NCBI GenBank assembly: GCA_010672585.1
Contig: JAAHGF010000006.1
Location: forward strand, 304,635-368,634
Source of the DNA: Okeania sp. SIO1I7
GTDB lineage: Bacteria > Cyanobacteriota > Cyanobacteriia > Cyanobacteriales > Microcoleaceae
DNA length: 64,000 nucleotides
Reading direction: 5' to 3'
Shown: in pieces, positions 1 through 64,000 of the stretch
How the letters are laid out: the number at the start of each line of letters is the position of its first letter
Position numbering within the stretch: position 1 is the first letter of the stretch
Translations under genes and position numbers: made by a program
Notes under the pieces: model-generated
Databases searched by the model: none
Told to the model about the DNA's origin: nothing
The model's input: only the letters and a program-made list of their open reading frames with translations

Positions 1-531
1 CTATTTAATTGAATTAATACAGCATACATAATTTGAAGAGACAGTCAATCTTGTTACAAATTATTAGAATTAGAGTTATTTTAATTATTATTAAATAAGC
101 TTAGAAATAAACTAGCTGCTTTGTATTGATTAATACAGCTAATTAAATACTAAAGCTTTGAAATGTATATTGTTATCAGTACAGAAACAGATAACTTAAT
201 GTTAACTAATTATTAGGTATATAAACTCTTGTAGATATAGCAATAGATAAGTAGATTAACTTGTGCGGATAACAATCCGAATCAGAGGAAATTTTCCCAC
301 TGTTCCCTGCTATAAATCTCAGGAAGCCCGGTCTCATAAAGATTTGCGATCGCTCTTAGCTATTTATTGACAAAAAGTATGCAATATGCTATCCTTAATA
401 TCTTAACAAAAAACTTTAATACTGAGTTCATTGTTAAGTAATAATTAAGGATTCATAGTATAAAATCACAGTTCCTCTACGCTTCATCAACCATTTACAG
501 CCAAAAAACTATATAATAAGGAAAAAAACCC
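1..531. other. intergenic region before the sigma factor gene
   Basis: No gene was found in this A+T-rich stretch. A short inverted copy of the GGGAACA-type 7-nt repeat lies near 290-312 and one HIP1 site near 347. The last 150 bases are presumably the leader and promoter of the downstream sigma factor gene, but I could not place a convincing promoter. Confidence 0.5.
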
Positions 532-1686
532 ATGAAAATTCTACTTACAGAGAATTCAGGTAAGCATAAAGTCGAATTTCCAGCTCCCACTAATAACCCG
601 GAAATGGCAGCTCAAATGCAACAAATGAGTTTGATGATTGCCGAATCACTACATGAAGAAGATCAATATCAGGAGGACTCTAGTATGAACATACAGGCTG
701 TAACTCTCCCATTATCAGAAAATTCACAAGACATAGATGATGCAGTAGGAGCATTATTTAAGCAAATGTCTCGCTATCCTCTTCTCAGCCAAAAAGAAGA
801 AGTAGAATTAGCCAGGTTGATCCAAGAATTACTTATCTTTGAACAACTGCCAGAAAAACTAACAGATGACTTAGGACGAAAGCCTACAAAAGGCGAAATA
901 GCAGCAGCAGCAGGTTTAACAGAAGCACAACTATCTCATCGCCTACATAAGTGTCGTGCTGCCAAACGCCGAATGATTAGCTCCAACCTCCGTCTAGTAG
1001 TTTCCATAGCCAAACGTTATCTCAACCGAGGAGTACCTTTTCTAGATTTGATTCAAGAAGGAGCATTAGGACTAAACCGTGCCACAGAAAAATTTGACCC
1101 AGAGAAAGGTTACAAATTTTCTACCTATGCTTATTGGTGGATTCGTCAAGGAATAACTCGTACTATTGCTAATCAAGGGCGTACTATTCGTTTACCAGTT
1201 CATGTAGTTGAACAGATTAACAAACTTAAACGAGTCTACCGCGACTTACGACGGAAACTAAATCGTATCCCCAGTGATGCCGAAATTGCTCAAGCACTAG
1301 AAATTTCTCACCAACAACTGCGTAACCTCCAACAAATTCGCCGGAAAACTCTTTCTCTCAATCATCGTTTAGGTACTGACGAAAATAGCGAACTGCTAGA
1401 CTTCTTAGAAGATAATGAAAATAGCACTCCCGAAGCGCAAATGAATGATATGATGATGCGCCAGGATATCTTAGAAGTCTTAAATCATGTATTGAGCGAT
1501 CGCGAACAAGATGTGATTACTCTCCGGTATGGTTTACTCACAGGAGAACCTCATACTTTAGATGAAGTGAGCCGCATGGTTAATTTATCCCGGGAGCGAG
1601 TCAGGCAAATTCAAGCTAAGGCCATGCGGAAATTACGTCGTCCTCAAGTAGCTGAACGTTTGAAAGAATGGTTAAATCGATTTTAA
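532..1686 (+). CDS. group 2 RNA polymerase sigma-70 factor
   Basis: This 384-residue protein is an RNA polymerase sigma factor of the RpoD-like group 2 type (the SigB/C/D/E class that handles stress and nutrient responses in cyanobacteria). Region 1.2 lies at about residues 72-105. Region 2 is at 150-220, with the core-binding and -10 recognition signature (NLRLVVSIAKRY, DLIQEG, FSTYAYWWIRQ). Region 3 follows, and region 4 has a helix-turn-helix near 330-375 (TLDEVSRMVNLSRERVRQIQ). The first 70 residues are a divergent tail without the long acidic region 1.1 of a primary sigma factor, which argues against it being the essential SigA. The ATG follows an AAGGA ribosome site. Which group 2 member it is cannot be settled by eye. 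Confidence 0.93.
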   Translation: MKILLTENSGKHKVEFPAPTNNPEMAAQMQQMSLMIAESLHEEDQYQEDSSMNIQAVTLPLSENSQDIDDAVGALFKQMSRYPLLSQKEEVELARLIQELLIFEQLPEKLTDDLGRKPTKGEIAAAAGLTEAQLSHRLHKCRAAKRRMISSNLRLVVSIAKRYLNRGVPFLDLIQEGALGLNRATEKFDPEKGYKFSTYAYWWIRQGITRTIANQGRTIRLPVHVVEQINKLKRVYRDLRRKLNRIPSDAEIAQALEISHQQLRNLQQIRRKTLSLNHRLGTDENSELLDFLEDNENSTPEAQMNDMMMRQDILEVLNHVLSDREQDVITLRYGLLTGEPHTLDEVSRMVNLSRERVRQIQAKAMRKLRRPQVAERLKEWLNRF

Positions 1687-1736
1687 TAAAATGTAATAGG
1701 TTTCATTAATGGATAATTGATAATGGATAATGGATA

Positions 1737-1866
1737 ATTACCTATCCCTTTTAGGGAGAGGATTGATTCTTAAGGAAAAAATTTATTTTTTTCCCCTTGA
1801 AAGGGGAGGCTAATAAAGCTGAATTATTTAATTATTAATTATTAATTATTAATTATTAATTATTTG
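1737..1866. repeat. family X interspersed repeat with TTAATTA tandem tail
   Basis: This is a copy of the roughly 100-bp family X: a CTCTCC-type hairpin arm followed by a CCCCTTnnAAGGGG palindrome. It ends in a 7-nt tandem array (TTATTAA) from about 1827 to 1865. It fills the gap between the sigma factor and the acetyltransferase. Relatives lie near 23030, 24490, 26060, 42100, 45430, 53460 and 55335. Confidence 0.6.
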
Positions 1867-1883
1867 GTAATAGCGATTAAATT

Positions 1884-2381
1884 ATGTCTTTAGATGAACT
1901 AAAATTGCGTAGTGCTACGCCAGCAGATGTACCTGTAATATTTGAGTTAATTAAAGCACTAGCTGAGTATGAGAAATTATCTCATGCTGTTACAGGTAGT
2001 GTTGCCTCCTTAAAAGCTCATTTATTTGGCGATCGTCCCTACGCTGAAGCTATTATTGCTGAATTTGCTGGCCAACCTGTAGGTTTTTCTCTCTTCTTTC
2101 ATAACTACTCAACTTTTCTCACTCAACCGGGAATTTATATAGAAGATTTATTTGTTTTACCGGAGTATCGAGGACGAGGTATTGGAAAGCAACTGGTCAG
2201 TTATGTTGCACAGTTAGCAGTATCTCGAAACTGTGGACGTTTAGAATGGAGTGTTTTAGATTGGAATAAACCAGCGATTGGATTTTATCAACGTATTGGT
2301 GCATCAATTTTAGATGAATGGCGTATATGCCGTGTTACTGGTAATTCTCTCAACAGTTTAGCATCTGGACAGCAATTTTGA
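1884..2381 (+). CDS. GNAT N-acetyltransferase, diamine acetyltransferase-like
   Basis: The 165-residue protein is a GNAT-fold acetyltransferase that would transfer an acetyl group from acetyl-CoA to an amine. It begins with the typical LRSATPADVPVIFELIKALAEYEK helix start. It has the acetyl-CoA pyrophosphate-binding loop RGRGIGKQL near residues 96-104, preceded by the strand YIEDLFVLPEYRG. The later segment LEWSVLDWNKPAIGFYQRIGA is characteristic of the spermidine/spermine acetyltransferase (SSAT) subgroup, so a polyamine-like or thialysine-like substrate is the best guess. It stands alone between repeats, and a tandem GGCAGAA repeat starts right at its stop codon. Confidence 0.88.
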   Translation: MSLDELKLRSATPADVPVIFELIKALAEYEKLSHAVTGSVASLKAHLFGDRPYAEAIIAEFAGQPVGFSLFFHNYSTFLTQPGIYIEDLFVLPEYRGRGIGKQLVSYVAQLAVSRNCGRLEWSVLDWNKPAIGFYQRIGASILDEWRICRVTGNSLNSLASGQQF

Positions 2382-2382
2382 A

Positions 2383-2414
2383 GAAGGCAGAAGGCAGAAG
2401 GCAGGAGGCAGAAG
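2383..2414. repeat. 7-nt tandem repeat (GGCAGAA type)
   Basis: Tandem heptamers of the GAAGGCA type follow directly on the acetyltransferase stop codon. Similar arrays lie at about 22848-22876 and, inverted, at 51983-52012. Confidence 0.8.
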
Positions 2415-2442
2415 AGAAAATTACTTATGGATAGTCTTCGAC

Positions 2443-2516
2443 AAGCCACTTTGTGTCTACAAACCCCAAACAATTTTAAGCATCCCTGTTGACGGTGGGG
2501 TATTAAACACGCAAAA
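2443..2516. repeat. family R palindromic repeat
   Basis: This copy contains the landmarks GTCTACAAACCCC, TTGACGGTGGGGTATTAAAC and AAAAG. The same blocks occur, in either orientation, at 28293-28354, 42751-42813, 55620-55690 and around 17805-18010. Confidence 0.55.
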
Positions 2517-2576
2517 GAAAATATAAGATTCAGGTTGAATTTCATCTCATTTAATATTAAAAAATTAGTGCCAACC

Positions 2577-2615
2577 GAAAATTCTGAATTCTCTAGAGTT
2601 CAGAATTTTCTTTGT
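2577..2615 (+). terminator. hairpin, possible terminator
   Basis: A perfect 12-bp stem (GAAAATTCTGAA pairing with TTCAGAATTTTC) encloses a 10-base loop and is followed by a T-rich stretch. It is placed to end transcription from the acetyltransferase, although a small mobile palindrome is an equal possibility. Confidence 0.4.
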
Positions 2616-2641
2616 CTAATGAGTTTATAGCAAGGAACGAG

Positions 2642-2858
2642 TTATACCAATTTGATAAGTGTTTGTTACAAATAGTAGGGAAGTTGCATGCAACGTCCGT
2701 ACGAAAGAAGGAACAAGGAAGAAGGAAGAAGAAGAAAATATTTAAAAAAAGGTAAAAACGATATAAATAACTATCTAAAATGCAGGATAGTCACTATTTT
2801 TAAGCATATCCGATCAAGTGGCACTTTTCATAGCATTCTTTTTTCAAATTGGTATTAA
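2642..2858. mobile_element. MITE-like element, family V
   Basis: The outer ends are inverted repeats, TTATACCAATTTGA on the left and TCAAATTGGTATTAA on the right. Inside lie a degenerate palindrome (2675-2702, related to the perfect one at 43654) and an AAGGAAG-type tandem repeat. It has no coding capacity. A relative with the same ends lies at 25793-25934. Confidence 0.45.
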
Positions 2859-2907
2859 TTAGGATTTATGTTGATGATGAAGCTGAGACAGAGAAAAGCT
2901 TTTGCCA

Positions 2908-2939
2908 CTGTTCCCTGTTCCCTGTTTCCTGTTCCCTGC
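2908..2939. repeat. 7-nt tandem repeat (GTTCCCT type)
   Basis: Four to five heptamers of GTTCCCT occur in a row. Related arrays (GGGAACA, GTTGCCT) are at 3365-3381, 13003-13025, 40441-40465 and 61136-61164. Confidence 0.8.
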
Positions 2940-2976
2940 TATATAATTTTGTTAACTTTTAATGAGGCTATTAACC

Positions 2977-3183
2977 ATGACTATTTGGGTAAATGAACAG
3001 ATAGATCCATCTGGTATTATCTACTCTTGTATTGCTTGTGGCGATCGACAACAGGCCCAAGAATGCCATGAGTCTTTTCAAAACAATTTAACTGATACTC
3101 AAAAGGAACAAGGATGGAAAGCTATACTGCGAACCGTTGAATCTTGGGATGAAGTACCTGTGAGTGCTTTGAAATTGAACTAA
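2977..3183 (+). CDS. small conserved-looking hypothetical protein
   Basis: The 68-residue reading frame starts at the second in-frame ATG (MTIWVNEQ), which is more protein-like than the upstream MRLLT extension. It has a CIAC motif near residues 18-21 and no membrane segment or signal peptide. Codon use looks coding. I do not recognise a described function. The small size and repeat-rich surroundings leave some doubt, but composition and a HIP1-like site within the frame favour a real cyanobacterial small protein. Confidence 0.55.
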   Translation: MTIWVNEQIDPSGIIYSCIACGDRQQAQECHESFQNNLTDTQKEQGWKAILRTVESWDEVPVSALKLN

Positions 3184-3519
3184 TACCGTTTCACGGAAGT
3201 CAAAAATTAAAAGTCAAAAGTCAAAAGTTAAAAGTTAAAAGTAATATTTTTAGGACTCAAAACTTTGACACTATAGTGATTTCACCGAAATTATTTCACA
3301 TCTATCTAAAGGAGCGAAACTATTTGTAACATTTTTCACGCTTGGTATAAAAGCTAGGCACTAGGGAACAGGGAACAGGGAGAAATTTATCAGAGAAAAC
3401 ATTTTTATCTTTTCTTTTACTGCCGAAAATTCATAACTGCTCTTGAGCTAAGTTTCCGGTTGAGTAGGATAAAACTATGAACTTTAAATTTATGGAGTTA
3501 TATTCGGAAATTATCAAAC
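3184..3519. other. intergenic region with heptamer repeats
   Basis: No gene was recognised. The stretch holds AAAGTCA-type 7-nt tandem repeats (about 3200-3242) and GGGAACA-type repeats (about 3365-3381). Confidence 0.5.
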
Positions 3520-3729
3520 ATGGAAATCTACGCATACAATCAAGTTGCTGTTACTTGGGAAACATCTCACAAAATTGAACAACCAAGCTGTTTTTCATGC
3601 GATCGCATTATGGATTTTTTATGTTTAGGATGGAAGATAATGTTTGCGCCAGAGTTGCTGGAGGTTGCCGAAACTCCTAAAAATACTCAACCTTTATCTC
3701 AGACAAATTCTTCCATCAGTTATGCTTAG
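3520..3729 (+). CDS. doubtful small hypothetical ORF
   Basis: A 69-residue frame with two cysteines (CFSC) and a hydrophobic middle segment (MDFLCLGWKIMFAP). There is no recognisable domain and no strong ribosome site. It is the only open frame between the repeats here, so it is listed with low confidence and may not be translated. Confidence 0.25.
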   Translation: MEIYAYNQVAVTWETSHKIEQPSCFSCDRIMDFLCLGWKIMFAPELLEVAETPKNTQPLSQTNSSISYA

Positions 3730-3991
3730 ATTGAGAAGATAAGAGAATTTTTATAGACTAGGCATTATAAGAAGGAAAAAGGAAGAAATAAGGTTGAGAT
3801 AGCGATCGTTTATTATAATCAGGATTTACGAATTTTCCCAACAAGTCTATTATATATACCATAGTGCTATAGTTTTTATTTGCTATATTGCTATATATAG
3901 TACCTTTGCATAAGTCCTGATAAAATCGGCTGCCATTCGGTCTAAAAAAATGCTTAATCTGAGCGCCATCACCCCATCCCCTCATCTCCCC

Positions 3992-4780
3992 TTATGATGG
4001 TGGTTGAGGAAATTTTTTCTCCCTAACTTCCCAACTATATTCTTTCACTGCTTGAGTAATATTTTCTCGCAAATTGGCATAAGATTTAGCAAAGGGTGGT
4101 TGCCAATTAGAAATTCCTAAAACATCATTAATAACTAATACCTGACCATCACAATAGACTCCCGCACCAATGCCAATAGTAGGAATGGAAACTTTTTCAG
4201 TAATCTCTTTGGCTAATTCTGCTCCAATATGTTCTAAAATCATGGCAAAAGCACCAGCTTCTTCCACAGCGACAGCTTCTTCTAAAATACGCGCCTTAGC
4301 ATCAGGAGTTTTGCCTTGTTTGCGATAACCTCCAAATTGATGAACAGATTGGGGAGTTAGACCAATATGACCCATAACCGGAATACCTACTGATGTTAAT
4401 TTACTTATCGTTTGAGCGATCGCTTCATTTCCACCTTCTAATTTCACAGCTTGAGCGCCTGTTTCTTTGAGTATTCTCCCTGCGGAATGTATGGCTTGTT
4501 GAATACTTTCCTGATAAGTTAAAAATGGTAAATCTACTACTATTAAAGCTTGTTTCACACCTCGTCGCACTGCTTTAGCATGATGAATCATTTCATCAAG
4601 AGTAACTGGTAGAGTTGTATCATAGCCTAATGCTACCATTGCCAGAGAATCTCCCACCAAAATTAAATCTACTCCTGCTTGGTCTAAAATTTGAGCGATC
4701 GCATAATCATAAGCTGTTAAAGCTACTATGGGACGACCTTTTTGTTTCCATTGAATTAGTTGTTTTGTGGTAACTGTCAT
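3992..4780 (-). CDS. panB: 3-methyl-2-oxobutanoate hydroxymethyltransferase
   Basis: PanB adds a hydroxymethyl group from 5,10-methylenetetrahydrofolate to alpha-ketoisovalerate, giving ketopantoate, the first committed step of pantothenate and CoA synthesis. The 262-residue protein has the family length and all its landmarks: the N-terminal [17 protein letters not shown], the metal-binding segment [20 protein letters not shown], the substrate-loop region VKLEGG near 115, and [11 protein letters not shown] near 135 followed by the QGKT segment. The catalytic glutamate falls in [11 protein letters not shown]. It is a single gene here with no panC beside it. Confidence 0.96.
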
Positions 4781-5302
4781 TTTAATTAAGTTAAAAGTTA
4801 TAGCAAGAAAAGTATAGTTTATACCAAATTAATCAGATTGTAACAATAATAGACGCTTTTGGAGTTCCTTTCTTTGTGCGCGTGTTGTATTCTTATTGGA
4901 AAGGGAGGACTGAGGGAGTATTGAAGTATAAAAGTTTGATTACAATTAATTAAACGGACATGATGTTATTTATTGCTCTAATAGACATCTCCAATAATAA
5001 AAAATAAAATCAATTATTCTACATAAATTATCAATTATTTCCCCTCCCAGGAGGGGGAGGGGCGAGGGGTGGGTTCCCTACTCCCTACTCCCTACGTAAG
5101 CATTCAGCCGTCAGCTATCAGCTATCAGCTATGAGTTATTAGCTCATTATCAGCTCAAAAGAGGATTAGTCTCCAAGGATAATTAAAACTTATAAAAAAA
5201 ATGTCTTCAGCTAACCTTAGTAATTTCTTGAATATGTTCAAAAGCTGATAGCTGTTTGCGCAGCATTCCGTAGGAAATGCTAATAGCTGAATGCTTACCT
5301 CC
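4781..5302. other. repeat-filled intergenic region
   Basis: No gene was found between panB and the STAND gene. It contains a single family V end (about 4822), a family Y G-rich repeat (5041-5075), CTCCCTA heptamers, TCAGCTA heptamers (about 5105-5145) and a GCATTCCGyAGGAAATGC palindrome near 5262-5280. Confidence 0.6.
5041..5075. repeat. family Y C/G-rich palindromic repeat
   Basis: The core CCCCTCCCAGGAGGGG is a near-perfect palindrome followed by GAGGGGTGGGTT. Other copies lie at 24000-24034, 28624-28666 and 30440-30521. Confidence 0.7.
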
Positions 5303-6742
5303 CTACTCCCTACTCCCTACTCCCTCTTTTCTGGAGATGTCTAATGCTAATAACATTTTGCCAAAAGATTTAACAACAGGTTGAATTGTAAAAAACGAAC
5401 CTTCTGTTTCCATCACTTTTTCTACTAAACAACGTCTTTTTAATGATTGTATTCCTTTCCATAAATCTGAGTGGGAGTGTGGAAAATCTGCGGGAGTAAT
5501 AGAAACATCAACTGCTGTTTCTTGATTAGCCATCCAAAATATTACTTGTTTTTCCAACTCTGATAAACGCTGAAAATTTCTCTCTAATATTGGTTCTAAA
5601 TCTCCTAAATATAGGGTTGAGCAAGATAAAAATTGAGCTACATTTCCATCACATAAATCTTCAACAGCATCGGCAATAATATTTAACCATAAAGGATTTC
5701 CACCATAGAGATTAATCAACTCTAACCATCTATCTTCATCTGTTAAATTTCTTTCCTGTAAAAGCATTCTGCACGCCTCCAAAGAACCATGAATTTTTAA
5801 AGTATGACAGTAATGACTTCCTAGTTCTATTTTTGGCTCTTCCTGACTCAGGAGTAATAAACAACTTTGGTGGGATGATGTAGCTATTTGTTTAAAAAGT
5901 TTGCCATAATTTTCATGGTCTGGCAGGTAAGTGCCTGCTAATTCTCCACTGGCAAAAATTTCTTGTAGGTTATCAAAAATTAGTAAGCAACGATATTTAC
6001 GGAGGTAATTTATTAATTGATTATTAGTAGTTTTGGCAGGAGAAAAATCTGCTGTTTTTTGGGAAGAAGAATCAGGTGGAGATAAAAAATTAATAATGCT
6101 TGTTTGCAGAGATTCTAAAGTGGAGTAGTTATCAATATTGCGCCAGATTATATAATCAAATTTATCTTTTATTTGTGGAATTAATTGTAGGGCAAGTACG
6201 CTTTTACCGATGCCAGCTAATCCTAATATGGTGATGATGCGGGTGTGGTTTTGTAGTATCCATTGTTTGAGAGTGGTAAGTTCAGTGTGGCGATCGCACA
6301 ACCAATATAAATCTGGAGCTTCAGATAAATCATAATTATTTTCTGGGTTTGTGTTGTTTTGATTTTGGTCAGTGGGAGTGGGGGAAGATTTGTTTTTAGG
6401 AGTGGGAGATTCTCTGTTTTCTCCAGAGATATTTATATGATTATTGCTAATATTTACGCAGTCACCTGTATTTGAAATATGTGAAAAGTGGAATTTTTCT
6501 AATATGGAACGAACATTAGATTTTTTGATACTTTTTCCTAATATATCTGACAGAAGTTTCCATAATTTTGTACCTACCTGTTTGATACGATCAGGATGGC
6601 GTTGACAATCATTAGCTATTTGAGGGTATTTTTTACCATTTAAAGTACCTTTTAAAACTTCCTTTTGTAGAGAATCTAAATTTTGTCCAGTTTCGGTAAA
6701 TACTAAATTGTCCGCTAATTCTACTAAAGTCTCAATGTCCAT
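5303..6742 (-). CDS. STAND NTPase with vMAP-type HTH and NB-ARC-like domain
   Basis: This 479-residue protein looks like a STAND-class signalling ATPase. Residues 1-85 resemble the helix-turn-helix domain of vWA-MoxR-associated proteins (LVELADNLVF, LQKEVLKGTLNGKKYPQIA). A low-complexity Thr/Pro/Asn linker spans about 105-140, then an NTPase domain with Walker A GLAGIGKS at 174-181 and Walker B CLLIFDN at 252-258. The remainder matches the helical ARC region. No WD40 or TPR sensor repeats follow, unlike most cyanobacterial relatives, so it is short. The last residues (KEGVGSRE) and the stop lie inside a CTCCCTA heptamer repeat, so its 3' end may have been truncated or replaced by the repeat. 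It is transcribed divergently from the three-gene AAA cassette. Confidence 0.82.
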   Translation of the reverse strand: MDIETLVELADNLVFTETGQNLDSLQKEVLKGTLNGKKYPQIANDCQRHPDRIKQVGTKLWKLLSDILGKSIKKSNVRSILEKFHFSHISNTGDCVNISNNHINISGENRESPTPKNKSSPTPTDQNQNNTNPENNYDLSEAPDLYWLCDRHTELTTLKQWILQNHTRIITILGLAGIGKSVLALQLIPQIKDKFDYIIWRNIDNYSTLESLQTSIINFLSPPDSSSQKTADFSPAKTTNNQLINYLRKYRCLLIFDNLQEIFASGELAGTYLPDHENYGKLFKQIATSSHQSCLLLLSQEEPKIELGSHYCHTLKIHGSLEACRMLLQERNLTDEDRWLELINLYGGNPLWLNIIADAVEDLCDGNVAQFLSCSTLYLGDLEPILERNFQRLSELEKQVIFWMANQETAVDVSITPADFPHSHSDLWKGIQSLKRRCLVEKVMETEGSFFTIQPVVKSFGKMLLALDISRKEGVGSRE

Positions 6743-6821
6743 AGCTACAGGTAGATTGGTAGTTTAGTTTTGCATAGTTTAAATTTATCACACTTTTTCT
6801 CACTTGAAGAATTAAATAACA

Positions 6822-6885
6822 CTTTTTAACACTAAATTAGTTATAAAAAAATTGCTTTTTAACACTAAAACACACTTTTATAACT
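6822..6885. promoter_or_regulatory. candidate operator in divergent promoter region
   Basis: Between the divergent STAND gene and AAA cassette lie two exact direct repeats CTTTTTAACACTAAA (6822-6836 and 6855-6869, 33 bp apart, about three helical turns). They are interleaved with a perfect inverted repeat AGTTATAAAA (6839-6848) / TTTTATAACT (6876-6885). The arrangement suggests a regulator binding site controlling one or both directions. The HTH domain of the STAND protein is an obvious but unproven candidate. Confidence 0.5.
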
Positions 6886-6979
6886 AGACAAAATAGAGAT
6901 GTATGTGAGTTAATAGAAGATGTAGAAATAAAATATTTAGGAATAGAAAAATTAGGAATACTATATTTAGGATTTGTAG

Positions 6980-7750
6980 TTGATTCAAAGCATTAAACAT
7001 AGGAATTATGCAATGATTTTGAACTGGTTTTCTAAAGACTATTCTGAGGGAAATAAACAAATAACTCCCCAAGAAGAAGAGCAAATATTAGCTCATTTTC
7101 AAGAATGGATATCACAAATTTCAGAAGTACCAGAAGTTCAGGTAATGATGACCTATGCCGAGGCTATTGATTATTTCCAGAGCGATATGCCATCTCATTC
7201 TAGTGTGACAAAAGGAGTAATTATTCGTCAAGAAATACTTGAAGGAAAACTCTTAGGACAGGTTTTTTTAGACACAAATAATCAGCTTGTTTATCGTTCT
7301 GATGGAACACCCTATGGTCGTCAGTTAGTAGCCATAAAATTAGATGGTAAACTAAATATAAATTTTGGGAATAAAGACTTGATTTATGTGAATTTGAAGT
7401 CTAATAAATCTAGTTTTAATAAGTTTCATCCAAGGATTAATTGGCAATTTTTGAGTAATTGCTTCAAAGACTTAGGGAAAACAAGAGAAGTCATACCAGT
7501 TATGACCTATGAAGATACAATTAAGTATTTTATTACAGATCGACCATCCGATCCAAGGGTTAAAAAAGGAGCTCTTTTACGCCAAACTCATTCCCAAGGT
7601 CAACTCTTGGCACAAATGTTTTTGGATAGTAATAATGAAATAATCGATCGCCCAGATGGAACACCCTATGGTCGCCAGGTAGTGGCAAAAAAGTTGGATG
7701 CAGAACTAGAGGATGCTTTTGATAACGAAAATTTAATTATTGTGGAGTGA
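6980..7750 (+). CDS. unrecognised protein with two tandem copies of one domain
   Basis: This 256-residue cytoplasmic-looking protein contains an internal duplication. Residues about 55-140 and 173-256 share a pattern: MTYxxxIxYF, then DxPS, KGxxxRQ, GxLLxQxFLDxNN, DGTPYGRQxVAxKLD. An N-terminal helical stretch (about 1-50) comes before the first copy. I do not recognise a described domain. It is the first gene of a tight same-strand cassette: the next gene starts 7 bases after its stop, followed by an AAA+ ATPase, so the three products probably act together. The start may instead be the internal ATG at 7013 (MILNWFSK). There is no signal peptide or membrane segment. Confidence 0.75.
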   Translation: MIQSIKHRNYAMILNWFSKDYSEGNKQITPQEEEQILAHFQEWISQISEVPEVQVMMTYAEAIDYFQSDMPSHSSVTKGVIIRQEILEGKLLGQVFLDTNNQLVYRSDGTPYGRQLVAIKLDGKLNINFGNKDLIYVNLKSNKSSFNKFHPRINWQFLSNCFKDLGKTREVIPVMTYEDTIKYFITDRPSDPRVKKGALLRQTHSQGQLLAQMFLDSNNEIIDRPDGTPYGRQVVAKKLDAELEDAFDNENLIIVE

Positions 7751-7757
7751 AAACAAG

Positions 7758-8060
7758 ATGGACCCAATTACCATTGCTGCTATTATTACTGCTATTTCTT
7801 TAATAATTGCTGGTTTGCGATTAATTCACACTGCTTTCCTGCTTGTATCTACTATTATTGACTGGTTTAGAACTCAGGCAAGAAATCGTGAAATTCATGC
7901 TACTTTGAAAGAGAGACTTGCAAACGGGCAACATAAAATCATTGCAGTAGGTTTAGACAGTAATTGCAATGTTAAAGAATCTATAGCTTATCAATCTAAG
8001 AAAATTGACTCTGAATTACGCAAAGCTCATCTCGGTGAAGAACTTGTAATCTGGACGTAA
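7758..8060 (+). CDS. small membrane-anchored protein of the AAA cassette
   Basis: The 100-residue protein begins MDPITIAAIITAISLIIAGL, a hydrophobic segment that continues to about residue 38. It is thus anchored at its N-terminus, with a soluble tail of some 60 residues ending in GEELVIWT. Starting at MDPIT, rather than six codons upstream, leaves a 7-base gap from the previous stop and gives the usual beginning of such proteins. From memory, small MDPxTI-type proteins with a similar tail recur in cyanobacterial genomes, without an assigned function. The next gene, the AAA+ ATPase, starts 30 bases downstream. Confidence 0.72.
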   Translation: MDPITIAAIITAISLIIAGLRLIHTAFLLVSTIIDWFRTQARNREIHATLKERLANGQHKIIAVGLDSNCNVKESIAYQSKKIDSELRKAHLGEELVIWT

Positions 8061-8090
8061 AACAGCAAACTACTAATAACTATCCAAGAA

Positions 8091-9200
8091 ATGAACCCAC
8101 CTCGCGATATTCGCATACAGGGTATTCCTGATAGCGTACCAGAAGCTATAGCTGCAGTGTGTCGGTCTAGATTCTCCCTTGCAGTCAATAAGTTACTTGA
8201 TGAAACTGGTATTGAGGATATCAAAGTAACTGTTAGTACTGCACTTGAAAAAGACAGTTCGCAAAACGGACAAAATTCTATCCAGAAAAAATCAGACCGC
8301 GACTTATCCCCAGAAGAACGCGCTAAAAGGTACAAAGCTCAAAAACCCCTATTTACTTTCGAGCAGTTAGTCATCCCTGAAAAAGTCAGAGAAGACCTCC
8401 TGTTAGCTGTTGACTTAATTCGCTTAGAATCTAAAGTTTTCGATGAGTGGGGTTTGCGTAAAATTGAACCTTTTCCTCGTACAGCACTAAACTTTCACGG
8501 TAAACCAGGAACGGGAAAAACTCTCGCAGCACACGCCATAGCTTCTAAAATCAACCGTCCTATTTTAGTTGCTAGCTATGCTCAAATTGAGAGTATGTAC
8601 CACGGTGAAGGACCCAAAAACGTCGAGGCAATTTTTCTGGCAGCAGAACAACAAAATGCTCTGTTATTTATAGATGAAGCTGACTCCTTACTTTCCAAAC
8701 GACTCACCAATGTCACCCAAGGATCGGAGCAAGCTATTAACTCTATGCGGAGTCAGTTACTTATTTGCTTAGAGAGATTTCGCGGAGTAGTCATGTTTTC
8801 CACAAATCTTGTAGAAAATTATGACAAAGCATTTGAGACGCGGGTGAGAAACATATACTTCCCCATGCCAGATGAAACCTGTCGTCGCGAAATTTGGAAC
8901 AGACACCTTGTCAAAGAGCTACCTACAGCACCAGATATCTCCTTAGAAAAACTAGCTCAGGTTGAAGATGTTTGCGGGAGAGATATCAAAAATGCTGTTA
9001 TAGATGCAGCTATGAGAGCAGCACGTCAAAGAAAAGAAGAACTCACACTAAGCGAACTACTTGAGTCTATTAACTCCATTAAGAAAGCACGAATTAACGT
9101 TACCCCAGCATCAAGACCCTTAACTCCAGAAGAAAAAGAGGAGACTGAGAAAAAAATCAAAGAAGCTTTAGCTAAGAAAAAACAGGAAGGTACATCCTGA
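8091..9200 (+). CDS. AAA+ ATPase of an accessory cassette
   Basis: The 369-residue protein is a single-ring classical AAA ATPase. Walker A is GKPGTGKT at 137-144, Walker B LLFIDEAD at 191-198, sensor 1 near N239 (MFSTNLVENYD) and an arginine-finger region at R251-R253 (FETRVRNIYFP). The C-terminal helical lid is at 260-330 and a charged lysine/glutamate-rich tail ends the protein. The first 120 residues, with a charged linker around 55-85, are not recognised and probably bind a substrate or partner. Pore-loop-like residues (SMYHGEG) suggest protein remodelling. It is the last gene of the cassette with the tandem-domain protein and the small membrane protein. Confidence 0.85.
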   Translation: MNPPRDIRIQGIPDSVPEAIAAVCRSRFSLAVNKLLDETGIEDIKVTVSTALEKDSSQNGQNSIQKKSDRDLSPEERAKRYKAQKPLFTFEQLVIPEKVREDLLLAVDLIRLESKVFDEWGLRKIEPFPRTALNFHGKPGTGKTLAAHAIASKINRPILVASYAQIESMYHGEGPKNVEAIFLAAEQQNALLFIDEADSLLSKRLTNVTQGSEQAINSMRSQLLICLERFRGVVMFSTNLVENYDKAFETRVRNIYFPMPDETCRREIWNRHLVKELPTAPDISLEKLAQVEDVCGRDIKNAVIDAAMRAARQRKEELTLSELLESINSIKKARINVTPASRPLTPEEKEETEKKIKEALAKKKQEGTS

Positions 9201-9319
9201 TATAGAAAATGTGAAGCATTTGGAGGTTATATCTTTATTCTCTAAATGCTTCGCTCCCTCATCTCCCGACTCTTAAATAAGAGCGATCACGCAAGCGGTG
9301 CAGAGCATTATCGCAACAT

Positions 9320-9742
9320 TCATGTAACAAACCAATTAACAACTGTAACCTCCAAGAAATCCTGATAATCTGACACATTATTCGTCACCAGAATCAAACC
9401 ATTAACTTTAGCAACTGCTGCAATTTGACCATCAGCAAAAGCAGGAGTTTTGCCAATACTGGTCAATCTAGCTCTTTCAAGGGCGTGCCATGTCGCAGCG
9501 TTAACATCATAAGGTAGAATCGGAATAGTAGAACGAACTATCTCATTCAAATATCTTTCTAAAAACTTGCGTTTCCTAGAATTGGGAAGGCGACTGCAAC
9601 CAAACAGAAGTTCGTGCCACACCGTAGTTGAAGTAGCAATTTCTCCTTCGTGTTGTTGTAGTTTTGCCATAACATTTGGGTGCGGGTGTTGGCGTGTTGG
9701 TTCCGATAGAACATTAGTATCGAGCAAAAAACGTAAACTCAT
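9320..9742 (-). CDS. type II toxin, VapC-family PIN-domain ribonuclease
   Basis: The 140-residue PIN-domain protein is a probable site-specific RNase toxin. It shows the acidic catalytic set: D8 in FLLDTNVLSE, the conserved glutamate in TVWHELLFG (about 44), D104 in AFADGQIAAVA and a final acidic residue in LVTNNVSDYQDF. The start codon overlaps the stop of the upstream antitoxin gene by four bases (ATGA), the usual translational coupling of toxin-antitoxin pairs. It sits close to a HicA/HicB pair, forming a small defence or stability island after the AAA cassette. Confidence 0.9.
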   Translation of the reverse strand: MSLRFLLDTNVLSEPTRQHPHPNVMAKLQQHEGEIATSTTVWHELLFGCSRLPNSRKRKFLERYLNEIVRSTIPILPYDVNAATWHALERARLTSIGKTPAFADGQIAAVAKVNGLILVTNNVSDYQDFLEVTVVNWFVT

Positions 9743-9960
9743 AAAATTACTTCTCTACCAGATGATGAATCTCGAACCCCCTCAAAAACTTCTGGTTCGA
9801 TCCATATTCCTTCAGTATCAAGTTCTTGACGAAAGCTATTGAGACTTTTCCAGAAACTACCCCTTGTTTCAATGGTAATCAAAATCTCTTGACCATCAGG
9901 AATGTTTATATCCTCAAAAATTTCGATATTTCTTCCTCGTTTTATACCTTTGACAAACAT
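9739..9960 (-). CDS. VapB-like antitoxin
   Basis: The 73-residue product from the internal ATG at 9960 (MFVKGIKRGRNIEIFEDINI) has the form of small antitoxins: an N-terminal beta-rich DNA-binding segment (IEIFEDINIPDGQEILITIE) and a C-terminal toxin-binding tail. A start 14 codons earlier is possible but gives an untypical leader. It precedes the PIN toxin with a 4-base overlap, so the pair is one transcript, and antitoxins of this kind normally repress their own promoter. Confidence 0.8.
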   Translation of the reverse strand: MFVKGIKRGRNIEIFEDINIPDGQEILITIETRGSFWKSLNSFRQELDTEGIWIEPEVFEGVRDSSSGREVIL

Positions 9961-10122
9961 TGTACCACCTTGATAAGAATTGAGACTAACGACTATTATC
10001 ATAACACAATTTGCAACTGTCGGATTTTCGATCCAATCTAAAGTTTGAACCTCATTTGAAAAATTTAGTTTTTATGCTTTAATAAAAAAATCTACCCTTA
10101 AACATGATTTCTCCGTCCATCC

Positions 10123-10347
10123 ATGCCAAAAAAAATTAGGGAACTAAAAAGTATGCTACGCAAGGCAGGATTTATTTATCGTTCGGCAAAAGGCAGTCAC
10201 ACTAGATGGGTTCATCCTTTACTTCCAAACCAACCTATTACTATTGCAGGTAGAGATGGAGAGGACGCTAAACTTTATATAGAAAAAGAAGTTAATCGCA
10301 AATTGGAAATGTTAAAAACCATCGAACAACAGGAGTCAGAAGAATGA
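10123..10347 (+). CDS. hicA: HicA-family mRNA interferase toxin
   Basis: The 74-residue protein matches the HicA (YcfA) fold, a double-stranded-RNA-binding-like mRNA interferase. The signature is KSMLRKAGFIYRSAKGSHTRWVHP, with the catalytic histidine in GSHTRW. HicA proteins are usually 60-80 residues long. It is followed by, and overlaps by four bases (ATGA), a HicB-type antitoxin gene. Confidence 0.9.
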   Translation: MPKKIRELKSMLRKAGFIYRSAKGSHTRWVHPLLPNQPITIAGRDGEDAKLYIEKEVNRKLEMLKTIEQQESEE

Positions 10348-10571
10348 AATTACCCTATACAGTCGTCATTTTTTGGTCGGATGAAGATAACTGCTATCTG
10401 GTTCATTTACCAGAATTTCCTTCTCAAAAATTTCATACCCACGGAAATTCTTATGAAGAAGCAATACAAAATGCTTGCGAAGTATTAGAGCTGTTAGTTG
10501 AAGAATATCGGCAAGAAGGTAAAAGCCTCCCACAACCTAAAAATATAGAACAAACTCTTCAATTAGCATAA
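10344..10571 (+). CDS. hicB: HicB-family antitoxin
   Basis: The 75-residue product has the HicB RNase-H-like partial fold: YTVVIFWSDEDNCYLVHLPEFP followed by the helix SYEEAIQNACEVLELLVEEYRQEG. It lacks the extra C-terminal DNA-binding domain that longer HicB proteins carry. Its start overlaps hicA, so the two are coupled. A second, broken hicB-like gene lies 230 bp downstream. Confidence 0.9.
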   Translation: MKLPYTVVIFWSDEDNCYLVHLPEFPSQKFHTHGNSYEEAIQNACEVLELLVEEYRQEGKSLPQPKNIEQTLQLA

Positions 10572-10800
10572 AGATGGCAGGAATGATCGCTTTTTATATT
10601 TACAGGACTTACGCACCTACACTATATATAGCGTCTATTAATCTAGGCGATCGCTTCCTCCGATTTCCCAACTATTAAATAAGAGCAATCGCCCAAGCAG
10701 TGAGGTTCGCGATCGCTATAAAAAAGGTTGCTAAAATCAATCATTTTAGGTAGACTAGATTTTGGAAATAATTCCAATTATATAGAAAAAATTATATACG

Positions 10801-11043
10801 ATGAAAACTAAAAGCTTTACTGCTATCCTTTATAAAGAAGATGATATGTACATAGCTGAATTTCCAGAAGTCGGCACAGTTGACTAAGGTAAAACAATAG
10901 AAGAAGCTTTAGCGAATCTCAAAGAAGCTACAAAACTCTATCTGGAAGAATGTCCGCTACCTGAAACAACCCCAAGATTAGTCACCAGTATAGAGGCAAA
11001 CAGGGAACGCGCAAGATGCCCATTCCACAAAAACAATAGCTGA
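10801..11043 (+). pseudogene. hicB-like antitoxin broken by an in-frame stop
   Basis: Translation from the ATG at 10801 gives a HicB-like start (FTAILYKEDDMYIAEFPEVG), then a TAA at codon 29 (10885-10887), then in the same frame the expected helix (GKTIEEALANLKEATKLYLEE). In relatives the interrupted position is typically glutamine (VDQG), so a CAA to TAA change would explain it. The frame closes at 11041-11043. No hicA partner sits beside it, so it looks like a decayed solitary antitoxin. Confidence 0.8.
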
Positions 11044-11094
11044 TGGCTGATAGCTGAATGCTGTTTGCGCAGCATTCCGCAGGAAATGCTTACT

Positions 11095-12930
11095 TTATCT
11101 TAAACCTAACCACCGTAAAATAGGAATAATCACATAATGACTCACTCCCAAACAAAAACCACCGATACAACCTAACAAACTGAAAAAAGTTATGCTTGCA
11201 AAAAATTCTAATAAATTAGGTTGACTGTGATTAACAACACTAAACTGTAAAAATAACTCTGGGACAATATTTAATTGCTCCAAACCCAAAAAAACTATTG
11301 CCGTCAAACTAGCAACTATCAAAGTATAAATAAAATTATGCTTTCTTAAACCAAGTCCTAAAGTAATAACACCAGTAGCTACTCCCACAGATAATTTCCC
11401 CATAATTTCTAGGATAATTAAATCTTCCTTTGTCGTATAGACACTGCTACCAACTTGAGAAAATTGCCAACATAACCCACCCAAAATGTAACCAATAATT
11501 CCCATAAATGCAGCCAACCCATAACGACGACGTTGACCTAAACCTCCCACATCCGTTAAACCAACTCCCGTTCCCAAACCAGCTAAACCAAAGACAAGTA
11601 TTTCCGGACCAATATTTAGGGGAACATCCCACACAAGAAAAATTAGATTCGTAAATATACTAGCGAGGCGATCGCCTATTCCTGACCAATAAGCAAAAAT
11701 TAATCCGAATGTTGCTCCAATGCTACCCCCAACTGCACCCAGTACCATTTCCCAAATTGTATCTACACAACCTGAAACTATTTGATTAAAAATTTTAGAC
11801 AGCGTAAAAAATAACTTATTAATATTCTCACTGAGATTTTTCAACTGAGCTATTAATAAATTTTTAATAGTTGTAGCTAATGTAGCTAAAGAATATATTC
11901 TCAGAGACCTCTTTTGCCGTCGATAAATTTTAGCTAAACGGACTTGCACTTCTGCTGCTGTTGCTGGTCGTTGGGTAACATCTAAGCTAACCATATCATC
12001 AAGTAAATTAGCCAAAGCTGGATGAACAGGCTTAAGTTGACGCCACTTTAGTTTACCTGTTAAGGGGTCTTCCAAGTCTGCTGGATATTGACCAGTTAGT
12101 AAATGAATGCAAGTACGACCCAAAGCATAAAAATCTGTAAAAGGGCCAATTTCACCTCCATTAATTTGTTCTGGAGGGCTATATCCAGGAGATACTAATC
12201 TGGTTGTGCTGCGTTTTGCGATAGTTTCTCTAGGTTGGATTCTATAATTACTAATTTGTTTTACTCCACCGAAGTCAATTATGACCAGTTGACCTCTTTT
12301 TTTTCGTTGATGATGAAAAGAATAGGATAAAGAAGATTTTGTCAAAGTTGAAGGTTGGATTTCCCGCAGCATTAAATTAGAAGGCTTAATGTCCCTATGA
12401 ATAATTTTCCGGCGATGTAATTCCCATAAAATTTCTACAGCTTGGGAAAGCCAATTGATTACATAGAAATCTGGACATCCTTGGGTATATTGTTCCAGAA
12501 TTTCTTCTAGGGTACAACCATCAATTTTTTCCATGACTAGGCATGGGAGAAACCATTGACTAGAGTGGCCCACTGCTGGCTGACGATTTCGCTTGCGTAG
12601 ATGAAAATAGTCTCCTGTTTCGACTCTAGGAATACCTGAATGGCGCATACTGGCAAGTATCCAGGCTTCCTGGTCGAATAGTTCGAGTGCTTTGGGAGAG
12701 CTTTCCAATAATACTTTGAGGATACGTTCAGTTTGAGTTTTTTGGTCCCAAATAATGTAGATTTTCGCAAATCCACCAGCGCTTAATTTTCGCAGGGGAA
12801 TGTAGCGATCGTTCAGTAGAAGTGGGGTTCCACAACTTTGACAAAAGTTATTGCCCCATGCCTGGATTGGACTTAGACAATGGGGATTAATACAGTGGAT
12901 TGTTGATAAAACAGACTGATGTACAGTCAT
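11095..12930 (-). CDS. zinc-finger serine/threonine protein kinase with membrane domain
   Basis: This 611-residue Hanks-type kinase starts with a cyanobacterial four-cysteine motif (C13, C18, C30, C33), likely zinc-binding. The kinase domain covers about 42-340: glycine loop LSAGGFAKIY, K72 in ILKVL, E88 in FDQEAW, HRDIKPSNL at 178-186, DFGG at 219-222 and SPPEQ at 251-255. An insert of basic residues (about 190-213) lies between the catalytic and DFG loops. From residue 380 onward several hydrophobic, glycine-rich segments form a membrane domain of probably six helices. A glycine-rich tandem (FGLAGLGTGVGLTDVGGLGQ) sits within it. It would phosphorylate cytosolic proteins from the membrane; the stimulus is unknown. 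Confidence 0.92.
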   Translation of the reverse strand: MTVHQSVLSTIHCINPHCLSPIQAWGNNFCQSCGTPLLLNDRYIPLRKLSAGGFAKIYIIWDQKTQTERILKVLLESSPKALELFDQEAWILASMRHSGIPRVETGDYFHLRKRNRQPAVGHSSQWFLPCLVMEKIDGCTLEEILEQYTQGCPDFYVINWLSQAVEILWELHRRKIIHRDIKPSNLMLREIQPSTLTKSSLSYSFHHQRKKRGQLVIIDFGGVKQISNYRIQPRETIAKRSTTRLVSPGYSPPEQINGGEIGPFTDFYALGRTCIHLLTGQYPADLEDPLTGKLKWRQLKPVHPALANLLDDMVSLDVTQRPATAAEVQVRLAKIYRRQKRSLRIYSLATLATTIKNLLIAQLKNLSENINKLFFTLSKIFNQIVSGCVDTIWEMVLGAVGGSIGATFGLIFAYWSGIGDRLASIFTNLIFLVWDVPLNIGPEILVFGLAGLGTGVGLTDVGGLGQRRRYGLAAFMGIIGYILGGLCWQFSQVGSSVYTTKEDLIILEIMGKLSVGVATGVITLGLGLRKHNFIYTLIVASLTAIVFLGLEQLNIVPELFLQFSVVNHSQPNLLEFFASITFFSLLGCIGGFCLGVSHYVIIPILRWLGLR

Positions 12931-13608
12931 CTACAGTTAGGTCTAGATTGAGGACAATGGGAAAATTATTTATATTTTTACATTTTCACACATATATAGC
13001 AGGCAACAGGTAACAGGCAACAGTGGGAAAAACATTTATCAAAAGTCAAGGATAATTAGACCTAATTATTTTTATTTTGCGGACAAAAATGCAAGTTAAA
13101 TGTACATTACTTTAGTCCGATAGTGGTAGTAGTTCTCAATAGAAAAGTGCTGAATAATTAGTGCTGTAGAAAAATTAATTTACCGATTTTTTATTGTATT
13201 AAGTGCTTATTTTTGCTGGAAAAAGTAATTATATTATTTTGATGCTGGCAATAATTGCGACATAAAATCAGAGTCGAGTTTTTTCCTTATTAGTTAGCTA
13301 CTAGAATCTTGCACTTTTAGTGAATCTGTCATTTTTTTACGATCCCCTGTACTTGTTCAATATTTAATCTGGGATAATTAAAATTGTTTTGACTTGGCAT
13401 ATCTGTGTTATTTTGTCAATGAGCAATTATTCACTTGATTTATTGTTTAATTACTCTGACGATAAAATTAACAAATGTAACAAATAGATTAAAAAAAGTT
13501 ATTAATAAAAAAATAATCTTTAAAGTGGAAAAGTTCTAATTCTTGATATTATCTAAAATAGTATGCTGTATAGCAGAAAGAAGTGAAGAGATTCTTAGGA
13601 AAGAATAT
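12931..13608. promoter_or_regulatory. divergent spacer and long leader of the rbc operon
   Basis: This 678-bp A+T-rich gap separates the kinase (leftward) from rbcL (rightward) and must hold both promoters. GGCAACA heptamers lie near 13003-13025. The rbcL ATG at 13609 has an AGGAAAGA ribosome site just upstream. No clear NtcA or CmpR-type site could be assigned by eye. Confidence 0.45.
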
Positions 13609-15039
13609 ATGAGTTACGCTAAAACACAAACTCAGTCAAAGTCTGGGTATCAGGCTGGAGTAAAAGACTATAAACTAACTTATTACACCCCTGATTACAT
13701 ACCAAAAGATACAGATGTTCTGGCAGCCTTCCGTATGACTCCTCAGCCTGGAGTTCCTCCAGAAGAAGCTGGTGCTGCGGTAGCTGCTGAATCTTCTACT
13801 GGTACTTGGACAACAGTATGGACTGACTTGTTGACTGATCTCGATCGCTACAAAGGTCGTTGCTATGATATTGAATCAGTTCCTGGTGAAGATAATCAAT
13901 ACATTTGCTATGTGGCCTATCCTCTAGATTTGTTTGAGGAAGGTTCTGTAACTAATATGTTGACCTCTATTGTAGGTAACGTATTTGGTTTCAAAGCACT
14001 ACGGGCGCTACGTCTGGAAGATATGCGGATTCCAGTAGCTTATCTCAAGACTTTTGAAGGTCCTCCTCACGGTATTACTGTAGAACGTGACAAATTAAAT
14101 AAGTATGGTCGTCCTCTATTAGGTTGTACTATTAAGCCTAAGTTAGGTCTATCTGCTAAGAACTACGGTAGAGCAGTTTATGAATGCTTGCGCGGTGGTT
14201 TAGACTTCACAAAGGATGACGAAAATATTAACTCTCAGCCTTTCATGCGTTGGCGCGATCGCTTCCTGTTTGTACAAGAAGCTATTGAAAAGGCCCAAGC
14301 TGAAACTGGTGAAATTAAAGGCCACTACCTCAACGTAACTGCCCCCACCGTTGAACAAATGATGGAGCGTGCTGAGTTTGCTAAGGAAATTGGCACTCCA
14401 ATCATCATGCACGACTACCTAACTGGTGGATTTACTGCAAATACAACTTTGGCCAAGTGGTGTCGTCGTAACGGTCTCTTGTTACACATCCACCGTGCAA
14501 TGCACGCTGTAATTGACCGTCAGAAAGCTCACGGTATTCACTTCCGTGTTTTGGCTAAGTGCTTGAGAATGTCTGGTGGAGACCACCTACACTCTGGTAC
14601 TGTGGTTGGTAAGCTCGAAGGTGAAAAAGGTATCACTATGGGCTTTGTTGACCTAATGCGGGAAGACCACATCGAGCAAGACCGCGAACGTGGTATTTAC
14701 TTCACTCAAGATTGGGCGTCCATGCCTGGTGTAATGCCTGTTGCTTCTGGTGGTATTCACGTTTGGCATATGCCAGCTCTAGTTGAAATCTTCGGTGATG
14801 ATTCTTGCCTACAATTCGGTGGTGGTACTTTGGGCCACCCTTGGGGTAATGCTCCTGGTGCAACTGCTAACCGTGTAGCTCTAGAAGCTTGTATCCAAGC
14901 TCGTAACGAAGGTCGTAACCTCTTCAAAGAAGGTGGCGATGTAATTCGTGAAGCTGCTAAGTGGTCTCCTGACTTGGCCGTTGCTTGCGAACTATGGAAA
15001 GAAATCAAGTTCGAGTTCGAGGCAATGGATACCCTCTAA
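13609..15039 (+). CDS. rbcL: RuBisCO large subunit, form IB
   Basis: RbcL is the catalytic subunit that fixes CO2 onto ribulose 1,5-bisphosphate inside carboxysomes. The 476-residue protein from ATG 13609 begins [23 protein letters not shown], the usual cyanobacterial start. A longer frame opening at 13543 lacks family support. Key segments are present: [17 protein letters not shown] with an active-site lysine, [22 protein letters not shown] with the carbamylated lysine and metal-binding Asp/Glu, [27 protein letters not shown] and loop 6. Strong codon bias indicates high expression. rbcX and rbcS follow on the same strand. Confidence 0.99.
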
Positions 15040-15177
15040 GTCTGTCTTTGAGATGTGGGATTTTAGATTTTAGATGGCAATTGTAAAATAGATGTGTAAC
15101 ACTTGTCTGCTAAGGATGAAATAGATCCTCAATCTAAAATCTAAAGTCTAACAACAATATTCAGGCTGGGGTCAAAA
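15040..15177. repeat. inverted TTTAGAT repeats in the rbcL-rbcX spacer
   Basis: Heptamer copies of ATTTTAG (about 15058-15075) face CTAAAAT copies (about 15132-15150), so the spacer transcript can fold into a hairpin. This could attenuate or process the rbc message; the effect is inferred only. Confidence 0.4.
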
Positions 15178-15558
15178 ATGGATATTAAAAAAGTTGCGAA
15201 AGATACTGCAAAGGTACTGACGAGCTACCTGACCTATCAAGCTGTGCGGACTGTAACTGCTCAGTTACGAGAGACAAACCCTCCCTTAGCAATTTGGTTA
15301 AGTGGTTTTTCCTCAACAGGCAAAATTCAAGATGGAGAAGCTTATCTACAAGAGTTGCTCCAGGAAAATCAAGAATTAGCATTTAGAGTGATGACCGTTC
15401 GAGAACATTTAGCAGAGGAAGTGGCTGAGTATTTACCAGAAATGCTTCGCAGTGGTATTCAGAAAGATAATATGGAACATCGCCGTCGGTATCTGGAAAA
15501 GATAACGCAACTGGAAATAGCAGACCCTAGTCTAGATCCAGAACAACAAACAGATTAG
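15178..15558 (+). CDS. rbcX: RuBisCO assembly chaperone RbcX
   Basis: RbcX is a homodimeric chaperone that clamps the C-terminal tail of RbcL and helps form the L8 core before small subunits bind. The 126-residue protein has the family length and helices: MDIKKVAKDTAKVLTSYLTYQAVRTV at the start, the ETNPPLAIWLSGFS central segment, and the ENQELAFRVMTVREHLAEEVAEYLPEML helix. It lies between rbcL and rbcS, the common cyanobacterial arrangement, 138 bp after rbcL, and is probably cotranscribed. Confidence 0.97.
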   Translation: MDIKKVAKDTAKVLTSYLTYQAVRTVTAQLRETNPPLAIWLSGFSSTGKIQDGEAYLQELLQENQELAFRVMTVREHLAEEVAEYLPEMLRSGIQKDNMEHRRRYLEKITQLEIADPSLDPEQQTD

Positions 15559-15892
15559 CCACGAAAATTTGCGGTTAAAATAGCAGTCAGCACCTCAGCG
15601 GTCAGCGGTCAGCTCTCAAGGCATAAAATGGGGGATACTCAAGAGAAGCCGCTCCGCGTCTACAAACCCCCATCAACGTAAACCACTAATTTTTCAAATA
15701 AATATAGTGGGGGACGCCGAACCCGCCGATTTTAGCTGTTAACGCAGTTCCTCTGTAAGAGGCTAGCTGATAGCTGATAGCTGATAGCTTGTTAAATTTT
15801 CCTCCACGGAAAGACCTGGGGGCTGAGATATAAAATCTTGATGGATTCAAAATTTGGCTCCCTTGCACATTTATCAAACAGTAAAAAAAAAC
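15559..15892. repeat. rbcX-rbcS spacer filled with repeats
   Basis: The 334-bp gap inside the rbc operon contains GCGGTCA/GCTGATA heptamers (about 15595-15615 and 15765-15788), a GTCTACAAACCCCC block related to family R (about 15658-15671) and GCGGAGC/AGAGGCTAGC-type palindromic pieces. No gene is present. Part of the rbcS leader lies at its end. Confidence 0.6.
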
Positions 15893-16228
15893 ATGAGAAC
15901 ATTACCAAAAGAGCGTCGTTACGAAACCCTTTCTTATTTGCCTCCTCTGAGTGCTCAACAAATTAGTCAGCAACTTGAGTACATTTTGGATCAAGGTTTC
16001 ATCGCTGGTGTAGAATTTAGTGAGTCTTCTGCACCAGAAATGCACTACTGGACTTTGTGGAAGTTACCTCTATTCCATGCCAAAACAGTTCAAGAAGTTT
16101 TAAGCGAGATCGATGCTTGCCGTTCTGAAAATCCTGACTGCTTTATTCGCGTAATGGGTTTTGATAACGTGAAGCAGTGTCAAGTATTGAGCTTCATCGT
16201 ACACAAGCCTAATCAAAGAAGATACTAA
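15893..16228 (+). CDS. rbcS: RuBisCO small subunit
   Basis: RbcS caps the L8 core to form the L8S8 holoenzyme. The 111-residue protein from ATG 15893 begins [20 protein letters not shown], the standard cyanobacterial start. An in-frame TTG at 15854 would add 13 untypical residues. It includes [10 protein letters not shown] and [31 protein letters not shown], all expected. It is the last gene of the rbc operon and is followed by a strong terminator. Confidence 0.98.
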
Positions 16229-16252
16229 TTCATTGCTAAATTAATTTAGTAT

Positions 16253-16288
16253 AGTGGGGTAGGCAATAGTCTGTCCCACTGTTTTTTT
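16253..16288 (+). terminator. rho-independent terminator of the rbc operon
   Basis: Stem AGTGGG (16253-16258) pairs with CCCACT (16275-16280), followed by GTTTTTTT, 25 bases after the rbcS stop. This is a classical intrinsic terminator. Confidence 0.8.
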
Positions 16289-16338
16289 GGGATCATACCT
16301 GTTGACATCCTCTCCGACCTGTTAGCGAATTTATTTAT

Positions 16339-16896
16339 TTACTTTCCTTTGAGAATAAGAGCTGTCACAAGTAAAGAAATCAAAAAAAGATAAAGAGGAT
16401 AGCTAAGGGTAACTAAAGTGTATCTCCCCAATGCCAAGAGATTTAATCCATTGCCAACTAAGAAAAAAATCCAACCTGTCAAATTCTCAGATTTTGGATC
16501 TGAGTACACTTGACGAATTGTAGGCAAAGCCCCTAAAAAATCTACCAATATATTTAAGAAAAGTGCTGAGAGGGCATTCTTGGTCAAAATCCACACAATA
16601 ATAGACAATAAAGCCCCGAAAAAACATAAAATATCGCCTAAATCATAACCTCGCTTTCCATACTTCAAGGCAAGAATCATAACCAAAAATTCCCCTATTA
16701 CATAAGCAAATGGGATAATAAGATCTCCTGGGGAAGCGCCAGCCGCAAAATAGCTTGCTACTAAAAGTAAACCAATTAGTGTCCAAATTATCCATGTTAA
16801 AAGATGTGGATAAGTTTCTTTTTTAATGATAGCTTTAATATAAGGAAAAAAGCCGCAAAGAGCAAGGATACCTGATAACCATTGAAGCGTCAGCAT
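16339..16896 (-). CDS. multi-pass membrane protein, PQ-loop-like
   Basis: The 185-residue protein is almost entirely hydrophobic with about six or seven membrane helices. Two similar segments, GFFPYIKAIIKKETYPHLLTW near residues 16-36 and LGALPTIRQVYSDPKSENLTGW near 122-143, each show a proline in a helix followed by a short polar loop. This is the pattern of PQ-loop/SWEET-like transporters, so an internal duplication is likely. The substrate is unknown. It lies 29 bp downstream of an unrecognised gene on the same strand, so the two may form an operon. Confidence 0.6.
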   Translation of the reverse strand: MLTLQWLSGILALCGFFPYIKAIIKKETYPHLLTWIIWTLIGLLLVASYFAAGASPGDLIIPFAYVIGEFLVMILALKYGKRGYDLGDILCFFGALLSIIVWILTKNALSALFLNILVDFLGALPTIRQVYSDPKSENLTGWIFFLVGNGLNLLALGRYTLVTLSYPLYLFLISLLVTALILKGK

Positions 16897-16925
16897 AGAG
16901 ATTTTACTAAATGTTTAAATTATGA

Positions 16926-17771
16926 TTATGATGTTTTAATATTAATAATTGGAATTACAGTATCATAGCAAAGAATCAGACGTTTATTTAGCTCAGAAGT
17001 AATCATTAAATAATTAAGATCGTGGTCTTGATTTTGCGACTGGTAATATTCTTTCTTATATAAATTTCCAATTGCTCTGCGAATTGCTAAATCATAAATA
17101 GCTTGTTGATCTCCATATTGATGAAAAGAATTCTGACGATTATAAAAATCGACAATCCATTTAATATCTCTATTAAGTTCTCGATCTAAATATTCTCGAT
17201 ATAGACATGACTTTAGAATGTGGTTAAAATACGATGCAAAGTGATAGCTTGTAAAATTTAAACCAGCTTTGTCAGGATCAACAGGAATCACTTTAACTTT
17301 AAAAGCGTAGTCAATACTTTGGCAAATTTCTATAATTTTATCTAGTTTTTTCTCATATTGTTTTTGACTTTCGTTATAGCTTAACTTAGCTATATCTGTA
17401 AGTTTTTCCCATTTGATCATCAAAAAATGAACGATAATTTCACAGTCATTTTCTCTAAAAATTTTGGTAAACTCCAGAAAATAATAAATTTCTTTGATAG
17501 CTGTCTCGCTAGCAAGAGGACAAATCAGAATTATGGGATAATTTTTAGCTAAAGCCACTTTATAAAAGGTATGGGCAAGTAATTTAAGACTTTTTTTTGG
17601 CGTTATTGGAGAATGAACTTTGAGAAAAACTTTATTGATCAGACTTATACACGATTTATTAAACTGTTTATCTTGAAAAACATCAGATCCTACAAGGTCT
17701 TTAATTTCATGTAAAAGGGATGCTTTACTGCTTTCTATTGCTTTTTTAAAGTCATTACTAATACTTGACAT
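16926..17771 (-). CDS. hypothetical protein, unrecognised
   Basis: The 281-residue protein is soluble-looking, rich in lysine, tyrosine and isoleucine, with no signal peptide or membrane helix. An alternating strand-helix pattern (PIILICPLASETAIKEIYYFLEF, then CEIIVHFLMIKWEKL, then FKVKVIPVDPDKAGLNF) suggests a Rossmann-like fold, followed by a helical C-terminal half with a YNRQNSFHQYGDQQAIYDLAI stretch. I do not recognise the family. It precedes the PQ-loop-like membrane protein by 29 bp on the same strand. Confidence 0.6.
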   Translation of the reverse strand: MSSISNDFKKAIESSKASLLHEIKDLVGSDVFQDKQFNKSCISLINKVFLKVHSPITPKKSLKLLAHTFYKVALAKNYPIILICPLASETAIKEIYYFLEFTKIFRENDCEIIVHFLMIKWEKLTDIAKLSYNESQKQYEKKLDKIIEICQSIDYAFKVKVIPVDPDKAGLNFTSYHFASYFNHILKSCLYREYLDRELNRDIKWIVDFYNRQNSFHQYGDQQAIYDLAIRRAIGNLYKKEYYQSQNQDHDLNYLMITSELNKRLILCYDTVIPIINIKTS

Positions 17772-17858
17772 CTATTTAAAGTAGAATTTTTTTATCCTTT
17801 TGCATCAAGGGCCTAAAACCCTAGGCTCCAGGGGTGTCTACAATTGATTGGGGTTTAA

Positions 17859-17994
17859 GAGCTGATTTATAAAGTAAATATTAAGAGGCTGAATTTCTTA
17901 CAGGGCAAAGGTTTTGCCGATTGTGGGGCAGCCAAGCATAAATTCCTAAGACCTAGATAGCATAAGAGTTTCAGCTCAGTTTATAAATCAGCTC
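17859..17994. mobile_element. 136-bp MITE with 15-bp terminal inverted repeats
   Basis: Left end GAGCTGATTTATAAA and right end TTTATAAATCAGCTC are exact inverted repeats, flanked by TAA on both sides (17856-17858 and 17995-17997), a probable 3-bp target duplication. Removing it restores a family R-like palindrome (GGGGTTTAAATCCCC), so it has jumped into an older repeat. It has no coding capacity. A 3-bp TNA-type duplication fits the IS5 superfamily. Confidence 0.65.
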
Positions 17995-18103
17995 TAAATC
18001 CCCATCCGTAAGGATTCAGATGCAAAAACATTATCATATATTAATGAAGTGGTAAGATGAGTTTTACGCTGAGAGTTACGAGTTACGCAAAGCAGCTTCG
18101 ACC

Positions 18104-18710
18104 ATGACAGTTGCTGCCATTGAGTGGTTCCGCAATAATGTCACAGAATTACTGGAGGGTTTTTGTATTGCCAGTTCCTAGCGTTACTGTTCAACAAAGA
18201 AGTCCAGAAGACAAAGATCCAGTAATTGATTATTGGCAGTTGGCGCAGCGTTTTGACTGGTCGAGTACCTTTTTCTCACAATATCATCAAGGCGAAAGTT
18301 CATCTCTGAGATTACTGGATGTTGCCTGTGGGACAGGGCGCTGGTTGGAAGCTTTCCAGCACTATATTCAGCTTGACGAAAAACTTGAGAATGTTGTGTA
18401 CGATTTTCTAGATCCTTGTGAAAGTTCAATTACTCAAGCAAGTCAGAAAATCTATCCTCCCTTAAAACGAGGTACTCAGTATGTTAATACAATTCAAGCA
18501 GCCAAGTTGGAAAGCAATTCTTATGACTTATTGTGGTCGATGCACGGCTTTTATATGGTTCCACGGGAAGATTTGGCATCTGTATTGAAAAAATGTGCTA
18601 GTTTGCTGAAGGATACGGGAATTGGATTTATTGCTTTAGCTACTCGTAAATCTTTTTACGTCGATTTCTACGAGCAATATCTGCAAATTTTTAAAGAGGC
18701 AAAATGTTAA
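18104..18710 (+). pseudogene. class I SAM methyltransferase with N-terminal frameshift
   Basis: The main frame (18111-18710) encodes a class I methyltransferase with motif I LLDVACGTGRWLEAF, an acidic LDPCESS segment, and DLLWSMHGFYMVP. Its N-terminus reads poorly. The ATG at 18104 in another frame gives MTVAAIEWFRNNVTELLEGF, which would join smoothly to VLPVPSVTVQQRS if one T were removed from the T5 run at 18160-18164. That implies a +1 frameshift (mutation or sequencing error). The C-terminus stops abruptly (IFKEAKC), shorter than usual for such enzymes, and the hydrolase gene follows after 32 bp. The substrate is unknown; the gene may still be expressed from an internal start. Confidence 0.65.
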
Positions 18711-18742
18711 GATTCATTTGTACTATAATTTTTTGACCTAAA

Positions 18743-19585
18743 ATGGAACTTAAACTACAAAAAGTCGAAATTAGCACCCAAAATATCGCTTATTATGAAA
18801 GTTCAGGTAAGGGGAAAACAATATTCCTCGTTCATAGTAATTCTTCATCAGGACGCTCTTACCTACATCAATTGCAGAGTCAGCTTGGTGAAATGTATCA
18901 CTTGATCGCGATGGACTTACCAGGTCATGGACGTTCAGATGTAGCTGCTAACCCAGAAGTAACTTACAGTCTCCCTGGTTATGCTGATGCTGTCGTTGAA
19001 GTAGCTGAAGCTTTAGATGCTTCTGATGCAATTTTTGTAGGTTGGAGTCTAGGTGGACATATTCTGTTAGAAGCTAGCGATCGACTTACTGATGCACAAG
19101 GTATCGCGATCTTTGGTACGCCACCAATTGCTGACAACCCTCCCGATCTAGAAAATGCTTTTTTGCCACATCCATCTTTGAGCTTCGGTTTCACTGCGGA
19201 ACTAAGTCAAGAGAATATGTTGGCGTATGTGACGACTTTCTTCAGACCGGATATGAAAGAAATTCCTGAGTTTTTCTTAGAAGATATTGCCTTAACTGAT
19301 GGCAAAGCGCGTGGGAATTTAGGTGCAAGTATTACCCCTGGTGGTTATCAAGACGAGATTGAAATTGTGGGTAATATGAAGATTCCCTTAATGGTTATTC
19401 ATGGGGAAGAAGAGCAGTTGGTAAATGCTGATTATATCGCAGAATTGAAAATGCCTACCCTTTGGAATGGAGAAATTCAATTTATTGCCAATGCGGGACA
19501 CGCTCCACATTGGGAAACACCAGAGAAATTTAATAGCTTATTGATAGATTTTATTACCAATTTGACTATAGGCGATCGCCGTTAG
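18743..19585 (+). CDS. alpha/beta-fold hydrolase
   Basis: The 280-residue enzyme is an alpha/beta hydrolase with the nucleophile elbow GWSLGG (S102), an oxyanion-hole region FLVHSNSSSGRSY and the catalytic histidine in NAGHAPHWE (H253). The acidic member of the triad falls in HGEEEQLV, with glutamate where aspartate is usual. DLPGHGRSD near 58-66 is typical of esterase, lipase and haloalkane dehalogenase relatives. There is no signal peptide, so it acts in the cytosol. The substrate cannot be named. It lies just downstream of the broken methyltransferase. Confidence 0.88.
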   Translation: MELKLQKVEISTQNIAYYESSGKGKTIFLVHSNSSSGRSYLHQLQSQLGEMYHLIAMDLPGHGRSDVAANPEVTYSLPGYADAVVEVAEALDASDAIFVGWSLGGHILLEASDRLTDAQGIAIFGTPPIADNPPDLENAFLPHPSLSFGFTAELSQENMLAYVTTFFRPDMKEIPEFFLEDIALTDGKARGNLGASITPGGYQDEIEIVGNMKIPLMVIHGEEEQLVNADYIAELKMPTLWNGEIQFIANAGHAPHWETPEKFNSLLIDFITNLTIGDRR

Positions 19586-19897
19586 CAAAATTGATATTAC
19601 AAGACTTTGCCTAAATAATGAGGTACAGTTTATTAATTCTTTTTCCTGTTTCCTAGAGTTATAAAACTTTGTACCTTATCAAGTGGAAAGCTCCTGTAAC
19701 TGTAATAAGCAAAAAATTTGATCAAAATAAAATAACATGGTTCTAAAACTCCACCTTTTAAGGCGCAATATTTTTGGAGCGAAGCTCAAATCCCCGTTAC
19801 AAAAATAACTTCTGACTTCTGACTTCTAACTTCTCACTTCTGACTTCGTTAACCCCGGTCCTATATTGAGCTGTAATTCCATAGTAGAACTCAACAA

Positions 19898-20284
19898 TTA
19901 AACAAATTTCTGTGCATCAGCATACTCATCAATATTGGTATAAAATAGTGTAACTTCCTCACCTTCCTTAATATCTTTCTGGGCAATCAAATGTGCCCAT
20001 AAACCTACTGCATTTTCAACCCATTCTACATGAGAATTAGGCTTTTCTGCATGATTACAAAAAGAAGCCAAACCAAACACAAGATATCTATTCACATTTT
20101 TACTTTTGTCATATTCTAATGGGGATACAAAGTAATATTTAAAGATTCCTGTTTCATCTATAGTTTGCTCTGGTTCAAACGGAAAAATTTCCACAGGAGC
20201 AACTTCCATTAATGTTCCTTGAGGAATATCCTGTGTTGCCATAATTCCTCGCCCTTTGTTCTGAATTTTTTTTACTTCAATCAT
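19898..20284 (-). CDS. SET-domain protein-lysine methyltransferase-like protein
   Basis: The 128-residue protein is a compact stand-alone SET domain. It begins EVKKIQNKGRGIMATQDIPQGTLMEVAPV, has the cofactor-binding LASFCNHAEKPNSHVEW segment (the NHS-like motif is here NHA) and ends with IKEGEEVTLFYTNIDEY, where the tyrosine is expected near the active site. Such short bacterial SET proteins are presumed protein-lysine methyltransferases; the target is unknown. It stands alone. Confidence 0.85.
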   Translation of the reverse strand: MIEVKKIQNKGRGIMATQDIPQGTLMEVAPVEIFPFEPEQTIDETGIFKYYFVSPLEYDKSKNVNRYLVFGLASFCNHAEKPNSHVEWVENAVGLWAHLIAQKDIKEGEEVTLFYTNIDEYADAQKFV

Positions 20285-20399
20285 TAATTATCTCCAATCA
20301 ATAAATTTTTAACATTAATCTATAATATTTTAGTATATCATACATGAGTAAATTTTGTTAAGTTTATTTCATGGTTAAATCGAAGGTATAAATAGCATT

Positions 20400-20966
20400 A
20401 TGGATCAAAAAATATTATTAGAGCAAGAACATAAAGCAACAGGATTCAAGGTTTTCTTGACTTCTATGGAAGATAGTCATATTAAGCACTTAATCAAGCT
20501 TGCTCAAGACCAAAGTTTAATAGATTTACTTGGTTGGAACACATTCTTTAAACCTGATGATACCGAACAATTCATAGAGGCAATTTCAGATTGCACTCTC
20601 CCTTATTCTCGAAAAAGTCAGCCTCTAGTATTTGGAGTTTACTTAGAACCAGAAAGTTTACCCATTGGATATGTACTATTAAAAGGCTTTAATATGGATT
20701 TGTTAACGGCTGAAACTGCTGTAGCAATTCTGGATAAAAAATATAGAAATAAAGGGTATGGGAAGCTAGCATTAAAACGAGTAATCATTTATGCTTTCAA
20801 TGAATTACAGATTAAAACTATTGGTGCAACAATTTTATTGTCAAATAAAAGCTCAATTAATATGGTTAAAAATCTGGGGTTTGTAGTTACAGAAATAAAG
20901 AACAAATCATGGCCTATGCCTAATGGAGAGCTGGCAGATATGGTATTCATGGAATTTAAAAATTAA
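20400..20966 (+). CDS. GNAT N-acetyltransferase, RimJ/RimL-like
   Basis: The 188-residue protein resembles the acetyltransferase_3 group of GNAT enzymes. The acetyl-CoA binding loop is KYRNKGYGKLALKRVI (about residues 114-129), followed by the LSNKSSINMVKNLGFVVTE segment common to RimJ-type enzymes. It may acetylate a protein N-terminus or a small amine. It is transcribed away from the SET gene from a shared 115-bp region, and no other partner is evident. Confidence 0.82.
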   Translation: MDQKILLEQEHKATGFKVFLTSMEDSHIKHLIKLAQDQSLIDLLGWNTFFKPDDTEQFIEAISDCTLPYSRKSQPLVFGVYLEPESLPIGYVLLKGFNMDLLTAETAVAILDKKYRNKGYGKLALKRVIIYAFNELQIKTIGATILLSNKSSINMVKNLGFVVTEIKNKSWPMPNGELADMVFMEFKN

Positions 20967-21151
20967 ACATCGGTGCTTTTCAACAAATACTGATATTTAC
21001 TCCAAAATCAATATATAGAACCCATTTGGTATCTTCTTTGTAATTATCTCGCTAATTATATAGTAATTACTTAAAGAGTGATCGCCAATTCATCAAAGAG
21101 GAGGAAGAAATAAAAATAGTAGCTTAATCTTTAAATTTCCTCCCTAGAATT

Positions 21152-21850
21152 CTATCTTAATTCATCTGGTTCTATACCCATTTCCCGTAACTTTGCCACT
21201 AAAAGTTCTAACTGTTCATCTTTCTGTTGTAACTGTTTATCTTTCTGCTGTAACTGCTTATCTTTCTGCTGTAACTGCTCCTTGATTTGTTCTATACCTT
21301 GAAAAATCTCCCCATTAGGAAGATAAAGTTGTAATTCTTCCCCAGACATATCAAAGCGAATACCTAATCTCGGACTTTCCCAATTATCCATTGAGTCTAT
21401 GACATCTAAGTCTTCCCCAGAACGCAAAAAACCACTTAATTGATTTTTATCCGGGTCATAAATATAGTATTCTTCCACTCCGTGGCGGTTATAAAACAAC
21501 AACTTTTTACTCATTTCTTTTTGAGTATTGCTAGGAGATAAAATCTCAAATACTACTTGGGGTGCAATATTATCTTCTTCCCATTGTTTATAGGAACCTC
21601 GATCACCTTTCGGCACTCCAAAAATTACCATTACATCAGGAGCTTGAGTAATTTTCGGATTTCCTTCTACCGGATACCAAAGTAAATCTCCTGCCACAAA
21701 CACCATTTCATCATTGGCAAATAACCAGCTTAAATTACCATGAATAAGAGTTATCCAACGAAATTGTTTAGTATTATCTGCCATGGGTTTACCATCACTT
21801 TCTGGGTAAATAATAGTTGATTTATTTTCAGATTCTAGTTGAGAAACCAT
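21152..21850 (-). CDS. Uma2-family PD-(D/E)xK protein with heptad-repeat tail
   Basis: The 232-residue protein (start MVSQLESE) belongs to the Uma2 family, restriction-endonuclease-like proteins greatly expanded in cyanobacteria. Core features are DLLWYPVEG, APDVMVIFG, PQVVFEILSPSNTQKEMSKKLLFYNRHGVEEYYIYDP with the E and K of the PD-(D/E)xK site. The C-terminus carries an exact 7-residue repeat (QLQQKDK, three copies) encoded by a 21-bp tandem repeat, forming a coiled coil. The biological role of Uma2 proteins is unsettled; many copies lie near mobile DNA. Confidence 0.9.
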   Translation of the reverse strand: MVSQLESENKSTIIYPESDGKPMADNTKQFRWITLIHGNLSWLFANDEMVFVAGDLLWYPVEGNPKITQAPDVMVIFGVPKGDRGSYKQWEEDNIAPQVVFEILSPSNTQKEMSKKLLFYNRHGVEEYYIYDPDKNQLSGFLRSGEDLDVIDSMDNWESPRLGIRFDMSGEELQLYLPNGEIFQGIEQIKEQLQQKDKQLQQKDKQLQQKDEQLELLVAKLREMGIEPDELR

Positions 21851-21878
21851 CTTACCTCCCATAAAAATTTAAACTTTT

Positions 21879-21973
21879 ATATCACGCCTAGATAATCAGT
21901 TATAAAAAAACTTTCTCTCTTCTTTTCTTTCCTTCCTTACTTCAAAATGTAAGTATTCAACCTGACATGATAT
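21879..21973. mobile_element. family W MITE-like element
   Basis: Ends ATATCACGCCTAGATAA and CCTGACATGATAT are diverged inverted repeats. The interior (ATAATCAGTkATAAAAAAACyTTT, then GTAAGTATTCAACC) matches the clean copy at 51924-52051. Confidence 0.5.
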
Positions 21974-22018
21974 TAATCATAGTTCTATTGTTCCCAGATA
22001 ATTTTGGGAAAAAATAAT

Positions 22019-22780
22019 CTAAACTAAAGCAGCAGAAATAAGTTCATTTGCTATATCAAAATTAGCTGTCACATTCTGTACATCATCAAGATCGTCAAGA
22101 GCATCCATTAACTTCAGGAGCGATCGCGCCTGGTCTGGATCTGTCACCTCAACAGTATTACTAGCAATCCACCGAAACTCAACCTCACTCACATCAAAGC
22201 CTTTACCTTGTAGCATCTGACTCAGATTTTCCAAGTTAGTAGTTTCAGTAAATACCTCTGCACCTTGAAAATCTTCTTCAGAAATCATTTCATAATATTC
22301 CGCTTCTCCTTCAACAGATGCTTCCAATAATTCATCCTCATCAACAGACCCTGTAATAATCACCACACCCTTGTGGTCAAACATCCAACTTACGCAACCA
22401 GTCTCACCTAAATTACCCCCATTTTTAGTAAACGCACTTCTGAGGTCTGCTGCTGTACGGTTACGATTATCTGTAAGTCCCTCAATCAGAATCGCTACGC
22501 CACCTGGCCCATAACCTTCATAACGAATCTCCTCCAGTTCATTACCATCATTGAACTGACCAGAACCTTTAGCGATCGCCCGCTCGATATTATCATTAGG
22601 AATACCTGCCACCTTTGCCTTATCTATTGCTGTACGCAACTGAAAATTACCCGCCGGATCGGCCCCACTACGGGCAGCAACAATGATCTGACGAGAAATT
22701 TTAGCGAAAACCTTGCCTTTAACGGCATCAACTCTAGCTTTTTGGCGTTTAATATTCGCCCATTTACTGTGTCCTGCCAT
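22019..22780 (-). CDS. yebC: YebC/PmpR-family regulator or translation factor
   Basis: The 253-residue protein starts MAGHSKWANIKRQKARVDAVKGK, the invariant YebC opening; the frame extends six codons further upstream without family support. IPNDNIERAIAKGSG, YEGYGPGGVAILIEGLTDNRNRTAADLR and the GCVSWMFDHKG strand are all standard. YebC proteins were described as transcriptional regulators and more recently linked to ribosomes stalled at proline stretches. Single-copy housekeeping gene. Confidence 0.95.
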   Translation of the reverse strand: MAGHSKWANIKRQKARVDAVKGKVFAKISRQIIVAARSGADPAGNFQLRTAIDKAKVAGIPNDNIERAIAKGSGQFNDGNELEEIRYEGYGPGGVAILIEGLTDNRNRTAADLRSAFTKNGGNLGETGCVSWMFDHKGVVIITGSVDEDELLEASVEGEAEYYEMISEEDFQGAEVFTETTNLENLSQMLQGKGFDVSEVEFRWIASNTVEVTDPDQARSLLKLMDALDDLDDVQNVTANFDIANELISAALV

Positions 22781-22847
22781 AAAATCAAATAGCGTCAAAA
22801 AAATACATTCTCATAAATAATGTTGATAACTATTTTATCAGGAAAGG

Positions 22848-23170
22848 CAGAGGGCAGGAGGCAGAAGGCAGAAGGGAATTCTGACTCCTCCGCTCTGACC
22901 ATGACCGAAGGGAACAAGGGTATAAAACTCCACCATCACTTGCGTGACCTACAATTGGTTGCAGTTTTATACTCTAACCAATTGTGACTTCTGACTTGTG
23001 ACTTCTGACTTGTGACTTCTGACTTTACCGAATAATTAATAATTAAATAATTCGCGCCTTGAAGCCTCCCCTTGATCGGGGAAAAAAGCGGTTGAGGGAT
23101 GGCGAGGTCCCCTCGCCATATCCAATCAACCAAGAGAAGAAATAATATTTCCTGATCTTCAATTCCGTAA
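22848..23170. repeat. repeat cluster upstream of yebC
   Basis: It contains GGCAGAA heptamers (22848-22876), TTCTGACTTGTGAC heptamers (22985-23025) and a family X variant (23026-23165) with the hairpin GGCGAGGTCCCCTCGCC. No gene was recognised. Confidence 0.55.
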
Positions 23171-23238
23171 CGGTTTTAACCTTCTTGTAATTATCAATTA
23201 TCCATTATCAATTATCAATTAATGAATCACCTACGAGA

Positions 23239-23886
23239 TTAAACAAACCTGATATTGGTTTCTATATTATCTAGATGAGAAGTATCTCCACTTAATTCCA
23301 TAACCCATTGTTGTTTTTCACGAACAATTTTAACTAAACAACAAAGAGAGGCTTTGATTTCCATCTTAGCAATTTCACCTACTAACCCTGCAGCAGTGCC
23401 AATAACTGAAGCTCCGTGCCCCAGTAATAAAATATTTTCTGTGGGAAACTGTGCCACTAGACTTTGAGTAGTTTCTCCGGCGCGCTTCATACAAGCTTCC
23501 CAAGTTTCAGGATATTGGGGAGTACCTGCATTGTAAGAAAGATCGATTCTGTTGTAAGTTTTGGCCATTATTTCTAGAGATAGAGTTTCTGGCATAGTAG
23601 GCATCCATTCCGGATTTAACCATTCACACAGGCCCCAATCTAATTTAATAGGTAAATCAAGAACTTCTGCTACTTCATTGGCAGTTTGTACAGTTCGCAG
23701 AAAGGGAGAGGAAAAAATTTGAGTGATATTTTCCCCAACTAAACGATTTGCCAATTGTTTTGCTTGAATGACACCATCATCCGACAGATGAGGATCGTAT
23801 GGTCTTTCAGCAGTATTAAACCATTCGGGGTTTACGAAGTCGATGCGGTTTCCGTGTCTTGCTATCCAGACTGTTTGTTGAAACAT
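23239..23886 (-). CDS. histidine phosphatase superfamily protein
   Basis: The 215-residue protein from ATG 23886 (MFQQTVWIARHGNR) is a phosphoglycerate-mutase-like histidine phosphatase. The phospho-accepting histidine is in ARHGNR. SDDGVIQAKQLA, SSPFLRTVQTA (second arginine) and LLLGHGASV (second histidine) complete the active site. The long insert with CEWLNPEWMPTMPETLS resembles eukaryotic ubiquitin-associated/TFIIIC-type and cyanobacterial relatives rather than glycolytic mutases. A substrate cannot be assigned. Confidence 0.88.
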   Translation of the reverse strand: MFQQTVWIARHGNRIDFVNPEWFNTAERPYDPHLSDDGVIQAKQLANRLVGENITQIFSSPFLRTVQTANEVAEVLDLPIKLDWGLCEWLNPEWMPTMPETLSLEIMAKTYNRIDLSYNAGTPQYPETWEACMKRAGETTQSLVAQFPTENILLLGHGASVIGTAAGLVGEIAKMEIKASLCCLVKIVREKQQWVMELSGDTSHLDNIETNIRFV

Positions 23887-23925
23887 AGGTTCATCTGTTG
23901 CAGATTGCAATTTTAAATATAGCAA

Positions 23926-24685
23926 TGAGCGCTGGTATATTTACAAATTGCAGGAGGGGCCAAATAGCTAAAAGTCTTATATTATCGGCAATTTATTCCC
24001 CTCCTGGGAGGGGGAGGGGCGAGGGGTGGGTTGCCAGATGAGCTGTTGCCTGTTGCCAGCGCACAGCGCTATATATAGCAATGTGCGCTGGCATATTGCA
24101 GAATGTAGGTTTAATCAGCAAGCCCTAAAGAGTTGACTCCTATTGACCACTATAAATTTTTTCTGACTTTTGACTTTTGACTTTTGACTTATATTATTTT
24201 GTGGTGCGGAATGTGAGTTATTAAATATGCTCTGTCTTTACAAAATCTTCATAAAACTTTTCAGTATCTTTACCGTATCTTTATGTAAAAACACTGAAAT
24301 AGCTGTTAGTATATATATAAATAAATTAAGTATTAACTGAATTCGTTAATTATTATTTTATTGGTTTGTGTGTTGTAATTAGTTTAAGCTTCCTCAAGGA
24401 GAGGGGGCTATTTTTTTTGAGACCCTGAAATGCTTTTTGAGATGAAGTCCTATTGATTTTGGTAGTAAGTATTTGTACAGTTTCGCTTACCGAAAAATTG
24501 TGGTCTAAAGCTTCCCCTTTTAGGGGGATAAAAAGTGGTCGTTAGCGGAGCTTCCCGTAGGGTGGGATGGCTAGGTCCCCTCGCCATATCCATCAGACCA
24601 AGAGAAAAGAAGATTCCATATTTTCAAGCCTCCTTATTACAGAAGGTGCTGATAACTGATAACTGATAACTGATAACTGAAATGG
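23926..24685. other. 760-bp repeat-filled intergenic region
   Basis: No gene was found. It holds a family Y repeat (24000-24034), a 10-bp stem CCAGCGCACA/TGTGCGCTGG (24056-24091), a TTTAATCAGCAAGCCCTAAA block shared with 28842, TTTTGAC heptamers (about 24167-24190), a family X variant (about 24484-24610) and ACTGATA heptamers (24651-24678). Confidence 0.6.
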
Positions 24686-25759
24686 CTACATCCGCCGACA
24701 TAATATCCACCTCAACTCTACAGGCGGCCTACCATTAGCTAGAGGAAATATATCTCTACCAGTCGCCCAACTTTCAAACCAACTTGTAGGAGGCCAAGCT
24801 GTTTGAGGCAGATGTTGACGTTCATATTCTATAACTAACTCATTAGAAACGATCGCCAAGGGTAAACCTTGCATCGCCATTGCAAACTCCTTACCAGTGA
24901 ACAAACTCGACCAAGATAACTGCCCCATCTCTCGGACTAACTCATCCGGTACATATCCATCTACGGTTAAAAATATATTGAACAGAAGCATACCACCAGG
25001 ACAAATAAAATCAGACATTTTTGCCAGAAATAACCGCAGTTGCTCTACATCCCGAAAATGAGATACTACTTCTGTAGCGATCGCCAACTGATAAAAAGCT
25101 GGTTGCATTCGTGTCAGTGGGTCGAGAATATCTCCCTTAACCACATTCATAGATAAATTTTCTGTAGCGCTCGCTGTTTGTAACTGTTCAATAAAAGCAG
25201 GCGTTAATTCTAAAACATCTACATTATGACCTTTTCGTGCCAGAGGCAAAGCATTCCGACCCGTTCCCCCACCCACATCTAATATTTTTAATGAAATATT
25301 TTCACCAAATTCTGCCACAGTTGCTAATACTCTAGCATCAGGGTGAGAACCAAACAAAGGAGGCTTTCTCTTCTCTACCCAAGACTTGTACTGTTCCTCT
25401 AAAGTTGGACTACGAACAGTTACTTGGCAAGCCATACCTTTTTTGGGAGGCTTCACTAATTCATACTGAATAACTAATATTGAAGTTGTGGAAACATTAA
25501 ACCCCTCTGCCAACTTCCTTTCTATCATTTGACGCAATTGTAGTTGCCTTTCCTTGGGCATTGGTCTACCCAGGAGAGAAAACAAGCTTTCTACAATATT
25601 TATGTAATGTTCAAGCATACCAGGCAGACATGGAAATGCCAACTCACCACGTCCTGAAATATGGCTATCAAGCTTATATATAACAGCTTTTTTCAGAATA
25701 TCTGGAGAAGTTACAAGTGGCAGTTGTTCACTTATGAATAATGTCTTTTCCTGGTTCAT
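24686..25759 (-). CDS. class I SAM-dependent methyltransferase
   Basis: The 357-residue protein has a helical N-terminal region of about 130 residues (KERQLQLRQMIERKLAEGFNVS) and a Rossmann methyltransferase domain. Motif I is LKILDVGGGTGRNALPLA at 157-174, the acidic end of strand 2 is VDVLELTP, then GDILDPL and AIATEVVSHFRDVEQL. A C-terminal lobe ends in LRWILCRRM. The N-terminal half resembles parts of cyanobacterial methyltransferases of unknown target. No biosynthetic neighbours indicate a substrate. Confidence 0.82.
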   Translation of the reverse strand: MNQEKTLFISEQLPLVTSPDILKKAVIYKLDSHISGRGELAFPCLPGMLEHYINIVESLFSLLGRPMPKERQLQLRQMIERKLAEGFNVSTTSILVIQYELVKPPKKGMACQVTVRSPTLEEQYKSWVEKRKPPLFGSHPDARVLATVAEFGENISLKILDVGGGTGRNALPLARKGHNVDVLELTPAFIEQLQTASATENLSMNVVKGDILDPLTRMQPAFYQLAIATEVVSHFRDVEQLRLFLAKMSDFICPGGMLLFNIFLTVDGYVPDELVREMGQLSWSSLFTGKEFAMAMQGLPLAIVSNELVIEYERQHLPQTAWPPTSWFESWATGRDIFPLANGRPPVELRWILCRRM

Positions 25760-25792
25760 CAGCAGATTCTGCTTTAATTAGTTTTATGATAG

Positions 25793-25934
25793 TTTATACC
25801 AAATTCATTTCTAAGTTGCATAGAATATTTTAATCAGAGTTGACTGTAGATTGAAATAGACAAGTTAGTAAATTTCATAATTCCGTGCCACCTAACACCA
25901 TTATCTATGCAACCTCACATAAAATTGGTATAAT
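25793..25934. mobile_element. MITE-like element, family V
   Basis: TTTATACCAAATT at the left and AAAATTGGTATAAT at the right form inverted ends, with a nested GTTGCATAGA/TCTATGCAAC pair inside. It is related to 2642-2858. Confidence 0.45.
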
Positions 25935-25989
25935 ATTATTGATATCAACTAACTATTAATAACTGACTACAATCTGAATATTTGATCAA

Positions 25990-26170
25990 CAGGACTTACG
26001 AGTTTTTATGAAAAAAACACTATATATACCATAGTGCTATAGTTTTTATTTACCAGAAAATTGGGTTTAAAGCCTACCCCTAAAAGGGGGAAAAAAGAAA
26101 AAATTTTTTATGATTAGTCAATCCTCTTCTTTTCAAGGAGAGGTAATTATTAATTATTAATTATTAATTG
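25990..26170. repeat. shared 30-bp block and inverted family X copy
   Basis: About 26021-26051 repeats nearly word for word a block at 3848-3878 (CCATAGTGCTATAG in the middle), both next to a CAGGACTTACG-type end. Directly after it lies an inverted family X copy (26052-26146) with TTAATTA heptamers at its edge. Confidence 0.5.
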
Positions 26171-26395
26171 TTGAATATATGTAGTGCCTTGAGCTAAGTC
26201 CCGATCAAGTAAATTGATATTAAACTATATTAAACTAATTTAAGTAATGGTCGAGATAGGGAAAAGGCAACAGATATAAGACCTTGCGTTGGTAAAAAGC
26301 AGATATTTTAAGAAAGGCAAGGTTTCCTTGTCATATCCAATCAACCAAAAGAGGGAACATAAAATATATCTGATACCAAATCCAGTTATTATTAG

Positions 26396-26960
26396 TTATT
26401 TAATTGACCACTCCCCGGACTTAAGTCACGGGGATTCTAAGTTGATACTACGCAACAGGATAAATCCTTGTTGCTTCGTTTTTTCTTAGCTGACCAAAGA
26501 TACACTCTCTGGGGACAAGTCAAAGTGCCCCTACACAGTCGGCATAGCGTCTAAACTTAGCTTTCTGCTTACTTTTGTGATTATATTTATCGCGACCTTA
26601 CAGTCTGCAGTCTTCACACCAATTATTATCGGTTCTATACAAACCACGCTGTCTTGATGCAGTCGCTCATGGGGGAAACCCCCAAGACCGCGCTGCATCG
26701 CTTTACTCTTTTTCCTGACGGTTTCCAATCATTGGCCCGTAGGGTCGGTGCTTCCTTGCTCGTACTCAGGTTCCGAGAACCAGCACCGAGTTTTTCAGCA
26801 TAATTAGGTAGATTGTTACCATCTAAAGAAAGAAACGGGCAGACCGAAAAGTTATTGTTGTTAATAATAGCACAGGACAACTAAAGTTGTCTAGTCTAAA
26901 CGACTCGCTTGTTTTCATCCCCCGGTTAAAACACGGGGGCTTTCAACGTCGCTTTTCGGT
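26396..26960 (-). mobile_element. internally deleted IS200/IS605-type element
   Basis: A left-end type hairpin CCCCCGGTTAAAACACGGGGG lies at 26919-26939 and a right-end type hairpin around TCCCCGGACTTAAGTCACGGGGA at 26412-26434. Between them, on the minus strand, a short frame ends in KTADCKVAINIITKVSRK (stop at 26531), which resembles the last catalytic-aspartate segment of TnpB. The rest of tnpB is missing. The interior is highly structured, with GGGGGAAACCCCC and CGGTGCT/AGCACCG stems, so it may be a non-autonomous element or carry a guide-like RNA. Confidence 0.55.
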
Positions 26961-27112
26961 AATTATTCAGAGCCTCTCTGGACAAAAACTTTTATTTTTT
27001 GGAAAATAATTTTAACGGGACTTGGTATGAAGTATCAATATACAAATAATTTTGTCTGCCTACTTAAGCTTAATGCTCCTAATATTCTTAAGTTAATTTT
27101 TACTTTTAACTT

Positions 27113-27412
27113 CTAATTAGTGCCTGCGAAAACTATTTCTGGAAATTTTGATTGAACTTCTGTTAGTGGCCGTCTTCTTCCCTCTTCTTGCCAGTAGTTA
27201 ATTATTTCAGTCGCTTTGTTCAGAAGCTCGATCCGGTCTGATTCATTAATCCAATGTTTGGCTTTTATTTCTTTTCCTAATTCTTCCCAAGCATCATTGC
27301 GAGGCCAGAAAAAGTAACAAGTTAAGGGGCTAGTACCATTTCCTACCACTTGATCTACTGCAAGTGCTACATTATCATCTAACCAAACTACTTTCAGTAT
27401 GAATTTGGACAA
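27113..27412 (-). CDS. ycf65: small ribosomal subunit protein PSRP-3/Ycf65
   Basis: The 99-residue protein matches PSRP-3 (Ycf65), a component of the 30S subunit found in cyanobacteria and plastids. The signature is [20 protein letters not shown], then [21 protein letters not shown] and [20 protein letters not shown]. Length is normal. It is divergent from the HAD phosphatase gene with only about 75 bp between, so the two promoters overlap. Confidence 0.95.
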
Positions 27413-27486
27413 TTTACCTCCAGAGCCAATATTAGGCTAATTTCAAAACTTTGCACAATATTAAATCATACCACGGAAATTTAGTG

Positions 27487-28293
27487 ATGGACAAAGCAAT
27501 TTTAGTTTTTGACATTGATGGTGTAATTCGGAATGTTGGAGGGTCTTATCGACGGGCGATCGTGGATACGGTAGAGCATTTTACATCCAGCGCTTTTTGT
27601 CCCACTTTGACAGATATTGACCAACTAAAATCTGAGGGTGTTTGGAATAATGACTGGGAGGCTTCGCGAGAGTTAATTTATCGGTATTTTGAAGGCCAAG
27701 GTCAAAAAAGAGAGGATGTTGGTTTAGATTATCAAAAGTTAGTAGCTTTTTTTCAGTCTCGTTATCGGGGTCCTAATGAAGATAATTGGACTGGTTATAT
27801 TTGTACTGAACCGTTGTTGGTAAGTTCTAGTTATTTTCAGAGACTGACAGCAGCAGGATTTTCTTGGGGATTTTTTAGTGGGGCAATGCGGGCTGAAGTT
27901 GCTTATGTTTTGGAGGGTAAGTTAGGGTTGAGTTCCCCTGTAGTGGTGGCGATGGAAGATGCCCCAGGAAAACCCGACCCCACAGGGTTATTTGCAGTAT
28001 TGGAGACATTGGAAAAACAGCATGGTTTAGCTGAAAATCTACCTGTGATTTATGCTGGCGATACAGTGGGAGATATGTATACGGTGGAGAATGCTCGTCT
28101 AGCAATGCCGTCGAGAAGTTGGGTAGGAGTGGGTGTGTTGCCTCCCCATGTACAGGAAAGTCAGACAAGGCGAGAGACTTATAGTAGAAAACTTTTGGAG
28201 GCAGGAGCAAAGGTGGTTTTGAGTAATATTGAAGAATTGTCTGAAGAGGCGATCGCTCGTGCTTTGTTGAAGAAGGAAGAAGGAAAAGGTTGA
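27487..28293 (+). CDS. HAD-superfamily phosphatase, subfamily IA
   Basis: The 268-residue enzyme from ATG 27487 (MDKAILVFDIDGVIRNVGG) is a haloacid-dehalogenase phosphatase. Motif I is DIDGV with the nucleophilic first Asp, motif II lies around FFSGAMRAEV, the motif III lysine is in APGKPDPTG and motif IV is IYAGDTVGDMYT. It fits the TIGR01548-like cyanobacterial and archaeal group. The N-terminal cap region (SEGVWNNDWEASRELI) is present. The substrate is not known. An upstream in-frame start at 27451 would add 12 residues without support. Confidence 0.88.
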   Translation: MDKAILVFDIDGVIRNVGGSYRRAIVDTVEHFTSSAFCPTLTDIDQLKSEGVWNNDWEASRELIYRYFEGQGQKREDVGLDYQKLVAFFQSRYRGPNEDNWTGYICTEPLLVSSSYFQRLTAAGFSWGFFSGAMRAEVAYVLEGKLGLSSPVVVAMEDAPGKPDPTGLFAVLETLEKQHGLAENLPVIYAGDTVGDMYTVENARLAMPSRSWVGVGVLPPHVQESQTRRETYSRKLLEAGAKVVLSNIEELSEEAIARALLKKEEGKG

Positions 28294-28354
28294 TGGGGAC
28301 TCAAACCCCAACTAATTGTAAACACCGTATACACGGCGGGGTATTAAACCCAAA
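28293..28354. repeat. family R palindromic repeat
   Basis: GGGGACTCAAACCCC, AATTGTAAACACCG and GGGGTATTAAACCC make up this copy, which begins at the stop codon of the HAD gene and abuts the family Z element. Confidence 0.6.
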
Positions 28355-28360
28355 AGAAAA

Positions 28361-28461
28361 GGCGTTGCTGAAATATAATGGTAAGTAGCTGAAGATAAAA
28401 TTGAAAAACTTATGTTTTGCGTTGATACTTAATCTAAAAATCATTACAACTCAACAACGCC
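28361..28461. mobile_element. family Z MITE, 101 bp, with 8-bp target duplication
   Basis: Ends GGCGTTGCTGAAATATAATG and the inverted CATTACAACTCAACAACGCC match at about 15 of 20 positions. The element is flanked by AAAGAAAA on both sides (28353-28360 and 28462-28469), a perfect 8-bp direct repeat. It has no coding capacity. Confidence 0.75.
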
Positions 28462-28623
28462 AAAGAAAAACATAAATCATCATAAAAATTCGGTAATCGG
28501 GAAACCAGCCAGTTAATATTAGGGCTAAAGTCCAACTACGAGCGGCTGTCACTGATTCAATGAACTTCATTAAATAGGGTTTGCGTATGGAAAGTATGAG
28601 TGGTAGGGGTAGGAGACAGGAGA

Positions 28624-28666
28624 CAACCCACCCCTCGCCCCTCCCCCTCCCAGGAGGGGAGGGGAA
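28624..28666. repeat. family Y C/G-rich repeat, inverted
   Basis: CAACCCACCCCTCGCCCCTC followed by CCCAGGAGGGG; the same element as at 5041 and 24000 in the opposite orientation. Confidence 0.7.
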
Positions 28667-28859
28667 GACAGGAGAAATGGGAATTATAGAGGAGATAGTA
28701 GAAAGAATCATAAGAGTGATTTTTCTGCCCAACTCTTGACCAAAATCCTAAGATTTTGAACCTGAGTCGCCTAAAACCTTGCACTTTTTGATACTTAAAA
28801 AGGCACTTACCTTGATCTGTAAAAACTTTGAGATTTAATCAGCAAGCCCTAAATAAAAA

Positions 28860-30029
28860 TTAAGCTAACAAATCGTCGATAAATAAGTCAATTTTTATTT
28901 GAGAAAGATGTTGCATCACAACAATATGAGCTAAAGAACCCTGGGTAGCTAATTGCCACTTCTGACAAATCTTTATTGATGGTTTATTAAATACAACCGT
29001 AGTTGAAAAATCATTTAAAAAAGGTTTGTACCCAATCTCTTCTAGACGTTTATACAAATACCGAGCATTTTCTAAACAAGTCGAAACTTCTCCAGCAAAC
29101 TGTTGACTTCTGGTCATAATAGCATACCAAAGAAATAAACAAGCAAGTCCACTACGAGAACCTGTAATAGTTGTATCATTACAGCCAATATATTCAATTT
29201 GATGTTTGATTTTGTCAGTATAAATTTTACGAGTTAAAACAATTCCATAAGGAATAGGAGAACCAAAGAATTTATGACCACTAACAGCAATACTACCAAT
29301 GGGATAATCCTGAAAACTAATTTTTGGTGCTGTTTCTATGAAAGGTAATAACATTCCTCCTAATGCACCATCACAATGAATATAAAAAGGAATTTTTAGC
29401 TTTTCTAAAATATCAACTGTGGGCTCTATTCGATCCACTGCTCCTCTCATTGTGGTGCCTAAGTTGAGATTGAGAATAACACTATGATTTGTTCGTTTTG
29501 ATATTTCTTGCTTGAGATGTTCGTAATCTATTTCCCCATTAGGTTGAGAGTTAATGACTACATGAGGTATTTTCAACATACAGGCCGCTTTGGCAATGGA
29601 ATAATGAGTATCTTTCGAGGAGTAGAGAATTGCATCCGGGAGTAACTCTCGACCTAAAAACATACCATAGATATTTCCTTCAGTACCACAACTGGTAACA
29701 TATCCCCACTCTGCTTCTAAATGATAAAGTTCAGCTAACCAAGAAATACATTGTTGCTCAATATTTTTGTCTTGAATATACCAGTATCCAGATTCCCAGG
29801 GATCGCCTAAATTATTGATTAGATATTGAAAGAAAGGTATTAGAGGGGTGTAATCAAAATTAAGATTGAGTGGATAGCCAATGAAAAATTCTGTAGACTC
29901 AGCAATACGTTTTTCTAAAGCCTTCAACAATTCTTGTTGTTCTGGGAGAGGAGATGAAAATCTTGTTGCATAGCTGTTGTTATTGATAGAATTTAATTTA
30001 TCCCTGATATTACTTAAATTATTTTTCAT
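28860..30029 (-). CDS. PLP-dependent histidine decarboxylase-like enzyme
   Basis: The 389-residue protein belongs to the group II PLP decarboxylases and most resembles bacterial PLP-type histidine decarboxylases, which make histamine. The PLP-stacking histidine is H142 (SSKDTHYSIAKAA), the PLP-binding aspartate is D220 (IHCDGALGG) and the Schiff-base lysine is K253 (SGHKFFG). VTSCGTEGNIYGMFLGRE near 111-128 binds the cofactor phosphate. Serine or other amino acids are possible substrates. The gene stands alone among repeats, with no transporter or biosynthetic partner. Confidence 0.83.
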   Translation of the reverse strand: MKNNLSNIRDKLNSINNNSYATRFSSPLPEQQELLKALEKRIAESTEFFIGYPLNLNFDYTPLIPFFQYLINNLGDPWESGYWYIQDKNIEQQCISWLAELYHLEAEWGYVTSCGTEGNIYGMFLGRELLPDAILYSSKDTHYSIAKAACMLKIPHVVINSQPNGEIDYEHLKQEISKRTNHSVILNLNLGTTMRGAVDRIEPTVDILEKLKIPFYIHCDGALGGMLLPFIETAPKISFQDYPIGSIAVSGHKFFGSPIPYGIVLTRKIYTDKIKHQIEYIGCNDTTITGSRSGLACLFLWYAIMTRSQQFAGEVSTCLENARYLYKRLEEIGYKPFLNDFSTTVVFNKPSIKICQKWQLATQGSLAHIVVMQHLSQIKIDLFIDDLLA

Positions 30030-30560
30030 AGCGCTTAAGTACTGATTTTGAATTGTTTGTTATTGAGTAGTTAAATCTTGTCTTTTAGTTTTGGCAGAGC
30101 TTTGTTGTTCTCACTCAGTTTATATTGTGGCTTCTGTAAATATTTAGCTAAACTAAGAGCGTGCTATAACTACTATATTATTTATATGGAATCATGATTA
30201 CATAAGTTTGTCAAGACATAAAATTATGATGACTACGCCAAATCAAGTTTCAACAGTAGTGGTACATAAAAACTAGAGAAAAACTTAAGATTTGGAGATA
30301 GATCGACAACTTGAAAAAATGGGGTTACACAACTAAGGATCAAGTACTTGTGGGGCAAGTACCCTATGGGTTTTGTTACAGTCAGTGATTGCGATAGCAT
30401 GGGTAGACACCCCAAAGACTATCATCCTAATGGGGAGTGTGGGTACGCACCCCTAGCCCCTCCCTCTCCCAGGAGGGGAATGTGGAGACCCACCCCTACT
30501 GCTCCCAGGAGGGGAATGTGGGGAGATGGTGAATCTGGAGGCAAATTTCCACCTTTTTTG
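30030..30560. other. intergenic region with G/C-rich repeats
   Basis: No gene was accepted. It contains a family Y variant in several copies (30440-30521, CCCAGGAGGGGAATGTGG repeated). Short open frames here read through repeat DNA only. Confidence 0.55.
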
Positions 30561-30710
30561 GGCGTTGCTGATTCTGGGTATGATGCAAGCCCCCCTAGCC
30601 CCCCAAAATTGGGGGGAATAAAACTCTAAAAGTCCCCCAAAAATGGGGGATGCGCGGGGGCTTGACCAGAACCAAACAATCGCACATTCATCCTTCAATT
30701 TAACAACGCC
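30561..30710. mobile_element. family Z MITE, 150 bp
   Basis: Left end GGCGTTGCTGATTCTGGG and right end CCTTCAATTTAACAACGCC are inverted. Flanks CTTTTTTG and CTTTTTTA form a near-perfect 8-bp duplication. The ACCAGAACCAAACAATCGC block near the right end is identical in the 48497-48702 copy. The next base pairs hold the stop codon of the TPR-CHAT gene. Confidence 0.7.
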
Positions 30711-30729
30711 CTTTTTTACTACAAACAGC

Positions 30730-33700
30730 TTACTGTAAACCACCGGAAACAAAACCTGCCCAATAATAAGGGTTAATAAAGGGATACTCTTTCTGACATA
30801 ACAACTCCAGGTTATTTTTCATTTTCACAACCCGTTTTTTATTCTCCTCTGTCTCAATATTCTGCAAATGCGCCTCTAGTTGCTGCCGATACTTATCATT
30901 AAGTTGTTTTCCTGTCAAGTTGCGCAAATCAGTTTGAGCTTTGTGCAATGCTTGCGGGCGGGTGTATTCGGGGTTTTGCCGATGTTCATAATAAAACAAA
31001 CAAAATAGTGCTGTCGCGAAATCATCCACCGCCCATAATGTACTGACTACACTCTGAGCGCCTGCACTCAGGAAACCTGCTGCAATAGTTAGAATGTCAT
31101 CGTTAACTTTGCTGACTGTGAGATTCGTTTCGCAACATGAGAGGAAGACATCGGTTAATTCTGGTAAACGCCAGGTAAACACATCCCCAAGGGTGACTTC
31201 CCCATCGAATAATTTTAGTTTTGAGTCTAGGGGGTTGATTAAGTCGGCGCTAGCGTGATGACTGGAATGGAGAAACTGTACTTGTTTTGTGAGCTGGCGG
31301 TAGTTGTTGACTGTTGCTTGTTGGTATTGGAGGCGGTGGTGTTTGGAGACTTGGAACATTTGGGCGAGGTTTTCACATTCGTATCCGGTGAAAATGAGGT
31401 CGCCTGTGGCGTTTTCCACAATTCCCATTTTTTGGGAGTTGATGGTTTTGTTGCGGTTGTCGCAATAGCTAAGTATTTGGCAACTGGGTATAATTCGCAG
31501 GTGGAATATATCGCTGAGATAGGTGGGTTTAGTTTCGGATGTTTTTGGTTTGTTGGTTGGTTGTGAGGTAGTTTCTTTGCCAGTGGGAATAGAGAGGCGA
31601 GTGTCTGCAAATTCCCGGTAAAATCCCCCTCCCGTCCCCCTTTGAAAGGGGGAAGCCGGATCTAAATAGCCCCCCTTACCAAGGACTGAATCTTCATAGC
31701 CCCCCTTACCAAGGGGGGTTGGGGGGATTTCTCCTCCACCGGGAGTCAGGGAGACATCCACAGGCAAAGCAGCAAACGGAATTTGATGTAGAGCTAGATG
31801 CGGAACAATAATTAATTCTTTGATATCGCTCAGGTATTGGCTAATAAGTTGATTCAGTTGCAAGCGTTGGGAGAGTTTTTGGAGAAATTCACCCATATTT
31901 TTACGCCATTCTTGATTTTTATTATTTCTGTAGTCATCGTAGGGATTTAACCAGTTATCAATTATCCAGTTTTGTAACGCCTCGATATCCTGACCTTTGC
32001 AAGTGAAAAGTTGGACATCCTGCGGGCGCACTATAAATATATAGGTATCATCATAAGTGGTGTAAAAACTCAATATCGCCGTCTCCTCATCCTTGATCAA
32101 TGCTTGCATCTGCTGGATACTCAAGGGGTTTACCTGTAACTGACCCGCCAATACTGGGTCAGATTTACGAATCTCTCGCCAAACCTGCTGCCGTTTTGCT
32201 TCTGTTTTTTCAATTTCCGCCAATTTTTGCTCTGCTTCTTCCCTACTATTGCGACGGTCAAACCGACTATTTGCAGTAACGAGTTGTTTGCTTTCGTCAG
32301 AGATGGAGCGACGGAGCTGATACAAATATTGTTGCAATTGATAATATTCTTCTAGGAGTTGGGGTGGTATTTCTGCGTTTGGGTAGAGGTCTTTGCTTGC
32401 CATTAATTCTGTCACCATACGGGAGCGGGAACGTTCGGCGTATTCTACTGCTTTGTGATATTGTTTGAGGTAGACAAAGCATTGGACGATCTTTTGGTAG
32501 ACTCCGATGGCTTCTTCCAGGATTTCTTGGCGGTGATCGTCGTCTTGAGACCAACTGCGACTTAGTTCGACCGCTCTTATAGCTTTTTCGTAGGCAACGA
32601 TGGCAGGTTGGCAGTTGCCTTCCTTGAAGTGGAGGTCGCCTAAGTTGCGGGATGTTGTCAGACATTGAATCGGGTATACCTTGGGGGTGTGAACTTCCAA
32701 TGCTAGATTATATGCAGAAATAGCATTTTCCAGATTCTGTGCCCGGTCGCCACTGATTCTCTCACAGTAGGCATGGCCTAGATTATTTTGAGTCTCTGCC
32801 CAATCCATGGGAAAGTCTTTTTGGGTGCGAACTGACAACGCCAGATTATATGCAGCAATAGCATTTTCCAGATTTAGTGCCCGGTCGCCACTGATTCTCT
32901 CACAGTAGGCATTGCCTAGATTGTTTTGAGTCGTTGCCCAATCAATGGGGAAATCTTTTTTGGTACGAACTGACAACGCCAGATTATATGCAGCAATAGC
33001 ATTTTCCAGATTTAGTGCCTGGTCGCCCTTGATTTTTTCACAGTAGGCATTGCCTAGATTGTTTTGAGTCCCTGCCCAATCAATGGGGAAGTCTTTTTTA
33101 GTGCGAACTTCCAATGCTAGATTGCATGCAGCAATAGCATTTTTCAGATTCTGTGCCCGGTCGCCAGTGATTCTGTCAGTGTAGGCAATGCCTAGATTGT
33201 TCTGAGTCATTGCCCAATCAATGGGGAAGTCTTTTTTATTGCAAACTTCCAATGCTAGATGATATGCAGCAATAGCATTTTCTAGATTTAGTGCCCGGTC
33301 GCCACTAATTCTGTTCTTGTAGGCAATGCCTAGATTGTTCTGAGTCCTTGCCCAATCAATGGGGAAATCTTTTTTGGTACGAACTGACAACGCCAGATTA
33401 TATGCAGCAATAGCATTTTCTAGATTTAGTGCCCGGTTGTCACTGATTCTGTTATTGTAGGCAACGCCTAGATTATTTTGAGTCCTTGCCCAATCAATGG
33501 GGAAATCTTTTTTGGTGTGAACTTCCAATGCTAGATGATATGCAGCAATAGCATTTTCCAGATTTAGTGCCCGGTTGCCACTAATTCTGTTATTGTAGGC
33601 AACGGCTAGATTGTATTGAGTCCTTGCCCAATCAATAGGGAAATCTTTTTTGGTGCGAACTGACAACGCCAGATCATATGCAGCAATAGCATTTTCTAGA

Positions 33701-34446
33701 TTTAGTGCCCGGTCGCCACTGATTCTTTCACTGTAGGCGTTGCCTAGATTGTTCTGAGTCGTTGCCCAATTGATCGGGAAATTTTTTTTGGTGTAAATTT
33801 CCAATGTCAGATTAAATGCAGCAATAGCATTTTCCAGATTTAGTGCCCGGTCGCCACTGATTCTTTCACTGTAGGCAATGCCTAGATTATTTTGAGTAAT
33901 TGCCCAATTTTCCGGGTTACTCTTCTTGGCTAAGACTTTTAGCACCACTTCGTAACCAGCAATCATGATTTCCATATTATTTGCTTTGTTGCCGAGTGGG
34001 AAGTTATTGAGGCGGTTGCTAAAATACCAAATAGTCTCAGTGATGAATTCTGCTGCATCTGTTTCTACTTCTGAGAGTTTAGCTGTTGCAAAGGTTTGTA
34101 GGATGTGAACAAAGTTCTCATCAAGTTTGTCTAGGTTTACTTGCAAGAGTGGATAGATGACTTTGGGGTCGCCGTTGCTGTCGGCAGTTGCCTGCAATAC
34201 TTGGATTAAAAAGTCTAGTTGAGAATGGAGCTTATCTGGTAATTTTTCTCTAGTAGCAGCAGTTGCACTTAAGCTATCGTAATGTTGATTTTTAGGCAAC
34301 AATCTCCGGCGCAAAGATGGAAATATTAAGATTAACACTAACGTTAACACTAGCACAGGCAAACCTATGAACACGATTACCAGGAGTTGGATCAAACTGC
34401 GCCCTAGTTTCGAGATAAATTTTTTGAAGTGAAAAATTTGTTGCAT
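30730..34446 (-). CDS. membrane-anchored TPR-CHAT protease-like protein
   Basis: The 1238-residue protein has an N-terminal membrane helix (about 18-45), then nine to ten near-identical 46-residue TPR-type units (WAxTQNNLGxAYxxRISGDR, with NLENAIAAYNLAL between), then further TPRs to about 700. It ends in a CHAT domain, the caspase-like cysteine peptidase fold. Likely catalytic residues are H1064 (HSSHHAS) and C1104 or C1105 (LSCCETN). CHAT proteins act as proteases in conflict and cell-death pathways. A Gly/Pro-rich stretch (residues about 902-942) is encoded by an inserted interspersed repeat at 31620-31740. No partner gene is close, apart from a PIN toxin pair upstream. Confidence 0.88.
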   Translation of the reverse strand: MQQIFHFKKFISKLGRSLIQLLVIVFIGLPVLVLTLVLILIFPSLRRRLLPKNQHYDSLSATAATREKLPDKLHSQLDFLIQVLQATADSNGDPKVIYPLLQVNLDKLDENFVHILQTFATAKLSEVETDAAEFITETIWYFSNRLNNFPLGNKANNMEIMIAGYEVVLKVLAKKSNPENWAITQNNLGIAYSERISGDRALNLENAIAAFNLTLEIYTKKNFPINWATTQNNLGNAYSERISGDRALNLENAIAAYDLALSVRTKKDFPIDWARTQYNLAVAYNNRISGNRALNLENAIAAYHLALEVHTKKDFPIDWARTQNNLGVAYNNRISDNRALNLENAIAAYNLALSVRTKKDFPIDWARTQNNLGIAYKNRISGDRALNLENAIAAYHLALEVCNKKDFPIDWAMTQNNLGIAYTDRITGDRAQNLKNAIAACNLALEVRTKKDFPIDWAGTQNNLGNAYCEKIKGDQALNLENAIAAYNLALSVRTKKDFPIDWATTQNNLGNAYCERISGDRALNLENAIAAYNLALSVRTQKDFPMDWAETQNNLGHAYCERISGDRAQNLENAISAYNLALEVHTPKVYPIQCLTTSRNLGDLHFKEGNCQPAIVAYEKAIRAVELSRSWSQDDDHRQEILEEAIGVYQKIVQCFVYLKQYHKAVEYAERSRSRMVTELMASKDLYPNAEIPPQLLEEYYQLQQYLYQLRRSISDESKQLVTANSRFDRRNSREEAEQKLAEIEKTEAKRQQVWREIRKSDPVLAGQLQVNPLSIQQMQALIKDEETAILSFYTTYDDTYIFIVRPQDVQLFTCKGQDIEALQNWIIDNWLNPYDDYRNNKNQEWRKNMGEFLQKLSQRLQLNQLISQYLSDIKELIIVPHLALHQIPFAALPVDVSLTPGGGEIPPTPLGKGGYEDSVLGKGGYLDPASPFQRGTGGGFYREFADTRLSIPTGKETTSQPTNKPKTSETKPTYLSDIFHLRIIPSCQILSYCDNRNKTINSQKMGIVENATGDLIFTGYECENLAQMFQVSKHHRLQYQQATVNNYRQLTKQVQFLHSSHHASADLINPLDSKLKLFDGEVTLGDVFTWRLPELTDVFLSCCETNLTVSKVNDDILTIAAGFLSAGAQSVVSTLWAVDDFATALFCLFYYEHRQNPEYTRPQALHKAQTDLRNLTGKQLNDKYRQQLEAHLQNIETEENKKRVVKMKNNLELLCQKEYPFINPYYWAGFVSGGLQ
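31620..31740. repeat. interspersed repeat inserted in frame in the CHAT gene
   Basis: The DNA AAATCCCCCTCCCGTCCCCC followed by TTGAAAGGGGGAAGCC recurs in the intergenic element at about 48578-48614. CCCCCTTACCAAGG is repeated twice here. In the minus-strand frame it encodes GKGGYEDSVLGKGGYLDPAS and similar, unlike the rest of the domain. Confidence 0.75.
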
Positions 34447-34551
34447 AGTTGTTTGGTTGATATATGTGTATCTATATTTAATTTAGAGTAAAGAATTATG
34501 GAGTAAAAGCTAGAGATGAATCATCTTCTTTGCCTAATCTCCAGTCTCCAA

Positions 34552-34917
34552 TCACAAAATTTGTACAGACTCAGTTTTAATTTCTGACAAATTCATTAGT
34601 CTGGCATCATTTGTCAATAACTTGGCATTCAATAACTGTGCTGTTGCTGCCACAATAGCATCAGGAAGTTTCAACCTGTAACTTTTCCGTAAAGCGATCG
34701 CTAAATCTTTAATCTGACTCTCAATACCAACTATTGTTATCTGAGCCAAAAAATTACGAATTTGTACTTCTTCAACAGGAGTCAGACTGGGATAAGACAG
34801 CAACTCTATTTCAGTAATTATAGAAATAAAATATCTAGCATTAGGTAGAGGGTTAACTAACCGCCCACCTAAATAATACAAAGCCACATTTGTATCTAGG
34901 ACAATTAAACTTTCCAT
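34552..34917 (-). CDS. PIN-domain toxin, VapC-like
   Basis: The 121-residue protein is a PIN-domain RNase of the toxin type: IVLDTNVALYYL with the first aspartate, ITEIELLSYP with the conserved glutamate, KLPDAIVAATA with the third acid and LLTNDARL with the fourth. The start at 34917 lies two bases after the antitoxin stop; ATG 34926 would overlap it by seven. Together they make a type II toxin-antitoxin pair. Confidence 0.9.
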   Translation of the reverse strand: MESLIVLDTNVALYYLGGRLVNPLPNARYFISIITEIELLSYPSLTPVEEVQIRNFLAQITIVGIESQIKDLAIALRKSYRLKLPDAIVAATAQLLNAKLLTNDARLMNLSEIKTESVQIL

Positions 34918-34919
34918 AA

Positions 34920-35135
34920 CTACCATTCATCCCTAATTTGTTGTTGATATTCTAAAGGATCTATACTGAGTTTTATGGTGCCTGCATACTTAGCTAAATC
35001 CACATTTTTTGCTTCTGTTTTTAACTGAGCAATAGCTAACAATTTTTCAATTTCTTGCCAGTCTTCATAGTCAATCAAAACTGCTACAGGCCGCATAGTT
35101 TCATCAGTAACTATTTTCTTCTTAAAATTCCGCAT
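34920..35135 (-). CDS. antitoxin partner of the PIN toxin
   Basis: The 71-residue protein starts MRNFKKKIVTDETMRPVAVLIDYEDWQEIEKLL, a Phd/YefM-like or VapB-like opening with a DNA-binding beta segment, followed by a Leu/Glu-rich helix and a polar tail that would wrap the toxin. It is directly upstream of and coupled to the PIN gene and probably autoregulates the pair. Confidence 0.78.
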   Translation of the reverse strand: MRNFKKKIVTDETMRPVAVLIDYEDWQEIEKLLAIAQLKTEAKNVDLAKYAGTIKLSIDPLEYQQQIRDEW

Positions 35136-35172
35136 AATTTTCTCCTATCTATTAATAAACTATTCAAATATA

Positions 35173-36090
35173 TTATCCCACTACTTCAACTTCCTGAGAA
35201 TAAACCCGCCAGTTATTTTGCTTTTCCAATTCTTGCCATAACTCCTGCATTCTTTCGGGAGTCAAGTCTGGTGCTACTTCTTTCTCATTAGGTTTTAACC
35301 ATTCTAAATCTAGAGGTTTTTCGAGAGCGATCGCTACAAATTTTTCTACTCCTACTTCATTAAAAGTAAACCGACACCCTAGCTCATAAGTCAAGCTTTC
35401 TTTTTGTGGCAAAAGCCGAATTTTTTCCAACTGATAATCAATAGCAAAAGCTTGAGAAGGGCAAACCACACACCGACTCACAATTCCCTGATTTAACAAC
35501 AGTAAATAACCATCAGATTCTGGCAAATTAATAAATGCCCAATAAGGCTTTTCTAAACTCAACTTTAGAGGTTGATTATCCGCCACTTCAGGAATATGTA
35601 ATTTATCTATTTCTACCATATTATCTGCAAAATTAATCCAATCCCTATTTTTATCTGCCTGCTTTTCTAAAGATGGCAAAAAATTCACCTCAACCCACCG
35701 AGGAAATTGATAATCCCATAACCATTGATAAAGATTTTTCCAAAAGTCGTTACCCCGGCCTGGATGTTTGATGGAATTAACTTTTTCTTCTCCTATATCT
35801 GCGATAATTTCTTCTGAATATTCAGTCAAGAGACTATCTCTAACTTGGCTAGATATTCTTTGAATCGTACTTGTTAAATCCCCCCATCCTTGATTTTTCA
35901 AAATTTTACAAATACTGGTTTTTTCTGCTTCTTCCTTGTCATTGCCATTCTTATTTTCTAAATCATATTTATCTGGATGATATCTTAACTTGAAAAATTC
36001 CCCTTGAACTGTGGGATTACCATTTTCTCTTGGAAATAAACCATCCGCAATTTCACTGATAAACTCTGAGTGTAATTTTGTAATCTGCAT
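35173..36090 (-). CDS. hypothetical protein, unrecognised
   Basis: The 305-residue protein from ATG 36090 (MQITKLHSEFISEIADGLFP) is soluble-looking, with tryptophan-rich segments (NDFWKNLYQWLWDYQFPRWVEVNF) and a beta-rich second half (YWAFINLPESDGYLLLLNQG, then CVVCPSQAFAIDYQLEKIRLLPQ). It has no membrane helix and no motif I can assign. An upstream in-frame start at 36117 adds nine hydrophobic residues. It lies 37 bp before the antitoxin gene on the same strand and may share its transcript. Confidence 0.6.
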   Translation of the reverse strand: MQITKLHSEFISEIADGLFPRENGNPTVQGEFFKLRYHPDKYDLENKNGNDKEEAEKTSICKILKNQGWGDLTSTIQRISSQVRDSLLTEYSEEIIADIGEEKVNSIKHPGRGNDFWKNLYQWLWDYQFPRWVEVNFLPSLEKQADKNRDWINFADNMVEIDKLHIPEVADNQPLKLSLEKPYWAFINLPESDGYLLLLNQGIVSRCVVCPSQAFAIDYQLEKIRLLPQKESLTYELGCRFTFNEVGVEKFVAIALEKPLDLEWLKPNEKEVAPDLTPERMQELWQELEKQNNWRVYSQEVEVVG

Positions 36091-36117
36091 ATTAGCTCCA
36101 AAGAATAGATATAGCAA

Positions 36118-36558
36118 TTCCCACAGTTATGAGCTACATTTACAATCCCCCTAAATCCCTCTTGGAAAGCGGGACTTTTTGTTGGTTCCCCCGGCGAGAA
36201 AGGAAGGGGATATAAAACTGTACTTCACAAATTAAAGAACCGCTACAGATTAAAAGTTTGTCGGTATGGAATAGCAGTTAACATCTCAAACCTCCAGCAT
36301 AAACCAGAGGTACTGATAACTGAAATAACCTATATAACTAATAACAATTATATCAACATAATTTCCAGAAAAAAACTCCTGAAAGGAGATTAGTTATTTA
36401 CTGCCATTTGCTGTAATTTTGTGTAATTTAACAGGATTTTAGTGATTTTAATTTGATTCAAGTTGATTTAATTTAAAGACAAAAATAGCTATTTTAAAAA
36501 ATTACATTCCGCTGCAAACCAGGCTAAATTAGTATCAGTTGAATCCAGGAATAAACCA
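36118..36558. other. intergenic region
   Basis: The 440 bp hold CCCTCTTGGAAAGCGGGA and GGCGAGAAAGGAAGGGGATA repeat fragments and the promoters of the divergent hypothetical and oxygenase genes. No gene or RNA was recognised. Confidence 0.4.
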
Positions 36559-37605
36559 ATGAATAAACATCAATTTTCAAAAAAAACCTCCAACAAAGAA
36601 AACACACAATCACTAATTGGTATGAAAGTTTTTTTACAGCATCAAATACCCGCAGAAACAAACCAAGCATTACAAGCAGAATTGTCAAAAATTTCCCTAG
36701 ACTTGGAAAATATCACAGAAGAAAAGCTCCGGCAACTAGGTCAAATTATCCAACAACTATTACCAAAAGAGATTTTGCAAAGCTTAAAGCAACTAACCAA
36801 ACCTCACGGTTTACCTTTTTTAGTCATTCATAATTTACCAATAGACGACAAACTAGGTAAACCACCAGTCGATGGTAAACGTCCTCAGCACAAAATTACT
36901 GACATTAGCGAGAAAATTTTGCTCGGCATTAGCGCTGCCAGTAGCTTACTACCACTAGCTTATAAACAAGAAAAAGGAGTGCTAGTGCAAGAAATTACAC
37001 CAGTCCCCGGTAAAGAGCGATCGCTCTCAAATGAGGGTTCCGTCTCATTAGGTTATCACACAGATGAGGCCATCTTGAAGCGATGTTATCGTCCAGAATT
37101 TCTGTTTTTACTAGGATTAATCAATGATTCAAATACACCTACCTATATCGCGGAACTAAACAAAGCATTCGCAGAACTTAGTCCGCGCCACCGATACCTC
37201 CTACAGCAACCTCTGTTTCGAGTTGAACTGCCAGGGTCTTTTAACTTGTGGAATGGAAAAGTAATTCAAAGTGAGTTGCGACCCCTAGTTACAGAAAATC
37301 ACAATGGCGAATTAGAAATAGCAGCAAAGCTCTATGCAATCAAGAGTATAACTAAGGAAGCAAAAACTGCAGTCGATGCTTTGATTGATGTTTTGCCCTA
37401 CGTTAGTCAAGCAGTAACATTGCAGCGAGGGGATATGCTTTTATTCGATAATAGTAAATGTCTCCACGGACGTGCTGCTATTTCTCAGACAGGCGATCGT
37501 TGGTTGCAACGTTTGTTTTGCCGTCGTTCCTTAATGGATATACGTCGAGCTACAGACTGCTATAATGGCTTCGTTTTTGATATCAAGTTTCTAGTATTAG
37601 AGTAA
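36559..37605 (+). CDS. Fe(II)/2-oxoglutarate-dependent oxygenase, VioC/AsnO-like
   Basis: The 348-residue protein fits the clavaminate-synthase-like branch of 2-oxoglutarate oxygenases that hydroxylate free or carrier-bound amino acids. The iron ligands appear as H167 and D169 (LGYHTDE) and H303 (CLHGRAAIS), with R314 or R318 placed to bind 2-oxoglutarate. LPFLVIHNLPID near 85-96 and FDNSKCLHGRAA are typical. The first 25 residues are low-complexity polar. It has no adjacent peptide synthetase or transporter in the window, so the substrate is unknown; arginine, asparagine or another amino acid are possible. Confidence 0.8.
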   Translation: MNKHQFSKKTSNKENTQSLIGMKVFLQHQIPAETNQALQAELSKISLDLENITEEKLRQLGQIIQQLLPKEILQSLKQLTKPHGLPFLVIHNLPIDDKLGKPPVDGKRPQHKITDISEKILLGISAASSLLPLAYKQEKGVLVQEITPVPGKERSLSNEGSVSLGYHTDEAILKRCYRPEFLFLLGLINDSNTPTYIAELNKAFAELSPRHRYLLQQPLFRVELPGSFNLWNGKVIQSELRPLVTENHNGELEIAAKLYAIKSITKEAKTAVDALIDVLPYVSQAVTLQRGDMLLFDNSKCLHGRAAISQTGDRWLQRLFCRRSLMDIRRATDCYNGFVFDIKFLVLE

Positions 37606-37684
37606 TCTGATCGGGACTTATCATGTTCCCCCTTCAGGGTAGCTACGCTATCGAAAGAGCTGTATTATGTTATTGTCTTGGTTT

Positions 37685-37761
37685 GTTGGGTTGCGCTGTC
37701 GCTTAACCCAACCTACTCACACTATTTTTGTTGGGTTGCGCTATCGCTTAACCCAACCTAC
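37685..37761. repeat. two REP-like palindromes downstream of the RAYT gene
   Basis: Two direct copies (37685-37716 and 37730-37761) of GTTGGGTTGCGCT, then a short loop, then CGCTTAACCCAACCTAC. GTTGGGTT pairs with AACCCAAC. They lie at the 3' side of the transposase gene. Confidence 0.8.
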
Positions 37762-37764
37762 TTT

Positions 37765-38307
37765 TTATTCTCTGCCAATATTGCTGTCAAAAATCAGCTT
37801 TTCTGAAGAACCCCACATTTGGTCATAAATTCCCGCTTTTACATAACGATGAAAACTAGAGTATTCCCAATATGACGGAGCAGTTACTAATCTATGATGT
37901 ACTGGATTATAATGAATATATTCGACATGATTAGCAAAATCGCGATCGCTTTGAATTTGATGTTCCCAAAACCTACGTTGCCAAACAGCTTTTTCTCCTT
38001 TATTTTGTCGAGATGTTGAAATTTTTCCCTGATATTGAGAATCGCATTGACGACTAAAATAACTTTTAATTAACCGCCAACGAGTAGAAAAGTTTGCATC
38101 ATTTTCAGGTAATGTCCAAAGAGAATGAATATGGTCTGGCAAGATGACAATAGCATCTATTTTAAATGAATGTTTTTGCATCACATATCGAAAAGCTTTT
38201 CGTAGTAAATCTATGTTTTCCGGTTCGCACAAAATTTTCTGGCGGTTGTATGTCACTACTGTAAAAAAATAGGTTGCCCCTGGTGTTTTTGCCCGACGAT
38301 ATTCCAT
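37765..38307 (-). CDS. REP-associated tyrosine transposase (RAYT)
   Basis: The 180-residue protein from ATG 38307 (MEYRRAKTPGATYFFTVVTYNRQ) is an IS200-like Y1 transposase of the RAYT group. The HUH motif is in ILPDHIHSLWTLP. The conserved VWQRRFWEHQIQSDRDFANHVEYIHYNPV contains the tyrosine nucleophile region. Such proteins are usually single-copy and mobilise REP palindromes rather than themselves. Extending the frame to 38367 would translate a REP copy (GFSPLNPTYK), which is not native. REP copies flank the gene on both sides. Confidence 0.92.
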   Translation of the reverse strand: MEYRRAKTPGATYFFTVVTYNRQKILCEPENIDLLRKAFRYVMQKHSFKIDAIVILPDHIHSLWTLPENDANFSTRWRLIKSYFSRQCDSQYQGKISTSRQNKGEKAVWQRRFWEHQIQSDRDFANHVEYIHYNPVHHRLVTAPSYWEYSSFHRYVKAGIYDQMWGSSEKLIFDSNIGRE

Positions 38308-38334
38308 AAAGTTCAAATAATATTTGTTCATTTT

Positions 38335-38624
38335 GTAGGTTGGGTTGAGCGGAGAGAAACCCAACATTATGTCAGTTTTTCTGAGGTAGCGCGATCGCTA
38401 AACAAATATAAAAGTATTATCTTGGTTTATTTTGGGTTGCGCTGCCGCTTAACCCAACCTACTGACTACTGACTTGGTTTGTTGGGAGAGGATATTCCAT
38501 AAAGTTCAAGTAATATTTGTTAATTTTGTAGGTTGGTTTGAGCAGAGGGAACCCAACATTATGTCTAATATAAAAGTATTATTTTGGTTGATGTTGGGTT
38601 GCGCTGTCGCTTAACCCAACCTAC
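38335..38624. repeat. four REP-like palindromes upstream of the RAYT gene
   Basis: Copies lie at 38335-38365, 38431-38462, 38528-38557 and 38593-38624, alternating in orientation (GTAGGTTGGGTT... and ...AACCCAACCTAC), with CCATAAAGTTCAAnTAATAT repeated beside them. Further copies are at 48720-48750, 48905-48931 and 51705-51733. Confidence 0.8.
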
Positions 38625-38639
38625 TTACTACTACTTCAA

Positions 38640-40127
38640 TTAACTAGGTTCTGGAATTGTGATATCTATTGAAGTAATTTTCAGATCGTTTCCGAGACTA
38701 CTCAGAGGTGGTTGAATTGCTTCTTTGTTACCCACCACTAAGGTTACAATTTTATCTGGTTGCAAATATTTTTGAGCTACTCTTTGCACATCTTCAACGG
38801 TAATATTTTCTATTTCCTGGCGATAACGGAAAATGAAATCTTTAGGATAATCATAATATTCATATCTCATCAAACGGGATAAGGTTTGAGCTGGGTCTTG
38901 AAAGTTGAAAATAAATGAATTGAGAGTTGAATCTTTGGCATGGGTGAGTTCCTCTTTTGTAATAGGTTGAGTACGAATACGTTCAATTTCTTCATTCACA
39001 GATGTGATAAATGGCACGGTTGCATCCGAACGAGTTTCACCTCCAGCGATGAATACTCCTGGATAATCATAGTTAGGACTCCAATAAGCAGAAACTGAAT
39101 AAGCTAAACCTTGACGCGATCGAATATTATTAAACAAGCGTCCCCCCAAACCATTAAGTACCTCATTCATTACACTCAAAGCTGTATAATCAGGATTATC
39201 TAATTTTCCGCCTAAGTGACCCATTTGTACATAACTTTGAGTTAGCTGAGGTTGGTCAATAAAAAACATATCACCGACTTGAGCTTGCCTAACATTTGGT
39301 AGAGGAGGTTTTACTGCTTTAATGCTTGGTTGCCAGTTGCCAAATTTCTCTGTAATTAGCGATCGCATCTGTTTGGTCTGAAAATCTCCTACTACTCCCA
39401 ACATCATATTCTCAGGATGGAAATATTTGGCATAAAAATCAATTAAATCTTCCTGGGAAATGTTGTTGAGGGTTTCATATTCAACAGTTCGAGCATAAGG
39501 ACTTTCTGTCCCATAAATCAATTTTTGGAACTCACGACCAACAATAGATTCAGGGTCGTCATTCCGACGAGCAATTGCACCTTGCCATTGTTGTTTGTAA
39601 AACTCTAGCTTTGCTTCAGCAAATACGGGTTCGCGAATTACTTCGGTAAATAATCCAAATACTTCTGTCAAGTCTTCAGTGAGGCAACTGAACCTGGCAA
39701 TACCAGCAGTACCACCGATACCTGTTTCTACTACTGCTGCTTTTTGTTCGAGTATTTGATTTATTTTTTCAGGAGAATGTTGGGTTGTACCACCTGTACG
39801 CATGACAGTACCAGTTAAGTCTGCTAACCCTGCTTTATCTTCGGGTTCAAATCTTGAACCTGTCCGGAATATTGCTCTGCCACCTATTAGGGGTAATTCA
39901 TGGTCTTCCATGAGATAGACAACGATGCCATTATCAAGTTGAAAGCGAGTGTACTCGGGTAGTTCTAATTCTGGTAGTGGGGGAAATTCCAGTTCGGTAT
40001 AATGTTTGGCTGGTGTTAGAGCTATGGCTGGTATTTGCCCTAAAATAGCTAACAGCATTACTACGGCTAAAAATGCTGTGATGAAAACTTTGGATCTAGT
40101 AATTTTTCTTTTGTAGTTAGAAAGCAT
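38640..40127 (-). CDS. M16-family peptidase-like protein, non-catalytic partner
   Basis: The 495-residue protein has a signal peptide (VFITAFLAVVMLLAILGQIPAIA, about 14-36) and the M16 (pitrilysin/processing-peptidase) fold: GIVVYLMEDHELPLIGGRAIFRTGSRFEPEDKAG, but the expected HxxEH is replaced (LADLTGTVMRTGGT), so it cannot bind zinc in the usual way. It would act as the inactive subunit paired with the catalytic M16 protein encoded just upstream on the same strand, in the periplasm. Gly-rich loop region ARNDDPES is present. A 7-nt repeat array lies immediately before its start codon. Confidence 0.9.
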   Translation of the reverse strand: MLSNYKRKITRSKVFITAFLAVVMLLAILGQIPAIALTPAKHYTELEFPPLPELELPEYTRFQLDNGIVVYLMEDHELPLIGGRAIFRTGSRFEPEDKAGLADLTGTVMRTGGTTQHSPEKINQILEQKAAVVETGIGGTAGIARFSCLTEDLTEVFGLFTEVIREPVFAEAKLEFYKQQWQGAIARRNDDPESIVGREFQKLIYGTESPYARTVEYETLNNISQEDLIDFYAKYFHPENMMLGVVGDFQTKQMRSLITEKFGNWQPSIKAVKPPLPNVRQAQVGDMFFIDQPQLTQSYVQMGHLGGKLDNPDYTALSVMNEVLNGLGGRLFNNIRSRQGLAYSVSAYWSPNYDYPGVFIAGGETRSDATVPFITSVNEEIERIRTQPITKEELTHAKDSTLNSFIFNFQDPAQTLSRLMRYEYYDYPKDFIFRYRQEIENITVEDVQRVAQKYLQPDKIVTLVVGNKEAIQPPLSSLGNDLKITSIDITIPEPS

Positions 40128-40131
40128 TATT

Positions 40132-40195
40132 TGTAGGTGGTAGGTGGTAGGTGGTAGGTGGTAGGTGTTAGGTGTTAGGTGGTAGGTGGTAGGTT
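40132..40195. repeat. 7-nt tandem repeat (GTGGTAG)
   Basis: About nine heptamers GTGGTAG, two of them varied to GTGTTAG, lie between the two M16 genes, starting five bases before the downstream gene's ATG. Variation in copy number could change its translation or transcription. Confidence 0.85.
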
Positions 40196-40512
40196 TTAAG
40201 TAAATTTTTCTCGTCTATAACAAGCGCCAGGTTGGTGTTTGACAATTAGTACGAGCATCTTGCTCGTGTTATGAATCATCATAATTACCCGATGTCCTAA
40301 CTATAGTAGCGACTGCTATACAATCTGCCATCTTCAGAAAAGAAAAAACTTTTGACTCCTAAAATATCATACCTAATAGAAATCTCCGGAAATTACACAT
40401 ATAGATCATTTGTTGTGTCTTTTTTCAGAAATTTTCTTCCCTGTTGCCTTCCGGAGCTGTTGCCTGTTGCCTACTTTTGCAAAAAGTCTATTCTTTTTTG
40501 GAGATGTCTAAT

Positions 40513-42204
40513 TTACTTGGGAAGTAGTTTGCCAATAGTACGGTTTTCGGCAACGAAAGTTTTTTGAGCCACCCGCATAATATCTTCTGTAGTTACTGCA
40601 TTAATGGCATCTAATTCTTTAAATAGATTTTGCCACGAACCAGTTTTAACTTCGTAGCTCAAGAGAGCAGAAGCCATTCCTGTATTAGAATCAAGAGAGC
40701 GCAATAAACCTGCCCGTGCTTGAGTTTTCACCCTTTCTAATTCTTGCTGAGAAACTGGCTCTGTTTTCAATTTTTCAATTTCTGTCTGCAAAGCTGCTCC
40801 AACTTCATCTACATTACTATTGGGAGCAGTCATCGCATAAAATAGCATCAGATGTGGATATTTATCTCCTGGATAACCACCTGCTCCTCTTGCTACGAGG
40901 GCTATTCGCTGTTTCTCAACTAATGACTGATAGAGGCGAGAAGTACGACCATCACTCAAGATGCTAGTAATCATTTGATAAATTACATTGTCAGGATGAT
41001 TTGTTGCAGGTCGGTGATAACCTTCTATATACCAAGGTTGAGATTGCAACTTCATTGTTACTTCCCCTGGTTCAGTTTGGGGAGGTTCGACAATATTAAG
41101 TTGTGGTGGTTTTTCTTTAGTTTCGTAGCGACCGAAGTAAATTTTTGCTAATTTTTTCACTTCTTTGGGCTCGACATCTCCAACTATTGCTACTGTTAAA
41201 TTACTGGGAACATAATGAGTATCAAAAAAGTCGCGCACGTTTTCTCTGCTTAAATTTTTGATATCTTCTTGATAACCAATAACAGGACGACGGTAAGGAT
41301 GAACTTGGAAAGCTTTATTTAAAAATTTTTCCAACAGTTGGGCAACGGGTGAATTTTCTGTGCGCGATCGCCTTTCTTCTAGAATTACTTGTTTTTCTTT
41401 ATAAAATTCTCTAAATACTGGTTCCAGAAATCTTTCTGACTCCAGAGACATCCATAATTCTAGTTTATTGGCAGGTAAACTGTAGAAGTATTGGGTATAG
41501 TCTGCGGAGGTGGCAGCATTCATTCCTACTCCTCCTGCTTGTTGGACAATTTTCGATAATTCATTTTGATTTACATATTGAGATGCCTGTTTTTGAGCTG
41601 CCTCAAATTCTGCTAAAAGTTTGGTGACTTGTTCAGTTTTTTGATTGGCACTAGCTGTTTGAATTTCTGCAAATATCTTATCTAGTTTTTCTAAAGTTTG
41701 TTTTTCAGCTTGATAATCTTTTGTACCGATTTTTTTTGTACCTTTAAAAGCTAAATGTTCTAGGTAATGGGCCACACCTGTTTGACCGTCTGGTTCGTTT
41801 GCCCCACCAACATCAGCATAAATAGAAAAAGATATAACTGGGGCATTATGTCTTTCCAATACGATGAATTTCATGCCATTGTCGAGGCGAAATTCTGTGA
41901 CTTTTTTGATTACTCGGTCTAGGTAAGGCTTAATTGATATTTTTTGGTCGGGAGTAGATTCCCGTGCTAAGGCCATATTTGCGGGAAACCCAAACCAAAA
42001 CAAACTTATGATAATTAAGCAAAGACATAAGTTGAGCGGACGCTTTTTTAGTTGGGCCAATTCAAAGCTGGCATTCAAGAATTTAGAATTTAGAATTAAG
42101 AATTTAGAATTACCTCTCCTTATAAATAAGAGGATTGGAGAGGTTTTATACCTGAATTTTTCGGTAATTATTCTTTTACACCAAGCTGGTAAGAAAGTTT
42201 GCAT
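40513..42204 (-). CDS. zinc metallopeptidase, M16 family
   Basis: This secreted M16 peptidase contains the zinc-binding motif HYLEHLAF (HxxEH) with the downstream glutamate in the ESERF region. It has the family pattern GMKFIVLERHNAPVISFSIYADVGGANEP before it, and the second-domain R/Y segment. A hydrophobic signal segment (LCLCLIIISLFWFGFPANMALA) precedes the mature protein. The 5' end is uncertain: ATG 42204 is used here, but the first 40 codons read through an inserted family X repeat, so a TTG at 42078 may be the true start; the open frame reaches 42336. It is paired with the non-catalytic M16 gene downstream (385 bp apart). Confidence 0.85.
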   Translation of the reverse strand: MQTFLPAWCKRIITEKFRYKTSPILLFIRRGNSKFLILNSKFLNASFELAQLKKRPLNLCLCLIIISLFWFGFPANMALARESTPDQKISIKPYLDRVIKKVTEFRLDNGMKFIVLERHNAPVISFSIYADVGGANEPDGQTGVAHYLEHLAFKGTKKIGTKDYQAEKQTLEKLDKIFAEIQTASANQKTEQVTKLLAEFEAAQKQASQYVNQNELSKIVQQAGGVGMNAATSADYTQYFYSLPANKLELWMSLESERFLEPVFREFYKEKQVILEERRSRTENSPVAQLLEKFLNKAFQVHPYRRPVIGYQEDIKNLSRENVRDFFDTHYVPSNLTVAIVGDVEPKEVKKLAKIYFGRYETKEKPPQLNIVEPPQTEPGEVTMKLQSQPWYIEGYHRPATNHPDNVIYQMITSILSDGRTSRLYQSLVEKQRIALVARGAGGYPGDKYPHLMLFYAMTAPNSNVDEVGAALQTEIEKLKTEPVSQQELERVKTQARAGLLRSLDSNTGMASALLSYEVKTGSWQNLFKELDAINAVTTEDIMRVAQKTFVAENRTIGKLLPK

Positions 42205-42445
42205 AAAAAATATTTGGAAATAAACATTTAATCCTTCGAGCTGAGTAAATTTTATCTCAAAGCTTTCTGTTATTGGGCGATAATTAGGATTATATTCTGA
42301 AGTCTGAGATTTTGCGAATATTAGCGTAGGGTGCAACTTTTTCGATTATACTCGTGAAGTAAGCATTCAGCTGTCAGCTATCAGCTATTGCTTTTAGTTT
42401 GAGATAAAAGCTTTACTAATTGACTCATAATTTATACTTACGCTC

Positions 42446-42559
42446 GGCTTTGTTGCACGAATATCCTGGAATCCTTTCAGTACAATACTTTTGCATTAAT
42501 AATATTTATTGACAAATCCTTGTTTTATAATGCTTCTAGCACTTTCATGCAACAAAGCC
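42446..42559. mobile_element. 114-bp MITE with 9-bp target duplication
   Basis: Ends GGCTTTGTTGCAcGAA and the inverted TTCATGCAACAAAGCC match at 15 of 16 positions. The element is flanked by an exact CTTACGCTC on both sides (42437-42445 and 42560-42568). The interior is A+T-rich and non-coding. A 9-bp duplication fits IS1- or IS4-type transposases. A single related end is at about 60915-60929. Confidence 0.8.
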
Positions 42560-42568
42560 CTTACGCTC

Positions 42569-42980
42569 TCTAGCTGGCGCTCAACAGTCTATATATTAAA
42601 ACCCTCTTATGAGAGCTGAGAGCTGACTGCTAATAGCTGAATGCTTACCTCGTGAAATTATAGCAATAGACAGATATGGCGCGGACTTATGCTCATAATT
42701 ATTTTTGACAGGAAAATATTTTTCAATCTGTTCCCTGTTATCTTTTTCTTTTGGGTTTAATATCCCAACGTCTACACGGTGTTGACAATTGGTTGGGGTT
42801 TGACTCCCCATCCACTTCTTCCTTCTTCCTTCTTCAAAAAATTAAATCTTTTTTTATACTTCTCAAACCTATTTTTTGTTCCCAACAACTAAATATGTAT
42901 AAAATCTTTGTTAATTAATGCTTAAATTGCCAAATCATTAAGCTACAACTGGTTAAAATAACATAAAAGTTTTAACTATT
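42569..42980. other. intergenic region before the TetR gene
   Basis: It contains GCTGAGA/GCTGATA heptamers (about 42608-42645), a family R copy (42751-42813) and CTTCCTT heptamers (about 42822-42837). No gene is present. The last 80 bases are the probable tetR promoter. Confidence 0.5.
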
Positions 42981-43610
42981 ATGAAAGTTTTAACTAAGTT
43001 GCCAACTTCGGAAATACAGACACGAACTAAGATATTACAAGCAGCTCAAAAGTTGTTTGCTAAATCTGGATATGATGGTACTACGATTCGAGATTTGGCA
43101 AAGAAGGCAGGAGTTGCAGAGGGTACTTTATTTCATCATTTTACTAATAAAAAAGCGATTTTGATTGAGTTAGCTACACAGGGTTGGGTTGAAATTCTCA
43201 CAGATTTATTAACAGAATTAAGTGAAATGTCTAGTTATAAAGCTGTGGCACAAGTGATGCGTCGCCGGATGTTAAATATGAGTCGCAATGCAGATATGAT
43301 GAAAGTCTGTTTTTTGGAAGCACAGTTTCATCCAGAATTGAGGGAGAAAATTCAATCGGAAGTTATTGAGAAAATGACGGATGTGGCGGAGGCTTTTTTT
43401 GCAACAGCAATGGAGCGGGGTGTATATCGTCAGATGAATCCGAAACTTGTGGCACGGGTATTTTTAGGAATGTTTGCGATCGCGGGTTTTAGTCAAAAAA
43501 CATTATTAGAACCTGATGCTTCTCCCCAAGCAATGCAGGAAATGGCAGAGGGATTAGCTGATATTTTCCTGAATGGTGTTTTGGCCTCTGAAGAAGGCGG
43601 TAAATATTAG
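42981..43610 (+). CDS. TetR/AcrR-family transcriptional regulator
   Basis: The 209-residue protein has the TetR DNA-binding domain at residues 12-60 (QTRTKILQAAQKLFAKSGYDGTTIRDLAKKAGVAEGTLFHHFTNKKAILIEL). A helical ligand-binding domain ends in a QEMAEGLADIFLNGVL helix typical of AcrR-like members. It presumably represses a neighbouring or its own promoter in response to a small molecule; no efflux pump lies next to it. Confidence 0.93.
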   Translation: MKVLTKLPTSEIQTRTKILQAAQKLFAKSGYDGTTIRDLAKKAGVAEGTLFHHFTNKKAILIELATQGWVEILTDLLTELSEMSSYKAVAQVMRRRMLNMSRNADMMKVCFLEAQFHPELREKIQSEVIEKMTDVAEAFFATAMERGVYRQMNPKLVARVFLGMFAIAGFSQKTLLEPDASPQAMQEMAEGLADIFLNGVLASEEGGKY

Positions 43611-43653
43611 GTATTGGAGAACTCCACCAATTATCAGCTTTTTGTCAAACCAT

Positions 43654-43683
43654 TGTAGGGACGTTCCATGGAACGTCCCTACA
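43654..43683. repeat. perfect 30-bp palindrome
   Basis: TGTAGGGACGTTCCA followed by its exact reverse complement. This REP-like sequence type is widespread in cyanobacterial spacers. A degenerate relative is at 2675-2702. Confidence 0.9.
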
Positions 43684-43899
43684 GTCTTAGGTGGGAAAAT
43701 TGACAACTACGTCATTGCAACTGGCATCGAGTGGAAGGAAAGAATCTCAAGGTTATGAGGTGCACCAACATTTAGTTATTATAGTGAGGTTGATTCGCGC
43801 CTACCTACTTATATTCAAATGGCTTCGAGAAGTGAAAATCTTAGGTCTGGTTTTGTAGCTAAATTGTAGGGGATAGTAGTTTCAATTGTTTAACTGATA

Positions 43900-44952
43900 C
43901 TATTCACCACCACCGCCGCCACCACCATCACCACCACCACAGTCACCACCGCCGCCAAAGTCGCCACCGCCGCCAAAGCCGCCAAAGCCGCCACCACCGC
44001 CACCGTCGCCACCGCCGCCAAAGCCGCCACAGTCGCCACCACCGTAGCTACTACCGCTACGATGACTACGATGACTACGATGACTACTATGACTACTATG
44101 ACTACTATGACTAACCAAAACGATGAATAAAAACAATCCCAATGCCGCCAATACCAATATTGGGGCGATATCTCTAATAAATGTCAATGCCAAATATAAG
44201 TTATCTAATAATTCTGAAAAAAGAGAACTAAGTGCTTGAATGGGCTGCCAATTAGGTTTTGAAATATCAAGAATATCATGAGGGAATAGCACCAAAACTT
44301 CTATTTCTTTTTGGGGTGGAATCGGTTTTTGAGCTACAAATTCCACAGTTGTTGAATTAATTTTTTGAGCTTTTGCAGGAAATCCAAAACTTTTATATGT
44401 TTGAATTTTTTCTGATAAAACCTCTGGAAGTCGGACTATTATTTTGGCATTCTTAATAACAGCACTCCGGTTAGCAAATATTGCTTTCCAGTAAACCTTC
44501 TCTCCACTATCATTAATATGTAAACCACCAATTACCCGATATTTTAATACAAAAGTATGAGCTTCAGGGGCATTGAGTTTATGTTGCCATTTAATCCATA
44601 TCTGGTTATTTTTGATTCCAGTTTCACTAGGAATTTGTTCCTGATTTTCCCAAACTGTAACATCAGTAATTTTATCGACTTTATCTAGTGGAATATATCG
44701 ATATCTTTGGTTTGTATGGGGTTGAGTGAAAACATATTTATGGGTTTCACTGACCAGCATATCTCCATTTTTTTGCACATCTATTTCAACATTGATAAAA
44801 TCCCAATAAAAAGGAGTAGTTCCCTGAGCAATAGTTTGTAATGCTGGTGATAAACCAATCAATATTGCTACTAAAAAAGTTAATATTTTTCGTAGTTTAA
44901 ATCGGTTTTTTTTCTGAGTGTATGGTTCTATCAAAACTGGTAGTTCATTCAT
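43900..44952 (-). CDS. DUF2207-type membrane protein with Ser-His and Gly-rich tail
   Basis: The 350-residue protein has an N-terminal hydrophobic segment (LRKILTFLVAILIGLSPAL), an extracytoplasmic domain of DUF2207 type (YWDFINVEIDVQKNGDMLVSETHKYVF, PHTNQRYRYIPL), and a second membrane helix near 262-282. The tail starts with six SHS/SHR triplets encoded by a 9-nt tandem repeat and ends in a long Gly-rich stretch with scattered Asp and Cys. Short glycine-rich tails are known in this family; the Ser-His array is unusual. The role is unknown, possibly in the cell envelope. Confidence 0.85.
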   Translation of the reverse strand: MNELPVLIEPYTQKKNRFKLRKILTFLVAILIGLSPALQTIAQGTTPFYWDFINVEIDVQKNGDMLVSETHKYVFTQPHTNQRYRYIPLDKVDKITDVTVWENQEQIPSETGIKNNQIWIKWQHKLNAPEAHTFVLKYRVIGGLHINDSGEKVYWKAIFANRSAVIKNAKIIVRLPEVLSEKIQTYKSFGFPAKAQKINSTTVEFVAQKPIPPQKEIEVLVLFPHDILDISKPNWQPIQALSSLFSELLDNLYLALTFIRDIAPILVLAALGLFLFIVLVSHSSHSSHSSHRSHRSHRSGSSYGGGDCGGFGGGGDGGGGGGFGGFGGGGDFGGGGDCGGGDGGGGGGGE

Positions 44953-45127
44953 TTTTTCTTTTCCTTAGTCGAAGTGAAAACTTTGGTTGCAAATCAATAC
45001 AAAATAAAATTCAGTGTATTTATCTCCGCAATTTTTGTATAAATACAATATTTCTAGAGATAAATAAGTATGAACAAATCAGATTATTTCTTGATAAGTA
45101 GAGAGATTGTTAATCTGAAATTGATGC

Positions 45128-45325
45128 TTAGTCAATTATCCAATAACCATTTTGTCGCCAATATTGTTCCTTTAAAGCTTCTTCTAAATTTTGTGGTAGA
45201 ATCAAACCTTGGAACATTAAAAGTTCTCCTAGTTTCATATGCAATGAAGTCTGAATGTCTATTGCTTGGTTTAGTTGAACTTGCGAAATTAATTGTCTTC
45301 GGATTAAAATTTCACCTATTTTCAT
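45128..45325 (-). CDS. small protein resembling the GspE/PilB N-terminal domain
   Basis: The 65-residue protein contains two copies of the short pattern seen in the N-terminal domain of type II secretion and pilus ATPases: KIGEILIRRQLISQVQLNQAI and KLGELLMFQGLILPQNLEEAL, ending EQYWRQNGYWIID. In MshE-type proteins this domain binds cyclic di-GMP. Here no ATPase domain follows, so it is a stand-alone adaptor or nucleotide-sensing module. Similar free-standing versions appear to occur in cyanobacteria. Confidence 0.72.
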   Translation of the reverse strand: MKIGEILIRRQLISQVQLNQAIDIQTSLHMKLGELLMFQGLILPQNLEEALKEQYWRQNGYWIID

Positions 45326-45423
45326 TATCGTGTTTCACCTTAATTGATTTGGTCTGTTCATTAACTACTAGCTTCCATCAAGGTGAACTTATGCAGGTTC
45401 TTTCAATAATTGATAATTGGTAA

Positions 45424-45797
45424 TTACCTCTTCCTTTTAGGGAGAGGATTGAATAAAAGGAAAATTTTTTCTCTCTTGGTCGATTGGATATGGCGCAGGT
45501 TTCGGAGTCATCCCACAACTGCGAAGAGAGAACTCCGTTCCGCTGACGCGAAACGCGACAGCGTTGCGTTACGCCAGTTTTGCGAAGCAAAAGCAAACGA
45601 CCGCTTGTTTCTCCTTTAAAGGAGAGGATTTTTACCTTAATTATTCGGTAAAATATTTCTAAAAGGTGCATAAATTCAAATCATCAGAAACTAGAGTAAA
45701 ATAGAACCTTTAGGAAAAAGTATTGTGAGTGCTAAGAAGCATTAATGCTAATTCAATAAGGTTGAATAATAGTGTAGAGGTGTAAGGAGGATGAAAA
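45424..45797. other. repeat-filled region before the sigma-like gene
   Basis: A family X copy (about 45421-45655) is split by a nested G+C-rich repeat around 45530-45600 (GACGCGAAACGCGACAGCG hairpin). The final 130 bases are the leader of the sigma-like gene and end in a strong AAGGAGG ribosome site. Confidence 0.5.
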
Positions 45798-47159
45798 ATG
45801 GTTCTGAGCAAGAACTACTGGACATTACGCAAAATTGATTTAGCTAGCTATGATGTGTCTGGTTCTCAGAGAGGATATCGAGAGGAGGTACTATTGTCTG
45901 TTCAGCAACAATTTCAAATCTGGTTTCCGTCTATTGCTAAACTCAAAGAACTCTCCTCCCAAGATGACCGAAAAATTCAAGCTACTTTGCTATCTCACTT
46001 TCTATCTCAAAATTCTGCCTCTTCTAAGGAATGCAGCATAACAGCAGGACTTTCTTTGCGCTGCTATATTTCTCATAGCATTGTTCATGCTTGTCAAAAA
46101 CTGGCTCAACAATTTGGCGATCGCTATGGTTTTTCTCACTTAGACTTGTTGTACCTGGTACTCACTGATGATGGTAAAATCAAGAGTTTTCAGGAAGCTA
46201 GCGAAAACTCTCAGTCTTCTTACCCCTATTTTTGGGCGCACATTTTAAGAAAGTTCAATCCTCAGAAAGCTGGACTCTGGAATTGGACTTATTTACTTAC
46301 CCGTCGCCACCCAGAACTAACTCGAACGTTATGGGTAGAATTTGGTTTATCTTTAAGTACTCCTTGGGGAAAACTAAATGAGATTAAGCGTTACCAAATG
46401 GAAACTCTTTCACCTCAAGAACAAGATGTGGTAGAGGTGTTTCATGGAGTATATCGACGCGACAGACGAGAACAGGGTGCAAGGGGCAAATGTCCCGAAC
46501 CTTCTGAGTCTCAACTTCAGGAAATGCGCGATCGCCTTTTTCCCAGGGGAGTTGTATATAATTCTTCAGATGAACTACTTGAGCAATTGAAAACTATTGC
46601 TCAGTTTATACAGGAACAAATATTAAATCCAACTGAGATTTCACCACCCTCTAATGCTTCAGCAATGGAACTTGAATTTCTAGATGAACATCGCGATCGA
46701 GCTATTATGGATGCTATTGAGGGGGTGCTTTCTCAACGTTTGCAGAAACTACAAAAAAGTCCTTGGTATAGTGAATTTGCTCCTCATTTTCTACCTATGT
46801 TACGACTAATTTATTGTGAAAATAAATCTCAAAGTGAAGTAGCTAAACAATTAAATATGAATAATCAATCTCAAGTTAGTCGCATCTTAAAACTTAAGCA
46901 AATGCTGAAGCAAATTAGAGAAGAGGTAATGGAGAAAATGCTGCAAATTTTGTTGAATAAAGCAGGGTTAAATTCAAGTCAAGGGGTTTTAGACCCAAAT
47001 GCTTTTGATTCTTTAATTGAACTATTAAGTCGTTATTTAGATGAAACCGTTTTTTTAGAAGCAGTCAAGGAAAATTCTACAGGCAGGAAATACAAAAAAA
47101 TGACAAGTTTGTTCGCTGAAAAAATGCGCCATCATCTTAAATTTAGTCAGCCTACTTGA
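45798..47159 (+). CDS. sigma-70-like regulatory protein
   Basis: The 453-residue protein looks like a diverged sigma-70-like factor found in cyanobacterial clusters with DUF1822 and CHAT proteins. A central segment (about 150-215: KAGLWNWTYLLTRRHPELTRTLWVEFGLSLSTPWGKLNE) takes the place of region 2. Near residues 330-370 a helix-turn-helix (LIYCENKSQSEVAKQLNMNNQSQVSRILKLKQ) resembles region 4. The long first 130 residues are unassigned. Translation starts after AAGGAGG, an unusually strong ribosome site for this window. The next two genes follow on the same strand, so it likely controls or belongs to the receptor cassette. Promoter recognition is inferred. Confidence 0.7.
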   Translation: MVLSKNYWTLRKIDLASYDVSGSQRGYREEVLLSVQQQFQIWFPSIAKLKELSSQDDRKIQATLLSHFLSQNSASSKECSITAGLSLRCYISHSIVHACQKLAQQFGDRYGFSHLDLLYLVLTDDGKIKSFQEASENSQSSYPYFWAHILRKFNPQKAGLWNWTYLLTRRHPELTRTLWVEFGLSLSTPWGKLNEIKRYQMETLSPQEQDVVEVFHGVYRRDRREQGARGKCPEPSESQLQEMRDRLFPRGVVYNSSDELLEQLKTIAQFIQEQILNPTEISPPSNASAMELEFLDEHRDRAIMDAIEGVLSQRLQKLQKSPWYSEFAPHFLPMLRLIYCENKSQSEVAKQLNMNNQSQVSRILKLKQMLKQIREEVMEKMLQILLNKAGLNSSQGVLDPNAFDSLIELLSRYLDETVFLEAVKENSTGRKYKKMTSLFAEKMRHHLKFSQPT

Positions 47160-47250
47160 CATAATAATAAGTAGCAAAAAAAGCACATTAATTATTCCAT
47201 AGATTGCAAAAATAAAACTTAAAATTACAACAATGACCAGGAGAATTAAT

Positions 47251-48486
47251 ATGACTAATTATCAGCAAAAAAACAAACTATATTACCGACAATTGCACTT
47301 ACAAACTATTGATTTAGAATCTGAAGATTTTCAACAAGCAACTCTTTTGAGCGATCGCTTTAAGAACGAAGCCCAACAATGGCAAGCTTATGTGAACATA
47401 TTGGGTTTATTAGCACTAAAAAAATGGTTGAGCGATCGCCATTTAACATTAGATAATCCAATTGAATCTTTGCCACCTCATCAAATTATCAGTTCTGAAC
47501 CAATGAGCAATCTGCAAGTGGGTGGATTTAAAGTCTGCTTACTGACAAATGAAAATATAGTAAATGAAGGAATTGAAATTCCAGAAAAAATGATTGATTC
47601 TCCAGATTTTGCTGCCCATTTTTATGTATTAATACAGGTATTAGTAGAGGAAGAAGAAGCTATTTTAATTGGATTTATACGGCACGATCAATTCAAAAAT
47701 CGGTCTTTACAAAAAAATGAAATAGGAAATTATCCACTTTCTTTGACTAAACTAAATTATGACTCCAGCCACTTAATTTTAAATTTGAAATATTTGAGTC
47801 CGGCAGCTATTAAAGTTCCAGAAAATACCTTTGCTTTGGAAAAATTAACAAGTTGGTTAGAACGTATTTTTACAGAAGCTTGGCAACCAGTGGAAGAACT
47901 TCTAGGAAATCGTCAACCCATTATGACAATGGCTTTCACTTTAGAAAAAAACACAGAAAAATTATCTCCTAAAGTAGTTAAAAAATTTCTTCAACAATTC
48001 CAAATGACTCAAAAAACCAGAGAAAAAATACAGGCAGATTTATCTCAAACCGAACTCTCAGAGACAGAAGTAAATAAAGCTCTCGTACAGATTTTACAAA
48101 CAACAGAAGATGAAGAAACACGCTGGCAAGTTGCCGAATTGTTGTGGGAAATTGACCCTAGTCATCCAGCAGCAGGTGTACGTCGCGCTATCGATCTAGG
48201 AATGCAACTGGCAGGAATTCCAGTGGCATTGATGATAGCCATTTTACCAAAACCAAACCAAAGATTTGCCGTTCTTTCCAGACTTTATCCTCTCCAAGAC
48301 CAACGTTTTTTACCAGCAAATTTAAAACTTATTGGTTTAGATGAAATGGGGCAATCTCTATTTGAAATTCGTGCTAGAGAACGAGATGATTATATTCAGT
48401 TCAAATTTACCGCCGATCCAGGCGATCGCTTTAGTCTTCAAGTTAGCTTTAATTCTGCTATTGTGACAAAGCACTTTATTATTTGA
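47251..48486 (+). CDS. DUF1822-family protein
   Basis: The 411-residue protein from ATG 47251, preceded by CAGGAG, belongs to the cyanobacterial DUF1822 family. The N-terminal pattern ATLLSDRFKNEAQQWQAYVN followed by LALKKWLSDRHL is characteristic, with a middle beta-rich part (VGGFKVCLLTNE) and a C-terminal region (PAGVRRAIDLGMQLAG, then IALMIAILPK-like). It has no membrane helix. DUF1822 genes typically sit between a sigma-like gene and a CHAT or kinase gene, as here. The function is unknown; it may link the receptor to the sigma-like protein. Confidence 0.8.
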   Translation: MTNYQQKNKLYYRQLHLQTIDLESEDFQQATLLSDRFKNEAQQWQAYVNILGLLALKKWLSDRHLTLDNPIESLPPHQIISSEPMSNLQVGGFKVCLLTNENIVNEGIEIPEKMIDSPDFAAHFYVLIQVLVEEEEAILIGFIRHDQFKNRSLQKNEIGNYPLSLTKLNYDSSHLILNLKYLSPAAIKVPENTFALEKLTSWLERIFTEAWQPVEELLGNRQPIMTMAFTLEKNTEKLSPKVVKKFLQQFQMTQKTREKIQADLSQTELSETEVNKALVQILQTTEDEETRWQVAELLWEIDPSHPAAGVRRAIDLGMQLAGIPVALMIAILPKPNQRFAVLSRLYPLQDQRFLPANLKLIGLDEMGQSLFEIRARERDDYIQFKFTADPGDRFSLQVSFNSAIVTKHFII

Positions 48487-48496
48487 GTAAAAAAGT

Positions 48497-48702
48497 GGCG
48501 TTGCTGATTATGGGTATTATTTTGCCCCCCTATCCCCCCAATTTTGGGGGGAATAAAACTCTAAAATTCCCCCCTTTAATCCCCCTCCCGTCCCCCTTGG
48601 AAAGGGGGAAGCCAGATGTTGCTTCGCTTTTTGTTGAAAGGGGATTTAGGGGGCTTTACCAGAACCAAACAATCGCGTTTCATACTTCAATTCAGCAACG
48701 CC
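48497..48702. mobile_element. family Z MITE, 206 bp, with 8-bp target duplication
   Basis: Left end GGCGTTGCTGATTATGGG and right end TTCAATTCAGCAACGCC are inverted. Exact flanks AAAAAAGT lie at 48489-48496 and 48703-48710. It sits ten bases after the DUF1822 stop codon. It carries the AATCCCCCTCCCGTCCCCC block that also lies inside the 30.7-34.4 kb CHAT gene. Confidence 0.8.
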
Positions 48703-48719
48703 AAAAAAGTAATAAAATC

Positions 48720-48960
48720 GTAGGTTGGGTTAAGCGCTAGCGCAACCCAAAAACAATGTCTAAAAATATTGGTATTGGTCTGCAAGAAGAACGTAGGGGC
48801 GAATGGGATTTGCTAACGCAAAGCTGCGCTAACGCCCTCTCTGGATAAGCGTGTCCATGCGTAAGTCCTGACAATATGATCTTCTTTTGGTACTAAGATT
48901 AGGTGTTGGGTTTCCTGTCCTCAACCCAACCGACAAAGAGCAAATTTTTGGAGATATCTA
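48720..48960. repeat. REP copies between DUF1822 and the CHAT receptor
   Basis: REP palindromes at 48720-48750 and 48905-48931, with a GCTAACGCAAAGCTGCGCTAACG repeat fragment around 48820. No gene is present in the 48487-49005 spacer. Confidence 0.6.
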
Positions 48961-49005
48961 TTGAACCGAATATAATATTAAAACTAAAGCAATGAATTAA
49001 TCATA

Positions 49006-51681
49006 ATGGCTAGACAAGTTGTTATCAAAATAGAAGAAGGGAGTTTTGAATTAGGTTTTCCTGTTTCCCTGGAGTTTTGGCAAGATGGTAGAATCATTGC
49101 CACAGAACGCAAGTGTCCTCAATTGCCCCCTAACCCAGATTTTCCTATAGTTTATGATGAATGGAGAAACATTTATACTGAGTTGGGGAGAAACCGAGCG
49201 ATCAAGATGCAAGAGGGGCAAACTACCAACATCTCAAGTTTAGAAGGCTGTCAAAATGCCACTCGAACCCTAGAATCTAATGTAAGAAATTGGTTAGGGC
49301 AACCTATCTTTGGAGCTATAACAGCGCGAATTATAGGACAACTCAAAGATGGAACTCCAAATGAATCAGTTCGAGTGATCATCCATACATCAAATCCTTA
49401 TCTGCGTAAGTTATCCTGGGATTATTGGGATTTATTTGAGAAATCATATTTTTTACCCCAAGCAGAATTTGCTCTTTTATCTAAATATAATCGACCAACA
49501 GAAACGTTGCAAAAACCGATTCATATTCTGGCAATTTTTGGGAGCAATGAGGGGGAATTACAACTGCAACAAGATCGGGAACTCATTGAAAACTTACAAC
49601 AACACGGGGCAAAAATTACCTCTATTCCAACGATGGGAAATTCTCTGACTCCTCAAGAACTATTTGATACTATTTGGCTCGGAAATTGGGATATTATTTT
49701 TTATGCAGGACATAGTTCTGAGCAGACTATTCATGTCGATCATGCTTTAAATTTATCAATCAATCTTTTGAGAGAAGCTTTGAGGAGAGCTGCTCCTAGA
49801 GTTAAGCTGGCAATATTTAATTCCTGTGATGGACTGGGTCTTGCTGAATATTTAGCTGATTTTGATATTCCCCATATAATTGTGATGCGAGAACCTGTTC
49901 CCGATTTAGTAGCACGGCGTTTTTTGCAATATTTCCTGGAAGAATTTACCCAAGGTAGACCTCTCCACGCCTCTGTTCGAGAAGCACGGAGGCATTTAAA
50001 ACAACTGGAAATTCCTATTCCCAATGAATTGTTTTATCCAAGAGCATCTAGACTACCTGTACTCATCCAAAATCCTGCTACACCTGAACTATATTGGCCT
50101 CAACCTAAAAAACATCCAGGCAAATATCCAATAAAACCTAAGTACATAATTCTGTTTTTCTTGGCGATCGCTGGTATTTTGGGAATTTGTCGTTGGTTTT
50201 ATCCTGAACCTGAAATGCTTGGAGATAACATTAGTAAAGGTGAGGAAATTCTGGTCAAACTATTTCAACCACGAGATAAACAAAGGGGTGTGGATGCAGT
50301 TGCCCAATGCCAAAAACCCTGGAATTATTTTCTACCTATTTGGAACAGTCATATTCGAGAACAATGGAGGGATTGTTTTATCACCAAAAATATTTATCAA
50401 GAGGCAGTTCAAAATCTTCAGCAAAGTTGGAAAGATCGAAGAGACCCAGAAACTTTAATTTATCTCAATAATGCTCTTTTAGAAGCAACAAAAGCTAATT
50501 TCTATACTATTGCAGTTGTGGTTCCAGTTTTACAGGATGCAGAACTCGCTGAAGAAATCTTGCGGGGAGTAGCTCAAGCGCAAATGGAAGTTAACTTGAG
50601 TTTATTCAACGCCAAAAAATCCTCTAATTTTACTTTACCGGGTGCAAATTTTCTAGACTCGAAAAGCTTGAATGGAAAAGGTTTAAAAGTCATTATTGCT
50701 AATGATGCCAACTTAAAGACTCAGGCAAATAAGGTTGCCAATACAATAGTCAAACGGTCAGAGATTCGAGGTGTTATTGCTTCTTGGACCAGTGAGATGA
50801 CGATGGCAACTGTAGATATATATAACCAAAATCAATTCGTATCAGTTTCTCCTGGTGCGGCCACTTCTGAACTCACACAAAAACTTAGACCATTTTTCTT
50901 CCGAATTACCGCAACTAATGATCTCCGAGCAGAAGCAATGGTTGATGTCTTGATGAATAAAATTAATCAAAACAAAGCTACGATTTTTTATAACCCTGCT
51001 AGTGCCTATTCTAGTGATTATAAAAAACATTTTAAACGAAAACTCTCGGAAAAAGGAGGATATGTCATTGATTCATTTGATATTTCTCGGTCTAATTTTA
51101 ATGCTAAAGATGCTATCCAAAAAGTCAGAAAATATGGTAATTCAGCTATTGTTCTCATCCCAGATGGTCAAGTGACTAATTCTTTTGCTAATGCTCTGAA
51201 AATCATCGAAGAAAATGGTGGTCAAAACTGGATAGTTGGTGATTCGTCAATTTACAGTCCGAAAACCCTAAAGATAGCTCAACCCCAACTCTTGGAAAAA
51301 CTTATTGTCACTATTAATTGGCATCCTCTAAGCAATTCAAAATCTGATTTTTCTCAGACCACTGAGCAGCTTTGGGGAGGTCCTGTTAGCGGTCGTACAG
51401 CTTTGAGCTATGATGCTGCTCGGGTGCTAATCAAAGGGATTCGGCAACAATCTACTCGTCGGGGGATTCAGAAGATATTAACAGATAAAAATTTCCACGT
51501 TGAGGGGGTAACAGGAAAAATTGAATTTAAACCAGGAACTGGCGATCGCCAAAAACTACCCTTGGAATTAGTTCGAGTTGTTTCTTGTCCAACGAAGACC
51601 AATAGCGATCGCTTCGTATTTATTCCTTATAAGTATTCAAAACCTGAAGATGCAGGGTTGAAATGCTTGAGTTCTAAGTAA
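49006..51681 (+). CDS. CHAT peptidase fused through a membrane helix to a substrate-binding domain
   Basis: The 891-residue protein joins a cytosolic caspase-like CHAT domain to an outside sensor. Residues 1-120 are a beta-rich N-terminal module. The CHAT domain (about 170-350) has likely catalytic H236 (FYAGHSS) and C274 (FNSCDG). A single membrane helix spans about 379-397 (YIILFFLAIAGILGICRWF). Residues about 500-870 form a periplasmic ligand-binding domain of the branched-chain amino-acid-binding/ANF receptor type (TIAVVVPVLQDAELAEEILRGVAQAQ, then ASAYSSDYKKHF and ALSYDAARVL). Similar outside domains are known on cyanobacterial Ser/Thr kinases. It would sense a small molecule and trigger a protease. 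It is last in a cassette with the sigma-like and DUF1822 genes. Confidence 0.88.
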   Translation: MARQVVIKIEEGSFELGFPVSLEFWQDGRIIATERKCPQLPPNPDFPIVYDEWRNIYTELGRNRAIKMQEGQTTNISSLEGCQNATRTLESNVRNWLGQPIFGAITARIIGQLKDGTPNESVRVIIHTSNPYLRKLSWDYWDLFEKSYFLPQAEFALLSKYNRPTETLQKPIHILAIFGSNEGELQLQQDRELIENLQQHGAKITSIPTMGNSLTPQELFDTIWLGNWDIIFYAGHSSEQTIHVDHALNLSINLLREALRRAAPRVKLAIFNSCDGLGLAEYLADFDIPHIIVMREPVPDLVARRFLQYFLEEFTQGRPLHASVREARRHLKQLEIPIPNELFYPRASRLPVLIQNPATPELYWPQPKKHPGKYPIKPKYIILFFLAIAGILGICRWFYPEPEMLGDNISKGEEILVKLFQPRDKQRGVDAVAQCQKPWNYFLPIWNSHIREQWRDCFITKNIYQEAVQNLQQSWKDRRDPETLIYLNNALLEATKANFYTIAVVVPVLQDAELAEEILRGVAQAQMEVNLSLFNAKKSSNFTLPGANFLDSKSLNGKGLKVIIANDANLKTQANKVANTIVKRSEIRGVIASWTSEMTMATVDIYNQNQFVSVSPGAATSELTQKLRPFFFRITATNDLRAEAMVDVLMNKINQNKATIFYNPASAYSSDYKKHFKRKLSEKGGYVIDSFDISRSNFNAKDAIQKVRKYGNSAIVLIPDGQVTNSFANALKIIEENGGQNWIVGDSSIYSPKTLKIAQPQLLEKLIVTINWHPLSNSKSDFSQTTEQLWGGPVSGRTALSYDAARVLIKGIRQQSTRRGIQKILTDKNFHVEGVTGKIEFKPGTGDRQKLPLELVRVVSCPTKTNSDRFVFIPYKYSKPEDAGLKCLSSK

Positions 51682-51704
51682 TGTTCTTTTCTAATAAGCG
51701 GCCT

Positions 51705-51733
51705 GTAGGTTGGGTTGAGGAACGAAACCCAAC
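51705..51733. repeat. REP-like palindrome
   Basis: GTAGGTTGGGTTGAGG followed by AACGAAACCCAAC, 23 bases after the CHAT receptor stop codon. It may form a transcript-end stem. Confidence 0.75.
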
Positions 51734-51923
51734 CATAAAAAGGTTGGTAATTCTGCATAGTAATGGTATACAGGAAAAAGGAATGCTTGGCACGGGAGCA
51801 AGATGCTCCCACTGTTCTCGCAACAAACATTGCCGGACAATGCAGCACCAAAAGGTTTTGTTGGGTTTATCCGTAGGATAAGCTCTGCTAACACTTCGTT
51901 CTACCCGACCTACTGGACTAATA

Positions 51924-52051
51924 ATATCATGTCCGGATAATCAGTGATAAAAAAACCTTTTCCCTTCTGACCTTTTCTTTCCTCCTGCCTCCTGCCTCCT
52001 GCCTCCTGCCTTACCTCTTCCAAAGTGTAAGTATTCAACCGGACATGATAT
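51924..52051. mobile_element. family W MITE, 128 bp, perfect 13-bp inverted ends
   Basis: ATATCATGTCCGG (51924-51936) and CCGGACATGATAT (52039-52051) are exact inverted repeats. CCTCCTG heptamers (51981-52012) fill the middle. The right end lies 10 bases before the DUF1800 start codon, so the element supplies its immediate upstream region. Confidence 0.75.
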
Positions 52052-52061
52052 GATAACTAGA

Positions 52062-53426
52062 ATGACTGATACTAAAATTCTACACCTAATTAATCGCCTC
52101 AGTTTCGGACCGACTCCAGGACAAGTTGAACAGATTAAAAATATTAGTATTGAGGTCTATATTCAATCTCAACTCAAACCTAATTCTATTCCCTATCCAA
52201 AAGTATTAACTCAAAAACTAGAATATCTCGATACATTGCCTTTCAAACCTGGTGAAATAATCACAGAATTACAAAACCTTCAACAAATAGGAAAAGAATT
52301 AAAATTAGACCAAAGAGGATTAAATAGAATCAAAAGACGCTTTGAACAAAAGATTTTTTTACAAGCTAGTAGAGGACGTTTTCTCCGCACTCTAGAAAGT
52401 CCGCGTCACTTACAAGAAGTTATGGTAGATTTTTGGTACAATCACTTTAATGTTTTTGGTCGTCAAGGATTAAATCGTTTATATTTCAGCTCCTACGAAC
52501 AACAGGCAATTAGACCTCATGTTTTGGGAAAATTTAGAGAATTATTAGGTGCTACTGCTCATCATCCAGCCATGTTAATTTATTTGGATAATTGGCGGAG
52601 TCATCGGGGAAAAATTAATGAAAATTATGCTAGAGAATTATTAGAATTACATACTTTGGGTGTGGATGGAGGCTATACTCAAGATGATATTATTGCTCTA
52701 GCAAAGATTTTTACTGGTTGGGGTTTACCTCCTAATGTTAAAAGAGCTGAAGATTTAGATGGATTTTATTTTGATGAAAAACGTCACGAACCGGGAGATA
52801 AACTTTTTCTCGGACAAACAATTAAAGAAAATGGCATGGCTGAAGGTGAAATTGCTTTAGATATTTTGGCTAACCATCCTGCCACAGCTAAACATATTAG
52901 TTATAAATTAGCTCAAACTTTTGTGTTAGACCAACCGCCAGAATCTTTAGTTCAAAATTTAACTCAGATTTTTTTAGAGAGTGAAGGAGATATTTCTGAA
53001 GTATTAAAAACTCTCTTCAACAGTTCAGAATTTTGGCAAGTAGAAACACATAATAGTAAGTTTAAAAATCCTTATCATTTTGTAGCTTCTGCCATGAGAG
53101 CTATTGGTAACGAAGTTGATAATTTTCGACCTATTAATGGCATTTTAGACCAGTTAGGAATGCCTCTTTATGGTTGTGTTACTCCCGACGGTTATAAAAA
53201 TACAAAAGAAGCATGGTTAAGCTCAGATACAATGATTCGACGTAGTAGTTTAGCCGTACCTTTATCTGGTGGTTTATTGGGTAGAGGTAAACCTATTAGT
53301 GCAGAAAAATTAATGGCAACTTTGGGTAATAATTTTTCTGCTCAAACTCTTGCAGTAATTGAAAATAGTTCTCCCGAATTGAGAGCAGCATTAATTTTTG
53401 GTAGTCCTGAATTTATGAGGTATTAA
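52062..53426 (+). CDS. DUF1800-family protein
   Basis: The 454-residue protein from ATG 52062 (MTDTKILHLINRLSFGPTPGQ) fits the DUF1800 family: the N-terminal LSFGPTPGQVEQI, the central MVDFWYNHFNVFG, INENYARELLELHTLGVDGGYTQDDI and the AKIFTGWGL segment, then HEPGDKLFLGQTI. DUF1800 genes usually pair with a DUF1501 gene encoding a secreted sulfatase-like protein; that partner is absent here, since nadB follows on the opposite strand. The role of the family is unknown. Confidence 0.88.
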   Translation: MTDTKILHLINRLSFGPTPGQVEQIKNISIEVYIQSQLKPNSIPYPKVLTQKLEYLDTLPFKPGEIITELQNLQQIGKELKLDQRGLNRIKRRFEQKIFLQASRGRFLRTLESPRHLQEVMVDFWYNHFNVFGRQGLNRLYFSSYEQQAIRPHVLGKFRELLGATAHHPAMLIYLDNWRSHRGKINENYARELLELHTLGVDGGYTQDDIIALAKIFTGWGLPPNVKRAEDLDGFYFDEKRHEPGDKLFLGQTIKENGMAEGEIALDILANHPATAKHISYKLAQTFVLDQPPESLVQNLTQIFLESEGDISEVLKTLFNSSEFWQVETHNSKFKNPYHFVASAMRAIGNEVDNFRPINGILDQLGMPLYGCVTPDGYKNTKEAWLSSDTMIRRSSLAVPLSGGLLGRGKPISAEKLMATLGNNFSAQTLAVIENSSPELRAALIFGSPEFMRY

Positions 53427-53429
53427 ACA

Positions 53430-53523
53430 ATTAATAATTAATAATTAATAATTAATAATTACGTCTCCTTGAAAACAGATATGATTGACTAAAAAGAGGC
53501 TTTAAACCTTAATTATTTGGTAA
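53430..53523. repeat. AATTAAT heptamers and family X copy
   Basis: About five TTAATAA heptamers (53430-53461) are followed by a shortened family X repeat ending TAATTATTTGGTAA. Confidence 0.6.
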
Positions 53524-53612
53524 GAAGGAAGAATATTTGATTTTAGTCAAAGTCTAAAGTTATGAAAAAAACCATATTTTCCCTACTCCCTACCCACTTA
53601 TTTATAACTATT

Positions 53613-55298
53613 CTAACCGGACATGATATAATTAGAAATCTTAGCGGACTTACCCCAATAATCTCCCTGAATTAGAGTATGCAATTGCCAATCAGTAGAA
53701 GTTTGAGAATAATCGCTACGGTAATGTCCGCCTCTACTTTCGGTGCGCCAAGCAGCACTTTTCAAGATTAAATAAGCAATATCGGTCAGATTGAAAGTTT
53801 CCGCAGCCAACCTCAGGTTTTGTTCAGCTCGATCAGAATTTAATTGCACTGTTTGGTTGGGTGTCGCCTTGAGTAAATATCCCATAATATTCAAATCAGT
53901 TAGTTGAGAACGCCAAATATTCAGTTGTGATATTCCATCTTCAAGTATTGCTTGAGAGCGAGAAATACCAGCACTTTCCCACATAAGTTTAGGTAAATTT
54001 TCTCTGATTGAGTTAACTTTCTCCATCTCGTTATCCCAATCCTGTTGTTCCCTCTTCACAGGGAGAGACGAATATCCAGGATCGTCATCACCATTAATCT
54101 TCGAGTTAACCGTTAACTGAGACAATTGAGCAGCAAAAACAATACATTCTAGTAGAGAATTACTCGCTAAACGATTAGCACCATGCACCCCTGTACTCGC
54201 AGTCTCACCGATAGCATATAGGCCGTCGATCGAGGTACAACTCTCCAAATTCGTAGCAATTCCCCCCATAAAATAATGAGCCACAGGAGCGATAGGAATA
54301 GGTTGTGTAAATAAATCAATCCCCCACTGTTGACACGCTTGAATAATACTAGGAAAACGTTCTCGCATCCTTTCGGCTTTTATCGGTCGCAAATCCAGGT
54401 AAACACAATAAGGATCGGGTTTCGTTTTCTGTAAGTGACTGAAAATAGCCCTACTGACTACATCCCTTGGTGCCAATTCTCCACTAGGATGATAATCAAA
54501 AGCAAAACGCTTTCCTTGGGAATCGACTAAATGCGCTCCTTCCCCTCGCACAATCTCAGTAACTAAAAACCGGGGAATTCCGCTTACTGTTAACGCTGTC
54601 GGATGAAATTGGAAAAACTCCGGGTCTCGAATTAAAGCTCCTGCACGCCAAGCCAGAGCAATACCATCTCCAGTAATGACTGTAGGGTTTGTGGTATGGC
54701 AAAAAACTTGACCGCAGCCACCAGTAGCTAAGACCACTGCAGCAGATCTAATCCAGCGTATACACCCCTGATTGAGAATACTTACCCCCTGACAATTCCC
54801 TGTCACTTCATTCAACCACAAACTCAAGGTAAACGCCTGGGAAAACACCTGGATGTTTTCGCGTTCCAAAACTTGAGACGTAAGTGTATCAATCAACACC
54901 TTTCCGGTAGTTTCACCAGAATGGAGGACACGGGGGCGTGAGTGTGCAGCTTCTAGCTCTTGGGCAAGTTTCTCACCATTGCGGTCAAAAGTTACTCCCA
55001 TCTCTAGAAGAGACTCGATCGCAGCAGGAGCATTATCAGTTAAAAGTTTAACTGCTTCTGGTTCGCAAAGACCTGCACCAGCTTTGAGGGTATCTTCCCA
55101 ATGGGACAGGGGAGTATCAGCAGGATCGACCGCTGCAGCAATACCTCGTGCCCAGCTACTTGCTCCGGTTTTCAGAGCATCTTTGGTTATTAAGCCCACT
55201 TGGAGGTGGTTAGGCAAACACAAAGCAGCATAAAGTCCTGCTGCACCAGAGCCAATAATTAGGACATCAAATTTGGAAGGAATACTTGGCATTTTCAA
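53613..55298 (-). CDS. nadB: L-aspartate oxidase
   Basis: NadB is the FAD enzyme that oxidises L-aspartate to iminoaspartate, the substrate of NadA in de novo NAD synthesis. The 561-residue protein has the FAD-binding DVLIIGSGAAGLYAAL at 11-26, the ASSWARGIAAAVDPADTP loop, SGETTGKVLIDTL, FQFHPTAL, VRGEGAHLVDSQGKRF, RDVVSRAI and MGGIATNLESCTSIDGLYAIGETASTGVHGANRLASNSLLE. The C-terminus NYIMSG and stop are encoded by a family W repeat end (53617-53629), so the last residues are not native. nadA lies 4 kb away, separated by a methyltransferase gene on the same strand. Confidence 0.97.
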   Translation of the reverse strand: MKMPSIPSKFDVLIIGSGAAGLYAALCLPNHLQVGLITKDALKTGASSWARGIAAAVDPADTPLSHWEDTLKAGAGLCEPEAVKLLTDNAPAAIESLLEMGVTFDRNGEKLAQELEAAHSRPRVLHSGETTGKVLIDTLTSQVLERENIQVFSQAFTLSLWLNEVTGNCQGVSILNQGCIRWIRSAAVVLATGGCGQVFCHTTNPTVITGDGIALAWRAGALIRDPEFFQFHPTALTVSGIPRFLVTEIVRGEGAHLVDSQGKRFAFDYHPSGELAPRDVVSRAIFSHLQKTKPDPYCVYLDLRPIKAERMRERFPSIIQACQQWGIDLFTQPIPIAPVAHYFMGGIATNLESCTSIDGLYAIGETASTGVHGANRLASNSLLECIVFAAQLSQLTVNSKINGDDDPGYSSLPVKREQQDWDNEMEKVNSIRENLPKLMWESAGISRSQAILEDGISQLNIWRSQLTDLNIMGYLLKATPNQTVQLNSDRAEQNLRLAAETFNLTDIAYLILKSAAWRTESRGGHYRSDYSQTSTDWQLHTLIQGDYWGKSAKISNYIMSG

Positions 55299-55430
55299 TA
55301 ATGAATAATGAATAATGAATAATGAATAATTACCTCTCCTTGAAAAGAAGAGGATTGACTCAAAAGAAAATTTTTATTTATTATCCCCTTAAAAGGGGAG
55401 GCTTTAAACCACAATTTTTCGGTAAGAAAT
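55299..55430. repeat. AATAATG heptamers and full family X copy
   Basis: TAATGAA heptamers (55299-55331) directly upstream of nadB, then the reference family X copy (55332-55430): CCTCTCCTTGAAAAGAAGAGG, then CCCCTTAAAAGGGG, ending CAATTTTTCGGTAA. Confidence 0.7.
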
Positions 55431-55454
55431 TATATACAGAAATTTTAGGGTATT

Positions 55455-55740
55455 ATATCAAATCCGGTTGAATACTTATTATATGAGATGGGAGGATGGG
55501 GAGATAGGGAGATGGGGAGATGGGGGGGGTTTATAGTTGTTTAACTTAAAAATGAGACGTTTTTTCGTCTGAAACTTCCTCAGAGCAAGAAAGCTTTGTC
55601 TCAATCTAAAGTTAAATTACTATAATACCCACCGTCAACGGCGATGCTTAAAATTGTTTGGGGTTATCAGACACGAAGTGGCTCTTCGTTGACTATCCCC
55701 ATACAATTTTCCCTTCTTCCTTCTTCCTTCTTCCTTCTTC
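55455..55740. repeat. single family W end, family R copy and CTTCCTT array
   Basis: ATATCAAATCCGGTTGAATA at 55455 is a lone family W end. GGGGAGAT repeats lie at 55495-55529, a family R copy at 55620-55690 and CTTCTTC heptamers at 55712-55747, which run into the stop codon of the next gene. Confidence 0.55.
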
Positions 55741-55745
55741 CTTCT

Positions 55746-57425
55746 TCAAGCAATTGTGCCAAAACAGGATTCTCTTAAGCAAACTCCTTTACTCACTTCT
55801 CGATCGTCTATTGTTAAAATAGCCTCCCTATATTCCAAACTGAGTTTACTTTCCATCGCTGATGTTCGATTTCGCAGAATGGTAGACCAAGTTGCAAAAC
55901 CTATATCAAAGCTCAGGTCATACATTTTGTTTTGAATGGACGCATGAACACTTGTTTTGCCATGATCAGACTTTTCTCCGCGCAACCATTTTTCTTTTTG
56001 GTAAGCATTTAGGAAATTGAAATGATTGTTTCTTTCTTGACCAAATGTGCCATCCGCGCTCCAGATAATCCCGTAATCTGGGAAAAACGCATAAACAAAA
56101 TGGTAGCCCCAAAACCTCGGATAATTACCCTCATAAATTTTGCAATACCCTTCTGCTTTTTTAGTACCACTTTCTGTATGGACTGTGCATTGAAGTTGTG
56201 GTTGATGGATAACAGAACGCTGATTTTCTTCACCAGGAACCCCCCAAGTGAATTGAGCTGTAACTTCAAATTGCACTTCTAGATTAGCTTCTGGCAAACA
56301 AATCCTTCCGGTTTGATTATTTTTTTCGATAGAGATATGGGGATTTAAGCTTCTTTGTTCCGAGGTATTAATCAGCTCCCGGGAATTACCCTTAGTGTCA
56401 CTCCACCAGGCTGAGTAATGCTCAAGAGTTTTGGTTTTGAAATGTCTAAGAGCAAGGAGAGAGCCATCTTCGAGAAAGAAATGGTATTGCTCATTGTAAA
56501 CAGAAGTGAAAACAGAAAAATAGGTTTCAGGTATTAGATGTATCTGTGCAACACTAGGTTTTTTGGCCACTATCAATGCTCCACCAATGCTACCTCCTTG
56601 AAACATATCCCTACCAACTTGATACAATCGACTGCGATGTTCAAAAATGTCTTCACCGAAGAGTTTGATTGATTCTTCTTTTGATTCGGTAAATTTCTGA
56701 TAGCGTTCTGCTTTACAACGTTTCCATCCGGTTGTTAAATCAATAAAACAAATGTCAGTAAACCCTGCACGTTCAAAGTGATGTCGGTAGGTTTCACGGG
56801 TTGGCACGTAAGCAGATTTAAACACTTCTCTGAGAGTGGTTTTTACCTCTGGTGTCAGGGTACAATTGGCAACGTAATCTTCAACATAAATGTAGCCATT
56901 TTCTTTCAAAGCGCGAAAACAAATTTCAAGGACTTTTTCACGCTCTTCAATGTGTAATAAAGAGAGAAAGGAAATGATGTTGTCAAATGAATTGGGTAAT
57001 AGGGAATCAATGATTTGGGAACTGAGAACATTGCCAGTGAGGTATTTGATGCGCCGATCAAGTCCCATCCGTTGGGTGAGTTCTTGGGCAATTTCACTAA
57101 AGTCTTGTCTTAATTCCACACATTGGAGCTGACATCCAGTTTTATAACTAATATATCGAGCTGGCCCACCTACACCACTTCCTATATCCAAAACACGAGA
57201 GTTGGAATTGAGTGCTAAATAATCAATGGCGCGATCGCAAGCTTGACTACCAAAGTAGTGATATTGATCCAAATGACCCAAATCTAGCAAGTCTTGAATT
57301 TCTAAAGCTCCGGTAGCTTTTCCTTTTTGCTTAAGAGCTTGACGAATACTATAAATGCGCCAATTGTAAAGTAAGGCTGCGTCTTGTGAGGAAGAAGATT
57401 GATTCTCCAATCCCGGTAATGTCAT
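55746..57425 (-). CDS. SAM methyltransferase fused to an unrecognised C-terminal domain
   Basis: The 559-residue protein has two parts. Residues about 40-290 are a class I methyltransferase of the phosphoethanolamine or sarcosine methyltransferase type: VLDIGSGVGGPARYIS at 78-93, the NIISFLSLLHIEERE segment, and YIYVEDYVAN. Residues about 300-559 are beta-rich (YFSVFTSVYNEQYHFFLEDGS, then NYPRFWGYHFVYAFFPDYG) and look lipocalin-like, similar in feel to AttH or carotenoid-hydratase folds, but I cannot assign them. It probably methylates a lipid or small amine. It lies between nadB and nadA on the same strand, 100 bp after nadA. Confidence 0.75.
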   Translation of the reverse strand: MTLPGLENQSSSSQDAALLYNWRIYSIRQALKQKGKATGALEIQDLLDLGHLDQYHYFGSQACDRAIDYLALNSNSRVLDIGSGVGGPARYISYKTGCQLQCVELRQDFSEIAQELTQRMGLDRRIKYLTGNVLSSQIIDSLLPNSFDNIISFLSLLHIEEREKVLEICFRALKENGYIYVEDYVANCTLTPEVKTTLREVFKSAYVPTRETYRHHFERAGFTDICFIDLTTGWKRCKAERYQKFTESKEESIKLFGEDIFEHRSRLYQVGRDMFQGGSIGGALIVAKKPSVAQIHLIPETYFSVFTSVYNEQYHFFLEDGSLLALRHFKTKTLEHYSAWWSDTKGNSRELINTSEQRSLNPHISIEKNNQTGRICLPEANLEVQFEVTAQFTWGVPGEENQRSVIHQPQLQCTVHTESGTKKAEGYCKIYEGNYPRFWGYHFVYAFFPDYGIIWSADGTFGQERNNHFNFLNAYQKEKWLRGEKSDHGKTSVHASIQNKMYDLSFDIGFATWSTILRNRTSAMESKLSLEYREAILTIDDREVSKGVCLRESCFGTIA

Positions 57426-57527
57426 AATTACTTTATGGTAATAACATATCTAAATTTGAGTCATGGTTAGATCGGAGGATGTTTTAAAATTGACCTCTCA
57501 CAGACTTTTTAAAACATCCTCTAGGAT

Positions 57528-58538
57528 TTAGACACTGGACAACATTTGTTTCTGTTTAACAGCGGAAATTTGCGCTGATAGCTCCAACATCCGTTGCATG
57601 GGCTTGAGTGCAGCAATCCGAATGTCTTCTGGTATAGTGATTTCCGGCCCCCGATTTTTCATTGCTAAATATAACTTTTCCAAAGTATTCAAGCGCATGT
57701 GGGGACATTCGTTACATGCACAGGTCGTTGCTGGTGCAGCAATAAATTGCTTTTGTGGCATATGCTTTTCCATTTGATACAGAATACCAGGTTCAGTGCC
57801 CACGATAAATTTATCCGCAGCACTTCGCTCACTATACTCAAACAAAGCCCTGGTTGAACCGATGAAATCAGCATGGCGCAACACTTGCTCTTCACATTCG
57901 GGATGAGCAATAAATTCTGCTTGAGGATGTTCTATTTTCAGTTGTACAATCTTCTTTTCCGAAAAGATTTCATGAATCATACAACTCCCATCCCACAGTA
58001 CTAAATCTCTACCAGTTTGTTCACTCACATAGCGACCAAGATTTTTATCAGGAGCAAAAATAATTGGCTGATCTTTGGGGATTTGATTAACAATCTCTAC
58101 CGCATTAGAGCTAGTACAAATAATATCGCTCATGGCTTTAACTGCAGCAGAGCAGTTAACGTAACACACCACTAAATGGTCTGGATGGGCAGCTTTGAAA
58201 GCAGCAAATTCTTCAGGAGGACAACCATCAGCCATAGAGCAACCGGCATCTAGATCGGGTAATAATACTAACTTGTTGGGGTTAAGAATTTTGGCAGTTT
58301 CTGCCATGAAATGGACTCCAGCAAAAACGATTACATCAGCATCTGTAGTAGCAGCTTGCCGAGATAAAGTTAAAGAGTCACCCAAATAGTCAGCAATATC
58401 CTGAATATCTGGCTCTTGATAGTAGTGAACTAAAATAACTGCATTTAGCTCTTGCTTAAGAGCTTCAATAGCTCCGAATAAGTCATCTGGAATAGAGTTA
58501 AAGTCTGTATTTGTTTTTTTTGATTCCGTTATAAACAT
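57528..58538 (-). CDS. nadA: quinolinate synthase A
   Basis: NadA condenses iminoaspartate with dihydroxyacetone phosphate to quinolinate, using a [4Fe-4S] cluster. The 336-residue protein has the family length and motifs: [64 protein letters not shown] and [14 protein letters not shown]. The cluster cysteines are in [11 protein letters not shown] (about 109), the HPECE segment (about 204) and the CACNECPHM region (about 295). Together with nadB it supplies de novo NAD. Confidence 0.97.
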
Positions 58539-58639
58539 AGTTAGGTATCTTTAGAAACTATTTGTCAAATAAATATTAGGAGGTTTCCGGGTTTTGAGCG
58601 CAAGGCCATCGCACACAAAACACAAATCACTATAGCTTG

Positions 58640-59050
58640 ACATCCTCCCGACGTTGACCTGCACCTGCAGCGCGGGATTCCCATCCATCAAAACAACCGA
58701 AGTTGAATTGGCTCAGGGCGGGTAGACGACTCATCGCCATCAACTACCTTTTTACGGGTAGAATTACGTCGGCTCCTCGTCTTGTTTAACGTCTCGGACT
58801 GCCCGCCCGCGACGACAGCCTCCTGCGGAGGAGCTACGCTAACAAAAAGTGATAGTTGTAAAGGATTCTCAAGTGCCTCTTTCAGAGGAGCTTCGCTTTC
58901 AACAATTTCCTCAACCTTGGTTATCGGTTGAGTTGTTTCTGCAATGTTTCACTAACAACCCATACGAATATTGATAGCAGCATTAACATCTCTATCATGA
59001 AATTGGCCACAATTTAAACAAGTCCACTCTCTTACATTTAGTTCTTTCTT
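58640..59050 (-). ncRNA. predicted omega (guide) RNA of the tnpB element
   Basis: In TnpB systems the guide RNA overlaps the 3' end of tnpB and runs to the right end. Here the region holds several stems (the CTCCTCCGCAGGAG hairpin near 58820-58835, the TCCCG/CGGGA stem near 58646-58677). Extent and activity are inferred from the family only. Confidence 0.35.
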
Positions 59051-60046
59051 GCCTCCTCTCAAACCACAATATGAGCATTTTTGGCTTGTTGGCTCCCATC
59101 TATTTATAACCCTAAATTCTCTACCATATTTTTCACATTTTGTCTCAGTTAAAGTCCTAAATTGTCTCCAACCTAAATCACTAATTGCTTTAGACAATTT
59201 ACGATTTTTAACCATACCTGAGACCTTTAAATCTTCAAGTACAATTGTGTCGTATTTCTTGACTAAATTAGTAGACAATTTATGAAGGAAGTCTGTACGA
59301 ATATCCTTGATTTTGGCGTGCAGTCTAGCTATTTTCAGTCTGCGTCTTTCACGACGTTTACTGCCTGGCTCACTCTTGGCAAACTTTCTCTGAAACTTAG
59401 CTAACTTTTTCAAGTTCTTTTTAAGAGGTTTAGGAGCTAATATTTTCTCTCCATTGCTCAATGTTGCAAAAGTTGATATGCCTAAATCTATTCCGATTGA
59501 ATTATCAGTTTTAGGCAAAGATTCAGGATTAATTTCTACAACAAAACTAGCATAATATCTATTAGCTGAATCTTTAACTATAGTCATAGATGTAGGCTGG
59601 CTTGGCAATTTTCGCTTACCAACTATTTTAATCTTGCCTACTTTTGGTAGATAGATTTTATCTTGGCCTATCTTATAATTAGCTCCTACAAACCTTGCAG
59701 TTTGCTTTGACTTTCTACTTTTAAATCTAGGCGGTTTCACCTTAATCCCTTTTCGTTTACCTTTGCAACTATTGAAAAAGTTTTTGTAAGCTTGGTCTAA
59801 ATCTTTGAGAGACTGTTGTAATGGAGTTGAAGCAACTTCTTTTAACCAAAGCAATTCTCTTTTAGCTTGTGTTATGAATTGTTTGGTCTCTTCAACATAG
59901 CTTGGTCTCTTAACACCATTAGTATACAGTTGATTACAATGAGCTAAACTTTGATTCCAAACATATCTGCAACATCCAAAAAGTTGATTAAACTTCTTGA
60001 TTTGGACATGATTAGGGTAGATGCGATATTTATATCTGGCTTTCAA
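58952..60046 (-). CDS. tnpB: TnpB, RNA-guided nuclease of IS200/IS605 type
   Basis: The 364-residue protein is a full TnpB. The N-terminal MKARYKYRIYPNHVQIKKFNQLFGCCRYVWNQ is typical. The RuvC acids are D in SIGIDLGISTFA, E in TIVLEDLKVSG and D in FHDRDVNAAINI. A zinc ribbon has two CxxC pairs (CSYCG and CLNCG). All catalytic residues appear intact, but the C-terminus ends soon after the third acid (INIRMGC), shorter than many relatives. TnpB cuts DNA under guide-RNA control and promotes retention of the element. There is no tnpA next to it, so mobility would need help in trans. Confidence 0.95.
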   Translation of the reverse strand: MKARYKYRIYPNHVQIKKFNQLFGCCRYVWNQSLAHCNQLYTNGVKRPSYVEETKQFITQAKRELLWLKEVASTPLQQSLKDLDQAYKNFFNSCKGKRKGIKVKPPRFKSRKSKQTARFVGANYKIGQDKIYLPKVGKIKIVGKRKLPSQPTSMTIVKDSANRYYASFVVEINPESLPKTDNSIGIDLGISTFATLSNGEKILAPKPLKKNLKKLAKFQRKFAKSEPGSKRRERRRLKIARLHAKIKDIRTDFLHKLSTNLVKKYDTIVLEDLKVSGMVKNRKLSKAISDLGWRQFRTLTETKCEKYGREFRVINRWEPTSQKCSYCGLRGGKKELNVREWTCLNCGQFHDRDVNAAINIRMGC

Positions 60047-60300
60047 TGTTTTCGACCTATTATTAACACGCTCGTAGTTTTATTATAGCATGGGTTGGCT
60101 TTCCCATCCCTCCGCTCCCCTTCGGGAGAGCGCGGGATGAATGCCAACATTAGATAAATCAGAATTTGACTCTGGCCACAAGGACAAGAAATTTTCATTA
60201 ATTTTACTATAATGAATAGGCTTATTAGAAATTTACACTACTTTTATTTAACTTTTTTTACAAATTTTTACAAAAAATCTCTGAAGAATTATAGAAAAGT

Positions 60301-60620
60301 GGTGACATACTCCCACACTAAGCTGACGCTATAGTGTGGGCTTCTCGTTTCGCAGTCCCGGTACCCCGTCGGACAAGCGCGTGCTTTAAGGACGTCTGGG
60401 CCCTGCCGCCCTATTTTTTATATTTATCGCCGCGTTGACATCGCGGTCTATTACTATACCGCAGTGCGGACAAGAATGAGTTCTTTGGGATAATTCTTTC
60501 GGGACTTTTTCACCACAATTTGAGCAATCTTGGCTAGTATTTCTGGGGTTTACCCCTATTGTTTTCACCTCCAGCATTTGCCTCTTTTCCTACGGAATGC
60601 TTCGCAAACAGAGGAGCTGC
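60301..60620 (-). mobile_element. decayed end of a second IS200/IS605-type element
   Basis: The hairpin CCCACACTA/TAGTGTGGG (60312-60340) is a right-end type structure. It follows a C-terminal tnpB fragment. The upstream part of the element is gone and has been replaced by repeat sequence (GAGGAGCTGCGCTAACAG near 60611-60628). Confidence 0.65.
60386..60577 (-). pseudogene. C-terminal fragment of a TnpB protein
   Basis: The 63-residue frame reads MLEVKTIGVNPRNTSQDCSN and later CPHCG, then IDRDVNAAINIKNRAAG. This is the zinc ribbon and final catalytic aspartate of TnpB. The first two RuvC acids and all the N-terminal part are missing. It comes from a different lineage than the intact tnpB 400 bp away (CSNCG instead of CSYCG). 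It is non-functional as a nuclease. Confidence 0.85.
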
Positions 60621-60769
60621 GCTAACAGCTTTGACAGTTAAAATAGTTAAAAATTGACCCCCAAATCGCATCATTAATTGATTTACTTAATCGAGTTAAG
60701 GATCGAATGGCCAACTATATTCTGGATATTGCAGAAGCACGGTTTTCTATTATAGCATTTCTCTGATTT

Positions 60770-60886
60770 ATATCAAATCTAGTTAAACAGTTATAGTCAG
60801 GAGTCAGGATAAGAGAGAATCACAAAGATTTAGTAGTTATGAGGATTCAATAATTTTTTTATGTCCAATTTCCCCGGATTTGATAT
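60770..60886. mobile_element. family W MITE-like element, 117 bp
   Basis: ATATCAAATCTAG at the left and CCGGATTTGATAT at the right are inverted, differing at two positions. A TCAGGAGTCAGGA tandem is inside. No coding capacity. Confidence 0.55.
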
Positions 60887-61044
60887 TATAAGGTACAATC
60901 GCGATCGCGCATTCATGCAACAAAGCCCAAATAAATCCTAAATTTTATTGAGATACAATAGTAGAAAAATTATGCTCATAGGTAAATGCAGCAAATTTTA
61001 GGAAATGTGAGGCACAGTTTAAAACTAATCTATAATTTTGATTC

Positions 61045-61203
61045 ATATCATGTCCGTTGGGGCGCGTTTGTGTAAAAGTTAGCGTGGATATCTATAGGGA
61101 ATTTAAGTTTTTTTCTTGTCTTAAGCCTTCCTACCTGTTGCCTGTTGCCTGTTGCCTGTTGCCTACCTTTGCTATACAATACCGATGCTACCGGACATGA
61201 TAT
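61045..61203. mobile_element. family W MITE-like element, 159 bp
   Basis: ATATCATGTCCG (61045-61056) and CCGGACATGATAT (61191-61203) are inverted ends. The interior contains four GTTGCCT heptamers (61136-61164). It lies about 130 bp upstream of the TPR-CHAT start codon. Confidence 0.65.
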
Positions 61204-61330
61204 CATTCCTTGTTCTCTCTCTTGCTACGCATTCCTTTGTGTCTACTGCCGCCGAGGCGGGTTCGCACCGCTGTTCTCTGTTTCCTAAAAGCATAAAACT
61301 TTGTACCTTCATAAACTCGAAAACTTCTGT

Positions 61331-64000
61331 ATGTCTAATCGAAAAACTATACATCAATTAATTGCTCAAATTTCCCACAATACTCTAACTATATTTATGG
61401 GAGGTCAATTTATCCTTCCTTCTTCCTTCTTCCTTCTTCCTTCTTCCTTCTTCCTTCCTTCTTCCTTCTCCCTAATTACTCAAAATACAGAAACAAAAGA
61501 CTCAAATTTGGATGCTGCTCAAAAAGCTGTTCGAGAAGGTCTCCAATTGTTTAAACAACAAACAGCAGAATCTCAACAACAAGCAATAGAAAAATTTCAA
61601 GAGGCAGCAAAACTATATCAAGCAGCAGGTGATGAGGCAAGAGCTGCTAATTCTCTTAACATGATTGGCTTAGTTTACTATTCTTTAAGTAACTATCAAA
61701 AATCTCTAGAATATTATCAAAAAGTTCTCTCTTTGAGGGAAAAACTTAACCACAAAGAAGGAAAAGCTTATGTATTAGCTTCTATTGGCATAGTTTATTC
61801 TGACCTTGGAGAAAAACAACAAAGTCTAGATACTTTTAACCAATCATTGCAACTATTTCGAGAACTAAAAAATCTCACTCAAGAAGCTTTTATACTTCGT
61901 CAAATTGGCATGGTTTACTTTAGTTTGGGGGAAATAGAAAAGGCTCAAAATTCCTTCGACCAAACCCTGAAAATTCAAAGAGCAGAAAATGATACAGAAG
62001 CTGAAGCAGACACTCTTCAAACTTTAGCTATGATTTATGTTCAATTAGGAGATAATCAGAAAGCTAGCCAATATCTTAACCAAGCTCAAGCACTGCAAAA
62101 TTCAACACCAAATAATGACTCTCAAACAGACAGCTCTAATACAGAAAATTTGTTTGTTCTCCCCACTACGATAGAAGAACATAAAACCAGAATAGATGCT
62201 TTGAAAAAACAATTATCAAAATATCAACAAACAGGAAATCGTGGAATTCAGGGAGATACTCTTTATCAAATAGGGATAATTTATGCCAACCTGGGAGATA
62301 ATCAACAAGCACTTAATTATTACCAGCAAGCATTAGAAATTCAACGTGAAGTTGGTAATCCAGAACGGGTTGCTTCTACCCTCAATAATATTGGGGAAAC
62401 TTATCTTTCATTGGGAGATTATCAAGATAGTTTGAATATCTACAACGAAGCCAGAAAATTACAAAATCAAATCGGCGATCGCTCTGGGGAAGCTGATACT
62501 ATTAGCGCTATTGCTACATTCTACGAATATCTGGGAGATTATCAACCCAGTCTGGAGTCTTACCAACAAGCGTTAGCAATATTTCGCGATGTCGGCAGTC
62601 TTCTAGGACAAGCTCAAACCCTTGACTCTATTGCCACAATTTACAGAATACAAGAAAAATATAAACGCGCCCTCAAATCAGCTCAAGAAGCTGAAGAAAT
62701 ATGGGAAAAACAAGGAAACAATTATGGGCAAGTTTCTACCCTTAGCACTATAGTTAGAATTTATGAAGATAAGTCAGACTATGAACCTGCTCTGGCAGCA
62801 GCAGATAAAATTCTGTCTTTGGGAGAAAAATTTCAACAGACCTTTCACAACGCTATCGGTCTCGCTCTCAAAGGTAAAATATATCTGGCAATGGAAGACT
62901 ATGAGAAAGCACTAACATCTTATACTGAAGCATTAGAAATCACTCGTAATATCGGGAACCGTAAACTTGAAGCTCCCATCCTGGATAATATTGGCAACAT
63001 TTACAAATCCTCAGACAAACCAACTAAAGCGATAGACTCATATCAACAAGCATTAACTTTGTGGGAACAATTAGGCGATCGCCCAGGAGAAATCAAAACC
63101 CGCTTTTTTATTGCCGAAACACAACGCAACCAAGGCAACCTTACTATTGCGTTAGAAACAATAGAAGCAGCTCTGGATATTGTCGAATCTCAACGTACCA
63201 AAATTGCCAGCTCAGAATTACGCGCTTCCTATTTCGCAACAGTACAAGATTATTATGAATTCTATATCGACTTATTAATGGAGTTGCACCAACAACAACC
63301 AAACAAAGACTATGAAGGCAAAGCATTACAAGCCAACGAAAGGTCTCGTGCCCGTACTTTATTAGAAATTCTCACAGAAGCAAACGCCGATATTCGTCAG
63401 GGAGTAGACCCAGAATTATTACGACAGGAAAAACTATTGCTGCAACAATTAGAAGCATTGGAAGAAAGACGAGTTAAGTTACTTAGTGGAGAAACTATTC
63501 CGGAACAAATAAAAGCTATTGAGCAAGATAGAGAAACTATTCTGAGACAGTACCAACAAACTCAAGCTCAAATTCGCGCCACCAGTCCCCGTTATGCAGC
63601 ACTCACCCAACCGCAACCATTGACATTAAACGAAATTCAGAAAAAGGTATTAGATGATGAAACTTTACTGCTGCAATATTCTCTAGGGGAAAAACGCAGT
63701 TATTTGTGGGCCGTCAGCAAAACAGAAATCAATAGTTATCAACTACCCCCACGAACAGAAATTGAAAAAGCTGCTCTAGAATTTCGACTAACTATTACCG
63801 ACTCACGCGAGCGAGGAAATATACCCAAAGTTGATACTACTACCGATGCGCTGAGTAAAATTCTCCTCGAACCCGTTGCCGATAAATTGAAAGAAAAACG
63901 TTTGCTGATAGTCAGCGATGGAATGTTGCAATATATTCCCTTTGCCGCCCTATCTCTTCCCGCAACTACTTCTGAAGATGCAGGTTATCAACCGTTAATA
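61331..64000 (+). CDS. TPR-CHAT protein with repeat-encoded signal-like N-terminus (partial)
   Basis: The frame is open from ATG 61331 to the window edge (890 codons, no stop), so the gene is incomplete. After a 26-residue polar start comes a hydrophobic stretch of 7-residue periodicity ([20 protein letters not shown]) encoded by CCTTCTT heptamers at 61414-61470, which acts like a signal peptide or anchor. From about residue 70 to 610 come at least ten TPR units (for example [20 protein letters not shown] and [14 protein letters not shown]). A coiled segment ([19 protein letters not shown]) follows, then the beginning of a CHAT domain ([21 protein letters not shown], then [17 protein letters not shown]). 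The catalytic His and Cys would lie beyond the window. It is probably an envelope-side signalling or protease protein. Confidence 0.88.
61414..61470. repeat. 7-nt tandem repeat (CCTTCTT) inside a coding frame
   Basis: About eight heptamers CCTTCTT with one slip. They are read in frame as hydrophobic codons within the TPR-CHAT gene. Arrays of the same unit are intergenic at about 2705-2735, 42822-42837 and 55712-55747. Confidence 0.9.

Follow-up and report, generated by a model that had tools for sequence, protein, structure and literature searches.

In the window, by which we mean the whole 64,000-nucleotide stretch of Okeania sp. SIO1I7 DNA that was analysed, a plus-strand gene (49006..51681) encodes an 891-aa protein that combines a CHAT caspase-like peptidase, one membrane helix and a periplasmic-binding sensor domain. 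The gene stands third in a conserved cluster, behind a gene assigned by profile comparison to the sigma-70 family and a DUF1822 gene, and tree tests support the exchange of sensors on its CHAT module. We tentatively propose that ligand-gated CHAT proteolysis acts on the sigma/DUF1822 pair, such that a modular receptor-protease would feed a dedicated sigma factor.

Architecture of the receptor

The receptor gene is intact, with an ATG start and no internal stops; all features of the receptor and its cluster described below lie on the plus strand. An AlphaFold2 model built from 19 relatives (mean pLDDT 81.5, pTM 0.58) gives the order N-terminal alpha+beta domain, CHAT, membrane helix, helical juxtamembrane segment, binding domain. 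Together, Pfam, AlphaFold2 and Foldseek bear out the parts and the order that a preliminary description had proposed. The N-terminal domain (residues 1-165, 49006..49500) was delimited by the secondary structure of the model and, judged from its position and type, is possibly EACC2-like in the sense used in the text of Kaur et al. 2021 (PMC8195603).

The CHAT peptidase occupies residues ~166-355 (49501..50070), as defined by PF12770 and invariant motifs. The Pfam match (2.7e-10, residues 191-333) reaches 40.6 bits against a curated cut-off of 24, and the profile matches 19/19 full-length relatives when each is scanned singly at E 0.001. His236 (49711..49713) and Cys274 (49825..49827), previously named as plausible catalytic residues, held as the likely dyad: both are unchanged in all 19 aligned full-length relatives and in 18/18 varied CHAT modules, and an alignment of the CHAT profile pairs them with GH and NxC in the structure 8tl0, a CHAT protein that is itself a weak match (E 0.0023). 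The GHS and FNSCDGL motifs are likewise invariant in the CHAT region of the 19 full-length relatives. The invariance of the dyad implies that the putative active site is under selection. A Foldseek search with the whole receptor was uninformative on the CHAT part, because the 50 matches shown were all periplasmic-binding or class-C receptor proteins.

The single transmembrane helix was placed at residues 380-398 (50143..50199) by hydropathy and AlphaFold2, in line with the one helix claimed earlier at about 379-397. Its mean hydropathy is 2.15 over 19 residues, and no second stretch of the receptor exceeds the same limit; AlphaFold2 sets it at 381-398, inside a low-confidence stretch (368-404). 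The 20 residues before the helix contain five K/R and the 20 after it two. Summed over 19 proteins, the counts are 65 before and 42 after (20 residues per side), with an excess before the helix in 9/19 proteins only, and we therefore discarded the positive-inside rule as a general proof of orientation. The proposed topology, ligand and sensor outside and protease inside, is only moderately supported; the orientation is read chiefly from the type of the domains.

The same region bears on an alternative in which CHAT would cleave the receptor itself close to the membrane, releasing a cytoplasmic fragment, with DUF1822 acting as an adaptor and not as the substrate. The text of PMC8195603 proposes autopeptidase activation for EACC2-caspase proteins, and the low model confidence at 368-404 around the helix is consistent with such a cut. 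However, the 19-protein alignment shows little conservation in the stretch that joins CHAT to the helix, and we consider autoprocessing unlikely.

Behind the helix lies a juxtamembrane helical segment (residues 410-495, 50233..50490), defined by the 19-protein alignment and by model helices that fall between 423 and 494; it carries a DPETLIYLNNA motif conserved among the 19 full-length relatives. The sensor that follows (residues 499-885, 50500..51660) is a type-1 periplasmic-binding, leucine-binding-like domain according to Pfam, profile comparison and Foldseek. Peripla_BP_6 (2e-24, residues 554-846) and ANF_receptor (1.6e-16, residues 555-850) both match above their curated cut-offs, and at E 0.001 they are found in 19/19 and 17/19 full-length relatives, respectively. 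The sensor profile matches 4mlc/4q6b at 1.3e-29, and the modelled domain resembles LivK 3td9 (Foldseek E 2.9e-19, TM 0.83 by target length). Hence the domain search recovered both the CHAT and the binding-protein profiles above curated cut-offs, and the branched-chain amino-acid-binding or ANF-receptor-like domain of the preliminary description was found as profile and as fold. Ser596 is invariant across relatives, with Ser also in the aligned solved relatives; the Ser/Thr motif after it reads Gly-Ala-Ala in the window, with alanine where many relatives have Ser/Thr. Ser596 and this motif are candidate amino-acid ligand residues.

The homology of the sensor to ABC-transporter binding proteins could also mean that it takes part in nutrient uptake or has become a relic, with CHAT as a scaffold devoid of protease function, and the alanine that replaces Ser/Thr of many relatives in one sensor motif points the same way. 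This reading appears very unlikely to us, given that Pfam found no ABC-transporter domain in five scanned proteins of the stretch and that the His/Cys pair is invariant in every aligned relative.

Occurrence and exchange of sensors

A survey of how often this domain order recurs had been suggested. Counting the window, at least 19 genes for CHAT-TM-PBP receptors (CHAT, transmembrane helix, periplasmic-binding domain) are spread over no fewer than 17 of the 386 cyanobacterial genomes sampled, besides named records of Okeania, Lyngbya and Hydrocoleum. A 19-sequence profile retrieved 18 genes in 16/386 genomes that span both CHAT and the binding domain, and custom HMMs added one further genome and gene (G097, L184); as scoring was limited to two candidates in each genome, 17/386 is a lower bound. 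The host genome (9.48 Mb) carries two such genes. The closest named relatives come from Okeania (the best two at 93% and 81% identity), Lyngbya aestuarii and Hydrocoleum.

Both halves of the receptor also occur with other partners. The CHAT module is joined to CHASE2 (L061, L066) and to nSTAND1 (L081), and the binding domain to Peptidase_C14 (L074 by Pfam, L075 by custom HMM) and to a metallophosphoesterase with a weak match to a bacterial Death-like domain (L067). The earlier statement that the outside domain is known on Ser/Thr kinases is correct: custom HMMs gave ten kinase-borne binding domains, two of which were confirmed as Pkinase fusions by Pfam (L068, L083). These kinases share the sensor domain of the window receptor and differ in their output. 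A related architecture was described by Asplund-Samuelsson et al. 2012 (PMC3501461), whose text reports a C14 metacaspase with ANF_receptor in Cyanothece sp. PCC 7424 and a metacaspase with CHASE2 in a second cyanobacterium. The PCC 7424 protein likewise joins a caspase-like domain to the same ligand-binding class, but it is a single sequence there and has Peptidase_C14 instead of CHAT; by their domain matches, L074 and L075 look like this kind.

To place the sensors, we compared a tree of 65 CHAT modules (24 PBP, 24 CHASE2, 17 other or unclassified) with one of 44 sensor domains. The first did not reject a single clade of PBP-bearing CHAT modules (p 0.58), whereas the second rejected a single clade of the 25 CHAT-borne sensors (p 4.6e-6). 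A branch with a support of 99 groups the window sensor with nine other CHAT-borne, six kinase-borne and two C14-borne sensors, together with one phosphoesterase-borne sensor and one sensor-only ORF on the same side; the other 15 CHAT-borne sensors lie across it. The two tests imply that sensors were swapped on one CHAT chassis, and we consider sensor exchange well supported by these sequence trees. The trees were built by a quick method and some of their branches are long, so that they do not settle how many swaps took place.

Variable C-terminal sensors on the same N-terminal module are also a feature of the EACC2-caspases, for which the text of PMC8195603 describes constant modules with variable sensors such as CHASE2. 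Besides CHASE2, it names PDZ, STAND and kinase domains as well as "several small-molecule-binding domains"; in its running text, the words Peripla, PBP and ligand-binding are absent.

The sigma-DUF1822 gene cluster

In the window, a sigma-like gene, the DUF1822 gene and the receptor gene follow each other in this order on the plus strand. The first of them (45798..47159) encodes a 453-aa protein with a region-4-like HTH at ~333-377. Against NCBIfam it matches SigBFG (6.8e-05) and sigma70-ECF (0.0007), both under the curated cut-offs, and TIGR02937 at E 0.1 matches only 6/15 members of its family. The assignment therefore rests on a comparison of family profiles by hhalign, in which the window-sigma profile (A6, n=15) matched recognised sigma-70 factors (A7, n=17) with a probability of 99.4% and E 5.5e-21 over 320 columns; TIGR02937 matches 17/17 members of A7 (best 4.1e-33). 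Judged by this comparison, the gene upstream of the window DUF1822 is a divergent sigma-70-family factor.

A set of shorter proteins encoded upstream in other clusters (A3) matches the ECF sigma RpoE/SigE in PDB (2q1z, 1.6e-4), with TIGR02937 at E 0.1 matching 6/13 of them. Direct comparisons between the two forms were not usable: a narrow window-sigma profile (A2) shared with A3 a single short motif at 1% probability, and A3 against A6 gave 27.5% over 31 columns. We also rejected a type III-E kinship based on the CASP-sigma model NF041236. For two upstream sigmas (L054, L055) no other NCBIfam model matches better, but NF041236 also matches sigma factors in 327/386 cyanobacterial genomes and in 7/14 control genomes, never above its cut-off, so that a match is no evidence of kinship.

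The pairing of sigma and DUF1822 genes was examined from both sides. Using DUF1822 as the anchor, we hand-picked 46 loci among the matches listed, for spread over genomes and scores; this sampling left out weak matches in small-genome lineages (family f31). A sigma-like gene lies directly upstream on the same strand in 41/46 loci, 37 by custom sigma HMM and four (L176, L178, L189, L192) by Pfam/NCBIfam at E <1e-4. The five exceptions are L168 and L190 with an opposite-strand neighbour, L186 with recN, L169, whose upstream gene has a sigma match of just 0.0043, and L179, counted as an exception without a profile scan. With the window-type sigma as the anchor, DUF1822 is directly downstream in 14/14 fetched loci, and a CHAT gene directly follows DUF1822 in eight of these. 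Among the 46 DUF1822-anchored loci, a CHAT or C14 gene stands directly behind DUF1822 in 22. The other 24, which include most of L147-L165 as well as L167 at a contig end, show that DUF1822 is independent of CHAT. From this split, we conclude that sigma and DUF1822 form the core pair, to which a protease is added in a subset. The median gap is 25.5 bp between sigma and DUF1822 (76 pairs) and 61.5 bp between DUF1822 and CHAT/C14 (58 pairs), near relatives being counted in both. Among the ORFs of the scanned loci, DUF1822 was never found fused to sigma, CHAT or C14.

Seen from the receptor, DUF1822 is directly upstream in 17/19 CHAT-TM-PBP genes of the window and other sampled genomes (15/17 in fetched stretches, plus G197 and G095 from coordinates), with the DUF1822 gene of L051 split over two ORFs. 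As for the exceptions, tblastn found no DUF1822 in the L057 stretch, and in L047 the contig ends ~730 bp upstream of the receptor. Of the eight named records, seven have sigma and DUF1822 genes ahead of the receptor; in L014, DUF1822 is reduced to a 22-residue remnant just upstream of the receptor. Among the other irregular loci, L012 has a sensor-only ORF between DUF1822/sigma and the receptor, L010 two tandem receptor genes, and L015 a sigma and a receptor each split over two ORFs. The third position of the gene in a conserved sigma-DUF1822-receptor cluster does not support the earlier designation as a one-component receptor.

The DUF1822 protein (417 aa, 47233..48486; PF08852, 3.3e-80) was modelled by AlphaFold2 with a mean pLDDT of 72.9 and a pTM of 0.48. 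The model shows an N-terminal domain (~20-195) and a C-terminal beta-sandwich (~316-416), with a low-confidence linker at 198-273 in which pLDDT falls below 50 at 198-247 and 258-273. In this model, two folded parts around a linker make a shape on which a protease could act, and DUF1822 is possibly a sigma partner and a protease substrate. Similarity searches detected no likeness to Csx30 or a known anti-sigma factor: the window protein had no match in NCBIfam, its profile had no meaningful match in PDB, and Foldseek gave 0 matches at E 0.001 or better. The weak Foldseek list consisted mostly of beta-sandwich proteins and Brr2 and was not taken to indicate a known fold. The sensor domain of the anti-sigma RsgI4 appears in that list at rank 10 (E 0.0066), an entry of which we made no use. 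Nor did we adopt the label "TPR protein" given to DUF1822 in the text of Kaur et al., as no such fold is seen in the model, whose middle is low-confidence. Mean pairwise identity is 32.0% in the C-terminal against 24.7% in the N-terminal part of 58 CHAT/C14-linked sequences, and 30.2% against 31.2% in 28 sequences without such a link. We did not retain the C-terminal domain as the part recognised by CHAT, since the difference has the expected direction but is small and uncorrected for relatedness.

The 519 bp that lie between the DUF1822 and receptor genes of the window hold an interspersed repeat (48500..48708; 74 BLAST matches in its own genome, some of them pieces of one copy), which is not part of the mechanism, and a conserved receptor-gene leader of ~135 bp (48871..49005). 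By blastn, the leader is 89% and 98% identical to those of the two tandem receptor genes of Okeania L010 and 92% identical to that of L011. It is a candidate region that may hold a promoter of the receptor gene itself. Because repeat and leader intervene, co-transcription of DUF1822 and the receptor in the window is uncertain. The largest ORF of the window (1238 aa, 30730-34446) lies ~11 kb from the cluster.

A possible route from ligand to sigma factor

We speculate that a small ligand, perhaps an amino acid or a related compound given the sensor family, would bind the periplasmic domain, and that the change upon binding would be relayed by the juxtamembrane segment and the one membrane helix to CHAT in the cytoplasm. 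This signal would switch on the His236-Cys274 peptidase, which would act on the sigma-DUF1822 pair, most simply by cutting the flexible linker of DUF1822. The cut could then free or alter the sigma factor and so change transcription. We favour this protease-sigma model because the dyad is invariant, the sigma factor was identified, sigma and DUF1822 are paired, CHAT or C14 genes often stand behind them and sensors are exchanged. HetF of Anabaena, which the text of PMC8406250 presents as a putative protease predicted to have a single membrane segment and with roles in cell division and heterocyst development, counts in its favour as a precedent for a cyanobacterial membrane CHAT protein; it carries a TPR domain where the window receptor has the binding domain. 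Against the model count the missing similarity of DUF1822 to Csx30 or anti-sigma factors, the 24/46 DUF1822 loci with no CHAT or C14 gene directly behind, one of them at a contig end, and the 519-bp gap.

The nearest worked-out case of such a layout is type III-E CRISPR, where, according to the text of Strecker et al. 2022 (PMC10028731), CASP-sigma is bound and inhibited by Csx30, and Csx30 is in turn cut by the CHAT protease Csx29. The likeness (a CHAT protease, a linker-bearing partner and a sigma factor) is one of layout only: similarity between DUF1822 and Csx30 was undetected by NCBIfam, PDB profile and Foldseek, and Csx29 is activated by RNA through Cas7-11, whereas the proposed trigger of the window receptor is an outside ligand. 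A bolder version of the model, which we hold to be possible but rather doubtful, is a family of ligand-gated membrane proteases that would cut or relieve a DUF1822 inhibitor to free the sigma factor, a CRISPR-free counterpart of Csx29-Csx30-CASP-sigma with exchangeable periplasmic-binding, CHASE2 and STAND sensors. If true, a single protein would do the work for which classical ECF sigma control needs several proteolytic steps.

The EACC2-caspases are also among the closest known systems. According to the text of PMC8195603, ECF sigma and DUF1822 genes are found in the majority of TRADD-N-independent neighbourhoods, and a path from sensing through autopeptidase activation to a sigma-mediated step is proposed. 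The window likewise has adjacent ECF-like sigma and DUF1822 genes, next to a protein with a caspase-like domain, a modelled alpha+beta domain in front of it, and a C-terminal sensor behind a membrane segment, where EACC2-caspases have a constant alpha+beta and caspase-like part and the sensor behind membrane helices; in contrast to the ECF sigma of those systems, its sigma factor is the divergent 453-aa form. With the EACC2-caspases (2021) and the C14-ANF_receptor protein (2012) already described, the receptor idea is not wholly new. In the text passages on CHAT, caspases, DUF1822 and EACC2, we found no description of a CHAT-periplasmic-binding receptor. Our additions are this architecture and its count, the two-sided sigma-DUF1822 pairing, the identity of the window sigma and the sensor-swap test.

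The conserved sigma-DUF1822 cluster points to a transcriptional output and does not support the death receptor suggested in the preliminary description. On such a reading, a ligand would unleash a broad CHAT protease and the cell would die, with sigma and DUF1822 only regulating expression or restraining the protease. CHAT is a caspase-like domain, and the text of PMC8195603 places such modules among apoptosis- and immunity-like systems; yet the stable partners are a sigma factor and DUF1822 and no recognised killing effector, and PADLOC defence models gave 0 matches at E 0.01 for the receptor, sigma and DUF1822 of the window. A role in cell death thus has a low probability in our view.

The protease-sigma model links an outside ligand to a sigma factor by way of one caspase-like receptor, a connection that can be tested directly, and it suggests a role as sigma-factor partner for the widespread, unexplained DUF1822 family. 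Outside signals may alter gene expression via a protease, rather than simply kill the cell. If this is true, bacterial caspase-like modules would act as signal transducers whose sensors can be swapped, a point relevant to the use of caspase-like proteases outside death pathways.

Sensor domain on other enzymes

The sensor domain of the window receptor, a type-1 periplasmic-binding domain, is also found joined to other enzymes. At locus L067 (5241-8186), we found a protein that combines a metallophosphoesterase, a membrane helix and this same domain, and that is 56% identical to the window receptor across residues 379-890. The L067 protein also gave a weak match to a bacterial Death-like domain (bDLD1, 0.0011). 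C14 caspase-periplasmic-binding proteins are encoded at L074 (6445-9201) and L075 (7987-10791), and represent a parallel counterpart to the CHAT receptor of the window. At another locus, a DUF928 gene (L066, 10477-11382; 1e-61) lies immediately 3' of a CHAT-CHASE2 gene.

DUF1822 genes, remnants and an intervening repeat

BLAST searches against the own genome revealed a non-coding interspersed repeat between the DUF1822 and receptor genes (window 48500-48708), with 74 matches, some of which are fragments of a single copy.

In loci L147-L159 and L163-L165, the sigma-DUF1822 pair is conserved without a CHAT gene directly behind it, and the C-terminal part of DUF1822 is divergent. At L204 (7646-10434) and at L185 (6417-9135), a CHAT gene is preceded by DUF1822-like sequence that lies in two distinct ORFs. 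No intact sigma or DUF1822 gene precedes the L014 receptor gene, just 5' of which 22 residues resemble the DUF1822 end (7609-7674; E 1.6e-4). Many genomes (about 1.5-2.5 Mb) of family f31, from a distant lineage within the same phylum, have one weak DUF1822 match each among the matches listed.

Receptor copy number

Copy number varies locally: CHAT-TM-PBP genes form a tandem pair at Okeania L010 (4911-10700), and an additional ORF with the sensor alone (6488-7633) lies upstream of the L012 receptor.
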